Shown: in pieces, positions 1-64,000 of the stretch
Position numbering within the stretch: the first letter of the stretch is position 1
How the letters are laid out: every line of letters starts with the position of its first letter
Made by a program: the position numbers and the translations under genes
Source: Acetobacter farinalis
GTDB lineage: Bacteria; Pseudomonadota; Alphaproteobacteria; Acetobacterales; Acetobacteraceae
Assembly: GCF_011516935.1 (NCBI RefSeq)
Contig: NZ_WOTF01000001.1
Coordinates: 372,001-436,000, forward strand
Direction: 5' to 3'
Length of the DNA stretch: 64,000 nucleotides
Notes under the pieces: model-generated
What the model was told of the DNA's origin: nothing
Databases searched by the model: none
The model's input: the letters and a program-made list of their open reading frames with translations, nothing else

Positions 1-3000
1 AGAGGAGAGATTCTGCTCCCGCTCGGCTTCGATGGCGAAATCCACCAGCATGATGGCGTTTTTCTTGACGATGCCAATCAGCAGGATCACGCCGATCATG
101 GCGATGAGTGAAAACTCCTCCCCGGCGAGTTGCAGCGCCAGCAGGGCGCCCACACCAGCAGAGGGCAGGGTGGAGAGGATGGTCAGCGGATGCACGTAGC
201 TTTCATACAGCACGCCCAGCGTAATATAGACCGCCGCGAGCGCTGCGATCACCAGCAGGGGTTCATCATTCACGGTTTTCTGGAACTGTGCGGCATTTCC
301 GGCAAAGCTGCCGTGGATGGTGGGCGGAATATGCAGGGCTACCTGCGTGGCCTGCATGATCTGCGTGGCGGTTCCCAGAGAAACCCCTTTGGCGAGGTTG
401 AATGAAATGGTGGTGGCGACAGACTGCCCCTGATGGTTGATGGACAGGGGGGTGGTCGCTGAAGCCAGTTGGGAGACCAGCGTAAGCGGAACCATGGTTT
501 CTGAAGAGGTGGTGACAGCCGACCCGTTGGACGCACTCGCCCCACCCGCCAGAGCATTGGCAATCTGGTTTTTGAAGGACTGGCTGCTGGTGCTGGAGGA
601 TGCGCTGTTACCAGAGGAATTGCGTCCGGAGGCATCGCGCCGCACCCGTATGGTGTTGGAGCGTGTGCCACCCCCGGCGGAGCCACCGGCAACGCTGACC
701 CAGACCTGAGTCAGGGAGTTGGGGCTGGACCAGTGCTGCGGGTCTGCTTCCATCACCACCCGGTACTGGTTGAGGGTGTTGTAAATAACGGAGGCTGAGC
801 GCTGGCCGAAGGCGTCATACAGCGTGTTGGACAAAAGCTGCGGCGTGATCTGCATGCGTGCGGAGGTGTTACGGTCAATCTTGACATCAATCGCGGAGCC
901 ACCTTGCTGCACGTCTGATGAGAGATCGGTAAATTCCGGGCGGCGTTGCAGGGCTGCCTGAAGCTTGCTGGTCCAGGTGTACAGCTCGGAGGCGGATTCT
1001 CCTTCCAGCGTATATTGATATGCGGCATTGCTCTGCCGCGCGCCCGCGCGGACAGCGCCGGGCTGCATCAGGAAGAACTGTGCCCCGACAAGGTTGCGCA
1101 GCTTGCGCGACATACGCGCAATCAGATCTGCCGGGGTGTCTGTCCGCTGGCTTTTGTCTTTTAGTTGCAGGAACAGGTTCGCCTGATTGGAGCCGCGCGC
1201 GCCAATAAAGCTGGAGACACTCTTCACGTCCCGGTCTTTGATAATAACCGCCTGCACTTCAGCCAGCTTCCGGGAGAGGGCTGCGAAGGAAATGGACTGG
1301 TCCCCCTGCAGATGCCCCATCAGCAGGCCGGTATCTTCCGTGGGGAAGAAGCCTTTGGGCATCTGGATGAAGAGGGCCACAATTAGCACCAGTGTCAGAG
1401 GCAGGCTGAGCAGCACGAGCCAGCGGTGCGCCAGAGCGCCTTCCAGCGTGCGGGCATAGCCCGCCTGCATGCCATCCAGCATACGGGTAATGAAGGCGGT
1501 GATGCGCCGCAGGATTTCCGGCGTATGGCCGGGCCGGCGCGGGCCAAGAAGCTGGGCCGCCATCATGGGAGTAAGGGTGAGGGACAGCACCATGGACACC
1601 AGAATGGTGATGGACACTGTCATCGCGAATTCATGAAACAGCCGCCCGGCCAGCCCCCCCAGCAGCAGGATGGGCAGAAAAACCGCAATCAGGGAAATGG
1701 AGATGGACAGCACCGTAAAGGCGACTTCTCCTGTGCCACGGATAGCGGCCTCCCGCGCGGAATAGCCCTTTTCGATATAGCGGGCGATATTTTCCACCAC
1801 CACAATGGCATCATCCACCACAAAGCCGGTGGAAACCGTCAAGGCCATGAGGGACATGTTGTCCAGCGAATAGCCCAGCAGCGCCATGGCACCGAATGTT
1901 GCGACAATGGACGTTGGCACCACAACGGCCGGGATAAGCGTCATGCGCCCCGAATGCAGGAATGCCAGCACCACCAGCACCACCAGCATGACGGAGATGA
2001 CAAGCGTATATTGCGTATCGGCCAGTGAGGCCCGGATTGTCAGCGAACGGTCCAGCCCGATATGCAGGGCGACCCCTCCGGGGAGAGCCGCCCGCAACAG
2101 CGGCATTTTCGCGTTGATTTCATCAACGGTCTTGATGGTGTTGGCCCCCGCCTGCGGGAACACAACGGCAATGACGGAATGGGTGCCATTATAGTAGCCC
2201 GCGTTCCGGAGGTCTTCCACGCTATCCTTCACATAGGCCACGTCCGACAGCCGCACGGGGCGGTTGTTGCGCCATGCAATAATCAGATCGCGGTAATCCT
2301 GTGCGGTGCGGGCCTGATCATTCGTATCCAGCGTGAAGCGCAGGCCGTTCTGGTCAATAATCCCTTTGGGCGTGTTGGCATTGGCGGAGGCGAGAGCCGC
2401 CCGGATATCTTCAAAACTGATTCCGTAGCGGTAGAGCGGCAGCGGGTTGATTTCCACCCGCACGGCGGGCAGCGCGCTCCCGCTGATTTCCACCTGTCCC
2501 ACACCCTGAATTTGTGAAAGCTGCTGCTCCAGAACATTGGTTGCGTAATCATAGAGCTGCGGCTGCGTGTGTGTTTCCGAACTCAGCGCCATGATCAGGA
2601 TCGGCGCGCCGTTCGGGTTGGCCTTGAAATAGGCCGGGTTCTGCCGCAGCGATGTGGGCAGGTCCGCACGGGCGGCCTGAAGGGCTGCCTCAACATCCCG
2701 CGCAGCGCCGTTGATATCGCGCGAGAGCGCGAATTGCAGCGTGATGCGTGTCATGTTCTGGGTGGAGCGGGACGTCATTTCCGTGAGGTCCGCAATCTGG
2801 CCGAGGCGCCTCTCCAGAGGGGCCGCGACCGAACTCGCCACTTCTTCCGGTGAACCGCCGGGCTGACGGGCCTGAACCTGAATGACCGGGAAATCGACAT
2901 TCGGCAGGTCAGAAACCGGCAGACTTCTGTAACCCAGCGCTCCGGCAAGAAGGAGCGCTATGGTCAGCAGAATGGTGGCAACAGGCCGGTCAATAAAGAT

Positions 3001-3015
3001 CCGGCTGATGTTCAC
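1..3015 (-). CDS. mdtC: RND multidrug efflux permease, MdtC-like (3' end outside window)
   Basis: Inner-membrane proton-driven permease of a tripartite resistance-nodulation-division pump; it would export drugs or bile-like compounds through the periplasm with the adaptor encoded upstream. The GTG start (3015-3013) overlaps the TGA of the preceding permease gene by 4 bp, so the two are translationally coupled. The N-terminus ([17 protein letters not shown]) is typical of HAE1 RND proteins, and the TM4 motif [14 protein letters not shown] with its paired aspartates for proton relay is present near residue 400. About 1005 residues are visible; the reading frame runs off the left edge shortly after the TM11 motif [13 protein letters not shown]. 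About residues 773-840 form a Ser/Gly/Asn-rich stretch absent from ordinary MdtC (see findings). Assignment to MdtC rather than MdtB rests on gene order only. Confidence 0.9.
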
Positions 3016-6000
3016 GAGTGCGCCTGTCCGGCGGGAGGTGTGTCGGCAGCCGGGGCGTCATTACGGTGGCGCCATGTGTTCCAGCGGTGCCCCCACGTGT
3101 CCAGTGTCAGATAGATAACGGGGGTGGTGAACAGCGTGAGAAGCTGGGAGAAGGCCAGACCGCCGATAATGGTCAGCCCCAGCGGGTACCGCAGTTCAGA
3201 CCCTGTGCCGTTGGAAATCACCATGGGCACGGCCCCCAGCATGGCGGCCAGTGTTGTCATCAGGATGGGGCGGAAACGCAGGGTGGCGGCCTGACGGATG
3301 GACTGGAGAGAGTCCATGCCGTGCTCACGCTCGGCCTCCAGCGCGAAATCGATCATCATGATGGCGTTTTTCTTGACGATGCCAATCAGCAGCACAATGC
3401 CGATAATGCCCATCACATCCAGATCAACCCCGGCCACCATCAGCGTCAGCAGCGCGCCGATGGCGGCGGAGGGCAGGGTGGAGAGAATGGTGATGGGGTG
3501 AATGAAGCTTTCGTAGAGAATGCCCAGCACGATATAAACCGCGACCAGAGCCGCCGCGACGAGAAACAGCTCGTTGCTCAGGGAGCCTTCAAACGCCGCT
3601 GCGGTGCCCTGAAACGAGGTCTGGAACGAGGACGGCAGCTTGATCTCTTCTTCCACCTTGCGGATAGCCGCCGTGGCATCTCCCAGCGCATATCCGGGCT
3701 TGAGGTTGAACGAGATGGTTGTGGCCGGGAACTGCCCGAAATGCGTGATCAGCAGGGGGGCTTTCCCCTTTGTCACTTTCGTGACGGCGGCCAGCGGCAC
3801 CAGCCCGGAGGTGGGGGAGCGTGTGGGGCCGGAGCTGCTCTCACCTGAATTTCCGCCAATGCCGGGCAGATAAAGCTGATTGAGGGAGGACAGGTTCGTC
3901 TGGAATTTGGGGTCTGCTTCCAGAATGACGCGATACTGGTTGGACTGCGTGTAGATGGTGGAAATCTGCCGCTGTCCGAAGGAGTCATACAGCACGTTGT
4001 CAATGGTCTGGGGGGTGATGGAGTAGCGCGCCCCCGTGGTGCGATCGAGCGTGACATGGGCCACAAGACCTTCCGCCTGAAGGTCAGACGTGACATCGGC
4101 CAGCGCGGGTTCCTGCCGCAGCCGCTCCAGCAGTTTGGGAATCCAGGTGTTGAAGGCTTCCGCATCCGGGTTTTCCAGCAGGAACTGATACTGCGTGGCG
4201 GTTACGGTCGTATCCAGAGAAAGGTCCTGAATGGGCTGCATATACAGCCTGATACCGGCAACCTGCGCGGTTTCCTCTTCCAGACGGCGGGCGACGGTCG
4301 CGGCACTGTCCGCACGTTTGTCATGCGGGCGCAGGTTGACCAGAAAGCGGCCCTGATTGAGCGTGGCGTTCTGCCCGTCCACCCCGACAAAGGAGGAGAG
4401 GGAGACAACATCCGGGTCTTTCAGCAGCACACGGGCCAGAGCCTGCTGGTGCTCCTTCATGTTCTCGAATGAAATAGACTGCGAGGCGACCGAAATCCCC
4501 TGAATGACCCCGGTATCCTGGACGGGAAAGAAGCCCTTGGGGATGATCACGGCCAGAAAACCGGTCAGCACCAGCGTGGCTACGGCCACGAACAGTGTGA
4601 GAACCCGGTGGGCCAGAACTACATCCAGAGCGCGGTCATACGCGGCAATCAGCTTTTCCGTCGCCACTTCCATCTGTGCGGACCAGCGCTGGAAGGCGCT
4701 TTTCGCGCTGGCGGCATCATGCGGGCGCTCGCTGAGGATACGGGCGCACATCATGGGCACCAGTGTCAGGGAGACCACGGCGGAAAGTACGATGGTGATG
4801 GCCAGCGTCATCGCGAATTCATGGAACAGGCGACCGACCACATCCCCCATGAACAGCAGCGGAATCAGCACGGCAATCAGGGAGATGGTCAGAGAGATAA
4901 TGGTGAAGCCAATCTCCCCGGCTCCCTTGATGGAGGCGGACATCCGGTCCTCCCCGGCTTCCACGTAGCGGGAGATGTTCTCAATCATCACGATGGCATC
5001 ATCCACCACAAAGCCGGTGGCTATGGTCAGGGCCATGAGGGAGAGATTATCCAGCGAGAAGCCGAGCAGATACATGATGGCCAGCGTGCCGACGATGGAA
5101 AGCGGCACGGAAAGGCTGGGGATGATGGTGGCCGGAATATTGCGCAGGAAGACGAAAATAACGGCCACAACCAGCACCAGGGCCAGAAACAGCTCGAATT
5201 CCACATCCTTGACAGAGGCGCGGATGGTGGTGGTGCGGTCTGTCAGCGGGACAATATCAATGCCCGGCGGCAGGGCCTTGCGCAGGACGGGGAGTGCGGC
5301 CTGAATATTGTCCACCACGGCAATCACGTTGGCACCGGGCTGGCGCTGTACGTTCATGACCAGAGCCGGGGTCAGGTTGGACCATGCAGCAAGCTGGGTG
5401 TTTTCCGGGCCGATGACAACAGTCGCTACATCCCGGATGCGAACCGGCCCGCTGTTCTGATACGCAATGACCTGATTGAGCAGTGTTTCCACATTGGTAA
5501 TCTGGCCATCCACCTGCAGTGTGGCTGCACGGGTGGCGCCATCGAACGTGCCGGTGGGGGAATTGACGTTGACGTTGCCGATGGTGGTGCGCAGCGTATC
5601 CAGATCAATCCCGTAAGAAGTGAGCTTGGGCACGTTCACGCGCACACGGATGGCCTTGCGGTTCCCGCCAGAGAGCGTGACCAGCCCGACACCGGAAATC
5701 TGGCTGATTTTCTGGGCCAGGCGGGTATCAACATAATCTTCCACTTCCGGCAGCGGAATGGTGGAAGAGGTGATGCCCAGTGTGAGCACGGGCGTATCCG
5801 CCGGGTTGACCTTGGCGTAGATCGGCGGGGCCGGAAGGTCAGTCGGCAGGAGGGAACTGGCCTGATTGATGGAGGCCTGCACTTCCTGTTCCGCCACGTC
5901 CATGGACATGGAGAGATTGAAACGCAGGGTGATGACGGACGCGCCCCCGGAGGAGCGGGATGTCATCTGGTCCAGCCCCGGCATCTGGCCAAACTGGGTT

Positions 6001-6203
6001 TCCAGCGGCGCCGTCACGGAGGTTGCCATCACGTTCGGCCCGGCGCCGGGGTAGAAGGTCTCTACCGTGATGGTGGGATAATCCACCTGCGGCAGGGCCG
6101 AAACCGGGAGGAAGTGATACCCGAGAAGCCCGCTCATCATAATGGCGAGCATCAGCAGCGTCGTGGCGACGGGCCTGCGTATAAAGAGGCTGGAGGGGGT
6201 CAC
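3012..6203 (-). CDS. mdtB: RND multidrug efflux permease, MdtB-like
   Basis: Full-length 1063-residue RND permease, the usual length for the HAE1 family (about 1030-1060). It has twelve predicted TM segments and two large periplasmic loops. TM4 carries [14 protein letters not shown] (proton-relay aspartates) and TM11 carries [13 protein letters not shown]. The GTG start overlaps the adaptor stop by 4 bp, and the stop overlaps the start of a second, non-identical permease. One adaptor with two different permeases is the MdtABC layout, in which a heterotrimer of the two permeases forms the pump (established for E. coli MdtBC). A short Ser/Pro-rich loop near residues 790-805 matches the place where the partner permease has a much longer insert. 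An outer-membrane TolC-like factor is not in the window on this side; it could lie beyond the left edge. Confidence 0.95.
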
Positions 6204-7462
6204 TGGGCAGGCGTACCGGCATGCGGGGTGGCGGGGGCGGTGGTAGCGGCCGTGGCGTCAGGGATGGAGACCTTGATGCCTGCGCGCAGGTGGTCCACGC
6301 CGTCTGTCACCACGCGGTCACCCGCTTTCAGGCCGGTGTTCACCACGGTGTTCGTGCCATCGGAAATGCCGATGGTCACGGGGCGGACTTCCACCGTGTT
6401 ATCCGTCTTCACCACATAGACAAACTGGCCGGACGGGCCTGTTTGCAGGGATGTGGAGGGCACCAGAATGACGTTCTCCAGATCCTTTACCAGCAGGCGT
6501 GCGTTCACAAACTGGTTGGGGAACAGGTGTTCATCATCATTGGGATAGATGGCGCGGAGGCGCACCGTGCCGGTTGCGGTATCAATCTGGCTGTCCAGCG
6601 CGCTGACGGTGCCTTCCGCAATCTTGGTGCTGTTTGAACTATCCCACGCCTCAACCTTCAGGGAGCCTTTGGTGCGCAGTTGCTCGGCAACCTGCGGGAG
6701 TTGGTTCTGCGGCAGGGTGAAGATCACGGAAATGGGCTGCATCTGCGTCAGGACCGCCAGACCGCCAGACTGCCCGGCTGTGACATAGTTCCCTTTGTCC
6801 ACGGCGCGGATACCGATGCGCCCGTCCACTGGCGCAGTGATGTGGCAGTAGACCAGCTGGAGCTTCTGGTTATCCACCAGAGCCTGATCGGATTTGACAG
6901 TGCCTTCATACTGCTGGACCAGAAATTCCTGATCCCGCGCTGTTTTGGCGTCGATACTGTCCTGCTTGATCAGGCGCTGGTATCGGGCGTTATCCACGCG
7001 GGCCTGCGCGAGCTGGGCCTGATCCCGCTCAAGCTGGCCTTCATACTGGGCAAGCTGGACCTCATACGGGCGCGGGTCGATCAGCGCCAGAAGGTCGCCC
7101 TTGTGCACATGCTGGCCTTCAGTGAACAGCACCTGCATCAGGTAGCCCTCCACGCGGGTCTGCACCGTGACATTGGTAATGGGCACAACCGTGCCAAGCT
7201 CTGTCAGCACCACCGGCATGGTGCCGGTTTTTACGGCCTGTACAGCAACCGGCTGGGCTGTTTCGCCCCCGCCAGACTTGCTGCCGGAATGGCGGTGCGA
7301 ATGCGTGCCGCCGGGGCTGTTGGCATGCGGGCGCAGGAAGGCAAAGGCCAGCACGCAGACGCCTGCAAGGGCCACGCCGCTCCAGATAAGGCGCTTTTTC
7401 CTGCCAGAGGTACGGGGGGGCGTGGGTGAATCGGATCGTGTGTCCGTGGTATAATCATCCAT
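6200..7462 (-). CDS. mdtA: RND efflux periplasmic adaptor (membrane fusion protein), MdtA-like
   Basis: Periplasmic adaptor linking the inner-membrane RND permeases to an outer-membrane channel. The 420-residue protein has a cytoplasmic N-tail, one TM anchor near residues 25-45, a His/Ser/Gly-rich linker, a lipoyl-like half domain, an alpha-hairpin (about residues 130-215, rich in Gln/Asp/Arg heptads), the second lipoyl half ([15 protein letters not shown]) and beta-barrel domains, ending in an Ala/Thr/Pro tail. I start it at the ATG at 7462 (MDDYTTD). The frame stays open up to a TTG at 7585, but that extension looks non-coding and would bury the TM anchor behind about 65 residues. The gene is first of three overlapping genes and is preceded by a 272-bp gap, so it probably has its own promoter. 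Confidence 0.92.
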
Positions 7463-7734
7463 AGGGCGCGCGGCTCGTTTCACCTGACAGCTAGGGTTGA
7501 AGGCATTGCCTGCGGGGTGCAGGCCAGCCGAAACCGGTTGAGACAGTAGCAGCTTTTTCCCGTGCTTCCATTTCAATTCTGACAAGAAACAGGCGGGCTG
7601 AAAGCATGTTGAGAGTGTAGCAAAAACCGGACTTCAGCTTACACGGATTGAAATGTGCATCAAAGATTTATTGCGGAAATAGAACGCTATAAACATTAAA
7701 TTAAAAAACGGTTTAGCCGGGGAAAGGGGAGGCC
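7463..7734 (-). promoter_or_regulatory. AT-rich upstream region of the RND operon
   Basis: Gap between the MFS gene stop and the adaptor gene start, both on the minus strand. The central part (about 7620-7715) is much more AT-rich than the flanking genes, as expected for a promoter. On the minus strand a TTGATG...TAAGCT pair with a 16-bp spacer can be read, but it is weak. I see no clear operator palindrome and no hairpin with a T-run, so it is unclear whether transcription from the MFS gene stops here. Confidence 0.35.
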
Positions 7735-9129
7735 TTACTCCTTGTTGCCGCTCATGCGGGCTCCGGCTCGCGGGGAGAGGCAGGCCGCGGCTGGCACGGC
7801 CAGCATCGAGACAGCTCCGGTGACAATAAACGCGATTGAAAAATCATTCAGCGTGGGGGTGGGGTGCTGGCGCAGGATATGTGTGGCTGTCAGCGTGCCG
7901 GCGGCGGTGCAGATGCCAAGGGAAAGCATGAGCTGCTGCAGGGTGGAGTAGAGGCTGGTGGCCGCACTCATTTTCGAGGCGGGAATATCGGCATAGGCAA
8001 TGGTGTTGTAGGCGGAAAACTGCATGGCCTGCGCCATACCCGCGACAAACAGGATGAGAGAGAGGGTCCACAGCGGCTGGCCCCTGTGAAAATTGGCTAT
8101 CAGGGCAAACAGGATGGCGGCGGAAAACCCGTTGAACATCAGAACGCGCCGGAAGCCCCACCGGGCGAGTGCCGCGGGCACAAACGGCCGCATGAGAATG
8201 GCTCCCATAGGAGCGACAAAGGTGATCATGCCGCTCTGGGCGGCGCTCAGGCTGTAGCCCACCTGCAGAAAGGTGGGGAACAGGAACGGCAGCGCCCCCA
8301 CCGCCACGCGGGAGGCCGCCCCGCCCAGAACGGAAATGCAGAAGGTGGGCACGCGAAACAGGCTTAAATCCAGCAGCGGTGTTTTTGTGTGGCCAGCATG
8401 CAGGACATACAGCCCCATCAGGCTGCCGCCTGCCGCCAGCATGGCGAGAAGCAGGCCTGCACTGCCTTCTCCGTGGCTGAACAGTTCTGCGGCAATGGAG
8501 AGAATGGCAAGGCTGCAGCCCGCCAGCGCCATGCCTTTCAGGTCAAACGGCGGCGGATTGGCAGGACGGGTATTGGGGATGAAGCGCCGGGTGAGGAGAA
8601 GCCCCAGAATGCCCACCGGCACATTCAGGTAAAACGTCCAGCGCCAGGAAAAATAGGTGGTGATGAAACCGCCCACCACTGGCCCGAGCAGCGGGCCGAG
8701 GGTTGCGGGGAGCATCATCCACGTCATGGTGCGCACCAGATCTTCCTGCGCTGTGCCGCGCAGGACCACCAGCCGCCCGACCGGCACCATCAGCGCGCCG
8801 CCAATGCCCTGCAGTGTGCGCATGCACGCCAGAAAGAGCAGGTTGCTGGCCAGACCGCACAGCACCGAGCAGGTCACGAACATGATGATGGCGCCTGTCA
8901 GCACCGTGCGGCTGCCCAGCCTGTCCGCCAGCGCGCCGGAGGGCGGGATGAAAATGGCCAGCCCGATAATATAGGACGTCAGCGCGATGGATGTGGAAAC
9001 CGTATCCACATGCAGGCTGTGCGCAATGGAGGGCAGGGCCGTGGAGAGAATGGTCCCGTCCAGTTGCTCCATGAAAAACATGGAAGCGACAATCAGGGCG
9101 ATCAGGTGAGGACGACTGATGAACAGCAT
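7735..9129 (-). CDS. MFS drug efflux transporter, DHA2 family (MdtD-like)
   Basis: Inner-membrane drug:proton antiporter of the 14-TM DHA2 branch. The 464-residue protein opens with a TM1 motif around EQLDGTILSTALPSIA (motif D1), has GALADRLGSR after TM2 (motif A), MRTLQGIGGALMVPVGRL in TM4 (motif B) and GPLLGPVVGGFI in TM5 (motif C, the antiporter motif). In E. coli a DHA2 protein (MdtD) belongs to the mdtABCD operon. Here a gene of the same type lies directly upstream of the RND genes on the same strand rather than downstream, which supports a functional link but not necessarily one transcript. I see no strong Shine-Dalgarno before the ATG at 9129. No transcription regulator gene is adjacent. 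Substrate unknown. Confidence 0.88.
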   Translation of the reverse strand: MLFISRPHLIALIVASMFFMEQLDGTILSTALPSIAHSLHVDTVSTSIALTSYIIGLAIFIPPSGALADRLGSRTVLTGAIIMFVTCSVLCGLASNLLFLACMRTLQGIGGALMVPVGRLVVLRGTAQEDLVRTMTWMMLPATLGPLLGPVVGGFITTYFSWRWTFYLNVPVGILGLLLTRRFIPNTRPANPPPFDLKGMALAGCSLAILSIAAELFSHGEGSAGLLLAMLAAGGSLMGLYVLHAGHTKTPLLDLSLFRVPTFCISVLGGAASRVAVGALPFLFPTFLQVGYSLSAAQSGMITFVAPMGAILMRPFVPAALARWGFRRVLMFNGFSAAILFALIANFHRGQPLWTLSLILFVAGMAQAMQFSAYNTIAYADIPASKMSAATSLYSTLQQLMLSLGICTAAGTLTATHILRQHPTPTLNDFSIAFIVTGAVSMLAVPAAACLSPRAGARMSGNKE

Positions 9130-9240
9130 GCTGGCCAGAGACGAGTTTTTGCGGTGTGATGCAACAGAAGACCGTCCTCAAGCGATATTTTTCAGTGACG
9201 GACACCCTGACGGGCCGGTCTAAAAAAGGAGAAAGATCAA

Positions 9241-9546
9241 ATGACTGACGATAAACTCAAAAACCTCGGTAACAAGCTCGAAGGTGTTGCGGATGAAGCC
9301 AAGGGGCGCGTGAAAGACGCCGTTGGTGGTCTGACGGGTGATCTGGGGTTGCAGGCCGAAGGCAAGTTCGATCAGGTCTCCGGAATGGCGCAGCAGGAAT
9401 TTGCTGATCTGTATGAGGAAGGGGAAGGTGTGGTGGAAAAAGCCGTCACCTTTGTGCGCGATAAGCCCTTGCTTTCACTCGGTATTGTGTCCTTCGTGGG
9501 GATTCTGGTCGGCTGGCTGCTGTTCCCTCGTTCCAAGCGCTCCTGA
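9241..9546 (+). CDS. CsbD-family small protein with C-terminal TM anchor
   Basis: A 101-residue protein. Residues 1-60 are a CsbD/YjbJ-type helical domain with the typical KNLGNKLEGVADEAKGRVKDA pattern split over two related segments, rich in Lys, Gly and Asp. Residues 75-97 form one TM helix (LGIVSFVGILVGWLLF) followed by a basic tail, giving a tail-anchored layout. CsbD-like proteins are abundant, stress-induced and of unknown biochemical role. The ATG at 9241 is preceded by a strong AAAGGAG ribosome binding site. The gene is divergent from the MFS pump, sharing a 111-bp promoter gap. I did not find an EcfG-type (GGAAC...CGTT) promoter in that gap, so control by the general stress sigma factor is not supported. 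Confidence 0.85.
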   Translation: MTDDKLKNLGNKLEGVADEAKGRVKDAVGGLTGDLGLQAEGKFDQVSGMAQQEFADLYEEGEGVVEKAVTFVRDKPLLSLGIVSFVGILVGWLLFPRSKRS

Positions 9547-9553
9547 AAATTCA

Positions 9554-9585
9554 TTTCACCGGGACTCTTGCGCGTTCCGGTGAAA
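9554..9585 (+). terminator. Hairpin after csbD-like gene
   Basis: Perfect 9-bp stem TTTCACCGG (9554-9562) / CCGGTGAAA (9577-9585) with a 14-nt loop, starting 8 bp after the csbD-like stop. There is no T-run after it, so it is either a weak terminator or an mRNA-stabilising hairpin. The loop contains a GACTC (GANTC) site. Confidence 0.4.
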
Positions 9586-9646
9586 AGTGATTCTCCTCTT
9601 TCCACGGAGTCGCAATTTGTGCGACTCGGTTATTTTAACCGAGTCG
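9563..9646 (+). promoter_or_regulatory. GANTC-site cluster with competing hairpins in the rnhB-ccrM leader
   Basis: Five GANTC sites (the recognition sequence of CcrM) lie in 83 bp directly upstream of the rnhB-ccrM operon: 9563-9567, 9589-9593, 9607-9611, 9623-9627 and 9641-9645. Three of them sit in hairpin arms: GAGTCGCA (9607-9614) pairs with TGCGACTC (9620-9627), and CGACTCGGTTA (9622-9632) pairs with TAACCGAGTCG (9636-9646). The middle arm is shared, so only one hairpin can form at a time. In Caulobacter, ccrM transcription is known to respond to methylation of GANTC sites in its leader; the same role here is inference. Confidence 0.6.
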
Positions 9647-9671
9647 AGCAAAATGAGTGGAAAGAGGGGTC

Positions 9672-11422
<1,751 letters not shown>

Positions 11423-11470
11423 AAAACGGGGGCAGGGCTTTGGCCCTGCTCCGGGCAGGATGCCGTTCAT

Positions 11471-11503
11471 AAAAAAAGCCGCCCGTCAGGGGCGGCTTTT
11501 TTT
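11471..11503. terminator. Bidirectional rho-independent terminator
   Basis: Stem of 13 bp, GCCGCC/GGCGGC extended by seven A-T pairs, with a 7-nt loop (11484-11490). It has A7 on the left and T7 on the right, so it can serve ccrM on the plus strand and the convergent ankyrin-like gene on the minus strand. Confidence 0.93.
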
Positions 11504-11533
11504 ATGGTGAAGTCTGTTGCGGCGTTGCGGAAA

Positions 11534-12139
11534 TTAGCTTCCGCCAAACCCGAGGAAGCCAACATCCGGGCGGGCTGTGCCGCCGCTATGATCAAAGCGG
11601 CTGGCCGTGGCTGATTTCGCATTATGCCGTCCGGCGGTGCCGCCAATGGTCAGATGGCCGGAGCCGCTTTCCGTATCCATTTCGCGCGTTTGCGTCGCGA
11701 CATCGGTGCGGGGGCGTTCATCACCACCGCGCAGGGAGAGCAGCAGGAAGGTGATGGGGTTGCGGTTCAGATCAATGGACATATCCAGCGGGGTCTGACC
11801 CAGCACATTGCGGTGCTCAAGGTCCGCGCCACGGTTCACCGCTTCCTTGGCGGAATTCAGGCTGCCACGGTTGATGGCGTCAAACAGGGCGGCTGTCGGC
11901 TCCATATCCGTGTTGTAATGGTCATTCTCGTCATCATCCTCAACAGCACCGGGGATGGCGGCAGGAGGCGCTGCGCGCTTCATGGCCTTGGCGGCTTCCG
12001 CTTTCTGGGCCGCGGCTTCCGCTGCAGCCTGAGCCTCGGCCTCACGGGCGGACTGGGCCAGAACGGGTGTGGCGCAGGCAAAAAGGAGACTGCCACAAAC
12101 CATGAGAGCAGCCGGAGTAAAGCGGAAGGAACGGGTCAT
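11534..12139 (-). CDS. Secreted or periplasmic protein with ankyrin-like repeat
   Basis: A 201-residue exported protein of unknown function. Start is taken at the ATG at 12139 (MTRSFRF), which places a clear signal peptide at the N-terminus (hydrophobic core AALMVCGSLLFACA, cleavage after VLA-Q near residue 28). Upstream in-frame ATGs exist but would put about 13-23 extra residues before the signal. Next come an Ala/Glu/Lys-rich helical segment (about 30-50), an acidic patch (EDDDEND), one to one-and-a-half ankyrin-like repeats (LFDAINRGSLNSAKEAVNRG, then LGQTPLDMSIDLN), and a disordered Gly/Ser/Thr tail. It lies at the downstream end of the MoxR cluster with a 69-bp gap, so it could be co-transcribed. 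Ankyrin repeats suggest protein binding; no partner is evident. Confidence 0.72.
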   Translation of the reverse strand: MTRSFRFTPAALMVCGSLLFACATPVLAQSAREAEAQAAAEAAAQKAEAAKAMKRAAPPAAIPGAVEDDDENDHYNTDMEPTAALFDAINRGSLNSAKEAVNRGADLEHRNVLGQTPLDMSIDLNRNPITFLLLSLRGGDERPRTDVATQTREMDTESGSGHLTIGGTAGRHNAKSATASRFDHSGGTARPDVGFLGFGGS

Positions 12140-12208
12140 GATCTGTCCATAAGGGGCACGTGAATCATTATTTACCATACTGGCGTGCAGGCGGAAAGGA
12201 AAAGGCAC

Positions 12209-14383
12209 TCAGCGCCGTCCTTCCCGCCACCAGCCTGCGAAGAACAGGCCGAGCGAAGCCACCAGCATCACCCATGCCGGGAGCAGGGGGGTGGCGCTTC
12301 TGCCGGTTACCACATGGGCGTTCCGGTGCGGGAAGCCCATCCAGCCCGCTCCGTGGGGCGTGCTGTCATCTGTCAGGCGCAGGGCCGGAACGGTGGGATG
12401 TTCGCTGTCTGCCCCCAGCCAGAACACGCCACCACCGGAGGCTGTGGTCAGGGCGTTCAGGCGGGTGGCTGTGGTTCTCAGGTCCGCAAACTCCTGCGGG
12501 TCAGCCTGCACGGGGGCGGCGAAGGCTTTGTGCGTGCCATCATCCACCTGCCAGATGCCGGGCTGTTCGGCGGGCATGCGGCCAAGGCTGAGGCCCGAGG
12601 CGTCCTCCCTGTTTCCGGTATCTTCCGCAGGCGGTTGCAGGCGCAGGGATGTCGTGGCGCCGGAGGGGGATGTGACGGTAACGCTCCGGTGCGGGTCTCC
12701 CGTTGAACTGCGGCGCGTGACAGTCAGTTCTCCTCCGGCGATGCCCGCCGTGAGTTGTTCTTCCTCCAACTCCGGCTCTTTCATCAGCCAGTGCGAAATC
12801 CGGCGGAGCAGTTCGGCCTGCGGGCCACCGCCGCCTTCACCGCGGGACCACAGCCAGATCTGGTCAGACAGCAGCAGCGCCACACGCCCCTGATCCACAT
12901 GGTCCAGCACCAGAAGAGGGGCGTTGTCCGGCCCGCTCATCAGCGTCTGCCCGTGGGTGGAGTCCGGCTTGAGCGCGCGGTACCACGGGCCCCACTGTCC
13001 GGGGATGCTCAGTGCTGTATCCGCCCCCACGCTGTTGGGCGGCGGCGCGCCGGGCAGGGCGGCGGTTACCGGGTGGCGGCGGCCTTCGGCTGTCAGCTTC
13101 GGGCGGAAGCGCTGCTCCACCATACCCCCTTCAGACGGCACATGCGCGGGCAGGATATCCCCCACCGGTGTGTCCTGAAGGGTGCCGGGGCCGACAAATT
13201 CCGGACCGCCCGTCAGCAGCAGCCCGCCCCCTTTGCGTACAAAGTTGGCGATGTTGTTCAGATAGGCATGCGGCAGGATGTTTCTGTTCTCAAACCCGTC
13301 CAGAATGATCAGATCAAACTGGTTGATCTTGTCCTGAAACAGCTCCCGTACGGGGAAGGCTATCAGCGCAAGATCGGACAGGGGCGTGCCATCATCCTTG
13401 TCTGGTGGGCGCAGGATGGTGAAGTGAATGAGATCAACCGAAGGATCAGCCTTCAGCAGCCGCCGCCAGACGCGCTCGCCCTGATTGGGGGTGCCGGAAA
13501 TCAGCAGCACGCGCAGCCTGTCCCGAATGCCGGTAATGCGCGTGACGGACTGGTTGTTGATCTGTGAGACTTCTCCCTCCAGCGGTGAGACAGAGAGGCT
13601 GACCAGCATCTGCCCCGGGCGCGGCACCGGAAGGGAAATATCCTGCGGGGAGCCCGTGCGCACGGGGATGACAACCGGCTCTTCCCCATTGACGCGCAAG
13701 GTCACATCCGCCTGCATGCCGGGCGTGGTGCCGGGGCCGAGATCATCCACCTGCACGCGCAGGCTGGCAGGCTGGCCGACAATGGCATAGGGCGGGGCCT
13801 GAAGAATGCGGAGCTGCCGGTCAGTCTCCTCCGCCCTGGCGGGCAGGAGAATATGCAGGGGCAGGGTCAGGTGCTGGCCGTCCGGCGTGGTCGGGCGCAG
13901 GCGGTCCGGCATGCCGGGAGGGATGTCAGTCACCTGCCCATCCGTGATCATCACCGCGCCAGCAAGCTGGTCTGGCGGGATATCGGCCGCGGCCTGATCC
14001 AGCGCATCAAACAGGCGGGTACCATTATGGCCGGAGGAGCGGACCGGCACGGTGCGCAGGTTCAGCCCTTCCGTATGGGCCTGCGCCAGAGTGCTGGCGG
14101 CCTGCCGGGCAATGGCCGCGCGCTGGCCAACGGACATGGAGGGGGATTGGTCCACCAGCAGCAGCGCTGTTTCGGGCAGGACATGCCAGCTTTCATGCAG
14201 CCGCTGCGGCCCCGCCAGCCAGAGCAGAAGGGAGAGCATAGCCGCCAGCCGGAAGACGGCGCCTTTCGAGCGGCGGAAGAGGGCATACCCGCAGAGTGCC
14301 AGTGCAAGGAGGCCAAGGGCCGCCAGCACCCAGAGCGGAACAAGGGGGGCAAAGCCAAGGGAGCGGGAAAGAGCGTGAGGCAT
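12209..14383 (-). CDS. Membrane protein with VWA-like and GATase1-like domains (MoxR cluster)
   Basis: A 724-residue membrane protein, last of a four-gene MoxR/DUF58/BatA cluster. Two N-terminal TM segments (about 10-35 and 45-60) are followed by a von Willebrand A-like domain with the MIDAS-type motif DQSPSMS near residue 79, then an extended beta-rich part (SLRVQVDDLGPG, LRVNGEEPVVIPV). A glutamine-amidotransferase-like Rossmann part follows around residues 340-480, with FDLIILDGFENR and the loop FVRKGGGLLLTGGPE. No catalytic Cys is seen where a true amidotransferase would have one, so it is likely a fold relic. A C-terminal TM (LPAWVMLVASLGLFFAGWW) ends the protein. It is probably a structural or regulatory membrane partner acting with the MoxR ATPase; the exact function is unknown for this family. 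It begins 5 bp after the stop of the gene before it. Confidence 0.75.
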   Translation of the reverse strand: MPHALSRSLGFAPLVPLWVLAALGLLALALCGYALFRRSKGAVFRLAAMLSLLLWLAGPQRLHESWHVLPETALLLVDQSPSMSVGQRAAIARQAASTLAQAHTEGLNLRTVPVRSSGHNGTRLFDALDQAAADIPPDQLAGAVMITDGQVTDIPPGMPDRLRPTTPDGQHLTLPLHILLPARAEETDRQLRILQAPPYAIVGQPASLRVQVDDLGPGTTPGMQADVTLRVNGEEPVVIPVRTGSPQDISLPVPRPGQMLVSLSVSPLEGEVSQINNQSVTRITGIRDRLRVLLISGTPNQGERVWRRLLKADPSVDLIHFTILRPPDKDDGTPLSDLALIAFPVRELFQDKINQFDLIILDGFENRNILPHAYLNNIANFVRKGGGLLLTGGPEFVGPGTLQDTPVGDILPAHVPSEGGMVEQRFRPKLTAEGRRHPVTAALPGAPPPNSVGADTALSIPGQWGPWYRALKPDSTHGQTLMSGPDNAPLLVLDHVDQGRVALLLSDQIWLWSRGEGGGGPQAELLRRISHWLMKEPELEEEQLTAGIAGGELTVTRRSSTGDPHRSVTVTSPSGATTSLRLQPPAEDTGNREDASGLSLGRMPAEQPGIWQVDDGTHKAFAAPVQADPQEFADLRTTATRLNALTTASGGGVFWLGADSEHPTVPALRLTDDSTPHGAGWMGFPHRNAHVVTGRSATPLLPAWVMLVASLGLFFAGWWREGRR

Positions 14384-14388
14384 GGTGC

Positions 14389-17300
14389 TTATTCTCCCAG
14401 CCGCTTGAGCAACATGGGCACATGCACCTGATCAGCCTTGTAGTTGCCTGTCAGCGCATAAATGATGGTGTTGACGCCAAAACGGTAGGCCAGTTGCCGC
14501 TGGTCTGCGCCTTCGGGCAGCACGGCGAAGGGTGTATTGCCGTTTTCATCCACCGCCCATGCATGCGCCCAGTCTGCCGAGCCGATAATCACCGGGCTGA
14601 CATCATCATTTTCGGCTTCACCTTCCCGCGCCACCCATACCGGTTGCCCGGCATAACGGCCGGGGAAGTCATGCAGCATGTAGAACGTGTGCGCCAGAAG
14701 ATGGTGGTCTGTCATGGTCATGAGAGGCGGGATGGGCAGACCGGCGGTCACCCGGCGCAGGGCAGAGCGGGTGCCGGGGGCATCCCCCGCAAAAGGGCTG
14801 CCGCCTTCTTCACTCTGCGCGGCGGGGTCCTGCCCCTGTGTGTCAATCAGCAGGATGCCACCATGCGCCATGTAGGCGGTGAGGGCTGCGGTCATGGCCG
14901 GGGTTGGCGCGGCATCCGGCGTAATGGGCCAGTAGAGCAGCGGGTAATAGCTGAGGTCATCCTGCCCCGGCCGCACACCATCAGGGTGCCCGAGCATGGC
15001 GGAGGTGCGGGCATTGGCATAATCGGACAGCCCCTGAAGTCCCTGACGGGAGACCGTATCAATCTCGTCATGCCCGGTGATGACATAGGCCAGCCGTGTT
15101 TCCAGCGCTGCCCCAGGCACCTGAGTAGGGCTCGCGGGAGTAGGCGGTGCGCCGGGTGGCGTGAGGGTGCTCGCTACGGGCGGATTTTTCGTGGCGGCGG
15201 GTGACACGGAGGCGGGTGCAGGTGTCACTCCCTGTCCGGCTTCCGGCGCGCTTCCGGGAGATGCATTTTCAGCAGGTGCCGCTGCCGGGGCAACGGTTGG
15301 CCGGGCGTGGGCGGGAGCCGGGGGGAACAGGGCCGGAGAGAGAAGCCCGCAAAGCAGCAGGAGAGGCAGGGCGGAGTTGCCGGGAGGGGTTTTTCTGAGC
15401 GGCAGGCCCAGAAAACCCGCCCGCATGAGCAGGACCAGCAAGCCATCCAGCAGCAGCAGGGCGGCGGCGGCACACAGGAAGAAGGGCGCGAAGGCGGTAT
15501 CCGGCCTGCGACCGCCGGGGCTGGTGACGGTGCCTACCGGTGCCGCTGCGGAAAGATGGGTGTTCGGGGTGCTGGCGTTCAGCGCGCGGCGGGCCGCCTG
15601 CGGGCCGTAGAGGCCCGGCGGGTGCGCGGGGGAGACAGTCGTGCGGGCAAAATCGCTGGCCTTCAGGCCGCGTGCGGCAGGTGGGGGCGGGGCGAGTACA
15701 CCATCTCCATCCAGTGTCAGCACCGGGGCCAGAAGGCTGTCATCCGGCGGAAGGGTCACGCCATTGGCGTGGTCTGTCAGCCTCTGGAGCATGGCGACAA
15801 ACAGGCCGGACAGCGGCAGGCTGGACCAGTCCGCCGTGCTGCTTACATGGAAGAGGATAATATCCCCCTTGCCCAGCGTGGCATGGGTGACCAGCGGCGT
15901 GCCATCGGCCAGACGCGCCCAGCTATGAGCGGAAAGATCGGCCACCGGGCTGGCCAGAACCTGCCGTGAGACCGTGACATCCGCCGGGATGCTCAGCCCG
16001 TGGAACGGGGAGGACGCATCAAACGGAGCCAGCTTTTGCGGTGCGCCCCATGTCATGGTGCCGCCAAGCTGGCGGGAACCATCCAGCAGGGCAACCGGCA
16101 GGAGGTCTGCCGTCGGGTCTGCCATGGTGCCATCCGCCGAGGGGCCGGTGTGCGCTGGCGGTGCGTCCGCGTCCTTATCCTCCGGGTCTGCGCCGGTGGG
16201 TGCGTCCGGGAGCGCGCCCGCGGCATCCGTATGCTGTGCGCCTGCCAGAGCCGGGCCTGCAAAGCGGATCAGTGTGCCGCCGTTTTTCACCCAGTCCTGC
16301 ACCTTCCGGCGGATGGCCGGGTTTGCCAGTGTGCCATCCGGCGCGATGATGACGGAGAGCGGCTGGGCCAGCAGGGCCGCCGGTGTGCCTTCATGCAGGT
16401 CCGCCGTGGGGGCAAGGGCGCGGCGCAGGTAGAAAAGCGGGCCGATCAGGGGGGTATCCGCCGCACCCGAGGTCATCAGCCCCACGGGACGCAGGCGGTC
16501 TCCTTCATCAAACAGCAGGGTTGTGGCGGCGCTGGCCTGCCCTGAGAGGGAAAGCTGATCAATCCGGTTTCGGACAGCGGTGGGGAGTGTGACGGGCACA
16601 TCCATCTCCGCGGCTCCGGCGGGCAGAACCAGAGGCATGACGGCCAGTGTGCCGCCGTCCTGCGCGTGTACGCGCACGGAAAAGCTGCGGGGTGCAGGCT
16701 GCGGCAGGGCCAGAAGCCGCGCCATTTGTGTGCTGGTGCGTTCAGCCGCCGGAGCCAGTGCGAGAACAGAGGCTTCCGGGAAATGTATCTCCCTCACCGG
16801 GCCGCAGGACCGCAGGGCGCGGGCAAAGGCGGCATCACCGGGAGAGGCAACGCCGTCCGCCAGATAGATCACGCTGCCTTTTGTCCGGGGGGCTGCCTCC
16901 AGAGTGCGGGCTATGGCGGCGCGGTCCGTGCCCCAGGGGGCGGGACGCATACTGTCCAACTCCTGCCGGACCGCATGGGCGGTGCGGGCGGCGGGCGGCT
17001 GTGTGGGGCGTCCGTCCGCGGCGGGGGCGGTGCGTACAAACAGGATGGGGCGACCGGCATGCCCGGCATCATCCACCAGCCCCTGCGCGGTGGCGATGCG
17101 CTGTCCCCAGTCGGATGCCGAGAACATGCCATCATCCATCACCAGAACCAGCGGGCCCTGACCTGTGCTGGGCAGGCGGTCTCCCTGCAGCACGGGTTGT
17201 GCCAGCCCCAGCACCAGACAGGTTACGGCGGCCAGACGAACAAGGAGCAGCCAGAGCGGGGAGCGCACGGCGTCATTCTGCTGCGGGCGCAGGGCGAGCA

Positions 17301-17418
17301 GGAGCGCCACTGCGGGGAAAATCTGCTGGCGCGGGGCAGGCGGCGTGGCGCGGAGAAGCCACCAGACAATGGGGAGCGTCAGAAAGCCGAGAAGGGCGAT
17401 TGGTGCCAGAAAAATCAT
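14389..17418 (-). CDS. BatA N-terminal / DUF4159 membrane protein (MoxR cluster)
   Basis: A 1009-residue protein. The first 80 residues form the BatA-type N-terminus: TM (PIALLGFLTLPIVWWLL), a short loop with the conserved FPAV, and a second TM (LLVRLAAVTCLVLGLAQPVL). A VWA-like segment with VMDDGMFSAS follows, then a GATase1-like segment (KVQDWVKNGGTLIRFAGPAL), two TM helices near residues 640-690, a roughly 75-residue Pro/Ala-rich linker, and a C-terminal DUF4159 domain (about 770-1009) with YYPLLYWPI and GGILLIDTQG. DUF4159 proteins are typically encoded with MoxR and DUF58 genes; their biochemical role is unknown. Its start overlaps the DUF58 stop by 4 bp (ATGA), indicating coupled translation. 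The Pro/Ala linker suggests the DUF4159 domain is tethered in the periplasm. Confidence 0.82.
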   Translation of the reverse strand: MIFLAPIALLGFLTLPIVWWLLRATPPAPRQQIFPAVALLLALRPQQNDAVRSPLWLLLVRLAAVTCLVLGLAQPVLQGDRLPSTGQGPLVLVMDDGMFSASDWGQRIATAQGLVDDAGHAGRPILFVRTAPAADGRPTQPPAARTAHAVRQELDSMRPAPWGTDRAAIARTLEAAPRTKGSVIYLADGVASPGDAAFARALRSCGPVREIHFPEASVLALAPAAERTSTQMARLLALPQPAPRSFSVRVHAQDGGTLAVMPLVLPAGAAEMDVPVTLPTAVRNRIDQLSLSGQASAATTLLFDEGDRLRPVGLMTSGAADTPLIGPLFYLRRALAPTADLHEGTPAALLAQPLSVIIAPDGTLANPAIRRKVQDWVKNGGTLIRFAGPALAGAQHTDAAGALPDAPTGADPEDKDADAPPAHTGPSADGTMADPTADLLPVALLDGSRQLGGTMTWGAPQKLAPFDASSPFHGLSIPADVTVSRQVLASPVADLSAHSWARLADGTPLVTHATLGKGDIILFHVSSTADWSSLPLSGLFVAMLQRLTDHANGVTLPPDDSLLAPVLTLDGDGVLAPPPPAARGLKASDFARTTVSPAHPPGLYGPQAARRALNASTPNTHLSAAAPVGTVTSPGGRRPDTAFAPFFLCAAAALLLLDGLLVLLMRAGFLGLPLRKTPPGNSALPLLLLCGLLSPALFPPAPAHARPTVAPAAAPAENASPGSAPEAGQGVTPAPASVSPAATKNPPVASTLTPPGAPPTPASPTQVPGAALETRLAYVITGHDEIDTVSRQGLQGLSDYANARTSAMLGHPDGVRPGQDDLSYYPLLYWPITPDAAPTPAMTAALTAYMAHGGILLIDTQGQDPAAQSEEGGSPFAGDAPGTRSALRRVTAGLPIPPLMTMTDHHLLAHTFYMLHDFPGRYAGQPVWVAREGEAENDDVSPVIIGSADWAHAWAVDENGNTPFAVLPEGADQRQLAYRFGVNTIIYALTGNYKADQVHVPMLLKRLGE

Positions 17419-18509
17419 GACTGGCCCCCGTGCGTGCCGGAATGCGTGCCAGAGCGTGTGTCCGCCCGCGCCCTGGACGGTGCGCCGGAGAACCGGCCGG
17501 AAAAGAGAGAGTGCAGGGTCAGAAGGGTGGGCAGGGGCGGTTCATCCGTGCTGTGCAGGACAAGGTCATGCCCGTATCGGGTGGCGAGAGCTGCAAGCTC
17601 TTCGGTGCGGGCTTCAACCAGACGCGTATAGTCCTGCCGCAGTGTCTGCACGTTTGGCAGGATACGCTCGGGTTCACCTTCCAGCCCTTCAAACCGCACG
17701 CGGCCCTGATAGGGCAGGGTGCGTTCCGCCGGGTCCATCACCTGCACCAGATGCGCGCGCACCGGGCGAGCAGCCAGATGATGCAGGCAGCTTCGGACAT
17801 CCTCCTCCGGGCAGAGGAAATCACTGACAATCAGCAGGTGGGCATGGCGGGGCAGCATGGTGCCGGAGGGCAGGGCCGGGCGGCGGGCTGGTGGTTCCGC
17901 CGCGAGTTGGGCCAGCCCGAGCGCCAGACGTTCCAGCGGGCTGCCGCCTGTGGGCAGCGTGGCCGGACCGGTGGGGGCAAGCAGGCGGACCCGCTCCCCG
18001 TTGCGCAGCAGCAGTGCCGCCGTGGCGAGCGTGATCAGAAGGGCGCTGTCCAGCTTTTCGGGCAGGGAGGAGGCGGAACGCCAGGCCATGGAGGAGGAGA
18101 GATCACACCAGAGGAACACGGTCTGGGCGGACTCGGCCTCTGTCTCCCGCACATAGGCGTGAGTGCTGCGGGCGGACTGCCGCCAGTCTATGGCGCTGGC
18201 GGGCTCACCGGGCAGTGCCTGCCGATATTGCCAGAAGGTCTCTCCCCCGCCGGAGCGGCGCTGGCCGTGCTGGCCCGCAAAAAGCGTTGCGGCACTCTGG
18301 TCTGCCTGAAGCACCAGCCCCGGCAGGCGCGCCGCCAGAGCGGAGGCCGTGCTGACGGCGGCAGGGCCTGCACCGGCTGCCCCAGCCTGCGCCGGGGTAC
18401 CGTGGGGGGAAGCCCCCTGAGGCCGCAGGCGCCGGAACAGGGCGGAAGGAGAGAAATCAAACAAGGGCAATGCGTCAGCCAAGCCTGTTGACAAGACGGG
18501 TGAGGACAT
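17415..18509 (-). CDS. DUF58 domain-containing protein
   Basis: A 364-residue protein of the DUF58 family, normally paired with a MoxR-type AAA ATPase and probably containing a VWA-like fold. The hallmark segment is SAIDWRQSARSTHAYVRETEAE (given here as two parts: SAIDWRQSAR near residue 108 and HAYVRETEAE), followed by VFLWCDLSSSMAWRS, a degenerate MIDAS motif. The C-terminal part has the pattern RLVEARTEELAALATRYGHD. Start is the ATG at 18509 (MSSPVLSTG), which lies inside the end of the MoxR gene, giving a 35-bp overlap; an upstream alternative at 18524 adds five residues. It is presumed to be a cytoplasmic adaptor between the MoxR ATPase and the membrane proteins encoded next. An Ala/Pro-rich segment near residues 30-60 looks disordered. 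Confidence 0.88.
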   Translation of the reverse strand: MSSPVLSTGLADALPLFDFSPSALFRRLRPQGASPHGTPAQAGAAGAGPAAVSTASALAARLPGLVLQADQSAATLFAGQHGQRRSGGGETFWQYRQALPGEPASAIDWRQSARSTHAYVRETEAESAQTVFLWCDLSSSMAWRSASSLPEKLDSALLITLATAALLLRNGERVRLLAPTGPATLPTGGSPLERLALGLAQLAAEPPARRPALPSGTMLPRHAHLLIVSDFLCPEEDVRSCLHHLAARPVRAHLVQVMDPAERTLPYQGRVRFEGLEGEPERILPNVQTLRQDYTRLVEARTEELAALATRYGHDLVLHSTDEPPLPTLLTLHSLFSGRFSGAPSRARADTRSGTHSGTHGGQS

Positions 18510-19509
18510 CGTCCAGACGCACACCCTCCGCCCGGGCGGCGAAGGTCAAGGCCATACGGTGCGCCAGCACGGGGCGGGCCAGTGCAATCACGTCATCCAG
18601 ACTGGGGGAAAGCCGCCCGTCCAGCAGGGCGCGGGCGCGGGTGGCCAGCATGAGCGCCTGTGCCGCACGCGGGCCGGGGCCCCAGGCAATCTGGGCGCGG
18701 AGTGTGTCATCAGGTGATGTTTCGGGGCGCGCTGCGCGCACGAGAGCCAGAATGGCATCCACAATTTTCTCACCCACTGGCAGCCGGCGCACCAGTGCCT
18801 GTGCCTCCATCAGCTCTTCAGTGGTCATGACAGGCTGGGCAAGGGCGTCCTGCGTTCCGGTGGTGGCCAGAAGCATGGTGCGTTCGGCCTGCTCATCCGG
18901 GAATGTCAGCGGGATTTGCAGCATGAAGCGGTCAAGCTGTGCTTCCGGCAGAGGGTAGGTGCCTTCCTGCTCCAGCGGGTTCTGGGTGGCCAGCACATGG
19001 AAGGGGCGCGGGAGCGGGTGCTCGGCCCCGGCAATGGCCACGCGGCGCTCCTGCATGGCCTGCAGAAGGGCCGATTGCGTGCGCGGGCTGGCGCGGTTGA
19101 TTTCATCAGCCATCAGAAGCTGGCAGAACACCGGGCCGGGCACAAAGCGGAAGCTGCGGCGGCCGGTGGCGTCTTCATCCAGAATTTCACTGCCGGTAAT
19201 GTCAGAGGGCATCAGGTCCGGCGTGAACTGCACGCGGCGGGCATCCAGCCCCAGAACGGTGCCAAGCGTTGTGACCAGCAGGGTCTTGCCCAGCCCCGGC
19301 GCCCCCACCAGCAGCGCGTGCCCGCCCGCCAGAATGGCGGTGAGCGTCTGGCTGATGACTTTCTCCTGCCCGAAAATAATGCGGGATGTTTCCTGCCGGG
19401 CATGCTGGAGACGCTCGCAGATAATATCTGCTTCACGCACATCCGGTATGGTGGCAGGGGAGTGAGGGGCAGGCTGGCTGGTGCGGGGCGATGTGTCTGA
19501 TGAGGTCAT
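18475..19509 (-). CDS. MoxR-family AAA+ ATPase
   Basis: Chaperone-like AAA+ ATPase of the MoxR family, 344 residues. It shows Walker A GAPGLGKT (about residues 68-75), Walker B LLMADEINRA (about 128-137), the sensor 1 region VLATQNPLEQEGTYPLPEAQ and the arginine-finger stretch LDRFML. MoxR proteins act with VWA-domain partners to mature or activate protein complexes, for example methanol dehydrogenase in methylotrophs. Here the partners are presumably the DUF58 and BatA/DUF4159 proteins encoded immediately downstream with overlapping reading frames. It is the first gene of the cluster. The promoter should be within the 98 bp shared with the divergent DUF1285 gene, where I see no distinct operator. 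Confidence 0.93.
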   Translation of the reverse strand: MTSSDTSPRTSQPAPHSPATIPDVREADIICERLQHARQETSRIIFGQEKVISQTLTAILAGGHALLVGAPGLGKTLLVTTLGTVLGLDARRVQFTPDLMPSDITGSEILDEDATGRRSFRFVPGPVFCQLLMADEINRASPRTQSALLQAMQERRVAIAGAEHPLPRPFHVLATQNPLEQEGTYPLPEAQLDRFMLQIPLTFPDEQAERTMLLATTGTQDALAQPVMTTEELMEAQALVRRLPVGEKIVDAILALVRAARPETSPDDTLRAQIAWGPGPRAAQALMLATRARALLDGRLSPSLDDVIALARPVLAHRMALTFAARAEGVRLDDVLTRLVNRLG

Positions 19510-19607
19510 GGGTCCAGTCTGACAGATACAGGGCTTACATCAAGCGGGGTATCATCCCTATATCATTCCCAAAGCAGTGAAACAGTCATGAACAGGATTA
19601 TCCGCCG

Positions 19608-20213
19608 GTGAATGCTGAAGGCCAAACCCAGAAGATTGCAGCGTCTTGCCAGACTCCTCCCTGTGAGGAGAAGGCCCGGGCAGATGCCGTGCCGGGAAAA
19701 TTGCCTTTTCTTGTCCGGCGTGATGGAGTCTGGCTTTATCGGGGCTCGCCCATAAAGCGCAAGGCCATGGTCTGCCTGTTCGGGTCCCTGCTGACGCGTG
19801 ATGAAGCCGGGGGCTATCTGCTGCGCTCACCGTTCGAGACCGGGTATATCGAGGTGGAGGACGTGCCCTTTCTGGCTGTGGAGCTGGACTGGCAGGGCTG
19901 CGGGCGGATGCAGAAGCTGTGCTTTCGCACCAATGTGGATGAACCGGTGGTTGCCTGCCGGGAACACCCGATTCGGGCCGTGTGGGACGTGCCGAACGAA
20001 GCCTGCGGGAATGGCGGATGCCCTCCCTATCTGCTGGTGCGACAAGGGGAGGGGAAGTTTCCCATAGAAGCCCGCCTCTCCCGCACGGTCTGGTATGAGC
20101 TCGCCGCGCTGGCGGAGCCGGGGGTGTGTCAGGGCGTGCCCTGCATGGGGGTGTGGAGTTGTGACTGCTTTTTCCCGCTGGCCCGCATGCCTGCTGAAAA
20201 CTCCGCTGTGTGA
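19608..20213 (+). CDS. DUF1285 family protein
   Basis: A 201-residue cytoplasmic protein matching the DUF1285 family by its layout: PFLVRRDGVWLYRGSPIKRKAMVCLFGSLL, with the W-Y-RGSPI-R motif, then FETGYIEVEDVPFLAVEL. Members have two small alpha+beta subdomains and no assigned reaction; some are fused to or sit beside MoxR genes, and here it is divergent from moxR. The best start is the GTG at 19608; no ATG lies in frame before residue 53. An unusual number of Cys residues (11, including C14, C19 and several in the C-terminal half) is visible, but no clear metal-binding motif. The stop overlaps the next start region as GTGA, so it is probably co-translated with the CCA enzyme. Confidence 0.78.
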   Translation: MNAEGQTQKIAASCQTPPCEEKARADAVPGKLPFLVRRDGVWLYRGSPIKRKAMVCLFGSLLTRDEAGGYLLRSPFETGYIEVEDVPFLAVELDWQGCGRMQKLCFRTNVDEPVVACREHPIRAVWDVPNEACGNGGCPPYLLVRQGEGKFPIEARLSRTVWYELAALAEPGVCQGVPCMGVWSCDCFFPLARMPAENSAV

Positions 20214-20218
20214 GAGAC

Positions 20219-21436
20219 ATGCCGGAGAGTGTATCTGAAGGCGCGTTCGCACGCCTTTCCCCGCAGCAGATCGAAGCGCTTGGCAGCATCTGGGCTGTGT
20301 TGCCCAAGGCGCGTCTGGTGGGCGGTGTTGTGCGGGATCTGCTCATGAGGCGGCCCGTTGCGGATATTGATCTGGCAACACCTGAACCGCCAGAGGTGGT
20401 TCAGGCGAGCCTGAAGCAGGCGGGCATAAAAGCCGTGCCGACAGGGCTGGCGCACGGAACCGTGACGGCGGTGCTTGAGGCCGCCCCCTATGAAATCACA
20501 ACCCTGCGGCGCGATGTGGAGACAGACGGGCGGCATGCCGTGGTGGCATGGACGTCTGACTGGCAGGAAGACGCCGCCCGGCGTGACTTTACCATAAACG
20601 CCATGTCCCGCGGGCGGGATGGCGTGCTGCATGACTATTTTGGCGGTCGGGCAGACCTTGAGCAGGGCCGGGTGCGCTTTGTGGGGGATGCCGCAACCCG
20701 CATTCAGGAAGATGCCCTGCGGATTCTGCGCTTTTTCCGCTTTCAGGCGCGGTATGGCACCGGCCAGCCAGATCCGGAGGCCATGCAGGCCATTGCCCGG
20801 CATGCGGAGCTGCTGCGCGGGCTTTCCGTCGAGCGGATATGGTCCGAACTGAAACGGATTCTCACAGGCCCGGCCGTGTCATCCGTGGTGGAGCTTATGG
20901 CGCAGTCGGGCGTGCTGGCGGTTCTGTTTCCGGAGGGTGTGGCGCAGGCGCGGCTGGCGCGTGCGCTGGAGGCCGGGGTTCCGGCGGATGCAGTCCTGCG
21001 GCTGGCCTTGCTGGTGCAGGGAGACAGGCCCGCTCTGGCCCGACGCCTGAAACTGTCCGGCGCGGAGAGGGCGTTTCTGGTTGATCTTTCAGGCGAACCT
21101 GTGCCGGAACCCGCCATGACGGATGCAGACCTGCGCCGCCTGCTGGTGCAAACATCCCCTCAGGTTCTGCTGGGCCGCACATGGCTGCGGCAGGCGGGGC
21201 AGGACGGGGGCGCCGATGGTTCCGCACGAGGCTGGAAGGCTATCAGGGCGCGGTTGGCCGCCCTGAAGCCGCCTGTCTTCCCACTTGCGGGGCGGGATGT
21301 GCTGGCCGCTGGCTCTCTGCCGGGGGCGCAGGTGGGGGTTGTGCTGAATCAGGTGCGGGCCTGGTGGCTGGCAGAGGGGTGTATCGCCTCGCGCGAGGCG
21401 TGTCTGGCGTTTTTGAAAAACATTTTAAACCCGTAA
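20219..21436 (+). CDS. cca: CCA tRNA nucleotidyltransferase
   Basis: Adds or repairs the 3'-terminal CCA of tRNAs, using CTP and ATP, in the cytoplasm. The 405-residue class II nucleotidyltransferase has LVGGVVRDLLMRRPVADIDLAT (the GG-hairpin plus DxD pair in DIDLA, about residues 33-52, the metal-binding site), then TLRRDVETDGRH, then the RRDFTINAM motif and a neck helix with EDALRILRFFRFQARYG. The alphaproteobacterial single-enzyme form is typical at about 400 residues. I choose the ATG at 20219 (preceded by GAGAG); a GTG at 20210 overlaps the stop of the DUF1285 gene and is an equally possible start three codons upstream. Next to a DUF1285 gene, which is common in alphaproteobacteria. Confidence 0.95.
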   Translation: MPESVSEGAFARLSPQQIEALGSIWAVLPKARLVGGVVRDLLMRRPVADIDLATPEPPEVVQASLKQAGIKAVPTGLAHGTVTAVLEAAPYEITTLRRDVETDGRHAVVAWTSDWQEDAARRDFTINAMSRGRDGVLHDYFGGRADLEQGRVRFVGDAATRIQEDALRILRFFRFQARYGTGQPDPEAMQAIARHAELLRGLSVERIWSELKRILTGPAVSSVVELMAQSGVLAVLFPEGVAQARLARALEAGVPADAVLRLALLVQGDRPALARRLKLSGAERAFLVDLSGEPVPEPAMTDADLRRLLVQTSPQVLLGRTWLRQAGQDGGADGSARGWKAIRARLAALKPPVFPLAGRDVLAAGSLPGAQVGVVLNQVRAWWLAEGCIASREACLAFLKNILNP

Positions 21437-21488
21437 ACCTCAGCGCGCCCCTTTGCATAGCGGGGGGCGAGACTGGTAGAGGTCTCGC

Positions 21489-23276
21489 ATGATTTCTGCA
21501 AAGCCTGATGGCGCGGCTGCGGCGCGGCGCCGTTCCCTGCTGCCCGATGATTCGCGTGTTCTGCTCAGACGCCTCTGGCGGGAGCAGGTGCGCCTGCACC
21601 CCGCGCGTATTGCCGCGGTGATCCTGCTCACCGTGCTGACGGCCGCCCTCACGGCGCTATACCCGCTGGTTATCCAGCGCGCGCTGGACATGTTTGCAAC
21701 GCACGACTCCCGCATCCTGTATCAGGTGCCGCTGTTGGTGGTGCTGATCACCATCTCAAAGGCCGCCTCCCAATACGCCCAGACGCTGGCGGCACAGGGG
21801 CTGGTGCTGGTGGTGATCCGGGGTTTGCAGGGGGAGATGTTCGAGCATCTCGTGCAGACGGATGTCACCCGGATCGAGCGTGAACCGCCCGCCAAGCTGG
21901 CGGCGCGCTTCACCACGGATGCAGTGTCCATCCGCGAAGCCATGATTCGCGCCGTCAACTCACTGGGGGATGTGGTGACGGTGCTCGGGCTGATTGCCTC
22001 CATGTTCTACATGGATTGGGAGCTGAGCCTGATTGCCGGTCTGCTGTATCCGGTGGCGGCGGTGCCTATCCAGAAACTGGGCAAGCGCGTGCGCCGGGCT
22101 TCTGGCGGGATGCAGGAAAGAATCGGGGAAACCGCAGCCTTCCTGACGGAAAGCTTTTCTCAGGCCCGCACCGTGCGCGTGTATGGCATGGAAAAGCTGG
22201 AAAGCGCCCGGGCCGCCCTTTCTTTTGACCATCTCTACAGCGCCATGCTGCGCATTACCCGGGGTCGTGCCCGGGTGGACCCCCTGCTGGAGGCGCTGGG
22301 CGGTTCCGCCGTGGCGGCGGTGCTGGGGTTTGCAGGCTGGCGCGCGGCTATGGGGGGCGCCACACTGGGGGACTTCTCAGGGTTCGTGGCGGCGCTGCTG
22401 CTGGCGGCCCGCCCCCTGCGGGCACTGGGCGCGTTGAATGCCGCATTGCAGGAAGGTCTGGCGGGCCTTGTGCGTGTGTTTGATGTGATTGATGAAAAAC
22501 CGGCTGTGCTGGAGCGGCCCGGCGCGGTTGCGCTGCCGCCGGGGCAGGGCCATCTGGCGTTTGAGAATGTCGGGTTTGTGTATTCGGACGGGCGTGTGGG
22601 GCTGGACGGGCTGAGTCTGGAGGCCGCGCCCGGCTTTACCGTGGCGCTGGTCGGGCCTTCCGGCGCAGGGAAATCCACAGCGCTTTCTCTGGTGCCGCGC
22701 CTGCATGACGTGACATCCGGCCGCATCATGCTCGATGGGGTGGACCTGCGGGACCTCACACTTTCCAGCCTGCGGGATGCCATTGCCTATGTCAGTCAGG
22801 ACCCGCTTCTGTTTGACCTCTCCATTCGCGATAACATCCTGATCGGGCGGGAAGGTGCCTCTGATGAGGCCGTGCGTGAAGCAGCCCGGGCCGCTGCGGC
22901 AGAACCATTCATTCTGGCGTTGCCTGACGGGTATGACACCGTGGTTGGCCCCGGTGGGCAGCGGCTCTCCGGCGGGCAGCGGCAGCGCGTGGCGCTGGCC
23001 CGCGCCCTGCTGCGGAATCCGCGCCTGCTGCTGCTGGATGAAGCCACCAGTGCTCTGGACAGTGAGAATGAGGCCGCCGTGCAGGAAGCACTGGGCACGC
23101 TCCGCCATGCCCGCACGACCATTGTGGTTGCGCACCGGCTTTCCACCATCCGCTCGGCGGATCTGGTGGTGGTCATGCGGGAAGGCCATGCGGTGGAATA
23201 TGGCACGCATGATGAACTGATTGCGCAGGATGGCCTCTACGCCCGGCTTGTGCGCACACAGGGGCTGGAGCGTTAG
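21489..23276 (+). CDS. ABC exporter, fused TM and ATP-binding half-transporter (MsbA-like)
   Basis: A 595-residue half-transporter: six-TM domain (about 45-330) followed by a nucleotide-binding domain with Walker A GPSGAGKST (about 389-397), Q-loop YVSQDPLLF, signature LSGGQRQRVALARAL (about 491), Walker B LLLLDEATSALD (about 514) and H-loop AHRLSTI. It probably homodimerises in the inner membrane and exports a lipid, drug or peptide; the substrate cannot be read from sequence. Its length and arrangement resemble MsbA/lipid exporters, but the genome may have another MsbA and this one is not beside lpxK. It begins 52 bp after the CCA gene, so it could be in the same transcript. The ATG at 21489 is preceded by a GGTAGAGG-like binding site. 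Confidence 0.88.
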   Translation: MISAKPDGAAAARRRSLLPDDSRVLLRRLWREQVRLHPARIAAVILLTVLTAALTALYPLVIQRALDMFATHDSRILYQVPLLVVLITISKAASQYAQTLAAQGLVLVVIRGLQGEMFEHLVQTDVTRIEREPPAKLAARFTTDAVSIREAMIRAVNSLGDVVTVLGLIASMFYMDWELSLIAGLLYPVAAVPIQKLGKRVRRASGGMQERIGETAAFLTESFSQARTVRVYGMEKLESARAALSFDHLYSAMLRITRGRARVDPLLEALGGSAVAAVLGFAGWRAAMGGATLGDFSGFVAALLLAARPLRALGALNAALQEGLAGLVRVFDVIDEKPAVLERPGAVALPPGQGHLAFENVGFVYSDGRVGLDGLSLEAAPGFTVALVGPSGAGKSTALSLVPRLHDVTSGRIMLDGVDLRDLTLSSLRDAIAYVSQDPLLFDLSIRDNILIGREGASDEAVREAARAAAAEPFILALPDGYDTVVGPGGQRLSGGQRQRVALARALLRNPRLLLLDEATSALDSENEAAVQEALGTLRHARTTIVVAHRLSTIRSADLVVVMREGHAVEYGTHDELIAQDGLYARLVRTQGLER

Positions 23277-23386
23277 GCGCTTCTTTTTCCGGCCGCTTTT
23301 TTTTCAGCATTCGGGAGGCTTTTTGGCCTGAACCGGCGTGGCGGGCGTTATGCCCGCTTGATGCCGTTTTCCGATCATGCAACATA

Positions 23387-23407
23387 CTGACCGAACCGAT
23401 CGGTCAG
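23387..23407. promoter_or_regulatory. TetR-type operator palindrome upstream of emrAB
   Basis: Inverted repeat CTGACCGA (23387-23394) / TCGGTCAG (23400-23407) with a 5-bp spacer. It lies 66 bp before the emrA start, in the position of a promoter or leader. The half-site resembles operators of TetR/AcrR-family repressors that control efflux pumps (general knowledge). No tetR gene is next to it. Confidence 0.55.
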
Positions 23408-23473
23408 AGCAGTGGAGACGACAGTTTCCCTGACTGGTTTTGTATATGAAGTGTGTTCAGGGACGGAAACAGA

Positions 23474-24673
23474 ATGGCCGACGACGATAACGAACAGTCT
23501 GATGCAACGTCTGATAATGGGAGCGGCGCACCGGGGAAGAAGAAAAGCGCGCGCGGCAGGATTATTCTGACAAGCATTGTGATTGTGCTTGCAGTGGCGG
23601 CCGGGGGTTACTGGTTTCTGACTCGCAATGAAGTCGAGACGGATGACGCGTTTACCGCAGGGCGCGCTGTCTCCATTGCGCCGCATGTGAGCGGCTATGT
23701 GACAGAACTGCTGGTGAACGATAACCAGTTTGTTCGTAAAGGGCAGGTTCTTGCCCGGATTGACCACAGAGACTGGCAGGCCACGCGGGACAAGGCGGCA
23801 GGCATGCTCATGAAGTCTCAGGCCTCCATGCGGGCCAGTGACATGCTGCATGAGGTGGCCATGCAGAGCTTTCCGGGGCAGTTGATCCGGGCGCAGGGGA
23901 ATCTTGCCGCAGCCAAAGCCCAGCTTTTCAAGGCGGAAACCGATTACAAACGGCAGCATTCCGTGGAACGGGCCGCGACCTCACAGCAGGATATTGATTA
24001 CGCCAAGGCGGCGCTGGATGCCGCAAAGGCACAGGTGACGGAAGCAGAGGGTGCGGTGCAGATTGCCACCCCCGTTCAGCCGAACATCAAGAACACCTTG
24101 ATTACGATCACGCAGCAGGAAGGTCAGGCCAAGGCGGATCAGGCTGATCTGGATAATGCGAGCCTCAATCTGGAATGGACTGTTATCCGCGCGCCGTGTG
24201 ATGGCTGGATTTCCCAGCGTAATCTGGAGCAGGGCAATTATGTCCGGGCAGGGCAGGCGCTCTTCTCCATCGTTGAGCCGGAAGTCTGGGTGGTGGCCAA
24301 CTACAAGGAAACGCAGATCACGCGCATGCGCCCCGGCCAGGCGGTGGATATCAGCGTGGATGCCTATCCCTCTCTTAAACTGCACGGGCATATTGATTCG
24401 CTGCAGAAAGGAACGGGGGCAACCTTCAGTGCCTTCCCGCCGGAAAACGCAACGGGCAACTACGTGAAGATCGTGCAGCGCGTGCCGGTGAAAATCCTGA
24501 TTGATGATGGTCTGGACCCCAACCAGCAGCTTGCGCTGGGCCTGTCCGTTGTGCCGGTGGTGCATGTGGATACGCAGGGCCGCTCCGATGCCGCGCCGCG
24601 TGATGTGCAGCAGGCCGTAGCACAGCGGCAGAAGGAGGCGCCCACCCCCGGCCATGAGACCTCTGCGCAATGA
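23474..24673 (+). CDS. emrA: Efflux periplasmic adaptor, EmrA/HlyD family
   Basis: Membrane-fusion adaptor for the MFS pump encoded next. The 399-residue protein has an acidic/Ser N-tail, one TM (about 30-52, IILTSIVIVLAVAAGGYWFL), the EmrA hallmark ETDDAFTAGRAVSIAPHVSG (split around the DDAF motif, about 56-75), a lipoyl half, a long Ala/Gln/Lys-rich coiled coil (about 100-220), a second lipoyl half (WTVIRAPCDGWI) and a beta-barrel with VVANYKETQI. I start at the ATG at 23474 (MADDDNEQ), preceded by GGACGG; an in-frame start seven codons upstream is less likely. The stop overlaps emrB as ATGA, so the two proteins are made together. A single Cys in the second lipoyl half is unusual but not diagnostic. 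Confidence 0.93.
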   Translation: MADDDNEQSDATSDNGSGAPGKKKSARGRIILTSIVIVLAVAAGGYWFLTRNEVETDDAFTAGRAVSIAPHVSGYVTELLVNDNQFVRKGQVLARIDHRDWQATRDKAAGMLMKSQASMRASDMLHEVAMQSFPGQLIRAQGNLAAAKAQLFKAETDYKRQHSVERAATSQQDIDYAKAALDAAKAQVTEAEGAVQIATPVQPNIKNTLITITQQEGQAKADQADLDNASLNLEWTVIRAPCDGWISQRNLEQGNYVRAGQALFSIVEPEVWVVANYKETQITRMRPGQAVDISVDAYPSLKLHGHIDSLQKGTGATFSAFPPENATGNYVKIVQRVPVKILIDDGLDPNQQLALGLSVVPVVHVDTQGRSDAAPRDVQQAVAQRQKEAPTPGHETSAQ

Positions 24674-26247
24674 GTGCGCAGGGCGAGCTGGCCGCCGGAG
24701 GGTGGAAGCCCAAACATAATCCATGGACCGTCGCCCTCATTGTGACGATGGCGGCGTTCATGGAAATTCTGGACACGACAATCGTCAACGTGTCCCTGCC
24801 GCACATCGCCGGGAGCCTTTCCAGCACCTACGATGATGCGACATGGACCCTTACGGCCTATCTCGTCGCCAATGGGATCGTGCTCACCATCTCCGGATGG
24901 CTGGGCAAGGTTTTTGGCCGAAAACGCTACTTCATGATCTGTATCGTGATGTTCACGGTCTCCTCCTTTCTGTGTGGCATGGCCACCAGTCTTTCGGAGC
25001 TGATCATTTTCCGCATGATGCAGGGCTTTTTTGGTGGCGGGCTGCAACCCAACCAGCAATCCATCATTCTGGACAGCTTTCCCCCCGAAAAACGCGCTGC
25101 GGCGTTCGGGCTGACAGCGATCGCCACAGTGGTCGGCCCGGTGATCGGCCCGACGATGGGCGGCTGGATTACCGACAATTTCTCATGGCGCTGGATTTTC
25201 TTCATCAACGTGCCGTTCGGGATTGTGACGACGCTGGGCGTTGCCGCCATGGTGGAAGATCCGCCATGGGCCAGAAAGCGCAAGGCCCCGATTGATGTGA
25301 TTGGCATCAGCCTGATCACCCTCGGGTTCAGCTGTCTGGAAGTGATGGTGGACCGTGGGGAGGATGCGGACTGGTTCGGCTCAACCTTCATTCGCGTGAT
25401 GGGTGTGCTGGCCGTGCTGGGTATTGGTGGCGCGGTGCTCTGGTTGCTGCATACGGATAAACCCGCTGTGGACCTGCGGGTGTTCAAGGACCGCAACTTT
25501 GCCGTCGGCACCGCCATGATGGGGGCCATGGGCGCGCTGCTCTATGCCTCCGCAATTATCGTGCCGCAGTTTGCGCAGCAGGTGATGGGTTATACGGCAA
25601 CACTCTCCGGGCTGATCCTCTCCCCGGGCGGGATTGCCGTGATTATCCTTATTCCCATTGTGGGCAGGCTGATGAGCTTCACCAGTGTCCGTAATGTCAT
25701 TGCGCTGGGCTTTGGTCTGATGGGGGTTTCCCTGTTCTTCTCGGCCCACCTCGCCCCGGCACTCGATTTCCGGCATCTGGTGCTGTACCGGATGAGCCAG
25801 ACCGCGTGCCTGGCCTTCCTGTTCGTGCCGCTTTCAACCATTGCCTATTCCACCATACCGGAACGCCTGAATGCGGATGCCTCCGCCCTGTTCAGTATGT
25901 CGCGCAACGTGCTGGGGTCTCTGGCTATTTCAGGGGCCACGGCCCTTCTGACGGAGCGCAAGCAGGCGCATCAGTCGTATATGACCCAGTGGATGACACC
26001 GTATCATCAGCCGTATAACGACTATCTGACACAGGCGCAGAATGCGGGGATGAACCGGGGCATGACGGAGGATACCGCGCGCGCCGTGGCGCAGCATGTG
26101 CAGTATCAGGAGTTTTCCCGTCAGGTGTCCATGCTGACCTATAACGAGGTCTTCATGATCCTGGGCATTGGCGCGTTCCTGTGCGTGCCGTTCTGTTTTC
26201 TGTTCTCCAATATGAGGGGCGGCGGCAAGCCGACCGCAGCACATTAA
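24670..26247 (+). CDS. emrB: MFS drug exporter, EmrB/QacA (DHA2) family
   Basis: A 525-residue, 14-TM proton antiporter that with EmrA and an outer-membrane channel exports hydrophobic toxins or uncouplers. TM1 carries the DHA2 motif EILDTTIVNVSLPHIAG, TM4 has RMMQGFFGGGLQPNQQS, TM5 has the antiporter motif VVGPVIGPTMGGWI, and the segment NFSWRWIFFINVPFG is strongly conserved in EmrB. A long periplasmic loop before the last TM (about residues 425-480, with repeated Tyr/Gln) is typical for EmrB. The start overlaps emrA by 4 bp. The gene is followed by a GC-rich hairpin and then a convergent receptor gene. Regulation is probably through the palindrome at 23387-23407. Confidence 0.94.
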   Translation: MSAQGELAAGGWKPKHNPWTVALIVTMAAFMEILDTTIVNVSLPHIAGSLSSTYDDATWTLTAYLVANGIVLTISGWLGKVFGRKRYFMICIVMFTVSSFLCGMATSLSELIIFRMMQGFFGGGLQPNQQSIILDSFPPEKRAAAFGLTAIATVVGPVIGPTMGGWITDNFSWRWIFFINVPFGIVTTLGVAAMVEDPPWARKRKAPIDVIGISLITLGFSCLEVMVDRGEDADWFGSTFIRVMGVLAVLGIGGAVLWLLHTDKPAVDLRVFKDRNFAVGTAMMGAMGALLYASAIIVPQFAQQVMGYTATLSGLILSPGGIAVIILIPIVGRLMSFTSVRNVIALGFGLMGVSLFFSAHLAPALDFRHLVLYRMSQTACLAFLFVPLSTIAYSTIPERLNADASALFSMSRNVLGSLAISGATALLTERKQAHQSYMTQWMTPYHQPYNDYLTQAQNAGMNRGMTEDTARAVAQHVQYQEFSRQVSMLTYNEVFMILGIGAFLCVPFCFLFSNMRGGGKPTAAH

Positions 26248-26252
26248 AGGCC

Positions 26253-26279
26253 CCGGCGGTGCTGGAGAGGCACCGCCGG
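26253..26279. terminator. GC-rich hairpin between convergent genes
   Basis: Perfect 10-bp stem CCGGCGGTGC (26253-26262) / GCACCGCCGG (26270-26279), loop 7 nt, placed between the stops of emrB and the convergent TonB receptor gene. There is no long T-run on either side, so termination efficiency is uncertain. Confidence 0.6.
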
Positions 26280-26298
26280 TTCCCCCGCAGGGCGTGGG

Positions 26299-28656
26299 TC
26301 AGAATTCCGCCGAGAGGGTGAAATGGTAGACACGCGGCAGGCCGGCATACAGGCTTGAGGCCGCGCCGGATGTGCCGCTTGGCGCGCCGGTATAGACCGA
26401 GGCCCAGTACCGCGCATTCGTGGCGTTACTCACGCCAAAGCGCACCACCCAGGAAAGCTTTGCGGCGCGAAACGTGTTACGCACCCCCAGATCCAGCGTG
26501 GTGTAGGCTCCCGTGTGCAGCGTGTTGGTGACATTGGCGGCCCGGTTGCCCATGTAGTGCACGTTGGCATTCACGGCCCAGCCGGAGGCAAAGGCGCCAA
26601 GGGCGGCGGGCAGGCGATAGTCCAGCAGCAGATTGGCCTGAAGCGGGGCCGCTCCCACAATTTCCTTCTTGTTGAGGGCGGGGGAGGCCGCGCCCACCAG
26701 CTCCGCATCCAGCCATGTCATCCCGGCAAGAACAGACAGGTTGGGCAGTACCTCTCCGGAAATCTGGGCTTCCACACCATAGTTACGCTGCGTGCCGCCA
26801 TACTGGTACGTCTGGCAGTTGCTCAGGGCGGCGCATCCGGCATTGGGGTTGGGTGCGGCGACATACAGGGCGTAGGGGGAGGTCATGCGGAAGCCCGCTA
26901 CGTTGAGCTGCATGGCCTGGTAACGCAGTTTGTAGCCCACCTCATATTCTTCGGAATGCGCGGCGGGGAGGGCGATGTTGGTATTCGTATAGCTCCTGCT
27001 GTTGGGCGTGACAGGCCCTGCGGCAACGGTGCGCCCATAGGTGAAATAGAAGGTCTGGTTATCAGTCGGCTGGTAGAGGATGCTGGTGGTCGGGCTGAAG
27101 GCGGCGGAGGTCTGGAAGGTGTCTCTCAGGGCGCTGCTTGCGTTCAGAGCACCCTTCTGGTGGATCCAGCCCCAGGATAATGTGCCCATGATCGACCAGT
27201 GCCGGTTCAGCCGCAGGGTATCCCCCACAATGAAGGACTGGCTCATGATGCTGCTGGATTTGTAGCGCCCGTGATAATAGGGCTGTGTGCCGCCGGAGGG
27301 CGTTGGGCCATCAAGGTTATGAATGCCCAGATTTTGCGTAGGGGTTGAAGCGCCCATGGGGTTGTAGTTTCCCATCATGTAGCCATTGGTGCCGATCACC
27401 AGATCATGCCGGATGGGCCCGGTGTAAACCCGCCCGTTGATGTAGGCCATGGTGCTGCCCACGCGGAAATCGTTCGCGGTGGTGGTGGCTGTGGCGGTAG
27501 AACTGAACCAGCCAGAACTGCCGCGCCGTCCGGAGCAGGTTTTGCCGCCGTCACACAGCGTATCGGCCACGCCGAAGGACTGCCGCGCCGCATCCTGATA
27601 CAACCCGCCCAGTGTCAGGCTCCAGTCCGGGTTGAACTGGTGTTTGATCTTGCCGAGGAATGTATTGGTTTCCATGTGGTAGCCGCTCCATTCGGGGGCC
27701 AGACGCTTGCTCAGGTCCGGTGCCTCGGGGAGTGCGCTGCCGCCAACGCCGGTTGCCAGAATGCCAAAGGCGGGGGCACCGCCGCGCTGGTCATAGGTGT
27801 AATGGCTGGCGTCAATTTCAATCACCGTCCTGTCATCCAGATGAAAATCGAAATCCCCGCTGACCATGTCACGGCGGACGGAACTGCCCTGCGTATAGGC
27901 CGTGCCATCCGCATGCAGCATGTTCAGGCGGTAGCCAAACCAGCCGTTCCGGCCCAGACGCCCGGAAATATCCCCGTTGATCGTTGGGGTGCCGATGGAG
28001 TCCACCCCCACGGAAAGCCGCTCGGTCCGGCGGTTTGTCGGGCGCTTGAGGGTGTATTCAAACACCCCCGCCGGGTTTTCCGGCCCGTATAGCGCCCCGG
28101 CCAGACCGTTGAGCACCTGAAGATTGTCCACCCATTCGGCAGGGTACGGGGTGGTGGAAACCACGTTCAGCCCATCAAGGCGGGAGTTGGCCACCACATC
28201 GGCTTCAAAGCCGCGGGACTGCGGGCGGGATGTATTGGGGTCTCCACGCACTTCCAACTGCACGGAGGGCAGATACTGCGCCATGTCATTGAGATTGCGG
28301 AGCTGCTGATTGACCACAACATCATGCGGAACCCCCATGACGGAATATGGCGTATCAAGCGTATCCCGGTTTCCCAGCGGGCCGAGATAGATCACCTTGT
28401 TCATATATCTGGCTGCCGTGCCATCTGCGGCATGGTGGCCGAGCACAGTCACGGCCTCACCGTTCGAGCCGTCCAGAACGCCCGCAATGGGGCTTGAGGT
28501 GGCAGGGTGCTGTGGCGTTTTGGCTGGGGCTGTTTTGAGCGTGCCCTGTTTGGCAGGCGTGTCCTGCCGGACGGGTGCTGCGGCGAGGGCCGATGAGGCC
28601 AGAAGGATGGCAGAAAACGTTCCTGTGATGAAAAGACTATGAAAACGATCATGCAT
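26299..28656 (-). CDS. TonB-dependent siderophore receptor
   Basis: Outer-membrane beta-barrel receptor for TonB-driven uptake, probably of a ferric siderophore. From the ATG at 28656 it is 785 residues: signal peptide (LFITGTFSAILLASSALAA), a low-complexity Thr/Pro/Ala segment, a plug domain (about 75-230: LDTPYSVMGVPHDVV, LNDMAQYLPSVQLEVRGD, QSRGFEADVVANSRLDGL, VLNGLAGALYGPENPAGVF) and a barrel ending in Phe (HFTLSAEF), as outer-membrane proteins do. The frame is open up to 28734, giving a longer N-terminus starting with ATGs at 28734 or 28728; the signal peptide favours 28656, though its ribosome binding site is poor. No N-terminal FecA-type signalling domain and no adjacent FecIR regulators were seen. 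The ligand cannot be deduced. No clear Fur box was recognised upstream. Confidence 0.9.
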   Translation of the reverse strand: MHDRFHSLFITGTFSAILLASSALAAAPVRQDTPAKQGTLKTAPAKTPQHPATSSPIAGVLDGSNGEAVTVLGHHAADGTAARYMNKVIYLGPLGNRDTLDTPYSVMGVPHDVVVNQQLRNLNDMAQYLPSVQLEVRGDPNTSRPQSRGFEADVVANSRLDGLNVVSTTPYPAEWVDNLQVLNGLAGALYGPENPAGVFEYTLKRPTNRRTERLSVGVDSIGTPTINGDISGRLGRNGWFGYRLNMLHADGTAYTQGSSVRRDMVSGDFDFHLDDRTVIEIDASHYTYDQRGGAPAFGILATGVGGSALPEAPDLSKRLAPEWSGYHMETNTFLGKIKHQFNPDWSLTLGGLYQDAARQSFGVADTLCDGGKTCSGRRGSSGWFSSTATATTTANDFRVGSTMAYINGRVYTGPIRHDLVIGTNGYMMGNYNPMGASTPTQNLGIHNLDGPTPSGGTQPYYHGRYKSSSIMSQSFIVGDTLRLNRHWSIMGTLSWGWIHQKGALNASSALRDTFQTSAAFSPTTSILYQPTDNQTFYFTYGRTVAAGPVTPNSRSYTNTNIALPAAHSEEYEVGYKLRYQAMQLNVAGFRMTSPYALYVAAPNPNAGCAALSNCQTYQYGGTQRNYGVEAQISGEVLPNLSVLAGMTWLDAELVGAASPALNKKEIVGAAPLQANLLLDYRLPAALGAFASGWAVNANVHYMGNRAANVTNTLHTGAYTTLDLGVRNTFRAAKLSWVVRFGVSNATNARYWASVYTGAPSGTSGAASSLYAGLPRVYHFTLSAEF

Positions 28657-29164
28657 GGGTCTGGCAGTTCCGCGATGGCACAAAGGCAGCAATACGGTCT
28701 TTTGCCGTGCGCGTGTGAGGTTGTCCATATCCATCCGTATATAACGCTATATCTGAACGGATATAATAACTCTATGATGTTTGAAAACGACAAGTATGCG
28801 GAATTTCTCGAAACGTCGCGGATAACGTGGGTGTGCAGTTGAGAGTGGGGTCTGCACAGAAAGGTCAAAGGCGTGCGCCTGCATCGGGCGTGGCGCGCCG
28901 CTCTCAGAGGGCATAACAGCAGGGCTGGGCGGCAGGAACTGCTCACAGGCAGGCAGGAGCGGCGCGTCCGACGCAGAAGGAGGGGAAGAGGAGCGGGGAG
29001 TCCGGCTCAACAGACCTTATGGCTGTGGGCCGCGCATGGGATGGCGGCGCATCCACAGGCCACTCCGCCAGAACATGTCCCGCAGGTGGTGTGGCCTGTC
29101 TATGCACACGGGCCGCGCCCGTATGTTCTCAGTGCAGCTGAAGCCTCGGGATTTCCCCGCAGGG
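28657..29164. other. Intergenic region upstream of the TonB receptor gene
   Basis: No convincing gene between the receptor start and the end of rppH. The part from 28735 to 28800 is AT-rich and contains TATATC (28748-28753) and GATATA (28760-28765) as an inverted repeat with a 6-bp spacer. On the minus strand TTATTATAT, which overlaps the GATATA arm, could serve as a -10 region for the receptor gene. The remainder (28800-29164) is GC-rich, has only short open frames without ribosome binding sites, and shows no terminator after rppH. Confidence 0.4.
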
Positions 29165-29683
29165 TCAGGCCGGTGTGGCGAGTGCGCCAAAATCCTGAAC
29201 CAGCCGCTCATAGATCGGTTTTTTGAAACCGACATTCCCGAAGGGCAGGTCTGCCAGATTGATCCACTGGAAGGCATCAAATTCCGCAGGTGTATGGGCG
29301 TCCAGCCGGATATCAGCATCCGTGCCGTTAAACGCCAGCGCAAACCATTTCTGTGTCTGCCCACGGAAGCGCCCGCCCAGCGCCTTGCCGATCAGGTGCT
29401 CTGGCAGATCATAGGTAATCCAGTCCGGGTGTTCCTGCAGGAGGTGCAGCAGGCTGGCATCCAGCCCCAGTTCTTCCTGCACTTCACGAAACACGGCGGT
29501 TTTCGGGTCTTCTCCCTCATCAATGCCGCCCTGCGGGCATTGCCACACACCTTCTGAGAGCGGGCCGCCCGCGCCGGGCTGGTCCATGCGGCGGGCGATG
29601 AGAATACGCCCATCTTTCCGGAAGATCATGGCGGCAACGTTCGGACGGTAGGGGAGGGCTTCCGCCGCGTGGCTGGTGCTCAT
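29165..29683 (-). CDS. rppH: RNA pyrophosphohydrolase (Nudix)
   Basis: Removes pyrophosphate from the 5' end of mRNA and so starts 5'-dependent decay; also assigned as (di)nucleoside polyphosphate hydrolase. The 172-residue protein has YRPNVAAMIF at the start, then WQCPQGGIDEGEDP and the rest of the Nudix box (GGIDEGE...REVQEELG, about residues 54-75) with the metal-binding Glu residues, then the RppH-type WITYDLPEHL and GQTQKWFALAF segments. The ATG at 29683 overlaps the stop of the upstream gene as ATGA. It closes a long minus-strand run (gpmI, envC, ctpA, yibQ, rppH) that is conserved in alphaproteobacteria. Confidence 0.95.
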   Translation of the reverse strand: MSTSHAAEALPYRPNVAAMIFRKDGRILIARRMDQPGAGGPLSEGVWQCPQGGIDEGEDPKTAVFREVQEELGLDASLLHLLQEHPDWITYDLPEHLIGKALGGRFRGQTQKWFALAFNGTDADIRLDAHTPAEFDAFQWINLADLPFGNVGFKKPIYERLVQDFGALATPA

Positions 29684-30861
29684 TGGGGGAGTCCGAAGGA
29701 GGAAGGCTGCTGGTTCTGCCGGCCCATGTCGGGACTGGTCACATGAACATGCATGGCACCGTTTGCCGCCGTTGGCTGGCTGGGGGTGGAGGCTCCCTGC
29801 GTGGGAGGTGCGGGCTGCTGGGGGGCAACCAGCATGCTGACAGGCACCAGCGTAATGCCCACGTCTTTCAGATGCGGAATCCAGGCCCGCAGGCAGGCCA
29901 GCGCCACGGGGCGGAGCGGCCCTATGATGCCAATGGCGCGCCCGTTTTTGCGGGCGGCCTGCTGAAGCTTGAGAAGCTGGATATCAATCGTCACGATATC
30001 CGCATCGGTATTGATCGCGACATCCGCCGTGCCCACAGCGCCCGGACCATTGGAAGGGGTGCCGGGGGTGGCGTTCAGGTAGAACAGGCCGCGCTGGTCC
30101 AGGGCGGAAAGAATGGGCGTGAAAGCGGGGGAATGCGGATAGTCCCCGCCATTCTGGCCGGAAAACGCATTGGTCACACCGGCATAGCCTGCCAGATGAG
30201 AAAGCGCCCAGTTCAGATTATCACTGTTTTTCTGTGCGGAGAGGGAGGCCCCAAGCGCGTTCGGCCCTGCATCCCCGCTGGCGGCTTTCCCGCCCGTGGT
30301 GCTGCCCTGTATGGGCAGGGAAACCAGTGTTTCGTGCTTATGCGTTCTGGCCCGCTCCATCAGGCTTTCCGCATCGGATGCATAGGGAGAAACCGCGAGG
30401 GAAACCGGGCCGGGCAGGGAGTCGATGGCTTCATCACTCAGCGCGTCGGACTGGCCAACGCCATCAATCAGTAGGGCAACCTGCGCCATGCCTGCGGGCA
30501 CGGGCACCACGGGGGCGGCATAAACCTGCCGGGCCATGCGGCCATGCAGGCCGCGTTTTGGCAGGGCAAAGCCGCCGGGGCCGGTTTCGCTTTCCAGCAT
30601 ATCCGGCTGCGGGACCGGAATATCCGTTTTGTTGGCAATGGCCGCGGCGGTTGCGGCATCGGACGCGCCGCCAACATCAATATCCTGCCCCACGACCGCC
30701 GAATGGGGCGGCCCCATGATCTGCAAAGTTATGGCGACAAGGCCCGCCAGAGCCGTGCAGCCCCCCCAGAAGCGGACAAAAGCCCGCCCGGATGCGGGCA
30801 TCTGGTGCCAAAGAGAAGCCCCGGAGGGCAGTCCCGGCGCGCCGGGGGCAATGCTGGACAT
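29680..30861 (-). CDS. Divergent polysaccharide deacetylase family protein (YibQ-like)
   Basis: A 393-residue protein with one N-terminal TM (about residues 28-50) and a C-terminal NodB-like fold of the divergent polysaccharide deacetylase (DUF610) family: VALLIDGVGQSDALSDEAI at about 150, LAVSPYASDAESLMERAR, HETLVSLPIQG, and RAIGIIGPLRP near the end. The family is found next to envC and ctpA and is presumed periplasmic, acting on peptidoglycan or another polysaccharide, but activity is unproven. The usual His-His-Asp metal triad of active NodB enzymes is not obvious. The Pro/Gln/Thr-rich C-terminal tail (about 345-393) looks disordered. The ATG at 30861 follows ctpA by 18 bp. The stop overlaps rppH. 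Confidence 0.85.
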   Translation of the reverse strand: MSSIAPGAPGLPSGASLWHQMPASGRAFVRFWGGCTALAGLVAITLQIMGPPHSAVVGQDIDVGGASDAATAAAIANKTDIPVPQPDMLESETGPGGFALPKRGLHGRMARQVYAAPVVPVPAGMAQVALLIDGVGQSDALSDEAIDSLPGPVSLAVSPYASDAESLMERARTHKHETLVSLPIQGSTTGGKAASGDAGPNALGASLSAQKNSDNLNWALSHLAGYAGVTNAFSGQNGGDYPHSPAFTPILSALDQRGLFYLNATPGTPSNGPGAVGTADVAINTDADIVTIDIQLLKLQQAARKNGRAIGIIGPLRPVALACLRAWIPHLKDVGITLVPVSMLVAPQQPAPPTQGASTPSQPTAANGAMHVHVTSPDMGRQNQQPSSFGLPQ

Positions 30862-30879
30862 GGCGAGGCTCCTGCCTGA

Positions 30880-32328
30880 TCAGTGGTGGGTGGGTTCGTC
30901 CTTGCCTGCGGCCGGTGGCTTGGCGGCGGGCAGGGCGGCGGACGGGTCTGGCGCGGGCAGGCCCGCCATGGAGCGGACAACTCTCAGGCCCTGCTGAAGC
31001 TGGAAGTCCGTTTTTGGCTTGGTGTAGTCAAACTCCGGCCAGTTGGCGGGCGGTTCGCCCGGAATGGTCTTGGCAATGGCGGGCAGGTCTGTCCGCTGCG
31101 GGGCCTTGGTCTGGTTGCCACCCTGATTTTTCAGAATGTGCTCAAGGTCGGCTTCACGCAGGCTGAAGCCGGGGTCTTCCCGCGTTTCCTTCACGGGGAT
31201 ATCGGGCGTGATGCCCAGCGCCTGAATGGAGCGGCCGGAGGGCGTGTAATAGCGGGCCGTGGTCAGGCGGATGGCACCGTTGCCCGGAATGGGCATGATG
31301 GACTGCACCGAACCCTTCCCGAAGGTGCGCGTGCCCAGCAGCACGGCGCGGTTATGGTCCTGCAGCGCCCCGGAAACAATTTCAGAGGCGGAGGCCGAAC
31401 CACCGTTGATCAGCACGACAATGGGGAGGCCATCGGTAATATCGGTGCCGTGGGCATCCCAGCGCTGGCTGTCCTTGGGGTGGCGGGCACGGGTGGAGAC
31501 AATCTCACCGGAGCGGATAAAGCTGGATGAGACATCAATGGCCTGATTGAGCAGGCCGCCGGGGTCATTCCGCAGGTCCAGCACCAGCCCGGCCAGCTTG
31601 CCGCCTGCCTGCTGCTTGAGCTGGTTATAGGCCTTGAGCAGCCCTTTTTCCGTTTCCTCATTGAACTGGGCAATGCGGATATAGCCAATCCGGTCATACA
31701 GCGCGGATTTGATCACCTCGATATGGATGATCTCGCGCGTGAGCGTCAGGATAATCGGTTTTGGCGTTTTCTCACGCACCAGCGTGAGCGTGATCTTGGT
31801 GTTGGGCTTGCCGCGCATTTTCTTCACGGCTTCATCCAGCGGCGTGCCATCCACGGGGTGGCCATCCACCGCGATGATGTAATCACCCGGCTTGATCCCG
31901 GCGCGGAAGCCCGGGGTGCCATCCACAGGGGAGACCACGCGGATGTGCCCGTCCTGTTGCTGCAATTCCAGACCAAGGCCGCCGAACTCGCCCTTCATCT
32001 GCACCATCATGTCCGCATACTGTTTTTCGGTCATGTAGGAGCTGTGCGGGTCCAGACCGGTCAGCATGCCGTTCAGGGCATTGGTGATCAGGTCTTTATC
32101 GGAAACCGGCTCAACATAATCAGCGCGCACGAGGTCCAGCACGGTGCCGAACAGGGTGAGCAGGCGATAGGTTTCGGCATGGTTGCTGGTGGGGGAGGCA
32201 TCCGGAGCTGTTTCCGCCATGGCGGGGGAGGCGAGCATGCCTGCGCCAGGCAGCACTCCGGGGTGGGAGGCCATGGCAAGGCCTGCCAGGAAAGTGGCGC
32301 CAAGCATCAGACCTGTGCGGAACTTCAT
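30880..32328 (-). CDS. ctpA: C-terminal processing peptidase (S41 family)
   Basis: Periplasmic PDZ-protease, 482 residues, that cleaves proteins near the C-terminus and in several bacteria controls peptidoglycan hydrolases. Features in order: signal peptide (GLMLGATFLAGLAMA), helical N-domain with DPHSSYM (about 95), PDZ domain (GEFGGLGLELQQQDG to about 200), the S41 core with LVLDLRNDPGGLL, the catalytic serine in NGGSASASEI (about 313) and the general-base lysine in TFGKGSVQ (about 339), and a Pro/Ala-rich C-terminus. It lies directly downstream of envC, a peptidoglycan amidase activator, which fits a joint role in cell separation. The 171-bp gap from envC may hold a promoter. Confidence 0.95.
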   Translation of the reverse strand: MKFRTGLMLGATFLAGLAMASHPGVLPGAGMLASPAMAETAPDASPTSNHAETYRLLTLFGTVLDLVRADYVEPVSDKDLITNALNGMLTGLDPHSSYMTEKQYADMMVQMKGEFGGLGLELQQQDGHIRVVSPVDGTPGFRAGIKPGDYIIAVDGHPVDGTPLDEAVKKMRGKPNTKITLTLVREKTPKPIILTLTREIIHIEVIKSALYDRIGYIRIAQFNEETEKGLLKAYNQLKQQAGGKLAGLVLDLRNDPGGLLNQAIDVSSSFIRSGEIVSTRARHPKDSQRWDAHGTDITDGLPIVVLINGGSASASEIVSGALQDHNRAVLLGTRTFGKGSVQSIMPIPGNGAIRLTTARYYTPSGRSIQALGITPDIPVKETREDPGFSLREADLEHILKNQGGNQTKAPQRTDLPAIAKTIPGEPPANWPEFDYTKPKTDFQLQQGLRVVRSMAGLPAPDPSAALPAAKPPAAGKDEPTHH

Positions 32329-32499
32329 GCGATCTCGTCTCCTGTCGCCGGGTAAGGCCCCGTGCGGGCGTGTCCTGTCGAATGGTGCAGCGTACGTCCA
32401 AACCCGGTCTTGTAAAGGGAAGATCGGCTTCTGTCCGTCATGCGGAAAAAGGAGAGTAGCCGCTTCCGCCGGACAGGAAAACTGTCTCTTGACGTTTCC

Positions 32500-34035
32500 T
32501 TACAGGAAAGGTGCCGGGTTGACCGCTTTCTGCCCGTGCCGCAGCTGAATGAACAGGGTGCCGGAACTGGCGGAAGAGGTCATATGCCCCACAGGCGCAC
32601 CTTTGGACACACCTTGCCCCGTTGCCACATCCAGCGCTGAAAACCCTGCCATGATAAAGCGGTAATGCTGCCCGCAGTTGAGAATGACCATCTGCCCGTA
32701 GGTGCGGAACGGACCTGCAAAATCAACGTGGCCCGCACACGGGGTGCGCACGCTGGCACCCGGCGGGGTGCGGTAGGTCAGGCCCGTGGCGGGTCCAGAT
32801 TCGGTGGCACTCCCCCATCCGCTGACAAGCGTGCCCGCCACGGGGCGCGTGCCACCGCCCGGTGGCGGGTGGTCTGACAGGCCGGGACCGGCGGCGGAGG
32901 CCATGGCCGCCATCTTGCGCCGGGCAGCATCAGCCCGTTCCTGCGCGCGGCGTCTGGCTTCTTCATCCCGCGCGGCCTGATGGGCTTTTTCGGCGGCGGC
33001 AATTTCTTTTTGCAGGGCGGCTTCCGCCCCGGCCTGCAGGGCATCCAGCCGGGAGACGGCATCCTGAAGGCTGGAGGCCCGTTTGGTGGCATTTTCAAGC
33101 TGCCGTGCGGCAGCCCGGGCGGCGGCATTGGCCTGCACCTGCGCGGTGCGGGCTTTCAGCGCCTGCTGCCGAACCTGATCCCGCTGGTGGCTCTGTGTTT
33201 CTTCAAGCTGGCCGAGTTTGGCGAGTTTGGCGGTTAGCTCCGCATCCAGTGCGGTCAGCTTTTCCTGCCGGTCCCGCATATCCTCCGCCTGATGTTCCAC
33301 ACTGCGGGAGAGCCCGCGCAGAACCAGAAAACCGGTCACGGCTTCTCCCTGCGGCACGGGGGCGGCCAGCAGCGTATCGGACGGATACAGCGAAAGGCGT
33401 TCGGCCAGCGGCAGGATGGGGGCCAGAGCTTTGGCATCCTCCCTCAGGGCGGCCTGCAGGCTGGCCTGCTCCTTGCGGAGGTCCGCAATGCGGGAATCGA
33501 GGTCTGAAACCTGCTGTTCCGTTGTCTGGAGCTGGGCTGTGGCCGAAACTGTGGCGGCGGAAAGCGCGGACGCCTTGGCCGCGCTCTGGACGGCAATGGC
33601 CTGAGCAGCCTCGTTTTTAGCGCGGGAGGCGGTTACGGCGGCGGCCTGCGCGGCTTTTTGCCGGTCCATGGCCGCCCGCTGGGCCTGTGTGGCGGCGAGA
33701 GCCGCCTGCGCCTGCCTGACGGAGCGTTCAGCCTCCGCCTCAGCCTGCGTGGTGGAGGTCCGGGTGCCGGAACTGGAGCTCCTGTGTGCGCCTGTCGCGT
33801 GGCCCGAGGACCGGTGCGCGCCACTTTTTGGAGCGCTGTGGTGGCTGTGGCCCGTGCTTTTGCGGTTTGAGGCTGCCTGAGCCTGTGGCGCACAGGCCAG
33901 TGCGGCCAGTATTCCGGCTGCGAGCAGCCGGACGGGAAATACCCCGTGAGGGGATGCCTCACAGCTTCGCTCTCTCCACCCGGGTGTGGCGGGCAGAGAA
34001 AAAGGAAGCCGGGCAGGACGCAAGGCGAAGGGCAT
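32500..34035 (-). CDS. envC: Murein hydrolase activator, EnvC/M23 family
   Basis: Periplasmic activator of cell-wall amidases at division, 511 residues. The ATG at 34035 follows the gpmI stop directly (TGAATG). The exported signal (LLAAGILAALACAPQAQA) begins about residue 36, so a GTG near 33942 is a plausible later start. A His/Ser-rich linker (about 55-90) is followed by a long coiled coil (about 95-370, dense in Ala/Gln/Arg/Lys) and a LytM/M23 fold (about 415-511: GTLVSGWGSATESG, FRTYGQMVILNCGQHYRFI, APVGHMTSSASSGTLFIQLR). The zinc ligands HxxxD and HxH of active M23 peptidases are missing (GLTYRTPPGASV replaces the first), so it should be an activator, not an enzyme, as in E. coli EnvC. 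Confidence 0.9.
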   Translation of the reverse strand: MPFALRPARLPFSLPATPGWRERSCEASPHGVFPVRLLAAGILAALACAPQAQAASNRKSTGHSHHSAPKSGAHRSSGHATGAHRSSSSGTRTSTTQAEAEAERSVRQAQAALAATQAQRAAMDRQKAAQAAAVTASRAKNEAAQAIAVQSAAKASALSAATVSATAQLQTTEQQVSDLDSRIADLRKEQASLQAALREDAKALAPILPLAERLSLYPSDTLLAAPVPQGEAVTGFLVLRGLSRSVEHQAEDMRDRQEKLTALDAELTAKLAKLGQLEETQSHQRDQVRQQALKARTAQVQANAAARAAARQLENATKRASSLQDAVSRLDALQAGAEAALQKEIAAAEKAHQAARDEEARRRAQERADAARRKMAAMASAAGPGLSDHPPPGGGTRPVAGTLVSGWGSATESGPATGLTYRTPPGASVRTPCAGHVDFAGPFRTYGQMVILNCGQHYRFIMAGFSALDVATGQGVSKGAPVGHMTSSASSGTLFIQLRHGQKAVNPAPFL

Positions 34036-35574
34036 TCAGTCCGTTAGCAGGGAAGTTCCGGTCATGTCATCAGGTTTGGGTAAACCCATCATATCCAGCA
34101 GCGTGGGAGCCAGATCAGCCAGACGTCCGTCTTTCAGCTTTTTGTTGCCCACACCAAAGGCGACCAGCGGCACCACGTTAACCGTATGCGCTGTGTGCGG
34201 GGCGCCTGTATCCGGGTCTTTCATGGTTTCACAGTTGCCGTGGTCCGCCGTGACCAGCAGGGAGCCGTTCTGCTTTTTCAGGGCATCGACAATCCGGCCA
34301 GTGCCGGTATCCACGGTTTCAACCGCCTTGATGGCCGCCTGCAGAATGCCGGTGTGCCCCACCATGTCCGGATTGGCAAAGTTCAGGACAATGAGGTCAT
34401 ATTTCCCGCTTTCAATGGCGGCCACGGCTTTGTCCGTCAGTTCCGGCGCGGACATTTCAGGCTGAAGATCATAGGTGGCCACCTTGGGGGAGGGCACCAT
34501 GATGCGGTCTTCCCCTTCAAACAGCTTTTCGCGGCCGCCATTGAGGAAGTAGGTGACGTGCGGATATTTTTCCGTCTCGGCCATGCGGAGTTGCGTGCGG
34601 CCAGCGTGGGAGACAACCTCGCCCAGAATGTTGTGCAGCGTTTCGGGCGGAAACAGCACCGTCAGGCGTTCGGCCAGTGTGTCACTGTAATGGGTCATGC
34701 CAAGAACGGTGGAAAACTGCACAACCTTGTGGCGGGCAAATCCGTCAAAGCCCGGCTCAAGCATGGCATCCAGAAGCTGGCGGATGCGGTCTGCGCGGAA
34801 ATTGAAGGAGAGCAGGCCATCGCCATCCTTCATGCCGGTATAGCCCTCCAGCACGGTGGGGACGATAAATTCGTCGGAAATATCGGCCTGATAGGCCTGT
34901 GTGATGACATCCTGCGCGGTTGCGGCTTTCGGTCCTTCCGCGCTGACCAGCGCGTTATAGGCTTTTTCCACCCGGTCCCAGCGTTTGTCGCGGTCCATGG
35001 CGTAATAGCGGCCGGACACGGTGCCCAGCTTTACGCTGGCGGGCAGGGCGGCGCACAGGGTGCCCAGAAAATCAGCGGCGGAACGGGGCGGGGTGTCACG
35101 GCCATCGGTAAAGACATGGAACACCACAGGTACACCGGCATCCGCCACAATGTGGGCAAGCGCTGCGGCATGGTCCTGATGCGCATGCACGCCACCGGGA
35201 GAGACAAGGCCCATCAGATGGCAGGTGCCACCGGTTTTCTTCAGCGTTTCGATAAAGCGGGTCATGGCGCTACTGCGGGCCACGCTGCCATCCCGAATGG
35301 CGTTGGTAATGCGTGGCAGTTCCTGCATGACCACGCGCCCGGCCCCGATGTTGAGATGGCCAACTTCGGAATTGCCCATCTGGCCGTCCGGCAGCCCCAC
35401 ATCCTCTCCGCTGGTGCGCAGAAAGCTGCGCGGGCCGTGGGCCCACAGCGCATCAAAAACCGGGGTGTTGGCCAGCCGTACAGCGTTGTCCGACGAGTCT
35501 TCCCGCCAGCCAAAGCCATCGAGAATAACCAGCATAACAGGGCGTTTTGTCTGAGACGGTGTGGAAGCGCTCAT
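34036..35574 (-). CDS. gpmI: 2,3-bisphosphoglycerate-independent phosphoglycerate mutase
   Basis: Glycolysis/gluconeogenesis enzyme interconverting 3- and 2-phosphoglycerate using two Mn ions. The 512-residue protein shows the metal-binding VMLVILDGFGWRE (Asp19/Asp20 region), the phosphoserine nucleophile in QMGNSEVGHLN (Ser69), the HVFTDGRDTPP motif (about 158) and the C-terminal metal site LLVTADHGNCE. Length is typical (about 510). It is the first gene of the gpmI-envC-ctpA-yibQ-rppH run. Its ribosome binding site AAGAAGG and start codon lie in one arm of an 11-bp inverted repeat (see the repeat at 35574-35657). Confidence 0.96.
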   Translation of the reverse strand: MSASTPSQTKRPVMLVILDGFGWREDSSDNAVRLANTPVFDALWAHGPRSFLRTSGEDVGLPDGQMGNSEVGHLNIGAGRVVMQELPRITNAIRDGSVARSSAMTRFIETLKKTGGTCHLMGLVSPGGVHAHQDHAAALAHIVADAGVPVVFHVFTDGRDTPPRSAADFLGTLCAALPASVKLGTVSGRYYAMDRDKRWDRVEKAYNALVSAEGPKAATAQDVITQAYQADISDEFIVPTVLEGYTGMKDGDGLLSFNFRADRIRQLLDAMLEPGFDGFARHKVVQFSTVLGMTHYSDTLAERLTVLFPPETLHNILGEVVSHAGRTQLRMAETEKYPHVTYFLNGGREKLFEGEDRIMVPSPKVATYDLQPEMSAPELTDKAVAAIESGKYDLIVLNFANPDMVGHTGILQAAIKAVETVDTGTGRIVDALKKQNGSLLVTADHGNCETMKDPDTGAPHTAHTVNVVPLVAFGVGNKKLKDGRLADLAPTLLDMMGLPKPDDMTGTSLLTD

Positions 35575-35657
35575 GGAACCATGCCTTCTTGTTGTTTTAG
35601 GGCATGATTATGCCACCAATATCGCCCCATACAAAGGGGCGGGGCAGCATGGTTCCA
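35574..35657 (-). repeat. Inverted repeat enclosing the gpmI leader
   Basis: TGGAACCATGC (35574-35584) and its exact reverse complement GCATGGTTCCA (35647-35657) flank the region between ilvA and gpmI. Inside lie two smaller hairpins: CGCCCC/GGGGCG (35623-35628 / 35636-35641) and GGCAT/ATGCC near 35601-35614. In the minus-strand mRNA the downstream arm covers the last bases before the gpmI AUG, so pairing could mask the start. Confidence 0.5.
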
Positions 35658-35664
35658 GTGTGCC

Positions 35665-36861
35665 TCAGGCGCGGCGAACGATGTAGCGCTCGCCCAGTGC
35701 CCTGGTGATAAGGGCCGCGTGTTCCGGGTCACGTGCCTCAATCATCACTTCCAGTTCCGCGGCCTGAACGGAGGGGGCCGCGAACAGTCTCTGGTGAGAG
35801 ACTTCGATAATATTGCCGCCAGCTTCGCCAATGGTTTTGGAAATATCCGCCAGCACGCCGGGGCGGTCCGGAATTTCCATGATCAGGCGGAGGATACGGC
35901 CATCCCGCAGCATGGCGCGCAGAAGCGTGTTGGCCAGAATGCGGCTGTCGATATTGCCGCCGGAGATGGGCAGCGCCACTTTCTTGTCCCGGAACAGGTC
36001 GGGGTAGGTCAGTACGGCTGCAAGCCCGACAGCCCCGGCCCCCTCGCTCACCTGTTTGGCACCTTCGGCCAGCAGGGTGATGGCGGTTTCCACCGCGCAT
36101 TCCGGCACCACCAGAACACGGGAGAGCTGCCTGCGGAGGATTTCATCCGGGCGCAGGCCGATCTGCATCACGGCAATGCCTTCGGCAATGGTCGATCCGC
36201 CGGAGGGATGCGTGGCCGGGCCGGGAAAGGCAGAGAGCGAATTATAGCTTTCCACCTGCACGCCAATCAGCTCCACATCCGGGCGCATGGCCTTTGCCGC
36301 CACAGAGCAGCCGCCCAGCAGGCCGCCGCCGCCAATGGGGACGACAAGCATATCGAGCGGCCCGGCATCTTCAAACAGTTCGAGCGCGCAGGTGCCCTGA
36401 CCCGCCATGATCGCGACATCATCATACGGGTGAATGAAGGTGCGGCCTTCGCGGGCCTGAAGATCCTGCGCGAACAGCAGGGCTTCCGCAAAGTTTTCAC
36501 CTTCCAGAATAACGCGCGCCCCCCAGTTGCGGGTGCGCACGACCTTGGCGGCCGGGGTGAATCTGGGCATCACGATAACGGCGTCAATCCCCAGCAGGCT
36601 GGCATGCCGGGCAACACCCTGCGCATGATTGCCCGCGGAGACGGCAATCACGCCGCGCTTGCGCTCATCCTCGGAGAGCAGGGCGAGCTTGTTTGCCGCG
36701 CCGCGCTCCTTGAAGGAGCCGACCGCCTGAAGATTTTCCAGCTTCAGGGTAATGTCGGCACCGGTCGCCTTGGAGAGAGACTGAGAGGAAATCGTGGGTG
36801 TGCGGAGCACATTGCCGCGGATCCGCGCCGCAGCAGCGGTGATATCCTCAAATTTCAGCAT
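35665..36861 (-). CDS. ilvA: Threonine ammonia-lyase (threonine dehydratase), ACT domain
   Basis: PLP enzyme deaminating threonine to 2-oxobutanoate, the first step of isoleucine synthesis, or catabolic. The 398-residue protein has the PLP-lysine motif GSFKERGAANK (Lys51), the cofactor-phosphate loop PIGGGGLLGG (about 183-192), and VSAGNHAQGVA (about 75-85). A single C-terminal ACT domain (about 325-398, IMEIPDRPGVLADI) replaces the double ACT-like domain of E. coli IlvA; this form, about 400 residues, is common in alphaproteobacteria. Whether it is the biosynthetic or catabolic enzyme cannot be decided from sequence. It starts 1 bp after the greA stop and is probably co-transcribed with it. 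Confidence 0.93.
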   Translation of the reverse strand: MLKFEDITAAAARIRGNVLRTPTISSQSLSKATGADITLKLENLQAVGSFKERGAANKLALLSEDERKRGVIAVSAGNHAQGVARHASLLGIDAVIVMPRFTPAAKVVRTRNWGARVILEGENFAEALLFAQDLQAREGRTFIHPYDDVAIMAGQGTCALELFEDAGPLDMLVVPIGGGGLLGGCSVAAKAMRPDVELIGVQVESYNSLSAFPGPATHPSGGSTIAEGIAVMQIGLRPDEILRRQLSRVLVVPECAVETAITLLAEGAKQVSEGAGAVGLAAVLTYPDLFRDKKVALPISGGNIDSRILANTLLRAMLRDGRILRLIMEIPDRPGVLADISKTIGEAGGNIIEVSHQRLFAAPSVQAAELEVMIEARDPEHAALITRALGERYIVRRA

Positions 36862-36862
36862 C

Positions 36863-37336
36863 TCAGATAAATTTCACAGACAGGATCTCATACGTCCGAT
36901 CCCCACCCGGGGCGGGAACGGAAACGGTATCACCCTCATGCTTGCCAATCAGGGATTTGGCGAGCGGGGAGGAAATGGACAGCAGGTTCTGCTTGATGTC
37001 CGCCTCATGCACACCCACGATCTGGTAGGTGGCTTCCTTGTCCGTATCTTCATCCACAACCGTGATGGTCGCGCCGAACTTGACCTGATCACCAGAGAGG
37101 GTTGCAGGGTCAATCACCTCAGCGGTGGAGATGATGCTTTCCAGCTCAAGAACGCGGCCTTCGGTAAAGGACTGGCGTTCCCGCGCGGCATGGTATTCCG
37201 CGTTTTCCGAAAGGTCACCATGGCTGCGGGCTTCCGCAATGGCGCGGATAATGGCCGGGCGCTCTACAGATTTCAGTCTACGCAGTTCATCTTCGAGCCG
37301 CTTCAAGCCCTTGTCCGTCATCGGAGTTTTCTGCAA
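36863..37336 (-). CDS. greA: Transcription elongation factor GreA
   Basis: Stimulates RNA cleavage by backtracked RNA polymerase and so rescues stalled complexes. The 157-residue protein has an N-terminal coiled coil with LRRLKSVERPAIIRAIAEAR and the acidic tip GDLSENAEYHAARE (about residues 40-53), and a C-terminal FKBP-like domain (ISSPLAKSLIGKHEGD). I choose the TTG at 37336 as start: MQKTPMT matches the usual alphaproteobacterial N-terminus (MEK-PMT) and GGGGAC lies about 10 bases before it. The first ATG, five codons later, would remove the conserved start. GreA downstream of carB is a conserved alphaproteobacterial order. Confidence 0.95.
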   Translation of the reverse strand: MQKTPMTDKGLKRLEDELRRLKSVERPAIIRAIAEARSHGDLSENAEYHAARERQSFTEGRVLELESIISTAEVIDPATLSGDQVKFGATITVVDEDTDKEATYQIVGVHEADIKQNLLSISSPLAKSLIGKHEGDTVSVPAPGGDRTYEILSVKFI

Positions 37337-37405
37337 GACATGTCCCCAGAATAAATCTGCCGGACGATCAGACCGGCATGGAAGTTATAAAAGACGCGGG
37401 TACAG

Positions 37406-37470
37406 GCGGCCATACCTCAGGCATGGCCGCTTTCCCCGTGGAACGCATCAGGCAGGCCTTGCGGCCTGCC
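37406..37470. other. Two hairpins between carB and greA
   Basis: GCGGCCAT (37406-37413) / ATGGCCGC (37423-37430), loop 9 nt, and GGCAGGCC (37451-37458) / GGCCTGCC (37463-37470), loop 4 nt. Both are perfect 8-bp stems within the carB-greA gap, with no T-run on the minus strand. They could partly terminate carAB transcripts or protect mRNA ends; function is inferred only from position. Confidence 0.45.
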
Positions 37471-37478
37471 CGCCCTGT

Positions 37479-40400
37479 TCAGAACGATCCACTAAAATAT
37501 GACTGAAGCGGCGCAACTTCAAGCGGTCCTTCACGCATTGCCGCAATTGCATATGTTGCGGCCCGCGCCCCTGCCATTGTGGTGTAGTGCGGAATGCCCA
37601 GCACCAGCGCGGAACGGCGGATATCAAAGCTGTCCGCCACGGACTGTGCGCCACGGGCCGTGTTGATGACCATCTGCACTTCGCCCGAGCGGATGGCGTC
37701 CACACAATGCGGGCGGCCTTCCAGCACCTTGTTCACAACATCCACCTCAATCCCGGCATCGCGCAGCTTTTTGGCTGTGCCGCGTGTGGCCAGAATTTTC
37801 AGCCCCATGGCGGCAAGCTGCCGGCCCAGCGCCGGAAGCTGGGCCTTGTCACTCTCCCGCACGGAGAGGAAAACCGTGCCGGAGGTGGGCAGGCGCACGC
37901 CAGCGCCAAGCTGGGATTTGGCAAAGGCCCGCTCGAAGGAGGTGTCCAGCCCCATGACTTCACCCGTGGAGCGCATTTCCGGCCCCAGAATGATGTCCAC
38001 TTCCGCAAAGCGGTTGAAGGGGAACACGGCTTCCTTCACGGCTACATGCGGCACCACGGCGCGGTCATCCAGATTGAAGCTGCTCAGTCTGGCTCCGGCC
38101 ATCACACGTGCGCCAATCTTGGCCACCGGAACACCCGTGGCCTTCGCCACGAACGGCACGGTGCGGGATGCGCGCGGGTTGACCTCAAGGACAAAGATTT
38201 CCTGATCCTTGATGGCGTATTGCACGTTCATCAGCCCGACAATGCCCAGCTCACGCGCCATGGCTTCGGTCTGCGCCTTCAGCTCCGTCACAATGGCGGG
38301 GGAGAGGGTGTAGGGCGGCAGGGCGCAGGCGCTGTCACCAGAGTGAATGCCCGCTTCTTCAATGTGTTCCATCACACCGGCCACATAGACATCCGTGCCG
38401 TCTGCAATGCAGTCCACGTCCGCTTCAATGGCTTCGTTCAGGTAATGGTCAATCAGCACGGGGCCGGAGGCAATGTCATGCCCGGCAAGCTGAAGGGCGC
38501 CGCGCATATAGCGCTGGAGGCCCGCACGGTCATACACGATTTCCATGGCCCGGCCGCCCAGCACGTAGGACGGACGCACCACAACCGGGTAGCCGATGCG
38601 TTCCGCAATGTCCTCGGCTTCCGTCAGGGAGCGGGCAATGCCGTTGGCGGGCTGACGCAGGCCGAGCTTGTGCAGCAGGGCCTGAAAACGCTCGCGGTCT
38701 TCCGCGCAGTCAATGGCATCCGCCGGGGTGCCCAGCAGCGGGATGCCCGCTTTTTCCAGCGCGTGCGAGAGCTTGAGCGGAGTCTGGCCGCCATACTGCA
38801 CGATGCAGCCCTTGACGGTGCCGTTCTGCTGTTCCCGGCGGATCAGCGCGATGACATCCTCAGCCGTCAGCGGTTCGAAATACAGGCGGTCGGACGTATC
38901 ATAATCGGTCGAGACTGTTTCCGGGTTGCAGTTGACCATAATGGCCTCAAACCCGGCTTCACGCAGCGCATAGGCGGCGTGCACACAGCAATAGTCGAAT
39001 TCGATACCCTGACCGATCCGGTTCGGGCCACCGCCGAGAATAATGACCTTCTCGCGGTCTGTCGGCGCGGATTCACAGGCCGGAGGGGCAAACACCCCTT
39101 CGTAGGTGGAATACATATAGGGCGTGCTGGATGCGAATTCGCCCGCGCAGGTATCAATGCGCTTGTAGACGGCATTGACCCCGACCTGATCACGCAGGGC
39201 CGAGACCTCCTCCGCCTGAAGGCCGGAGAGCCGTGCAAGCTGGATGTCGGAAAAGCCCATGGCTTTCAGGCGGCGCAGGCCCTGTGCGTCCCGCGGCAGG
39301 CCGTGGGTTTCCACAGCGCGTTCGGCGTGCACGATTTTTTCAAGCTCGCGCAGGAACCACGGCTCAAAGCGGCAGGCTTCGTTGATGTCTTCCACGGAAA
39401 GGCCAGCACGCAGCGCCTGTGCGGCCATGAGGATGCGTTCCGGGCGCGGCTGGGAGAGTGCTGCGCGGAAGGCATCTTCCCCGCCATCACCCGGCACGTC
39501 CACCGGGTCCAGCCCATGCAGGCCGGTTTCCATGGAGCGTAGGCCCTTTTGCAGCGCTTCCGGGAAAGACCGGCCAATGGCCATGGCTTCGCCCACGGAT
39601 TTCATGGAGGTGGAGAGCAGGGCCGGAGCGCCGGGGAATTTTTCAAACGTGAAGCGCGGGATTTTGACAACCACATAGTCAATGGTCGGCTCGAACGAGG
39701 CCGGGGTGGAACCGGTAATGTCGTTCTTCAGTTCATCCAGCGTGTAGCCCACAGCCAGCTTGGCGGCGATCTTGGCAATGGGGAACCCGGTGGCCTTGGA
39801 GGCCAGTGCGGAAGAGCGGGAGACGCGGGGGTTCATTTCAATCACCACCATGCGTCCGTCAGCCGGGTTCACGCCGAACTGCACGTTCGATCCCCCGGTT
39901 TCCACGCCAATGGCGCGCAGGCACGCAATGGAGGCATCGCGCATCCGCTGGAATTCCTTGTCCGTCAGCGTCAGGGATGGCGCGACAGTAATGGAATCCC
40001 CGGTATGCACACCCATCGGGTCAATATTTTCGATGGAGCAGACGATGATGCAGTTGTCCGCGGTATCGCGCACAACTTCCATCTCATATTCTTTCCACCC
40101 GAGCAGGGATTCTTCAATCAGCACTTCCGTGGTGGGGGAAGCATCCAGCCCGGAGGCGACGATCTGCTCAAATTCTTCGCGGTTATAGGCAATACCGCCG
40201 CCGGACCCACCCATGGTGAAGGAGGGGCGAATAATGGTGGGGAAGCCGATTTTCTTGAACGCTTCCCGTGCCTCTTCCATGTTGTGGGCAATGAAGCTGC
40301 GCGGGCTTTCAATGCCGATGGCGTCCATGGCTTCACGGAATTTCTGGCGGTCTTCCGCGCGGTCAATCACATCGGCCTTCGCGCCGATCAGCTCCACACC

Positions 40401-40733
40401 ATGCTTTTGCAGGAAGCCGGAGGCATCCAGCGCCATGGCGGTGTTCAGCGCGGTCTGGCCGCCCATGGTGGGCAGGATGGCGTCCGGCTTTTCTTTGAGA
40501 ATAATGCGCTCAACGCATTCCGGCGTAATGGGCTCCACATAGGTGGCATCCGCAAGGCCGGGGTCCGTCATGATGGTGGCGGGGTTCGAGTTGACCAGAA
40601 TAACCCGGTAGCCTTCCTCCCGCAGGGCCTTGCAGGCCTGCGCGCCGGAATAGTCGAACTCACAGGCCTGCCCGATGACAATGGGACCAGCGCCAATAAT
40701 GAGGATGGAGCGGAGATCTGTCCGTTTCGGCAT
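37479..40733 (-). CDS. carB: Carbamoyl-phosphate synthase large subunit
   Basis: Synthetase subunit making carbamoyl phosphate from ammonia (delivered by CarA), bicarbonate and two ATP, feeding arginine and pyrimidine synthesis. From the ATG at 40733 it has 1084 residues, the usual length. The two homologous ATP-grasp halves are visible: [18 protein letters not shown] near the N-terminus and [18 protein letters not shown] near residue 560, with [18 protein letters not shown] and [18 protein letters not shown]. The C-terminal allosteric (MGS-like) domain covers about 940-1084 and includes [16 protein letters not shown]. coli uses it for UMP and ornithine control. Start MPKRTDL is preferred over an open extension upstream to 40766, as it is the family's standard N-terminus. 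It begins 7 bp after the carA stop. Confidence 0.97.
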
Positions 40734-40740
40734 GATGCGT

Positions 40741-42150
40741 TCAGTCCTTGCGTGCGTGCGCATCAATCAGCGCGACAAACCGTTCAAAGAGATAGAAACT
40801 GTCAGACGGGCCGGGGCTGGCTTCCGGGTGATACTGCACGGAGAAGGCCGGGAAACGGTCAGAGGCCAGACCTTCGTTAGAGCCATCAAACAGGCTGACA
40901 TGTGTAACGTGCGCATCCGCCGGAAGGCTTTGTGCATCCACCGCAAAGCCGTGATTCTGGCTGGTGATTTCCACGCGGCCCGTGGCCAGATCCTTCACCG
41001 GCTGGTTGGCGCCGCGGTGCCCGCGGGCGAGCTTGTAGGTCTTGCCACCCAGAGCAAGGGCCAGAAGCTGGTGGCCAAGGCAGATGCCAAACAGCGGCAG
41101 ACCGGCATTCAGCACGCCCTGAATGGCGGGAACGGCGTATTCCGCCGTGGCGGCCGGGTCTCCGGGGCCGTTGGAGAGAAAGACGCCGGCCGGGCCAAGA
41201 GCCAGAATTTCTTCCGCCGTGGTGGTGGCGGGCACAACAGTGACATCACAGCCCGCGGCCACCAGGCAGCGCAGGATGTTGCGCTTCGCACCGTAATCCA
41301 CCGCCACAACCTTGCGGCGGTTTTCCGGGGCGGGGCGGGTGCCTTTCGGCCATTCCCAGACGCTTTCGCTCCATGTGTAGGGCGCTTTGCAGGTCACGAC
41401 CTTTGCCAGATCCATGCCTTCCAGCCCCGGCCATGCGCGGGTGGCCTCCTGCAGGGCGGGCAGATCAAACTGCCCGTTTTCAGGGAAATACAGAGCCGCC
41501 GTCTGTGGGCCGTGGTCACGGATTTTCAGGGTGAGGGAGCGGGTATCAACCCCGGCAATCCCCGCAACGCCCTGCGTTTTCAGCCATGCGTCCAGACTTT
41601 CCGTGGCGCGCCAGTTGGCTGGTTCCGTCAGGTCTTCCTTGGTGACAAGGCCGAGAGCTGAAACGCGCTGTGCTTCATCATCTTCCGCGGTGGTGCCGAC
41701 ATTCCCGATATGCGGGAATGTGAAGGTAATGATCTGGCCAGCGAAGGACGGGTCCGTCAGTGTTTCCTGATAGCCTGTCATGCCGGTGGAAAAGCAGATT
41801 TCACCAAGGGCGGGCTTCTGCGTGAAGGCGCCAAAGCCTTTTCCCCACAGAATGGTTCCGTCTGCAAGGACAAGGGCGGCTGTTGCGCCGTCCGGGCGGG
41901 CGTCTGGCATGGGTATTCCTGTTTTGCTGCCTCCCGGCGCCGGGGAGGACTGATCTGGGGATGTGGGGCTTGCGGGGTCCAGGTCTGTCAGGGAAAGACC
42001 GGTGGCCCGTGCGATAACAGGCCAGTGGCGGGATGGAATGGCCTGAGCCTGCCGCCATTTGCGGATAGCTTCCGTGCCAACGCCGGTCAGGCGTGCTGTT
42101 GCATCCGGCCCGCCAAGTCGGGCAATGATGGTATCGATTGAAATGGGCAT
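40741..42150 (-). CDS. carA: Carbamoyl-phosphate synthase small subunit with N-terminal HTH domain
   Basis: Glutamine amidotransferase subunit of carbamoyl-phosphate synthase. The CarA part starts near residue 81 ([19 protein letters not shown]) and has the class I triad: Cys357 in GICLGHQLL, His441 and Glu443 in QYHPEAS. Ahead of it, residues 1-60 form a small helix-turn-helix domain of YdaS/Cro-like type ([40 protein letters not shown]), joined by a Ser/Pro-rich linker (about 60-80). No stop codon separates them, so translation from 42150 makes a 469-residue fusion. An internal ATG at 41910, with AGGA six bases upstream, could also give a normal 390-residue CarA. The fusion may be a DNA-binding autoregulator; paired palindromes lie just upstream. 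Confidence 0.93.
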
Positions 42151-42200
42151 GAGGTAAAACTGTGCCTCCCGTGCTGCATGATCTAGCAGCCTGCGGAGTG

Positions 42201-42265
42201 GGTGGGAAGAAATTTCCCACTCCGGTATGCCGGTTTTAATCCCCGGTGGGAAATTTCTTCCCACC
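42201..42265. promoter_or_regulatory. Paired palindromic operators between carA and yqeY
   Basis: GGTGGGAAGAAATTTCCCAC (42201-42220) and its exact reverse complement (42246-42265) form a 20-bp inverted repeat with a 25-bp spacer. Each arm is itself a near-palindrome, GTGGGAA-N5-TTCCCAC. The centres are 45 bp apart, close to four helical turns, so two dimers could sit on the same face. The site is 51-115 bp upstream of the HTH-CarA start and 66-130 bp before the divergent yqeY start. Confidence 0.7.
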
Positions 42266-42277
42266 TGATGATTTTAT

Positions 42278-42298
42278 GCCACGCCAGTGTGGCGTGGC
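42278..42298. other. Hairpin in the carA-yqeY gap
   Basis: Perfect 9-bp stem GCCACGCCA (42278-42286) / TGGCGTGGC (42290-42298) with a 3-nt loop. No T-run follows, so it is not a terminator; it may form in the 5' leader of yqeY or carA mRNA, or be part of the promoter region. Confidence 0.45.
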
Positions 42299-42330
42299 CT
42301 CTGATGCAGAGCAAGATGGAGTGAGTGATT

Positions 42331-42786
42331 ATGTCCCTGCGTGAGCGCCTGATGGCTGATCTCAAGACAGCAATGAAAGCCGGGGAAAGTGCGCGTGTGG
42401 GCACGATCCGCATGATTACGGCCAAACTCAAGGATGTTGAGATTGCAGGCCGCGCCAAGGGCAGTGAAGGGCTGAGCGAGGAGGAAGGGGTTTCCGCGCT
42501 GCGCGGAATGGTCAAGACCCGCGCCGAATCGGCCGCCCTGTATCGTGATGCCGGTCGTCCTGAACTGGCCGAGAAGGAAGAGGCGGAAATTGCCGTTATC
42601 CGTGGTTATCTGCCGCAGGAAATGGATGATGCCGCGCTGGACGCCGCGGTGAAGGACGCAGTCTCCGCCAGCGGTGCCACCTCCATGAAGGATATGGGCA
42701 AGGTGATGGCGGAACTGAAGGCGAAATTCGGGGCCGGGCTTGATATGGGCCGCGCCAACGCGGTGGTGAAGGCGCATCTGACCTGA
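42331..42786 (+). CDS. GatB/YqeY domain-containing protein
   Basis: A 151-residue helical protein of the YqeY family, related to the tRNA-binding tail of GatB. It has a high-Lys/Glu first half (LRERLMADLKTAMKAGESAR) and the family's IRGYLPQEMDD segment near residue 95. Function is not established; interaction with tRNA or amidotransferase complexes is inferred from the GatB similarity. It begins the alphaproteobacterial macromolecular synthesis cluster (yqeY-dnaG-rpoD). The ATG at 42331 is preceded by GGAGTGAG; a GTG two codons before is a lesser choice. It is divergent from carA, so both may be controlled from the palindrome region. Confidence 0.9.
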   Translation: MSLRERLMADLKTAMKAGESARVGTIRMITAKLKDVEIAGRAKGSEGLSEEEGVSALRGMVKTRAESAALYRDAGRPELAEKEEAEIAVIRGYLPQEMDDAALDAAVKDAVSASGATSMKDMGKVMAELKAKFGAGLDMGRANAVVKAHLT

Positions 42787-43031
42787 CGTCTGCCGCCCCG
42801 CCTATCGGGTGGGGTGGGAGGGCTGGCGTGTGTGGGGATGTTCCTTGCACGCCAGAGGCCCGCAAGCATGATCTGAAAAAATGATACGGGCTTGGTCCGG
42901 TGTTGTGTGTTGCAAAGTTTGCTTGCCCCATCAGCGAGAAATGCGGACGGTGCCCGGCGTGGGTCTTGCAGGGCGTATTTTCCTGCGCTGTAATGTTCCC
43001 GATATTTCCTGTGATATGATAACAGGCCCGG

Positions 43032-44870
43032 ATGGCAATTGAGTCAGGGTTTCTGGATGAGCTGCGTGCCCGTACCCCGCTGTTTTCAGTGGTGGGGCGG
43101 AGGGTCAAGCTCGCGCGCTCGGGCCGGAACTGGAAGGGCTGCTGCCCCTTCCATGGTGAAAAAACCCCATCCTTTTACGTTTATGATGATCACTTCCACT
43201 GCTTTGGCTGCGGCGTGCATGGGGATGTCATCTCCTTTGTCATGCAGATGGAAGGCAAGAGCTTTCCGGAAGCGGTGGAGGAGCTGGCATCCGCCGCCGG
43301 GCTGGATGTGCCCAAGGATGACCGCCGCTCTCAGGAGGATGTAGCCCGCACACGCTCGTTGGGAGATGTGCTGGAGCTTGTGCAGCAGATCTGGTCTTCC
43401 GCACTCTTTACGCCTTCCGGGCGGGCGGGGCTGGACTATCTTCTGGGGCGCGGTCTGACTCGCCAGACCATTGAGTCCTTCGGGCTGGGCTGGGCTGGAG
43501 ACGGGCGCGGAAGCTTGACCTCGGCCCTCGCGGCCAGAGGTGTGCCCCCGGAGATGATGGCCGAAGCCGGGCTCATGCGGCTGGATGAGGAGGGGCGGCC
43601 CAAGGGGGAACTGTTCTGGGGGCGTGTCACCTTTCCCATCCGGGACCGCAAGGGGCGGCTTGTCTCCTTCGGCGGGCGCATTCTGGGGGATGGTCAGCCC
43701 AAATATCTGAACGGCCCGGAAACGGCCCTGTTTTCCAAGCGCCGCCTGCTGTTCGGGCTGGACCGCGCGCGTGCTGCGGTCCGGGCGCCACGCCCTAAAG
43801 GCGCACCCGTGACGGATCTGGTGGTAGTGGAGGGCTATATGGACGTGATTGCCCTGCATCAGGCCGGATTTAACGGTGCTGTGGCCCCTTTGGGAACGGC
43901 GCTGACACCGGAGCAGCTTGACGTGCTGTGGCAGGTCGATCGGGCTCCTGTGCTGTGTTTTGATGGTGATGCCGCCGGGCGTCGTGCCGCCGCCCGTGCA
44001 GCGGAGGTAGCTCTGCCCCTGCTCAAGGAAGAGCGCTCGCTCCGCCTGTGCCTGCTGCCGGAGGGCGAAGACCCGGACAGTCTGGTGCGCACACGCGGGG
44101 CGGAGGCTGTGGGGGCACTGTTTGCGTCCGCCAGCCCGCTTTCTGATGTGTTGTTTGATCTTCTGGCCGGAGGGGTGAGTAATCCGGGGCCCGAAGAGCG
44201 TGCGGCCCTGCGGCGCAAGCTGGTGGATGCGGCGGCCCAGATTCCCGAGCGGACTCTGGCCGCGGAATATCGCTCCACGCTGCTGGACAGGTTTTTTGAA
44301 ACCTTCCGCCGCAAGAAGGGGGGCGGATTTGCAGGGGGCGCGCGTGGTGCTGGCGGCGGCGGGAGCGGCAGCCGCGTGCCGCAGGACATCCAGCCCGCAC
44401 GGGTGGACCCGGTGCGGGAGCGGCAGCGCATTCTGCTGGGTCTGCTGCTGCGTTACCCGGATCTGGTGCCGGAGGTAGAGGAAGCCCTGTGCCGCCTCAC
44501 TCTGCCGGAAGACTATTCCGAGGTGCGGGCGCTGCTGCTTGATCTCTCGGCAGAAGGCATGTTGCCGGAAGATGGCAGGAGCCTGCTGGAGGCTCTGGCC
44601 GGGCGGGAAGAAGAGGGGCTGGTGCGCGGCGTGCTCTCTGAAGGAGCCTTGCCTTTGAATATGGAAGAAAAAGATACGTCACTGGCTGTGGCCATCAGAA
44701 CACAATGGTGGCATTTTTACGGGCTACTGAATTTCGGCCAATTTCAGCAGGACGTTGCGCAAGAGGTTGCGCGCTTTGCGCAGGATGGCGCAGATATGGC
44801 AGAATGGAAGCGGTTGCAGCCTAGGCTTGAGGCTCTGGCGGCGCTGCGGCGTGGGGAGATGGACGAGTAG
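43032..44870 (+). CDS. dnaG: DNA primase
   Basis: Makes RNA primers at the replication fork, partnering the DnaB helicase. Of 612 residues: CHC2 zinc-binding domain (Cys38-His41, Cys57-Cys60, in CPFHGEKTPSF and HCFGCGVHG), catalytic core with ARAAVRA..., Toprim domain (VVEGYMDVIAL about 265; CFDGDAAGRRAAARA about 315, with the metal-binding Glu and Asp residues), and a C-terminal helicase-binding part (about 470-612). A Gly-rich linker (about 430-455, FAGGARGAGGGGSGS) separates core and C-terminal domain. The ATG at 43032 lies close after a 245-bp gap with a GC-rich hairpin (CTGGCGTG 42823-42830 / CACGCCAG 42848-42855). Confidence 0.96.
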   Translation: MAIESGFLDELRARTPLFSVVGRRVKLARSGRNWKGCCPFHGEKTPSFYVYDDHFHCFGCGVHGDVISFVMQMEGKSFPEAVEELASAAGLDVPKDDRRSQEDVARTRSLGDVLELVQQIWSSALFTPSGRAGLDYLLGRGLTRQTIESFGLGWAGDGRGSLTSALAARGVPPEMMAEAGLMRLDEEGRPKGELFWGRVTFPIRDRKGRLVSFGGRILGDGQPKYLNGPETALFSKRRLLFGLDRARAAVRAPRPKGAPVTDLVVVEGYMDVIALHQAGFNGAVAPLGTALTPEQLDVLWQVDRAPVLCFDGDAAGRRAAARAAEVALPLLKEERSLRLCLLPEGEDPDSLVRTRGAEAVGALFASASPLSDVLFDLLAGGVSNPGPEERAALRRKLVDAAAQIPERTLAAEYRSTLLDRFFETFRRKKGGGFAGGARGAGGGGSGSRVPQDIQPARVDPVRERQRILLGLLLRYPDLVPEVEEALCRLTLPEDYSEVRALLLDLSAEGMLPEDGRSLLEALAGREEEGLVRGVLSEGALPLNMEEKDTSLAVAIRTQWWHFYGLLNFGQFQQDVAQEVARFAQDGADMAEWKRLQPRLEALAALRRGEMDE

Positions 44871-45026
44871 GGTGGTATGAGGCGCGGGAAATGTTCAGCC
44901 CCCGTTCCTCTTGACTTCGCGGGCAGTATATCCCACGTCCTGCCCGCCTGGAAAACTGAACAATTTGTGTTGAGCTGGTCGTTCTGCATCTTGTCAGAAT
45001 GCAGGCGGGTGAGGAGCAGGTCTGGC

Positions 45027-47012
<1,986 letters not shown>

Positions 47013-47046
47013 GGTTTCCATCCAGCAGGCTGAGCCGACAACGCGC

Positions 47047-47586
47047 ATGAAGGTGGATGTCACATTCATGCGCATGCTTACCCCCCCGAGCGGAGAGGGG
47101 CTTGCCCTGCCGGAAGGGTGGTGGATTGAGAAAGACGTGCGGCCCGACCTTGCAACCTATCGCATGTTGCAGGACCGGGTGGGGCGGCCTTATTGCTGGT
47201 GGATGCGTCAGGCGGCGTCTGATGCGGTTCTGGCGCGCTTTCTGGCACGTGGCCCCGTGTGTATCGGCCTGCTGCGGCAGGGTGAGGCGCTGCGGGGGTT
47301 TTATGAGCTGAACATCGCGGCCCCGCAGGATATCAATCTGTCCTATTTCGGCCTGTTCCCGGAAGCGATCGGGCAGGGCGTGGGGCGTGCGTTTCTGGAT
47401 AGCGCGGTGCGGCATGCGTGGTCTCTGGCCCCGCTGAGCGTGCGGGTGAACACCTGCACGGCGGACCACCCCCGGGCCTTACCCCTTTATGAGCAGATGG
47501 GGTTTGAGCCGGTTCGCACGGTGGAAGAAATCTGGGATGTGCCCGACCGGCTCGGATTGACCATTCCCGAGCAGTTTCTGGTCTGA
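47047..47586 (+). CDS. GNAT family N-acetyltransferase
   Basis: Acetyl-CoA-dependent acetyltransferase of unknown substrate, about 179 residues. Visible GNAT features: beta-strand LRGFYELNIAAPQDINLSYF, the acetyl-CoA loop FPEAIGQGVGRAFL (Q/R-x-x-G-x-G/A type, about 106-119) and the C-terminal LPLYEQMGFEPVRT. The Trp-rich part (YCWWMRQAASD) near residue 45 is characteristic of this subfamily. I take the ATG at 47047 (MKVDVTF); an ATG at 47002 overlapping the rpoD end would add 15 residues. It may be co-transcribed with rpoD. Other family members next to rpoD are not known to me. Confidence 0.82.
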   Translation: MKVDVTFMRMLTPPSGEGLALPEGWWIEKDVRPDLATYRMLQDRVGRPYCWWMRQAASDAVLARFLARGPVCIGLLRQGEALRGFYELNIAAPQDINLSYFGLFPEAIGQGVGRAFLDSAVRHAWSLAPLSVRVNTCTADHPRALPLYEQMGFEPVRTVEEIWDVPDRLGLTIPEQFLV

Positions 47587-47747
47587 AAGCTCTTGCTTTC
47601 TGGCGGGAAGTGTGGTTGACACGCGATCTTCCCTGCCGGGTGCGCGGCATCGCTCCGGCTATACCCATCTTGCTCTGCTCTGTGCAGGGCGCTGTTTGCC
47701 GGAACGGTCTGGCGCAGTCGGGTTGATACGATCCGAAGGGAGTACCC
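47587..47747 (+). promoter_or_regulatory. Promoter and leader region of rpsF operon
   Basis: 161-bp gap before the S6-S18-L9 genes. TTGACA is present at 47616-47621, but no good -10 hexamer follows at the normal spacing. The leader carries a GCGC...GCGC stem candidate around CCGGAAC (near 47700), reminiscent of S6:S18 autoregulatory leaders seen in other bacteria; I cannot verify the fold. Confidence 0.3.
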
Positions 47748-48218
47748 ATGCCACTTTACGAGACCGTGCTTATTGCACGTAATGATATTTCGCAGCAGCA
47801 GGTTGATGCCATCATTGATGGCATTATCGCTCAGGTTGAAGCTGATGGCGGTTCCGTCAAGAAGCGTGAATACTGGGGCCTGCGCACTCTGGCTTACCGT
47901 ATCAAGAAGAACCGCAAGGGCCACTATGTCCTGCTCGGTCTTGATATGAAGGCTGAAATGCTCAAGGAAATCGAACGTCAGCTTTCCATCAATGAAGACG
48001 TCCTGCGTCTGCTGGCGCTGCGCGTTGATGAAATTGACGAAGCTCCGTCCCCCGTTCTGTCCCGCAAGGGTGATGATCGCGGCGAACGTGGTTTCCGTGG
48101 CCCGAAGCCGACCGGACGCTTTGAAAGCGGCCGTGGCCGCCGTTCTTCCGAAGACCGTGAAGAATATCGCGCCCGTGATGATAAACCGGCTGATATCGCT
48201 GGCATGGAAGCGGAGTGA
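47748..48218 (+). CDS. rpsF: Small ribosomal subunit protein bS6
   Basis: 30S protein, partner of S18. The 156-residue protein has [15 protein letters not shown] at the N-terminus, [22 protein letters not shown] in the middle, and a C-terminal extension (about 100-156) rich in Arg/Gly/Asp that is common in alphaproteobacteria. The ATG at 47748 is preceded by AAGGGAG. It is first of the conserved rpsF-rpsR-rplI operon; the next gene begins 5 bp later. Confidence 0.97.
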
Positions 48219-48223
48219 GCAGA

Positions 48224-48499
48224 ATGTCTGAAACGACCGAAATCAATCCCGCCGCACGTCGTCCGGCCGTAGGGGCCCGTCGTCCGTTCTACCGTCGCCG
48301 CAAGTCCTGCCCGTTCTCCGGCCCGAATGCGCCGAAGATCGACTACAAGGACGTGCGTCTTCTGAGCCGTTTCCTGTCCGAACGTGGCAAGATCGTGCCC
48401 AGCCGTATTACGGCGGTTTCCGCAAAGAAGCAGCGTGAGCTGGCCCAGGCTATCAAGCGCGCCCGCTTCCTTGCTCTGCTTCCCTACGTGATGAGCTGA
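48224..48499 (+). CDS. rpsR: Small ribosomal subunit protein bS18
   Basis: 91-residue 30S protein that binds S6. It has the Arg-rich N-terminus [15 protein letters not shown], the core [25 protein letters not shown] and the C-terminal [20 protein letters not shown], all family hallmarks. Start at the ATG at 48224 (MSETTE), preceded by GGAG; an open extension to 48215 is rejected. The length is slightly longer than E. coli S18 (75) because of the N-terminal extension. Confidence 0.97.
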
Positions 48500-48509
48500 G
48501 AGGGCGATC

Positions 48510-49106
48510 ATGGCTGCTACAGAAGTGATCCTGCTTCAGCGCGTTGAACATCTGGGTCAGATGGGCGATGTGGTGAAGGTTCGTCCGGGTTATGCCCGTA
48601 ACTTCCTGCTGCCCCAGGGCAAGGCTATTCGTGCAAACGAAGCCAACCGTGCACGGTTTGACCGCGAACGGGCCCAGCTTGAGGCGCAGAACATCAAACG
48701 TCGTGAAGAAGCCGAGCGCCTCTCCGAACGTCTGGACGGTCTGGCTGTTGTGCTGATCCGCCAGGCTGGTGACAGCGGCAGCCTCTATGGCTCCGTTTCC
48801 ACCCGTGACGTTGCACAGGTTGTGACCGAAGCTGGTTTCACCATCTCCCGTCAGCAGGTCTTCCTGGCTCATCCGATCAAGTCTCTTGGTCTGTATGAAG
48901 TCAAGGTTGCGCTGCACCCGGAAGTGGTTGTGCCGGTTATCGTCAACGTTGCCCGTTCCGCTGAAGAAGCAGAACGTCAGGCACGCGGTGAAGCCGTGAG
49001 CGTTGAAGAAGCAGATGTGGCTGGTGATGAAGCCGTGATCGAAGGCGAAATTGTCGCTGAAGATGCGGATGCACCGGCAGCAGAGGACAATAAAGCCGAC
49101 GCGTAA
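48510..49106 (+). CDS. rplI: Large ribosomal subunit protein bL9
   Basis: 50S protein bridging the L1 stalk region. The 198-residue protein starts [30 protein letters not shown] (N-domain, shown in two parts in the family: [10 protein letters not shown] and [13 protein letters not shown]), then a connecting helix ([19 protein letters not shown]) and a C-domain ([32 protein letters not shown]). An acidic C-terminal tail (about 155-198) is typical of alphaproteobacteria. RBS GAGAGGG before the ATG at 48510. Two terminators follow. Confidence 0.97.
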
Positions 49107-49168
49107 TCGTCGTCTTTTTTCTGTCATGCTTTTAAAAGGGTCCGGGAAGTATTTCCGGGCCCTTTTTT
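49097..49168 (+). terminator. Tandem terminators after rplI
   Basis: First hairpin: CGACG (49097-49101) / CGTCG (49108-49112), loop 6 nt, followed by TCTTTTTT; it overlaps the rplI stop. Second: AAAAGGG-TCC-GGGAA (49134 on) pairing with TTCCGGGCCC-TTTTTT (to 49168), a longer stem with a few mismatches and a T6 tail. Together they should end the ribosomal operon. Confidence 0.85.
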
Positions 49169-49213
49169 GTGTTTTATCATCAGGTTTTCTCAGGGCCATG
49201 ATGGAGTGCACGC

Positions 49214-50425
49214 ATGAACCGAATTCTTGACCGGATATTAAGGCACTTTATTTCCACCGGGCGGCTGCATGTCGTCTGGCCTGATGGCAGCCAGACGCAG
49301 TATAATGGCAGCGCGTCTGGCCCTGAAGCCGGGATGAGGCTGGTGGATAACGCCAGCGTGCGGGCTCTGGCGCTTAATCCGGGGCTGGCCTTTGGCGAAG
49401 GCTATATGGCTGGCGGCATCCAGCCCAAGGACTGCACGCTGTATGCGCTGCTGGACCTGCTGATGCGCAATGCCATGTCTCCCGGCCATCTGCCGGAGCA
49501 GATTGCCAGCACTATCCGCTATGCCTGCCGGAGCTGGATTCAGTTCAACCCGGTCAAACGGGCCCGCCAGAATGTGGCGCATCATTATGATCTTGATAGC
49601 CGCCTGTATGATCTGTTTCTGGATAAGGACAAGCAGTATTCCTGTGCCTACTTCCGGCGCGGGGATGAAACGCTGGATGAGGCTCAGGCCGCCAAGAAAA
49701 AGCATATTGCAGCCAAGCTGCTGCTGAACCGGCCGGGGCTGGAAGTGCTGGATATCGGCTGCGGCTGGGGCGGTATGGCGCTGACTCTGGCGCGGGACTA
49801 CGGCGCGATTGTCACCGGTATTACGCTTTCCGAAGAACAACTGACCATTGCGCGCCGCCGCGCGCAGGAGGAAGGGCTTGAAGGGCGCGTGCGTTTTGAA
49901 ATGCTCGACTACCGGAACCTCCAGCGGCGCTTTGACCGGATTGTTTCCGTCGGCATGTTCGAGCATGTGGGCGTGCATCATTATCATCAGTTTTTCGAGG
50001 TGCTCAAAAACAGTCTGGCGGACGATGGCGTGGCGGTTCTGCACTCCATCGGGCGGAATGACGGGCCCGGCACCACCAATCCGTGGATCAATAAATATAT
50101 TTTCCCCGGTGGGTATTCCCCTTCACTGAGCGAGACATTCGCGGCGGTGGAACGCTCCGGCCTGTGGGTGACGGACTGCGAAATCCTGCGCCTGCATTAC
50201 GCGAAGACGATTGCCATCTGGCGGGAGCGGTTCGCGGCAAACCGCGCCAAGGCTGTGGCGCTGTATGATGAACGCTTTGCACGGATGTTCGAATTCTATC
50301 TGGATGCAGCAGAACTCTCCTTCCGTGTGCAGGGCCACATGAATTTCCAGCTTCAGATCACCCGCTCTCTTGAGGCCGTGCCGCTCACGCGGGACTACAT
50401 GGCGGAAGCGGAAGGACCGGCCTGA
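49214..50425 (+). CDS. cfa: Cyclopropane-fatty-acyl-phospholipid synthase family
   Basis: SAM-dependent enzyme adding a methylene bridge to unsaturated acyl chains of membrane phospholipids, often linked to acid and stress tolerance. The 403-residue protein has an N-terminal lipid-binding region (about 1-120) and a Rossmann methyltransferase domain with the SAM motif LDIGCGWGGMALTLAR (about 178-193), GVHHYHQFFEVLK, and the C-terminal part FPGGYSPSLSE typical of Cfa. The ATG at 49214 follows a GGAGTGCACGC-like site. It stands alone between strong terminators. Acid tolerance is plausible in an acetic acid bacterium, as inference. Paralogues with other lipid substrates exist, so the exact product is not certain. 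Confidence 0.93.
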   Translation: MNRILDRILRHFISTGRLHVVWPDGSQTQYNGSASGPEAGMRLVDNASVRALALNPGLAFGEGYMAGGIQPKDCTLYALLDLLMRNAMSPGHLPEQIASTIRYACRSWIQFNPVKRARQNVAHHYDLDSRLYDLFLDKDKQYSCAYFRRGDETLDEAQAAKKKHIAAKLLLNRPGLEVLDIGCGWGGMALTLARDYGAIVTGITLSEEQLTIARRRAQEEGLEGRVRFEMLDYRNLQRRFDRIVSVGMFEHVGVHHYHQFFEVLKNSLADDGVAVLHSIGRNDGPGTTNPWINKYIFPGGYSPSLSETFAAVERSGLWVTDCEILRLHYAKTIAIWRERFAANRAKAVALYDERFARMFEFYLDAAELSFRVQGHMNFQLQITRSLEAVPLTRDYMAEAEGPA

Positions 50426-50470
50426 CGGCGTATCTGCCCACCCGGCGCGCGGAGTAGCTCCGCGGGTATA

Positions 50471-50508
50471 AAAAAAGCACCCTTTCCGGGAGGAAGAGGG
50501 TGCTTTTT
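50471..50508. terminator. Bidirectional terminator between cfa and rsmA
   Basis: Long stem AAAAAGCACCC-TTTCC (50472-50487) pairing with GGAAG-A-GGGTGCTTTTT (50492-50508), one bulge, loop 4 nt. A-run on the left and T-run on the right allow use by cfa (plus) and the lptF-rsmA operon (minus). Confidence 0.9.
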
Positions 50509-50527
50509 GTTGGGAGGCTACTTTTTT

Positions 50528-50600
50528 GAGCCGTGAGCCGTGAGCCGTGAGCCGTGAGCCGTGAGCCTGAAAGCCTGAAATGAATGTCGGGGGGGGGGGG
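50528..50600. repeat. 7-bp tandem repeat and G12 run
   Basis: Five exact copies of GAGCCGT (50528-50562) then a degenerate copy, followed by a GAAAGCCT/GAAA stretch and a homopolymer of 12 G (50589-50600), ending 3 bp before the rsmA stop. Both tracts lie outside genes, between the terminator and the rsmA stop codon, so length changes should not alter a protein. Such tracts are typical slippage sites. Confidence 0.9.
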
Positions 50601-50603
50601 CTT

Positions 50604-51443
50604 TCAGCCCTTGGTGGAGAGCGCCAGATGCGTCCGGGCGAGGCTGTCGAACTCTGCAATGCTGAGGGTTTCAGCGCGGCGGGTGCCGTCAATGCCGGTT
50701 TCAGCCAGCAGGCGCTCGCCTTGCAGGCTTTTCAACGAGCCACGCAGCATTTTGCGGCGCTGGCCGAAGGCGGCAGCGGTCACGCGCTCCATGGCCTTGA
50801 ACAGGGCAGGGCTCGGCTGTTCCGGGTGCGGGGTCAGGCTGGCAACGGCGGACCAGACGGCAGGAGGCGGAGAAAAGGCCCCCGGCGGCAGTTTCATGAC
50901 AATATCGCACCGGGCGCACCACTGGGCCAGAACACCCAGACGCCCGTAATGGGAGGTGTCTGGCTGTGCGCAGATCCGCTCCGCCACCTCGAGCTGAAAC
51001 ATCAGGGTCAGTCGTTCCCACGCCGCGCCCTGACGCAGCCAGCCCACCAGCAGGGGAGTGGCCACGTTATAGGGCAGGTTGGCCACGATATGGCGGGGGG
51101 CAGGGCAGAGTGCTGTCAGATCCTGTTTGAGGGCATCATCTTCCACCAGACGCAGGCGGTCTGGAAAAAATGAAATCAGCTCACGGATGATTTCAGCCGC
51201 ACGCGGGTCCAGCTCCACAGCGGTGACAGATGCCGCCTGTGTGCCCAGCAAGGCGCGCGTCAGCCCGCCGGGGCCGGGGCCGACCTCCACCACATGCCGT
51301 CCGTCAAGCGGGCCTGCCAGTGCGGCAATGCGGTTGGTGATGTCAGGGTCAAGCAGGAAGTGCTGGCCAAGAGCCTTGCGGGCATCCAGACCATGGCGGC
51401 TGATAACGTCCCGCAGGCTTTCAAGGCCGGAGAGGAGCGTCAT
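50604..51443 (-). CDS. rsmA: 16S rRNA (adenine 1518/1519-N6)-dimethyltransferase
   Basis: KsgA: dimethylates two adjacent adenines in 16S rRNA helix 45 during 30S assembly. The 279-residue protein has LGQHFLLDPDI at the N-terminus (about 25-35), the SAM motif VEVGPGPGGLTRALL (about 53-67), the catalytic NLPYNVATPLL (about 120-130) and the C-terminal RRKMLRGSLK. The start overlaps the surA stop as ATGA. It is last of the lptF-lptG-lptD-surA-rsmA run; in most proteobacteria pdxA lies between surA and rsmA, and here it is absent. The gene ends just before the G12 run. Confidence 0.96.
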   Translation of the reverse strand: MTLLSGLESLRDVISRHGLDARKALGQHFLLDPDITNRIAALAGPLDGRHVVEVGPGPGGLTRALLGTQAASVTAVELDPRAAEIIRELISFFPDRLRLVEDDALKQDLTALCPAPRHIVANLPYNVATPLLVGWLRQGAAWERLTLMFQLEVAERICAQPDTSHYGRLGVLAQWCARCDIVMKLPPGAFSPPPAVWSAVASLTPHPEQPSPALFKAMERVTAAAFGQRRKMLRGSLKSLQGERLLAETGIDGTRRAETLSIAEFDSLARTHLALSTKG

Positions 51444-52786
51444 ACGCCCTTCAGCTTGATGCGCATGTCAATCATGGCCTTGCGGTGCAGGTCGCTATCC
51501 AGCTGGCGGGCGGTCTGTTCCACGCGCTCATTCATCAACTGGTCGGCAATTTCGCTCGGCGCGCGGTCCGCAAAGTTCTTTTCCTTCTTGGAGCAGACCA
51601 TGATCAGGTCAATGCCGTCAGTGGAAACCAGCGGGCGGGAAACCTTGTTCAGCGGGAGATCAGCCAGCAGGGTGCGCATCTGCTCGTTCATGCGTTCGAG
51701 CTGAAGCTCGCCCGGATCAGACGGGCGCTTTTCACCGTTCTGCTTGTTGATCTCGCTCATCTCGTCACAGGAATGGACGGTTTGGGAGATCTTGATGGCT
51801 TTCTGCAGGGTCTGCTGCTGCTGCGGTGTGACCTGCTGCGGGTTGAGCGGTGTTTCAAACGGCAGGAATGCCTGCCGGACCGTAATGAGGTGCCCCGGCT
51901 GGTGCCCGATAACGCGCTTGCCGTTGACCGTGATGATCACAAAGCCGCCCGGAACCCTGATGGGGTTGGAAATGGCCCCGATCCCTACAGGCATCTGCCG
52001 GACCATGGCAATCACGGCGGGGTCCAGCTCATCTTCCTGCACCCAGCCCATGGAGCCACCGTCAAGCGCGGTCTGGCTCTGGGAGAACTGGGCGGCAACA
52101 ATCGGGAACGGCGCGCCCTTGCGCAGTTCCTGAATAATGGTGTTGGTAAAATCCAGCTCTTCTTCAGCGTGGCGCGGGTCTTCAACCTTCACGAACACTT
52201 CGCTCAGATTGTATTCCGTGCGGCCATCCTGCCGTTTCAGCGCCTCTTCACGCTGTGCGATTTCTTTGGCGGAAACACGGCCATGCGAGCCGAGATCCTG
52301 CCGCAGAACCTGAACCCAGCCAATCTGCACGCGGAGCTGGTCGATCAGCGTGGTCAGGGAGACGCCATCCTGAGCCAGGCGGTTGCGCAGGGCGTTTTCC
52401 GGCATACCGTTCCGGCGCTCGATCCCGGCAATGGCTGCGGCAATCTGTTCGGGCGAGATGTTGATGTGGCGTGTCAGGATTTCCTGCGTGCGCAGGCGTT
52501 CATCAATCAACTGGCGGATAATCTGCGGGCGCAGGCGCTTCATCAGCTCGGGGCTGACCGGCAGCCCGGTGGAGAGGGCGAAGAGCTTGCCGCGGTTATC
52601 CACATCACGCTTTGTCAGCGGGATGCCGTTGACCACGGCGATAATCATGTCATCCGGTTCTGGAGCCTTGGCCGCGGACTGGGAGGCGGAAGAGGCCTCA
52701 TGCGCCTTGTGAGAGGCTGCCTGCACTGCTGGAGACAGGGCAAGAGCCGTAAGGGAGCAGGCCAGGGTAAGAGAGCGCAGACGCAT
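51440..52786 (-). CDS. surA: Periplasmic chaperone / peptidyl-prolyl isomerase SurA
   Basis: Chaperone delivering outer-membrane proteins (including LptD, encoded just upstream) to the BAM complex. From the ATG at 52786: signal peptide (SLTLACSLTALALSPAVQA), SurA N-terminal domain with IIAVVNGIPLTKRDVDNRG and IIRQLIDERLRTQEI, one parvulin domain (about 200-295: YNLSEVFVKVED, GGSMGWVQEDEL, GGFVIITVNGKR), and a C-terminal helical part (about 340-448). Total 448 residues. An ATG at 52870 overlaps the lptD stop as ATGA and would add 28 residues before the signal; the conserved gene coupling in this operon makes that start possible. One parvulin domain instead of two is usual in alphaproteobacteria. 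Confidence 0.93.
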   Translation of the reverse strand: MRLRSLTLACSLTALALSPAVQAASHKAHEASSASQSAAKAPEPDDMIIAVVNGIPLTKRDVDNRGKLFALSTGLPVSPELMKRLRPQIIRQLIDERLRTQEILTRHINISPEQIAAAIAGIERRNGMPENALRNRLAQDGVSLTTLIDQLRVQIGWVQVLRQDLGSHGRVSAKEIAQREEALKRQDGRTEYNLSEVFVKVEDPRHAEEELDFTNTIIQELRKGAPFPIVAAQFSQSQTALDGGSMGWVQEDELDPAVIAMVRQMPVGIGAISNPIRVPGGFVIITVNGKRVIGHQPGHLITVRQAFLPFETPLNPQQVTPQQQQTLQKAIKISQTVHSCDEMSEINKQNGEKRPSDPGELQLERMNEQMRTLLADLPLNKVSRPLVSTDGIDLIMVCSKKEKNFADRAPSEIADQLMNERVEQTARQLDSDLHRKAMIDMRIKLKGV

Positions 52787-52866
52787 GCAGGACAGTCTTT
52801 CAGCTTTCGGCCGGAGAAGGAGAACAGTCTCTGATACCGGAGACGGCGCAATTTTTGAAGCAGTTC

Positions 52867-55200
52867 TCATTTCAGGCCAAACGCCCCCAGCGTTTTGAAG
52901 CTGATGGTGAACAGGTAGGTGGAGTTACGCTGCTGGCCACCAATGGACGTGTATTGTTTGAGATACATGAAATCAAGGCCGAAGCAGTCGTTGCTATAGC
53001 CGATATCGCCCCCCATGGAGACGAATTCCTTGCGGGAGAGGCTGCGGCGGGCAAAGCCGGACAGGTGCCAGTTGGCCCAGTCTGTCGAGAAACCGCCGCT
53101 CAGTTCGTTGGTGCGGACGGAATAAAGCTGGGTCGGGCCGTAAGAGCGATAATCCGTTGCGTAGTAGTAGTAGGGTGTCACGGGTTCATACACATACCCG
53201 CCGCGGATACGGAAGTGCGGCACCCCGGCGCTGAAGAGCGCATCCCCGAAGTTGAATTGGGAGGTATAGGGGTCAAGGCGCATACGGGCCGTGAAGTCAA
53301 AATACTGGTTGGGGGCAACGCGGGCGCGGGCCACCACGTCTGACGCATGATGCGTCAGGCCCGAGTAGGGCAGGCGATCATGGGTAATATGCTCCTGGAA
53401 GCTTTCACCGGCCAGAAGGTCAACTTCGTGCCCGTTCCATGTCCAGTTTGCGTGGAGGCCCACATTGCCGCGCAGGCCGCCGTCCAACCTGTCCGTCCCC
53501 TGATAGCGGTTGAGCGAGAACAGTGTTGAGTCCGTGAACTCATAGGCAAGGCTGTCTTCATTCGGCATGAAGGCGTTCATGCCGGCACCGGTATTGGGCG
53601 CATAAATGGCCTGCACGATGGGTTCGATAATCTGCGTGCCGCGCCCATGTTGGAACATACGCACAAACGGCCAGTTGGTTTTCAGGGCGATGGTGGGCAG
53701 AACCTGCCCGCTCACCTTTGTCAGGCCGGTCTTGTAGTAGTTGGGCTGCTGGTAGAGCTTGCGCGCCTGATAGATCATGGAATCCAGATGCAGCGTCAGC
53801 AGGAACTGCTGGCCCAGACGGTTCGTGAAGGGGCGGTCCCAGTTCAGGGCAAGCTGCCCGCGGATGTCGGACGTGCCGTTGGTGCGGCGGACGTTGAAAT
53901 CCGTGGTGGACATGCCAAAGCGGCCGCCCAGGGCATCTGGCTGGCCGAGGAAGCTGTAGCTGTAACGCGGCAGCACGAAGGGCAGGTCACTGTTGCGGAT
54001 AACGCCCTGGTTCAGCCCCTGATAATACTGCGCATCCACACGGCTGTAGGCCCCGGTGCCAAAGCCTTCCAGATAGACATTGGAATTCAGGGTTTCCGAA
54101 CCATAGCCCTGCACGCGGTAATCGCGCATGTAATCCGCCGAGGTGGCCAGATTGATATTGGCCCCCACGCGCCAGTATTTGTTGATGGAGAACCGGCCAT
54201 TGGCAAAAATATAGCCCTGCATGCCGTGGCCATTGCCACGCCCGACAGGATCACCAAAGCCGTTGGTGTAGCTTTCAGAGCGGTGCGTATCATAAGCGAT
54301 ACCACCCTGAACATTCAGCATGCCGAAGTTGAAGAGCTTTCTGTACTGCGCGCTGAGCTGCGGGCCGGTCTTGGTGGAAAACAGCGCCTGCACCGTAACG
54401 TCTGAACTGTCATCCAGCACCCAGTAGTAGGGGATGGTGAGATACGTGCCCAGATAGCGGTCATGCGGCGTGATGCCGGGCATCAGGAACCCGCTGTGCC
54501 GTTTGGAGGAGGGGTCCGTCATGGAGAAGTAGGGCAGATACAGGACCGGAACGCCCAAGATATCGATATAGGTATCCCGGAAATCAATGCGCTCATGCTC
54601 CAGATCCTGCGTGGCATCATACGCACGGAACTGCCAGAACGGGGCGCGTGTCTTGTCCTTTTCGCAGATTTCGCAGGCTGTATAGACAGCGCGGCTCATG
54701 ACGTTGACCTTGCCGCCCGTGCGCCGCATGCCGTTGGCGGCAAGCTTGGCGTTTTCCGGCAGGGTGGCGTTCACGTGCAGCATAATGCCATCACGCATGT
54801 TGCCGGTCAGTTCCGCATAATTGGCGTACAGCACCGAGCCATCGGGCTGGACTGTCGCGACATTGCCGCGGGCCGCCACAATGCCGGTGTCGCGGTCGTA
54901 CACAATCTTGTCCGCCCGCATGACGTGATCACCCTGCCAGACCTGCACATTGCCGGTCCAGGTTACGGTGTTGGCGTGATCATCATAATCAACGCTGTCC
55001 GCCTGGAAGGTTGCGGGCTCATCCGGTGAGGTTTTGCTGCCTGTATTCAGGTGCATGGGCTGCGGCCGGAACTGGGCATGCGCCGCACGCGGCGGGGCAA
55101 CCAGAATGCACGCAGTCATGCCCCCCAGTGCCGTGGCGGCAACAAGGGTGCGCCGGCGATGTGGACGCCGGATACGGGAAGGCCGAGAGGCCACGGTCAA
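52867..55200 (-). CDS. lptD: LPS-assembly protein LptD
   Basis: Outer-membrane component inserting LPS into the outer leaflet with LptE. The 777-residue protein has a twin-basic-rich N-terminus, a signal peptide (about 18-42), an OstA/LptA-like jelly-roll (about 60-190, ADSVDYDDHANTVTWTGNVQV) and a beta-barrel with PVLYLPYFSMTDPSSKRHSGFLMPG. Cys residues occur in TACEICEK (about 175-180), compatible with part of the disulfide pattern, and one near the C-terminus. I take the TTG at 55200 as start: it directly follows the lptG stop and CTGGAGG lies eight bases upstream. A GTG two codons later is the alternative. Signal peptide and operon order support the call. Confidence 0.95.
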   Translation of the reverse strand: MTVASRPSRIRRPHRRRTLVAATALGGMTACILVAPPRAAHAQFRPQPMHLNTGSKTSPDEPATFQADSVDYDDHANTVTWTGNVQVWQGDHVMRADKIVYDRDTGIVAARGNVATVQPDGSVLYANYAELTGNMRDGIMLHVNATLPENAKLAANGMRRTGGKVNVMSRAVYTACEICEKDKTRAPFWQFRAYDATQDLEHERIDFRDTYIDILGVPVLYLPYFSMTDPSSKRHSGFLMPGITPHDRYLGTYLTIPYYWVLDDSSDVTVQALFSTKTGPQLSAQYRKLFNFGMLNVQGGIAYDTHRSESYTNGFGDPVGRGNGHGMQGYIFANGRFSINKYWRVGANINLATSADYMRDYRVQGYGSETLNSNVYLEGFGTGAYSRVDAQYYQGLNQGVIRNSDLPFVLPRYSYSFLGQPDALGGRFGMSTTDFNVRRTNGTSDIRGQLALNWDRPFTNRLGQQFLLTLHLDSMIYQARKLYQQPNYYKTGLTKVSGQVLPTIALKTNWPFVRMFQHGRGTQIIEPIVQAIYAPNTGAGMNAFMPNEDSLAYEFTDSTLFSLNRYQGTDRLDGGLRGNVGLHANWTWNGHEVDLLAGESFQEHITHDRLPYSGLTHHASDVVARARVAPNQYFDFTARMRLDPYTSQFNFGDALFSAGVPHFRIRGGYVYEPVTPYYYYATDYRSYGPTQLYSVRTNELSGGFSTDWANWHLSGFARRSLSRKEFVSMGGDIGYSNDCFGLDFMYLKQYTSIGGQQRNSTYLFTISFKTLGAFGLK

Positions 55201-56313
55201 TCAGCCATCCTCCAGGTGAAGAAGCAGCGAAATGGCGAGGCAAAGCCCGGCAACGGTGGGAGCCCATGCCGCCAGAACGGGGGGAAGGGCGCCGGAGTTA
55301 CCAAACTGCTCCGCAACTTTTGACACCGTGAAAAGCAGAAATCCCGCCGCAACGCCAGACCCGATCATCTGGGCCACGCCGCCGCGCCGCGTTGGACGCA
55401 TGGAAAAACCTGCCGCCACCAGAGCCATTGTGCCCGCCAGCATAGGGAGTGCAAGCAGAGACTGGAAGTGAATCCGGTGCCGGACGGAAGAAAATCCTGA
55501 ACGGTCCAGCAGCGCGATAAAGCTGGGCAGCGCCCAGACCGAGAGAGTCTCGGGTGAAGAAAAACTTTCCTGCACCCGGCTCACGGTCAGATCTGTGGGG
55601 ATAGTCATCTGCCCCGCCGGGCGCAGAAGTTCATTGGGGCGGACTGTCTGGGTGTTTTCCAGCAACCAGACATGGTCACCCAGCACGCCTTCCGGAGATT
55701 CGATTCGTATCATCAGCTTGGCATCATGATCCAGCCGGAAGATGCTGATGTCATGAATATGCAGAACGCCCTTCTCAAGCTGCACGCCACGGGCATGCAG
55801 GATGGCCACACCCTTGGGGTCATACTGGGTGTCGGACTGCCGCAGCCAGAGGGAGCCGCTGGACAGGCTGAGTGGCCCGCCCCCGGTGCGCAGATATTGC
55901 TGGTCCAGTTCTTCCGCCCGGCGATACATGGCGGAGGAAAGAGGCGAGACCAGTGTGGTGGCAATGGTGCCGATCAGCATGGCGCAGGCCAGCGGGCCGG
56001 CCAGAAACTGCCAGGCGGAAATACCGGCGGCCCGCGCCACAATCAGCTCTGAAGAGCGGGTGAGCCGCCAGAAGCAGATAATGCCCCCCAGCAGAATGCC
56101 GAAGGGCAGGATTTCCACGGCAAAATACGGGATATGCAGCCCGGCAATTTCTGTCACCACATTGGTGGAGACATCGGGCCGGGTGGCCACGCGGCGCAGC
56201 AGGTCAATGAAATCGAACAGGCACACAATGCCGGTGAGAGAGGCAATCATGGCCAGCACGGAAAACACGAACTGGCGGGCGATGTAGAGCGAGAGCGTAA
56301 CGGAGACAACCAT
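55201..56313 (-). CDS. lptG: LPS export ABC transporter permease LptG
   Basis: Inner-membrane permease that with LptF and LptB extracts LPS for transport to the outer membrane. The 370-residue protein has three N-terminal TM segments (RQFVFSVLAMIASLTGIV first), a large periplasmic jelly-roll (about 140-270) and three C-terminal TM segments. The coupling-helix pattern FWRLTRSSELIVARAAGISAWQFLAGPL (split over two parts in the protein) is the YjgP/YjgQ hallmark. lptD follows immediately, and lptF precedes by 18 bp. The order lptF-lptG-lptD-surA is the conserved alphaproteobacterial arrangement. The assignment F versus G follows gene order. Confidence 0.94.
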   Translation of the reverse strand: MVVSVTLSLYIARQFVFSVLAMIASLTGIVCLFDFIDLLRRVATRPDVSTNVVTEIAGLHIPYFAVEILPFGILLGGIICFWRLTRSSELIVARAAGISAWQFLAGPLACAMLIGTIATTLVSPLSSAMYRRAEELDQQYLRTGGGPLSLSSGSLWLRQSDTQYDPKGVAILHARGVQLEKGVLHIHDISIFRLDHDAKLMIRIESPEGVLGDHVWLLENTQTVRPNELLRPAGQMTIPTDLTVSRVQESFSSPETLSVWALPSFIALLDRSGFSSVRHRIHFQSLLALPMLAGTMALVAAGFSMRPTRRGGVAQMIGSGVAAGFLLFTVSKVAEQFGNSGALPPVLAAWAPTVAGLCLAISLLLHLEDG

Positions 56314-56330
56314 CGGCGGGGCGTTCTTCC

Positions 56331-57476
56331 TCAGGCCGTGCGGGCACGTGTGCCCGGAAGAAGTTCCGGCACAAATAGAATGGCCGCACAGACCACACCC
56401 GGCAGCAGCGCCACCAGCGGGATGAGCGGAATGAGTACCATATTCCGGCTGGCAAGGTTTTGCAGCAGCAGATTGACGGCCAGCAGCCCCACCACGCTGA
56501 GCACGGCCGCCAGCGGCCGCTTGATATTGCCGTGGCGGGAGAACACGCCGCGCAGCACGGCAAACAGTCCGACCATGGCGAAGGAGAAGCAGGTGAGGGG
56601 GGATGTCAGCCTGCGCCAGCCTTCCACCTTGAACTTGCCGGTATCACGGGAGGAGACCTCTTTCGGGTCCGGGTTCAGCAGTTCATGCAAGGACATTTCC
56701 GCCGCATCGCGGAAGCGCGCATCCTCCTGATGGGTGGAGGAGAGATCCATCGAATCCTGTTGAAAGACCAGCATGTCGAGACGCCCCGTTTTATGGTCAA
56801 TCACCTGACGGGAGCCGTCATACAGGATGACGCGGGGTGTGTCGTTGACAATCATCATCGTGCCGCGCTCAGCCAGAATGGTGGCGCGGTTGTTGGGCTG
56901 CCGGTCATCTTCCACCACAATGCCATGCAGGGTGCCATCGTGGCTGCGTTCACGGATATAGACAGTCATGACATCAGAGACTTTAGTGAAGACACCTTCC
57001 TGAAGCATGAACGCGGCCATCTTGTTCCTGATCTGGAATTCGAACTGCCGGAAATGGTGGTAGGAGGTCGGCACGATCCACAGGTTGAGCATGAAGCCGA
57101 GAAGGGAGGCCATGACGGCGCAGGCCAGCCCGGGCCGCGCCAGCGCGAGCGGGGAAAGTCCTGCGGCGCGCATCACGGTCAGTTCGCGGTCTCCTGCCAG
57201 ACGCTGATACACGAACAGGCTCACCACAAAAGTCGTGATGGGCAGCACCACCGCGACAAAGGAGGGAATCAGCAGGCTGGTCAGCTCAATAAAGACCCGC
57301 AGGGACAGCCCGCGATCCACCACCAGCGACACAAAGCGCAGGGATTGCATCAGCCAGATAAGGGCGGCCAGCCCCCCTGTGGTGGCCAGCAGCGCAATCA
57401 GAAGCTGATGGAACACGTACCGGTCTAGAGTCGACAGGTATGACTTCAGCCATGATGGAGATGAACGGACGGTCAT
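56331..57476 (-). CDS. lptF: LPS export ABC transporter permease LptF
   Basis: Partner of LptG. From the ATG at 57476 (MTVRSSPSWLK) it has 381 residues: N-terminal TM helices (QLLIALLATTGGLAALIWLM, FVAVVLPITTFVVSLFVYQ), the coupling region DRELTVMRAAGLSPLALARPGL, a periplasmic domain (about 145-265, with MLQEGVFTKVSDVMTVYIRE) and three C-terminal TM helices. An open frame to 57551 is rejected, since the family starts just before the first TM region. It is the first gene of the operon. A promoter is expected in the 180 bp up to the aldo/keto reductase stop; I see no distinct operator there. Confidence 0.94.
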   Translation of the reverse strand: MTVRSSPSWLKSYLSTLDRYVFHQLLIALLATTGGLAALIWLMQSLRFVSLVVDRGLSLRVFIELTSLLIPSFVAVVLPITTFVVSLFVYQRLAGDRELTVMRAAGLSPLALARPGLACAVMASLLGFMLNLWIVPTSYHHFRQFEFQIRNKMAAFMLQEGVFTKVSDVMTVYIRERSHDGTLHGIVVEDDRQPNNRATILAERGTMMIVNDTPRVILYDGSRQVIDHKTGRLDMLVFQQDSMDLSSTHQEDARFRDAAEMSLHELLNPDPKEVSSRDTGKFKVEGWRRLTSPLTCFSFAMVGLFAVLRGVFSRHGNIKRPLAAVLSVVGLLAVNLLLQNLASRNMVLIPLIPLVALLPGVVCAAILFVPELLPGTRARTA

Positions 57477-57655
57477 ATCTGCCTTATCTACCCCCTCTCC
57501 CGACAAGGGCAACTCCCCGGCAGCCGGGTGAACCCATGCGAGACGTATCACATGGCGTGGTCATGCGTCACTGATATGGCGGAAAAGCGCTACAGGCCGG
57601 GCTGCGGCCTGCTGGCAGGGGGCATGGAAGCGGGGGAAATCAGGCGAATAAAAAT

Positions 57656-58483
57656 TTATTCTTCACTGTGAGTGTCCGGGTTGCCCCCCAGACGGTTTCC
57701 GGCTTCGAGGCGTGCGAAGGCCGCGAGGTCCGCCTCGTCCAGTTGGAAATCAAAAACACTCAGGTTGGCCGCCATCCGGTCCGGATTGCCTGATTTGGGG
57801 ATGGGGATGATGGTGTTCTGGATAAACCAGCGCAGTATGATCTGGGCGGGGGTGCGGTTATGCTTTTCCGCCAGCGCCATGATAACGGGGTTGTCCATCA
57901 GCCCCTTGCCCAGCGGCCTCCAGCCCTCGGTGAGAATACCGTGCCGCGCGTGGATGCGGCGGAGCTCGGCCTGCTGGAAGTCGGCATGAAGTTCAATCTG
58001 GTTGACGGCAGGCGCCACGCCCGTTTCCTGAATCAGGCGCTCCAGATGCGCGGGCTGAAAATTTGAAACGCCAATGGAGCGCACCCTGCCGTCTTTCTGC
58101 GCGGCAATCATGGCTTTCCAGCTTTCCACATAAAGGTCTTTTTCCGGCAGCGGCCAGTGGATGAGGTAGAGATCCACATAGTCCACATTCAGCCGCCGAA
58201 GGCTTGCGTCCAGCCCTTTGAGGGCGGCGTCATACCCCTGCTCAGCCCCGCGGAGCTTGGTGGTCAGAAAAATATCTTCCCGTTCGATCTCAGAGGTTTT
58301 CAGGGCGTGGCCAACCCCTGTCTCGTTTCCGTAGCTGGCGGCGGTATCAATCAGCCGGTAGCCGGTGAGCAGCGCGGCCTGTACCGCTGTTTCTGCGTCC
58401 TGATCATTCATGGGGTATGTGCCAAACCCCATGGCAGGAATTTTGTACCCATCATTCAGAGTCAGAAGGGGAGCGGTGGACAT
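57656..58483 (-). CDS. Aldo/keto reductase (2,5-diketo-D-gluconate reductase type)
   Basis: NADPH-dependent oxidoreductase, 275 residues, (beta/alpha)8 fold. Visible: GFGTYPM at the N-terminus, the catalytic Asp/Tyr in LIDTAASYGNE (about 46-56), the catalytic Lys in IFLTTKLRG, the His in YLIHWPLP, IGVSNFQPAHL and the C-terminal cofactor site IPIPKSGNPDRM. Family members reduce 2,5-diketogluconate and related ketones; sugar-ketone metabolism is prominent in acetic acid bacteria, but substrate assignment is inference. Start at the ATG at 58483 with AAGGAG before it; the frame is open far upstream to 58708, overlapping the neighbouring porin gene end, which is not believable coding. Confidence 0.9.
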   Translation of the reverse strand: MSTAPLLTLNDGYKIPAMGFGTYPMNDQDAETAVQAALLTGYRLIDTAASYGNETGVGHALKTSEIEREDIFLTTKLRGAEQGYDAALKGLDASLRRLNVDYVDLYLIHWPLPEKDLYVESWKAMIAAQKDGRVRSIGVSNFQPAHLERLIQETGVAPAVNQIELHADFQQAELRRIHARHGILTEGWRPLGKGLMDNPVIMALAEKHNRTPAQIILRWFIQNTIIPIPKSGNPDRMAANLSVFDFQLDEADLAAFARLEAGNRLGGNPDTHSEE

Positions 58484-58521
58484 GGGGGCGTACTCCTTGA
58501 ACGCTGCCGGAAACAGACCCG

Positions 58522-58568
58522 CCGCCCTGCCTTCAGGCCCGTGAGGGGTGAAGGCAGGGCGGTTTTTT
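58522..58568. terminator. Strong hairpin between porin and aldo/keto reductase genes
   Basis: 14-bp perfect stem CCGCCCTGCCTTCA (58522-58535) / TGAAGGCAGGGCGG (58549-58562), loop 13 nt, then T6 (58563-58568) in the plus direction. Both flanking genes are on the minus strand, where the T-run precedes the stem as A6, so as a terminator it points the wrong way unless the stem alone stops the porin transcript. Confidence 0.65.
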
Positions 58569-58613
58569 GCACAACGCTCTGGCCGCCGGAATGTTTCAGC
58601 AGGCAACCAGTCT

Positions 58614-60293
58614 TCAGAAGAGCAGGATGACACCGCCGGAGGCTGAGTTATCACTTTCCTTGTTCGGCCCGTGGGCAGCGGATTCCGTGTGGGCATATTC
58701 GGCAACAAGGTTCAGCCAGTCGGTCAGGCTATAGTAGGCCGCCCCGACTTCAGACTGGTTGCGGCGGACCAGCAGCGTGCTGTTTTCCCCCGGAGCCTGA
58801 TAGAGATTACTGACACCATAGCTGCCGACCAGTTTGAATTTCTTGGTGAAATTATACATGGCCTGCACGTAATAGCCTTCAGACGCGCGTTTGCGGCCAT
58901 TGTTGGCAATCCCGTCAAAGAACAGGCCCGTGGTGCCCAGCCCGCTGCCACGGTAGTAGTAGGCGACACCCTGAAAGCCTTTGTAGGTGATTTTGGTGCC
59001 GATTTCTCCGGCTTCCACCATGGCGCTGCGGCGGCTGGAGGCATCCAGATCCGGGCTGGTGAGGGCCTGCTGGTGCTGCACGAGGAAGCTGGCCCAGATG
59101 CGGGTCTGAACACCCCCGATGTTGAAATCGTATGTGCCCTTGCCCTGCACCATGGGGGAGGAATGCTGGGAGGAGGAGGCGGAAAGCGGCCGCCCCGAGG
59201 AATCGCCCCCGGCAAAATTGAATTCATCAAGCGGCTGGAAGACGCCCACAGACCCCTGAAGGCCATGATAGACCGGAGACATATAGGAAATCTGCGGAAT
59301 CCAGTCCGCATAGACATACCCGACACCAATACGGCCCAGTGATGTGTTGCCCGGTGAGGCATTGCTGCCAGTGGACCCAACGCTGAGCAGGGTGGCGTCG
59401 TTCAGGATGGCATCGCTGCCGAAAATGGCGAGGTCACGCCCGATCTTGACCGTGCCGAAGCTTTTGGTGCCGACCGTGACATAAACCTGACGCAGATCGA
59501 TACCCGCCGTGCCAAGCCCGACGGGGCTGCCGCCGGTATTGGCGTTGAAGGCGCCGTTCTTGGCGTTGTCCACACCCGGATACATGCCCAGCACGGCAGA
59601 CATATCAATGCCGGACTGGGTGGTGCTCAGCTTGAGAATGAAGCCTGCGGGCAGGAGGCCGTTGCGCACGGATGAGGAATCGAACCCGCTGGAGCCTGTC
59701 GAGACACCACCCGCCACGGGGCGGCCGCCGGCGGGGCTGTTATATGTGTAAAAGCCGTTCACAAAGCCGGAGAAATTGATGTCGATCGGCCCGGCCTTGA
59801 ACGTCAGCCCCTTGCCCGGAACATATTTGGCAACCCGGACAACGCTGGCGCTGTCCAGCGCATTTTTGGTGGAGAGCATGGCCTCCTGAGCGGAGCGGGC
59901 ACTGGCTTCCGCACGGTCTGCCGCCATCTGGGCGCGGGTGGAGGCATCCTCCGGTGCGCCGGGGTCAAACCGGATACCATCCTCATAGCCTGAGCCGACA
60001 GCATGCCGCCCCTGCGCCGCATGGCGCGTGACAGAGGCACTGGCCGTGCGCACGGAGCGCGAGGCCGCGCGCGTGGCGCCGGATGGCGCAGCCGCCGCGG
60101 CGGAGGCTGCACGGCTCAGATGTTTGGCCAGAAGGGTGTCGTGTTCATGCTTTGTCAGGCTGCCTTTGGCTTGCAGGATGTCCAGCAGGTCACTGTAGTC
60201 ATCAGCCAGAGCAGAGGGTGCGGTTATGAATGGCGCACAGGCAGCGGCTGTTACAACAGCCGGTAAAAAAAGTGCCCGTTTTCTCAATGCCAT
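58614..60293 (-). CDS. Outer-membrane porin with coiled-coil N-terminus
   Basis: A 559-residue outer-membrane channel. From the ATG at 60293 (MALRKRAL): signal peptide (LFLPAVVTAAACAPFITAPSALA), a short conserved helix (DDYSDLLDILQAKGSLTKHEHDTLL, about 30-54), Ala/Ser/Arg-rich and coiled-coil-like stretch (about 60-140, including TRAQMAADRAEASARSAQEAM), then a beta-barrel (about 165-559) starting GLTFKAGPIDINFSGFVNGFY and ending in Phe (GGVILLF). The HEHDTLL-type N-terminal domain followed by a 16-18-stranded barrel is shared by alphaproteobacterial porins and probably contacts peptidoglycan. GGAG precedes the start by 12 bases. The gene is probably highly expressed and has a 445-bp upstream gap. 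The barrel repeats of Gly/Ser/Asn are typical. Specificity unknown. Confidence 0.87.
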   Translation of the reverse strand: MALRKRALFLPAVVTAAACAPFITAPSALADDYSDLLDILQAKGSLTKHEHDTLLAKHLSRAASAAAAAPSGATRAASRSVRTASASVTRHAAQGRHAVGSGYEDGIRFDPGAPEDASTRAQMAADRAEASARSAQEAMLSTKNALDSASVVRVAKYVPGKGLTFKAGPIDINFSGFVNGFYTYNSPAGGRPVAGGVSTGSSGFDSSSVRNGLLPAGFILKLSTTQSGIDMSAVLGMYPGVDNAKNGAFNANTGGSPVGLGTAGIDLRQVYVTVGTKSFGTVKIGRDLAIFGSDAILNDATLLSVGSTGSNASPGNTSLGRIGVGYVYADWIPQISYMSPVYHGLQGSVGVFQPLDEFNFAGGDSSGRPLSASSSQHSSPMVQGKGTYDFNIGGVQTRIWASFLVQHQQALTSPDLDASSRRSAMVEAGEIGTKITYKGFQGVAYYYRGSGLGTTGLFFDGIANNGRKRASEGYYVQAMYNFTKKFKLVGSYGVSNLYQAPGENSTLLVRRNQSEVGAAYYSLTDWLNLVAEYAHTESAAHGPNKESDNSASGGVILLF

Positions 60294-60738
60294 AAAAGTC
60301 TGCTCCTTCACGTCTTCCGCATATCTCTGGGAGATCGGGCTTCTCTCCGTCAACACCTGATGAGAGTGGTTTTCTGGCATGCAACAGAGCGGGAAAAGCG
60401 GGCCGGGGCGGCAGGGCGGCGGGCCGTATGCGGGCGGGCAGGGGGCGCTATGGCGGCTCGGATCAGGCTTGCGCCGAGCGCATGCGTGCGGCACGGGCGG
60501 AGGGTCGCAAAAAGGCGTGCGCGTAATTTCGTTTTGTTATCAGACTGTTACGGGGGAGTGCCTGTCCTGTTATAACGATATTCAGGCGAAATAATTTCCG
60601 GAAAGACCGGCTACAAGCCCCTCATCAGGGTGAAAAGAGGTCTGTCCGGATAAGGCGTGTCAGGTCGGGAAAATTTGAAAACCCCCTGATCCGGCCCCTG
60701 TCAAACGCAGCAAAATGCTAACTAAGGTCACGCAGTTG
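60294..60738. other. Intergenic region between porin and cysG
   Basis: 445 bp with no gene. Near the porin it is GC-rich; from about 60525 to 60610 it is AT-rich and could hold the porin promoter on the minus strand. A TTGACA on the minus strand (60699-60704) has no good -10 partner. A small inverted repeat (CCGGAAAGACCGG, 60598-60610) is seen. No T-run terminator after cysG was found. Several short open frames here lack binding sites and look spurious. Confidence 0.4.
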
Positions 60739-62148
60739 TTATGAGCCGGAAGGCAGTGGAAGCACCCGATGCCGCACAACCTCACCGATGATGACAAGGG
60801 CAGGGCTGCTCACATGGGCTGCGGCAGCCTGTTCGGGCAGTGTTGTGAGGGTGCCGGTCAGAACACGCTGTTGGGGGGTGGTGCCGCGTTCCACAATGGC
60901 GGCGGGCCAGTCCGCCGGCAGGCCGTGCGTTACGAGCTGGGCGCAGAGCAGCGGCAGCATGGCCAGCCCCATATAGATCACCACGGTCTGGCTGCGCAGG
61001 GCGATGGTTTCCCATGCCAGATCCAGCGTGCCATCCGCACGGGCATGGCCGGTAATAAACAGGCAGGCCTGCGCGCAGTCCCGATGTGTGAGGGGGATAC
61101 CGGCATAGGCCGCGCATCCGTTGGCGGCGGAAATGCCGGGGATGATGCGGAAGGGAATCCCGGCCTCTGTCAGGGTTTCAATTTCTTCCCCGCCACGACC
61201 GAAAATGAAGGGATCTCCTCCCTTCAGGCGCAGGACACGTTCCCCGGCTCTGGCGCGGCGCACCAGCTCGGCATTGATCTCATCCTGCGGCAGGGTGTGC
61301 CGGTTACGCTGTTTGCCAACAAAAATCAGTTCAGCATCCCGGCGCACATAATTGAGGATGTCCGGCCCGACCAGATTATCATACAGAACGGTATCGGCAT
61401 CCTGCATCAGGCGCAGGGCGGCGAGGGTCAGCAGATTCGGGTCTCCCGGCCCGGCCCCTACCAGCCAGACTTCTCCCTGCCGGGTATGGCCTTCCAGCAG
61501 GCGGTTCAGTTCCCTGTCTGCCGCCTCTGTCTGCCCGCTCATGGCCAGTGAGCCGCCAGAGCCATCCAGAAACCGTTCCCACACCTGCCGCCGGTCAGAC
61601 GGGTCCGGCAGGCGTTCACGCAGGGGCAGGCGGGCTTTTTGCATGAAATCCGCCAGCAGATGCAGCCCCGCAGGCAGGATTTCCTCAATTTTCGCCCGCA
61701 GGCGGCGGGCCAGAACCGGGGCAGCGCCCCCTGTGGAGACGGCCACCTGCACCGCGCCACGCGTGCTCAGTGCGGGGGTGATAAAGCTGGAATTGGCCGG
61801 GTCATCCACCGAGCAGACCGGTACGTTGTGCTGCTGGCACAGCTCCGCGAGGCTGCGGTTCAAGGTGGGATCATTGGTTGCGAGATAGACCAGACGGCAG
61901 CCGGGCAGGCGGAGGCGCACATCCTCTTCAGAAACCAGCCCCTGCACATGTGTCAGAACGCCATCATCGGCCATCTGCCGGAGTTCAGGGCAGAGTGTGG
62001 GGGCCAGGAGTTCAATCCGTGCTCCGGCAGGCACCAGCAGGCGCACTTTATTGGCGGCAACATTTCCGCCACCAATCACGAGAACACGGGCTTCGTCCAA
62101 GCGAAGCATGATGGGAAACCAGCTGGTTTTCTGCGGTGACGTCTGCAT
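60739..62148 (-). CDS. cysG: Siroheme synthase CysG (fused methyltransferase, dehydrogenase, ferrochelatase)
   Basis: Makes siroheme from uroporphyrinogen III for sulfite/nitrite reductase. The 469-residue protein has the N-terminal precorrin-2 dehydrogenase/ferrochelatase part (VLVIGGGNVAANKVRLLVPAGA, NAD-binding GxGxxA type, about 20-35; VATNDPTLNR) and a C-terminal SAM-dependent uroporphyrinogen-III methyltransferase (about 215-469: VWLVGAGPGDPNLLTLAALR, VLRLKGGDPFIFGRGGEEIE, VVIYMGLAMLP). Start at the ATG at 62148 (MQTSPQK); a later Met (MLRLDEA) is a possible alternative and an upstream extension to 62205 is rejected. It is alone on its strand; sulfate reduction genes are not in the window. 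Confidence 0.95.
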   Translation of the reverse strand: MQTSPQKTSWFPIMLRLDEARVLVIGGGNVAANKVRLLVPAGARIELLAPTLCPELRQMADDGVLTHVQGLVSEEDVRLRLPGCRLVYLATNDPTLNRSLAELCQQHNVPVCSVDDPANSSFITPALSTRGAVQVAVSTGGAAPVLARRLRAKIEEILPAGLHLLADFMQKARLPLRERLPDPSDRRQVWERFLDGSGGSLAMSGQTEAADRELNRLLEGHTRQGEVWLVGAGPGDPNLLTLAALRLMQDADTVLYDNLVGPDILNYVRRDAELIFVGKQRNRHTLPQDEINAELVRRARAGERVLRLKGGDPFIFGRGGEEIETLTEAGIPFRIIPGISAANGCAAYAGIPLTHRDCAQACLFITGHARADGTLDLAWETIALRSQTVVIYMGLAMLPLLCAQLVTHGLPADWPAAIVERGTTPQQRVLTGTLTTLPEQAAAAHVSSPALVIIGEVVRHRVLPLPSGS

Positions 62149-62321
62149 GAGTCCATGAGCAAGCAGGCTTGGGCGCAAGAGGCAAGCGTCAGACGCTACC
62201 AGCATGCAAAAAAAAGCTTTTTTAATCTTTCCGGGCTTCTGTGGAAGAGTGCCATGATGACGCCGTCTTCAAGAGGGAAAGGGGGCGGAAGACAGGCGCG
62301 GTAACGTGGAGAAAAGGCGCA

Positions 62322-64000
62322 GTGGAAGAAGACAAAACGAGTGTGGTGCCGGACCGGGAACTGCATGTGTATGCAGGGCGGCCCGTGGCGTTTCTGCTAC
62401 GATATATGCGTAACCGCACGGTGGGGCACGCCATGGTGTTCGGCTCGGTCGGACTGGCCATTGGCTGTGCTGTCCTGTCGTCCTACGCCGTGCGGCATCT
62501 GGTGGATATCATGACAGCCACCGCGCATGATGGCCCGGTGGCGGCGGTCTGGCAGGCTGTGGCTGTTCTGGCGGGCCTGATTGCCATGGATAATCTGGGC
62601 TGGCGGATTGCGGGCTGGTTTGCCTCCCGCACTTTTATTGAAATGACCGGCGATATCCGGCGTGACCTGTTCCGGTTTCTCACTGGCCATTCCCCGGCCT
62701 ATTTTTCCGAGCGGATGCCGACCTCTCTGGCCGCGCGCATCGCCACGGCGGGCAATGTCTGCTTCACCATTGAAAATCTTCTGGCATGGAGCGTTCTGCC
62801 GCCTGCGTTGAACGTGCTTCTCTCCGTAACGCTCATGCTCTCCGTAAGCTGGCTGATGGGGGGCGTTACGGTTGTTCTGGCCGCGGCACTCTGCCTGCTG
62901 ATGTTCCGTCTGGCCGTACGCGGCCGCGCCCTGCACGGGGAATATGCCGCGGCGGCTGCGGGGCTTGAGGGCGAAACTCTGGATGTGATGGGCAATATCG
63001 CTCTGGTGCGGGCCTTCGGGATGCGCACGCAGGAGCGCCAGCGCTTCAACACGCTGGCGGGCCGGGAAATGGGCGAGCGGCTTCGCTCCCTGCGCTACAT
63101 GGAAAAGCTGCGGATGGTGCATGCGGTGCTGACAGCGGTGCTGACAGCCGGTCTGCTGATCTGGGCTGTGCTGCTCTGGCAGCGTGGGGAGGCAAGTGTG
63201 GGGGAGGTGGTCATGGTCATCACCCTGGGGTTTGCCATCCTGCACGGCACGCGGGATCTGGCGATGGCGCTGGTGGAAACCATTCAGCACAATGCGCGGC
63301 TTTCTGAAGTGCTGTCTTCCCTGCTGGTCCCGCATGACATGCCTGATCGGGATGACGCCGTACCGCACCCCGGCCCTGTGCGCGGGGATATTGTGTTTGA
63401 GAATGTCGGCTTCGCCTATCCGGGCGGGGCACGGGTGCTGGATGGATTTAACCTGCATATCACCGCCGGGAGCCGGGTCGGGCTGGTGGGTCGTTCCGGG
63501 TCAGGCAAAAGTACGGTTCTGGCCCTGTTGCAGCGCCTGCGCTTTGTTCAGGAAGGCCGTATTCTGATTGATGGAGAGGATATTCGTGATCTGACGGATG
63601 ATGGTCTGCGGGCCTGCCTTTCCATTGTGCCGCAGGATGTTTCCCTGCTGCACCGCACCGTGATGGAGAATATTCGCTACGGCCGCCCGGATGCACCGGA
63701 TGAGGCCGTATACGCCGCCGCGATGGCCGCAGGCTGCGTGGAGTTTATTGAAGCCATGCCGCAGGGGTTCCAGACTCTGGTGGGGGACCGTGGGGTCAAG
63801 CTTTCCGGTGGCCAGCGGCAGCGGATTGCCATTGCGCGGGCCTTCCTGCGCAATGCGCCCATTCTTGTTCTGGACGAAGCCACCAGCGCGCTGGACACGG
63901 AAAGCGAGGCCCATGTGCAAAAAGCCCTTGAGCGGCTTATGGTTGGCCGCACTGTCATTGCTGTGGCGCACCGGCTTTCAACCTTGCAGAATTTTGATAG
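62322..64000 (+). CDS. ABC exporter, fused TM and ATP-binding domains (3' end outside window)
   Basis: Half-size ABC transporter, 559 residues visible, cut by the right edge. I start at the GTG at 62322 (MEEDKTSVVPD), with GGAGAAAAGG before it. Six-TM domain (about 30-320) with long cytoplasmic extensions (MTGDIRRDLFRFL, the coupling pattern, about 112) is followed by the nucleotide-binding domain: Walker A GRSGSGKST (about 391-399), Q-loop VPQDVSLL, signature LSGGQRQRIAIARA (about 495), Walker B ILVLDEATSALD (about 518), H-loop AHRLSTL near the end. Only a few dozen residues are missing. It likely exports a lipid or small molecule; substrate unknown. Divergent from cysG, sharing a 173-bp gap. 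Confidence 0.88.
   Translation, partial: MEEDKTSVVPDRELHVYAGRPVAFLLRYMRNRTVGHAMVFGSVGLAIGCAVLSSYAVRHLVDIMTATAHDGPVAAVWQAVAVLAGLIAMDNLGWRIAGWFASRTFIEMTGDIRRDLFRFLTGHSPAYFSERMPTSLAARIATAGNVCFTIENLLAWSVLPPALNVLLSVTLMLSVSWLMGGVTVVLAAALCLLMFRLAVRGRALHGEYAAAAAGLEGETLDVMGNIALVRAFGMRTQERQRFNTLAGREMGERLRSLRYMEKLRMVHAVLTAVLTAGLLIWAVLLWQRGEASVGEVVMVITLGFAILHGTRDLAMALVETIQHNARLSEVLSSLLVPHDMPDRDDAVPHPGPVRGDIVFENVGFAYPGGARVLDGFNLHITAGSRVGLVGRSGSGKSTVLALLQRLRFVQEGRILIDGEDIRDLTDDGLRACLSIVPQDVSLLHRTVMENIRYGRPDAPDEAVYAAAMAAGCVEFIEAMPQGFQTLVGDRGVKLSGGQRQRIAIARAFLRNAPILVLDEATSALDTESEAHVQKALERLMVGRTVIAVAHRLSTLQNFD

Follow-up and report, generated by a model that had tools for sequence, protein, structure and literature searches.

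A pair of palindromes upstream of carA in Acetobacter farinalis very probably serves as the operators of the protein encoded beside them, a carbamoyl-phosphate synthase small subunit (CarA) that carries its own N-terminal Cro-like helix–turn–helix (HTH) domain, and would place the carAB operon under autorepression. Autoregulation of this kind had been suggested in a preliminary description of the locus, and comparative sequence evidence now supports it strongly. The sites co-occur with the domain, their half-sites covary with HTH residue 34, they lie at carA and they appear to be built into its core promoter.

The HTH–CarA fusion and its upstream palindromes

In the window (the whole 64,000-nt stretch of DNA analysed here), HTH-carA (40741–42150, minus strand) is an in-frame fusion of an N-terminal Cro-like HTH to the carbamoyl-phosphate synthase small subunit. 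The enzyme part is complete, scoring 446.2 bits against TIGR01368 (cut-off 307.35) and matching both PF00988 and PF00117, and its translation contains the stretches GICLGHQ and QYHPEA, which we take to hold the catalytic Cys and His of the glutaminase. Residues 5–58, counted from the ATG at 42150 (41977–42138, minus strand), match positions 1–54 of 54 of the carph-isopro model NF046037 at 67.6 bits (cut-off 38). The start of carA is most likely this ATG (42150–42148), rather than the upstream GTG given in the ORF list. Downstream lies a putative carB (37479–40766, minus strand), named by eye from its translation as the large subunit and presumably in one operon with carA; on the other side, yqeY (42331–42786, plus strand), which matches PF09424, is transcribed divergently.

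AlphaFold2 models the window HTH with helices at residues 5–12, 15–22, 26–35 and 40–50 (mean pLDDT 85.8). The nearest solved fold is Xfaso 1 Cro (3bd1_A; Z 8.5, r.m.s.d. 2.7, 63 aligned residues), with the next entry at 7.1, and this structural match to solved Cro proteins identifies the domain as Cro-like. Foldseek placed Cro chains at ranks 1–8 (best E 0.021) and gave no match with E < 0.001 for this domain; the score against Pfam P22_Cro (PF14549), 20.6 bits, lies below the gathering cut-off of 30.2. By analogy with the Cro-like fold, the third helix (residues 26–35; 42046–42075, minus strand), which includes Q34 (codon 42049–42051), is taken as the recognition helix. The HTH is 100% identical in A. 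orleanensis, A. cerevisiae and A. malorum. Between species, changes at the third codon position dominate in six comparisons (for example 3, 1 and 22 changes at positions 1, 2 and 3); the domain is therefore translated and under protein-level selection. One carph-isopro match was reported in the genome of the window, on CarA, with 31 of 47 first-look candidates scored.

The palindromes lie, as had been described, in the gap between HTH-carA and yqeY, between the carA ATG at 42150 (minus strand) and the yqeY ATG at 42331 (plus strand). Two 20-nt arms (42201–42220 and 42246–42265), separated by 25 nt, are complementary at 20 of 20 positions, and each holds GTGGGAA-N5-TTCCCAC with 0 mismatches, forming perfect 19-bp palindromes at 42202–42220 and 42246–42264; here too the original account was accurate. 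Its centre-to-centre distance of 45 bp holds for the 20-nt arms and not for the palindromes, which are 44 bp apart. The inverted orientation that it stressed is of little consequence: a palindrome reads the same when inverted, so that orientation can reside only in the 5-nt spacers, and among 170 site pairs of relatives the two spacers complement each other exactly in 15. We refer to the putative proximal operator as O1 (42203–42219; 17 bp, TGGGAAGAAATTTCCCA; 19 bp including the outer G/C), which is conserved upstream of HTH-carA, and to its conserved twin, the putative distal operator, as O2 (42247–42263; 17 bp, TGGGAAATTTCTTCCCA); no strand is assigned to either.

The exact 19-bp pattern is not frequent at random: it occurs at two places in the whole assembly (2,943,929 bases, 74 contigs), both in the carA–yqeY gap, and the reversed control pattern has 0 matches in the same assembly. 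With two copies in the genome, a dispersed repeat is ruled out. At three mismatches the window contains 4 pattern matches against 3.3 expected, so that the unusual thing is the exact pair. Genome-wide, TGGGAARNNNYTTCCCA with at most two mismatches is found at 44 places compared with 20 for its control. From the 42 weaker places we examined nine sites on eight stretches: seven overlap some ORF of at least 120 aa, those on L408 and L409 lie outside such ORFs, and one ORF-overlapping site (L405, position 1626) may sit between two genes of the other strand. None of these nine of 42, judged by eye, is at a pyrimidine or arginine gene. There may be a small wider regulon in this genome.

Co-occurrence and covariation of sites and domain

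To describe the sites across relatives we used 185 unique HTH-carA loci, collected through genus, family and class searches and through fetches by place, with nine repeat loci of the same genomes removed beforehand; L182 and L199 were left out as having no usable HTH-CarA in the stretch, L303 as having no HTH, and alignment A1 was made without L049. Scanning the 200 bp before HTH codon 1 for the core GGAA-N5-TTCC revealed an exact core in 180 of the 185 loci and two exact cores in 113. With at most one mismatch allowed, every locus (185 of 185) has at least one site and 170 have at least two, as the search upstream of carA in relatives that had been proposed as a check now establishes. One clear site only was found in 15 loci, several of which have a degraded second site at 38–40 bp. 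By comparison, among 3,700 mononucleotide-shuffled upstream sequences an exact core appeared in 10, at least one site with at most one mismatch in 209 and two sites in 5. Although 27 of the 185 loci had originally been picked through the motif itself, the remaining 158 all have a site.

The longer form TGGGAA-N5-TTCCCA is present in 125 of 200 family genomes, against 13 of 200 for the reversed control, and the motif loci that were fetched are immediately upstream of HTH-carA in all cases but L056 (29 of 30). Genome G119 has 11 copies of this form; six that were compared belong to a repeated stretch with shared flanks, away from carA. Of 200 family genomes, 190 have a match to the carph-isopro domain on any protein, 188 of them above the cut-off, and the loci of this sample were fetched from among the matches listed, with at least G112 left out. 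With an S-type HTH as query, matches came from 373 of 397 genomes; this set is ranked by the S34 query, and its residue counts are no survey.

HTH-less carA genes served as controls. In 27 of them, with 660 nt of upstream sequence each (24 genes from other alphaproteobacterial families and the Acetobacteraceae loci L094, L098 and L099), no site pair at the usual spacing was found; another six loci of this kind were left out for their short upstream sequence (74 or 0 nt). The cores that did turn up are isolated or widely spaced: L243 has an exact core far upstream, L235 a lone core with one mismatch close to the gene, and L094 two such one-mismatch cores at a distance of 271 bp, of which one is close to carA. 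A class search of 385 genomes revealed no HTH-CarA outside the Acetobacteraceae: among the matches listed, those that reached residue 4 or lower came from the five family members, and L249, whose match row begins at residue 20, has no HTH by tblastn. Within the family, four genomes of 1.5–2.1 Mb have carA without the HTH (L094 in G039, L095 in G038, L098 in G077 and L099 in G163). In the three of these loci with enough upstream sequence (L094, L098 and L099) the operator pair is also absent, and G163 encodes a carph-isopro domain on a separate 82-aa frame elsewhere.

The sequence of the sites also follows that of the domain. Of all HTH columns, residue 34 accounts for the largest share of the variance at half-site base two (0.55, against 0.27 for the next column). 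Of the 216 promoters that remained after removal of 14 repeat loci, 183 belong to proteins with Q34 and 33 to proteins with another residue; an NGGGAA half-site occurs in 181 of the former and in 5 of the latter (S34, 1 of 24; T34, 3 of 5; A34, 0 of 2; H34, 1 of 2), giving a Fisher p of 8e-28 that ignores relatedness. Q34 goes with TGGGAA and S34 with NCGGAA, and half-site bases two to six in the Q34 class are 91, 99, 99, 100 and 94% identical. L080 and L299 are Q34 loci without an NGGGAA half, L085 is a Q34 locus with G at position 2 in one of four halves, and the five non-Q34 promoters that keep an NGGGAA half comprise three with T34, one with H34 and one with S34. On a tree built without L177 and L089 (short frames), parsimony gives five residue changes and six motif changes, with three independent pairs on supported branches. 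In 200 random pairings, each of only three pairs, the motif changed the same way in a mean of 1.6 of 3 and did not differ in 1.4, and one pairing contained an opposite change; with so few independent pairs, a tree-aware sign test is powerless. Judged from these alignments, the half-site covaries with residue 34 of the predicted recognition helix, on few independent switches.

Promoter geometry, site spacing and a putative internal start

The position of the operators points to a core-promoter function. In class A, which comprises 104 of the 185 loci, the 17-bp operator fills the interval from −35 to −10: the hexamer directly before the proximal 17-mer begins with TTG in 95 of 104, the second base of the following hexamer is A in 97, and the two features coincide in 90, compared with 0.4% elsewhere in these sequences. 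Agreement with TATAAT is modest (three or four of six in 87 of 104). This arrangement looks like a sigma-70-type promoter with the operator as its 17-bp spacer. Because the first in-frame ATG comes 12–13 nt past the operator in 94 of 104 loci, the start point would fall at or next to the ATG, which implies a leaderless message; class A promoters are thus probably leaderless.

Class B includes the window and numbers 56 loci. In 38 of them TGnTA follows the operator at a distance of exactly 14 nt, so that the operator half TTCCCA coincides with the −35; in 18 there is no TGnTA at this distance. TGnTA is invariant in an alignment of 25 Acetobacter promoters, which the named Gluconacetobacter and Komagataeibacter promoters resemble. 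The other 25 of the 185 promoters fit neither class. In the window, the putative extended −10 is TGCTAGATC (42180–42188, minus strand; −10 hexamer 42185–42180), with the TGnTA conserved in Acetobacter. The putative −35 hexamer TTCCCA (42203–42208, minus strand), assigned from its position, is the carA-side half of O1 and lies 17 bp before the −10. A simple consensus scan of 42000–42450 reported no sigma-70 promoter, and the class B promoter is therefore drawn from comparison. In both geometries the operator is inside the core promoter, which implies repression by blocking of RNA polymerase. A GGAGG at 42165–42169 (minus strand) lies 14 nt before the HTH-carA ATG, an unusual distance that recurs (13–14 nt) in the aligned Acetobacter promoters.

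Two further suggestions of the preliminary description are not supported. It had put the two operators on the same helix face. Among 170 pairs, 85 have a spacing of 38–39 bp (about 3.7 turns) and 28 a spacing of 44 bp (about 4.2 turns); in a set of 168 pairs, 67% fall at 37–40 bp and 20% at 43–44 bp, and the resultant for a 10.5-bp period is 0.44. The two modes differ by roughly half a helical turn, and the pairs do not keep to a single face. It had also raised control of the divergent yqeY–dnaG–rpoD genes. A yqeY match is present in 169 of the 185 fetched loci, and the 16 without one in the fetched stretch still have sites (two in 13, one in 3), which argues against such control as the purpose of the sites; the operators may have a side effect on the divergent yqeY promoter.

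The linker between HTH and CarA contains a putative internal start for an HTH-free CarA. In the window this is an ATG at 41908–41910 (minus strand; ACAGGAATACCC-ATG), with an AGGA Shine–Dalgarno-like element (41917–41920, minus strand) 6 nt before it, and it lies approximately where an HTH-less CarA would begin. We counted such starts in 153 of the 185 loci, leaving out 32 in which the CarA start motif was not found. A Shine–Dalgarno-like four-mer precedes 88 of 119 in-frame linker ATGs. The figures are 17 of 537 for ATGs in the CarA part, 454 of 4,103 for the remaining linker codons and 4 of 85 for linker ATGs out of frame; the commonest gap from four-mer to start is 6 nt (52 of 99). Counting ATG, GTG or TTG, 98 of the 153 loci have an internal start (88 in the ATG form) and 55 do not, so it is frequent but not universal. 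Going by these patterns, it is somewhat more probable that the internal start makes an HTH-free CarA product than that it does not. Given the poor distance between the GGAGG and the fusion start, the internal start may be the stronger of the two in the window.

Proposed autorepression, rival readings and known systems

Two features of an autoregulatory enzyme are found together here: a DNA-binding domain, by family and by fold, within the enzyme polypeptide, and a conserved operator at the enzyme's own gene, tied to that domain. In the mechanism that we propose, dimers of the N-terminal Cro-like HTH would bind each TGGGAA-N5-TTCCCA palindrome. Occupancy of O1 would exclude RNA polymerase, the operator being part of the core promoter, and the second site, mostly 38–44 bp upstream, would add cooperative binding. 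The carAB operon would in this way be repressed by its own product. Less firmly, HTH-free CarA made from the internal start might leave the repressor domain on part of the subunits only.

How such a repressor might be tuned is more speculative. In E. coli, ornithine, MgATP and potassium shift the enzyme from alpha-beta to (alpha-beta)4, and it remains essentially alpha-beta when UMP is present; oligomerization is reported not to affect how its activity is regulated (PMC6245113). An (alpha-beta)4 assembly with HTH-CarA could present up to four HTHs, enough for two palindromes. It nevertheless seems doubtful that effector-controlled assembly governs operator binding. Repression by (alpha-beta)4 is awkward in sign, because the activated form would then repress, and free HTH-CarA in excess over CarB would be an equally good signal. 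We regard as conceivable, although on balance unlikely, a self-sensing repressor with two carA products, in which translation from the internal start yields HTH-free CarA and a start that is leaderless or poorly spaced yields HTH-CarA. Effector-driven assembly would set the grip on the two operators and RNA polymerase would read the allosteric state directly, with no separate regulator.

Other readings of the sites have to be weighed against autorepression. They might be operators of a separately encoded arginine- or pyrimidine-responsive carAB regulator, with the CarA HTH having another target or none, much as separate proteins govern carAB of E. coli (PMC6245113). However, every one of the 185 HTH-carA loci has a site, and none of the 27 HTH-less upstream regions, those of the Acetobacteraceae L094, L098 and L099 included, shows a pair; the half-site changes with residue 34 of the CarA HTH itself, and the exact motif is nowhere else in the genome. 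We therefore give a separate regulator only a small chance. The chance is smaller again that HTH-CarA is an activator, or that it chiefly controls yqeY–dnaG–rpoD: yqeY adjoins divergently in the window and was matched in most loci (169 of 185), but the operator coincides with the spacer or the −35 of the promoter, and a protein bound there usually acts as a repressor, and the 16 loci without a yqeY match retain their sites.

An RNA element, in which the palindromes singly or both 20-nt arms would form a terminator or attenuator hairpin in the carA or yqeY transcript, would account for the full complementarity of the window arms and for a terminator-like hairpin at 42245–42265 (plus strand; 1 found, 0.4 expected). 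Yet it is sequence, not pairing alone, that is conserved (91–100% for bases two to six of the Q34 half-site), the spacers are exact complements in only those 15 of 170 pairs, and the class A operator, being between −35 and −10, is outside the carA mRNA; we consider this reading extremely improbable. No Rfam family reached its cut-off (two microRNA families were far below), and the geometry is contrary to an RNA element.

Autorepression by HTH-CarA is the reading that we carry forward. Carbamoyl phosphate lies at the fork between arginine and pyrimidine synthesis, and much of the acetic acid bacteria and their relatives seems to depend on one fusion protein and two operators. The system offers a compact example, open to direct testing, of an enzyme that would read its own promoter; Q34 and S34 are natural specificity variants for protein–DNA recognition, and the possible dual-start gene would set the ratio of regulator to enzyme. 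A literature search on carph-isopro, HTH-CarA and carA autoregulation found no report, which is weak evidence because subscription papers were thinly covered.

The CarA HTH is, like other carph-isopro proteins, a clear member of NF046037. In other alphaproteobacterial families the domain is on other proteins, unlike the CarA fusion, and at 29 such loci we saw neither a CarA match nor a TGGGA-type site. Of three such other-family proteins searched, two match mitofilin (Mic60) with the HTH in front, L104 over the Pfam cut-off and L117 under it; at L112 the HTH lies behind a HemD domain in one open frame. From their sequences, all three look like a DNA-binding fold on apparent membrane proteins.

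The closest solved folds are those of phage Cro proteins (Xfaso 1 Cro 3bd1, N15 Cro 6on0 and P22 Cro 1rzs), which bind small palindromic operators and repress promoters; unlike these, the HTH-CarA domain is fused to an enzyme and its P22_Cro score is below the cut-off. PutA, BirA and NadR are trigger enzymes, or enzymes with a DNA-binding domain of their own, and HTH-CarA is like them a metabolic enzyme polypeptide with such a domain that would control a gene of its own pathway. It differs from them in being a carbamoyl-phosphate synthase subunit, in its Cro-like domain, in the placement of its operator within the promoter and in a possible domain-free isoform. At E. coli carAB, too, metabolic enzymes take part in transcription control: the trigger enzymes PepA and UMP kinase PyrH act there with regular transcription factors (PMC6245113). 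Whereas those helpers are other enzymes, the DNA-binding domain here is on CarA itself.
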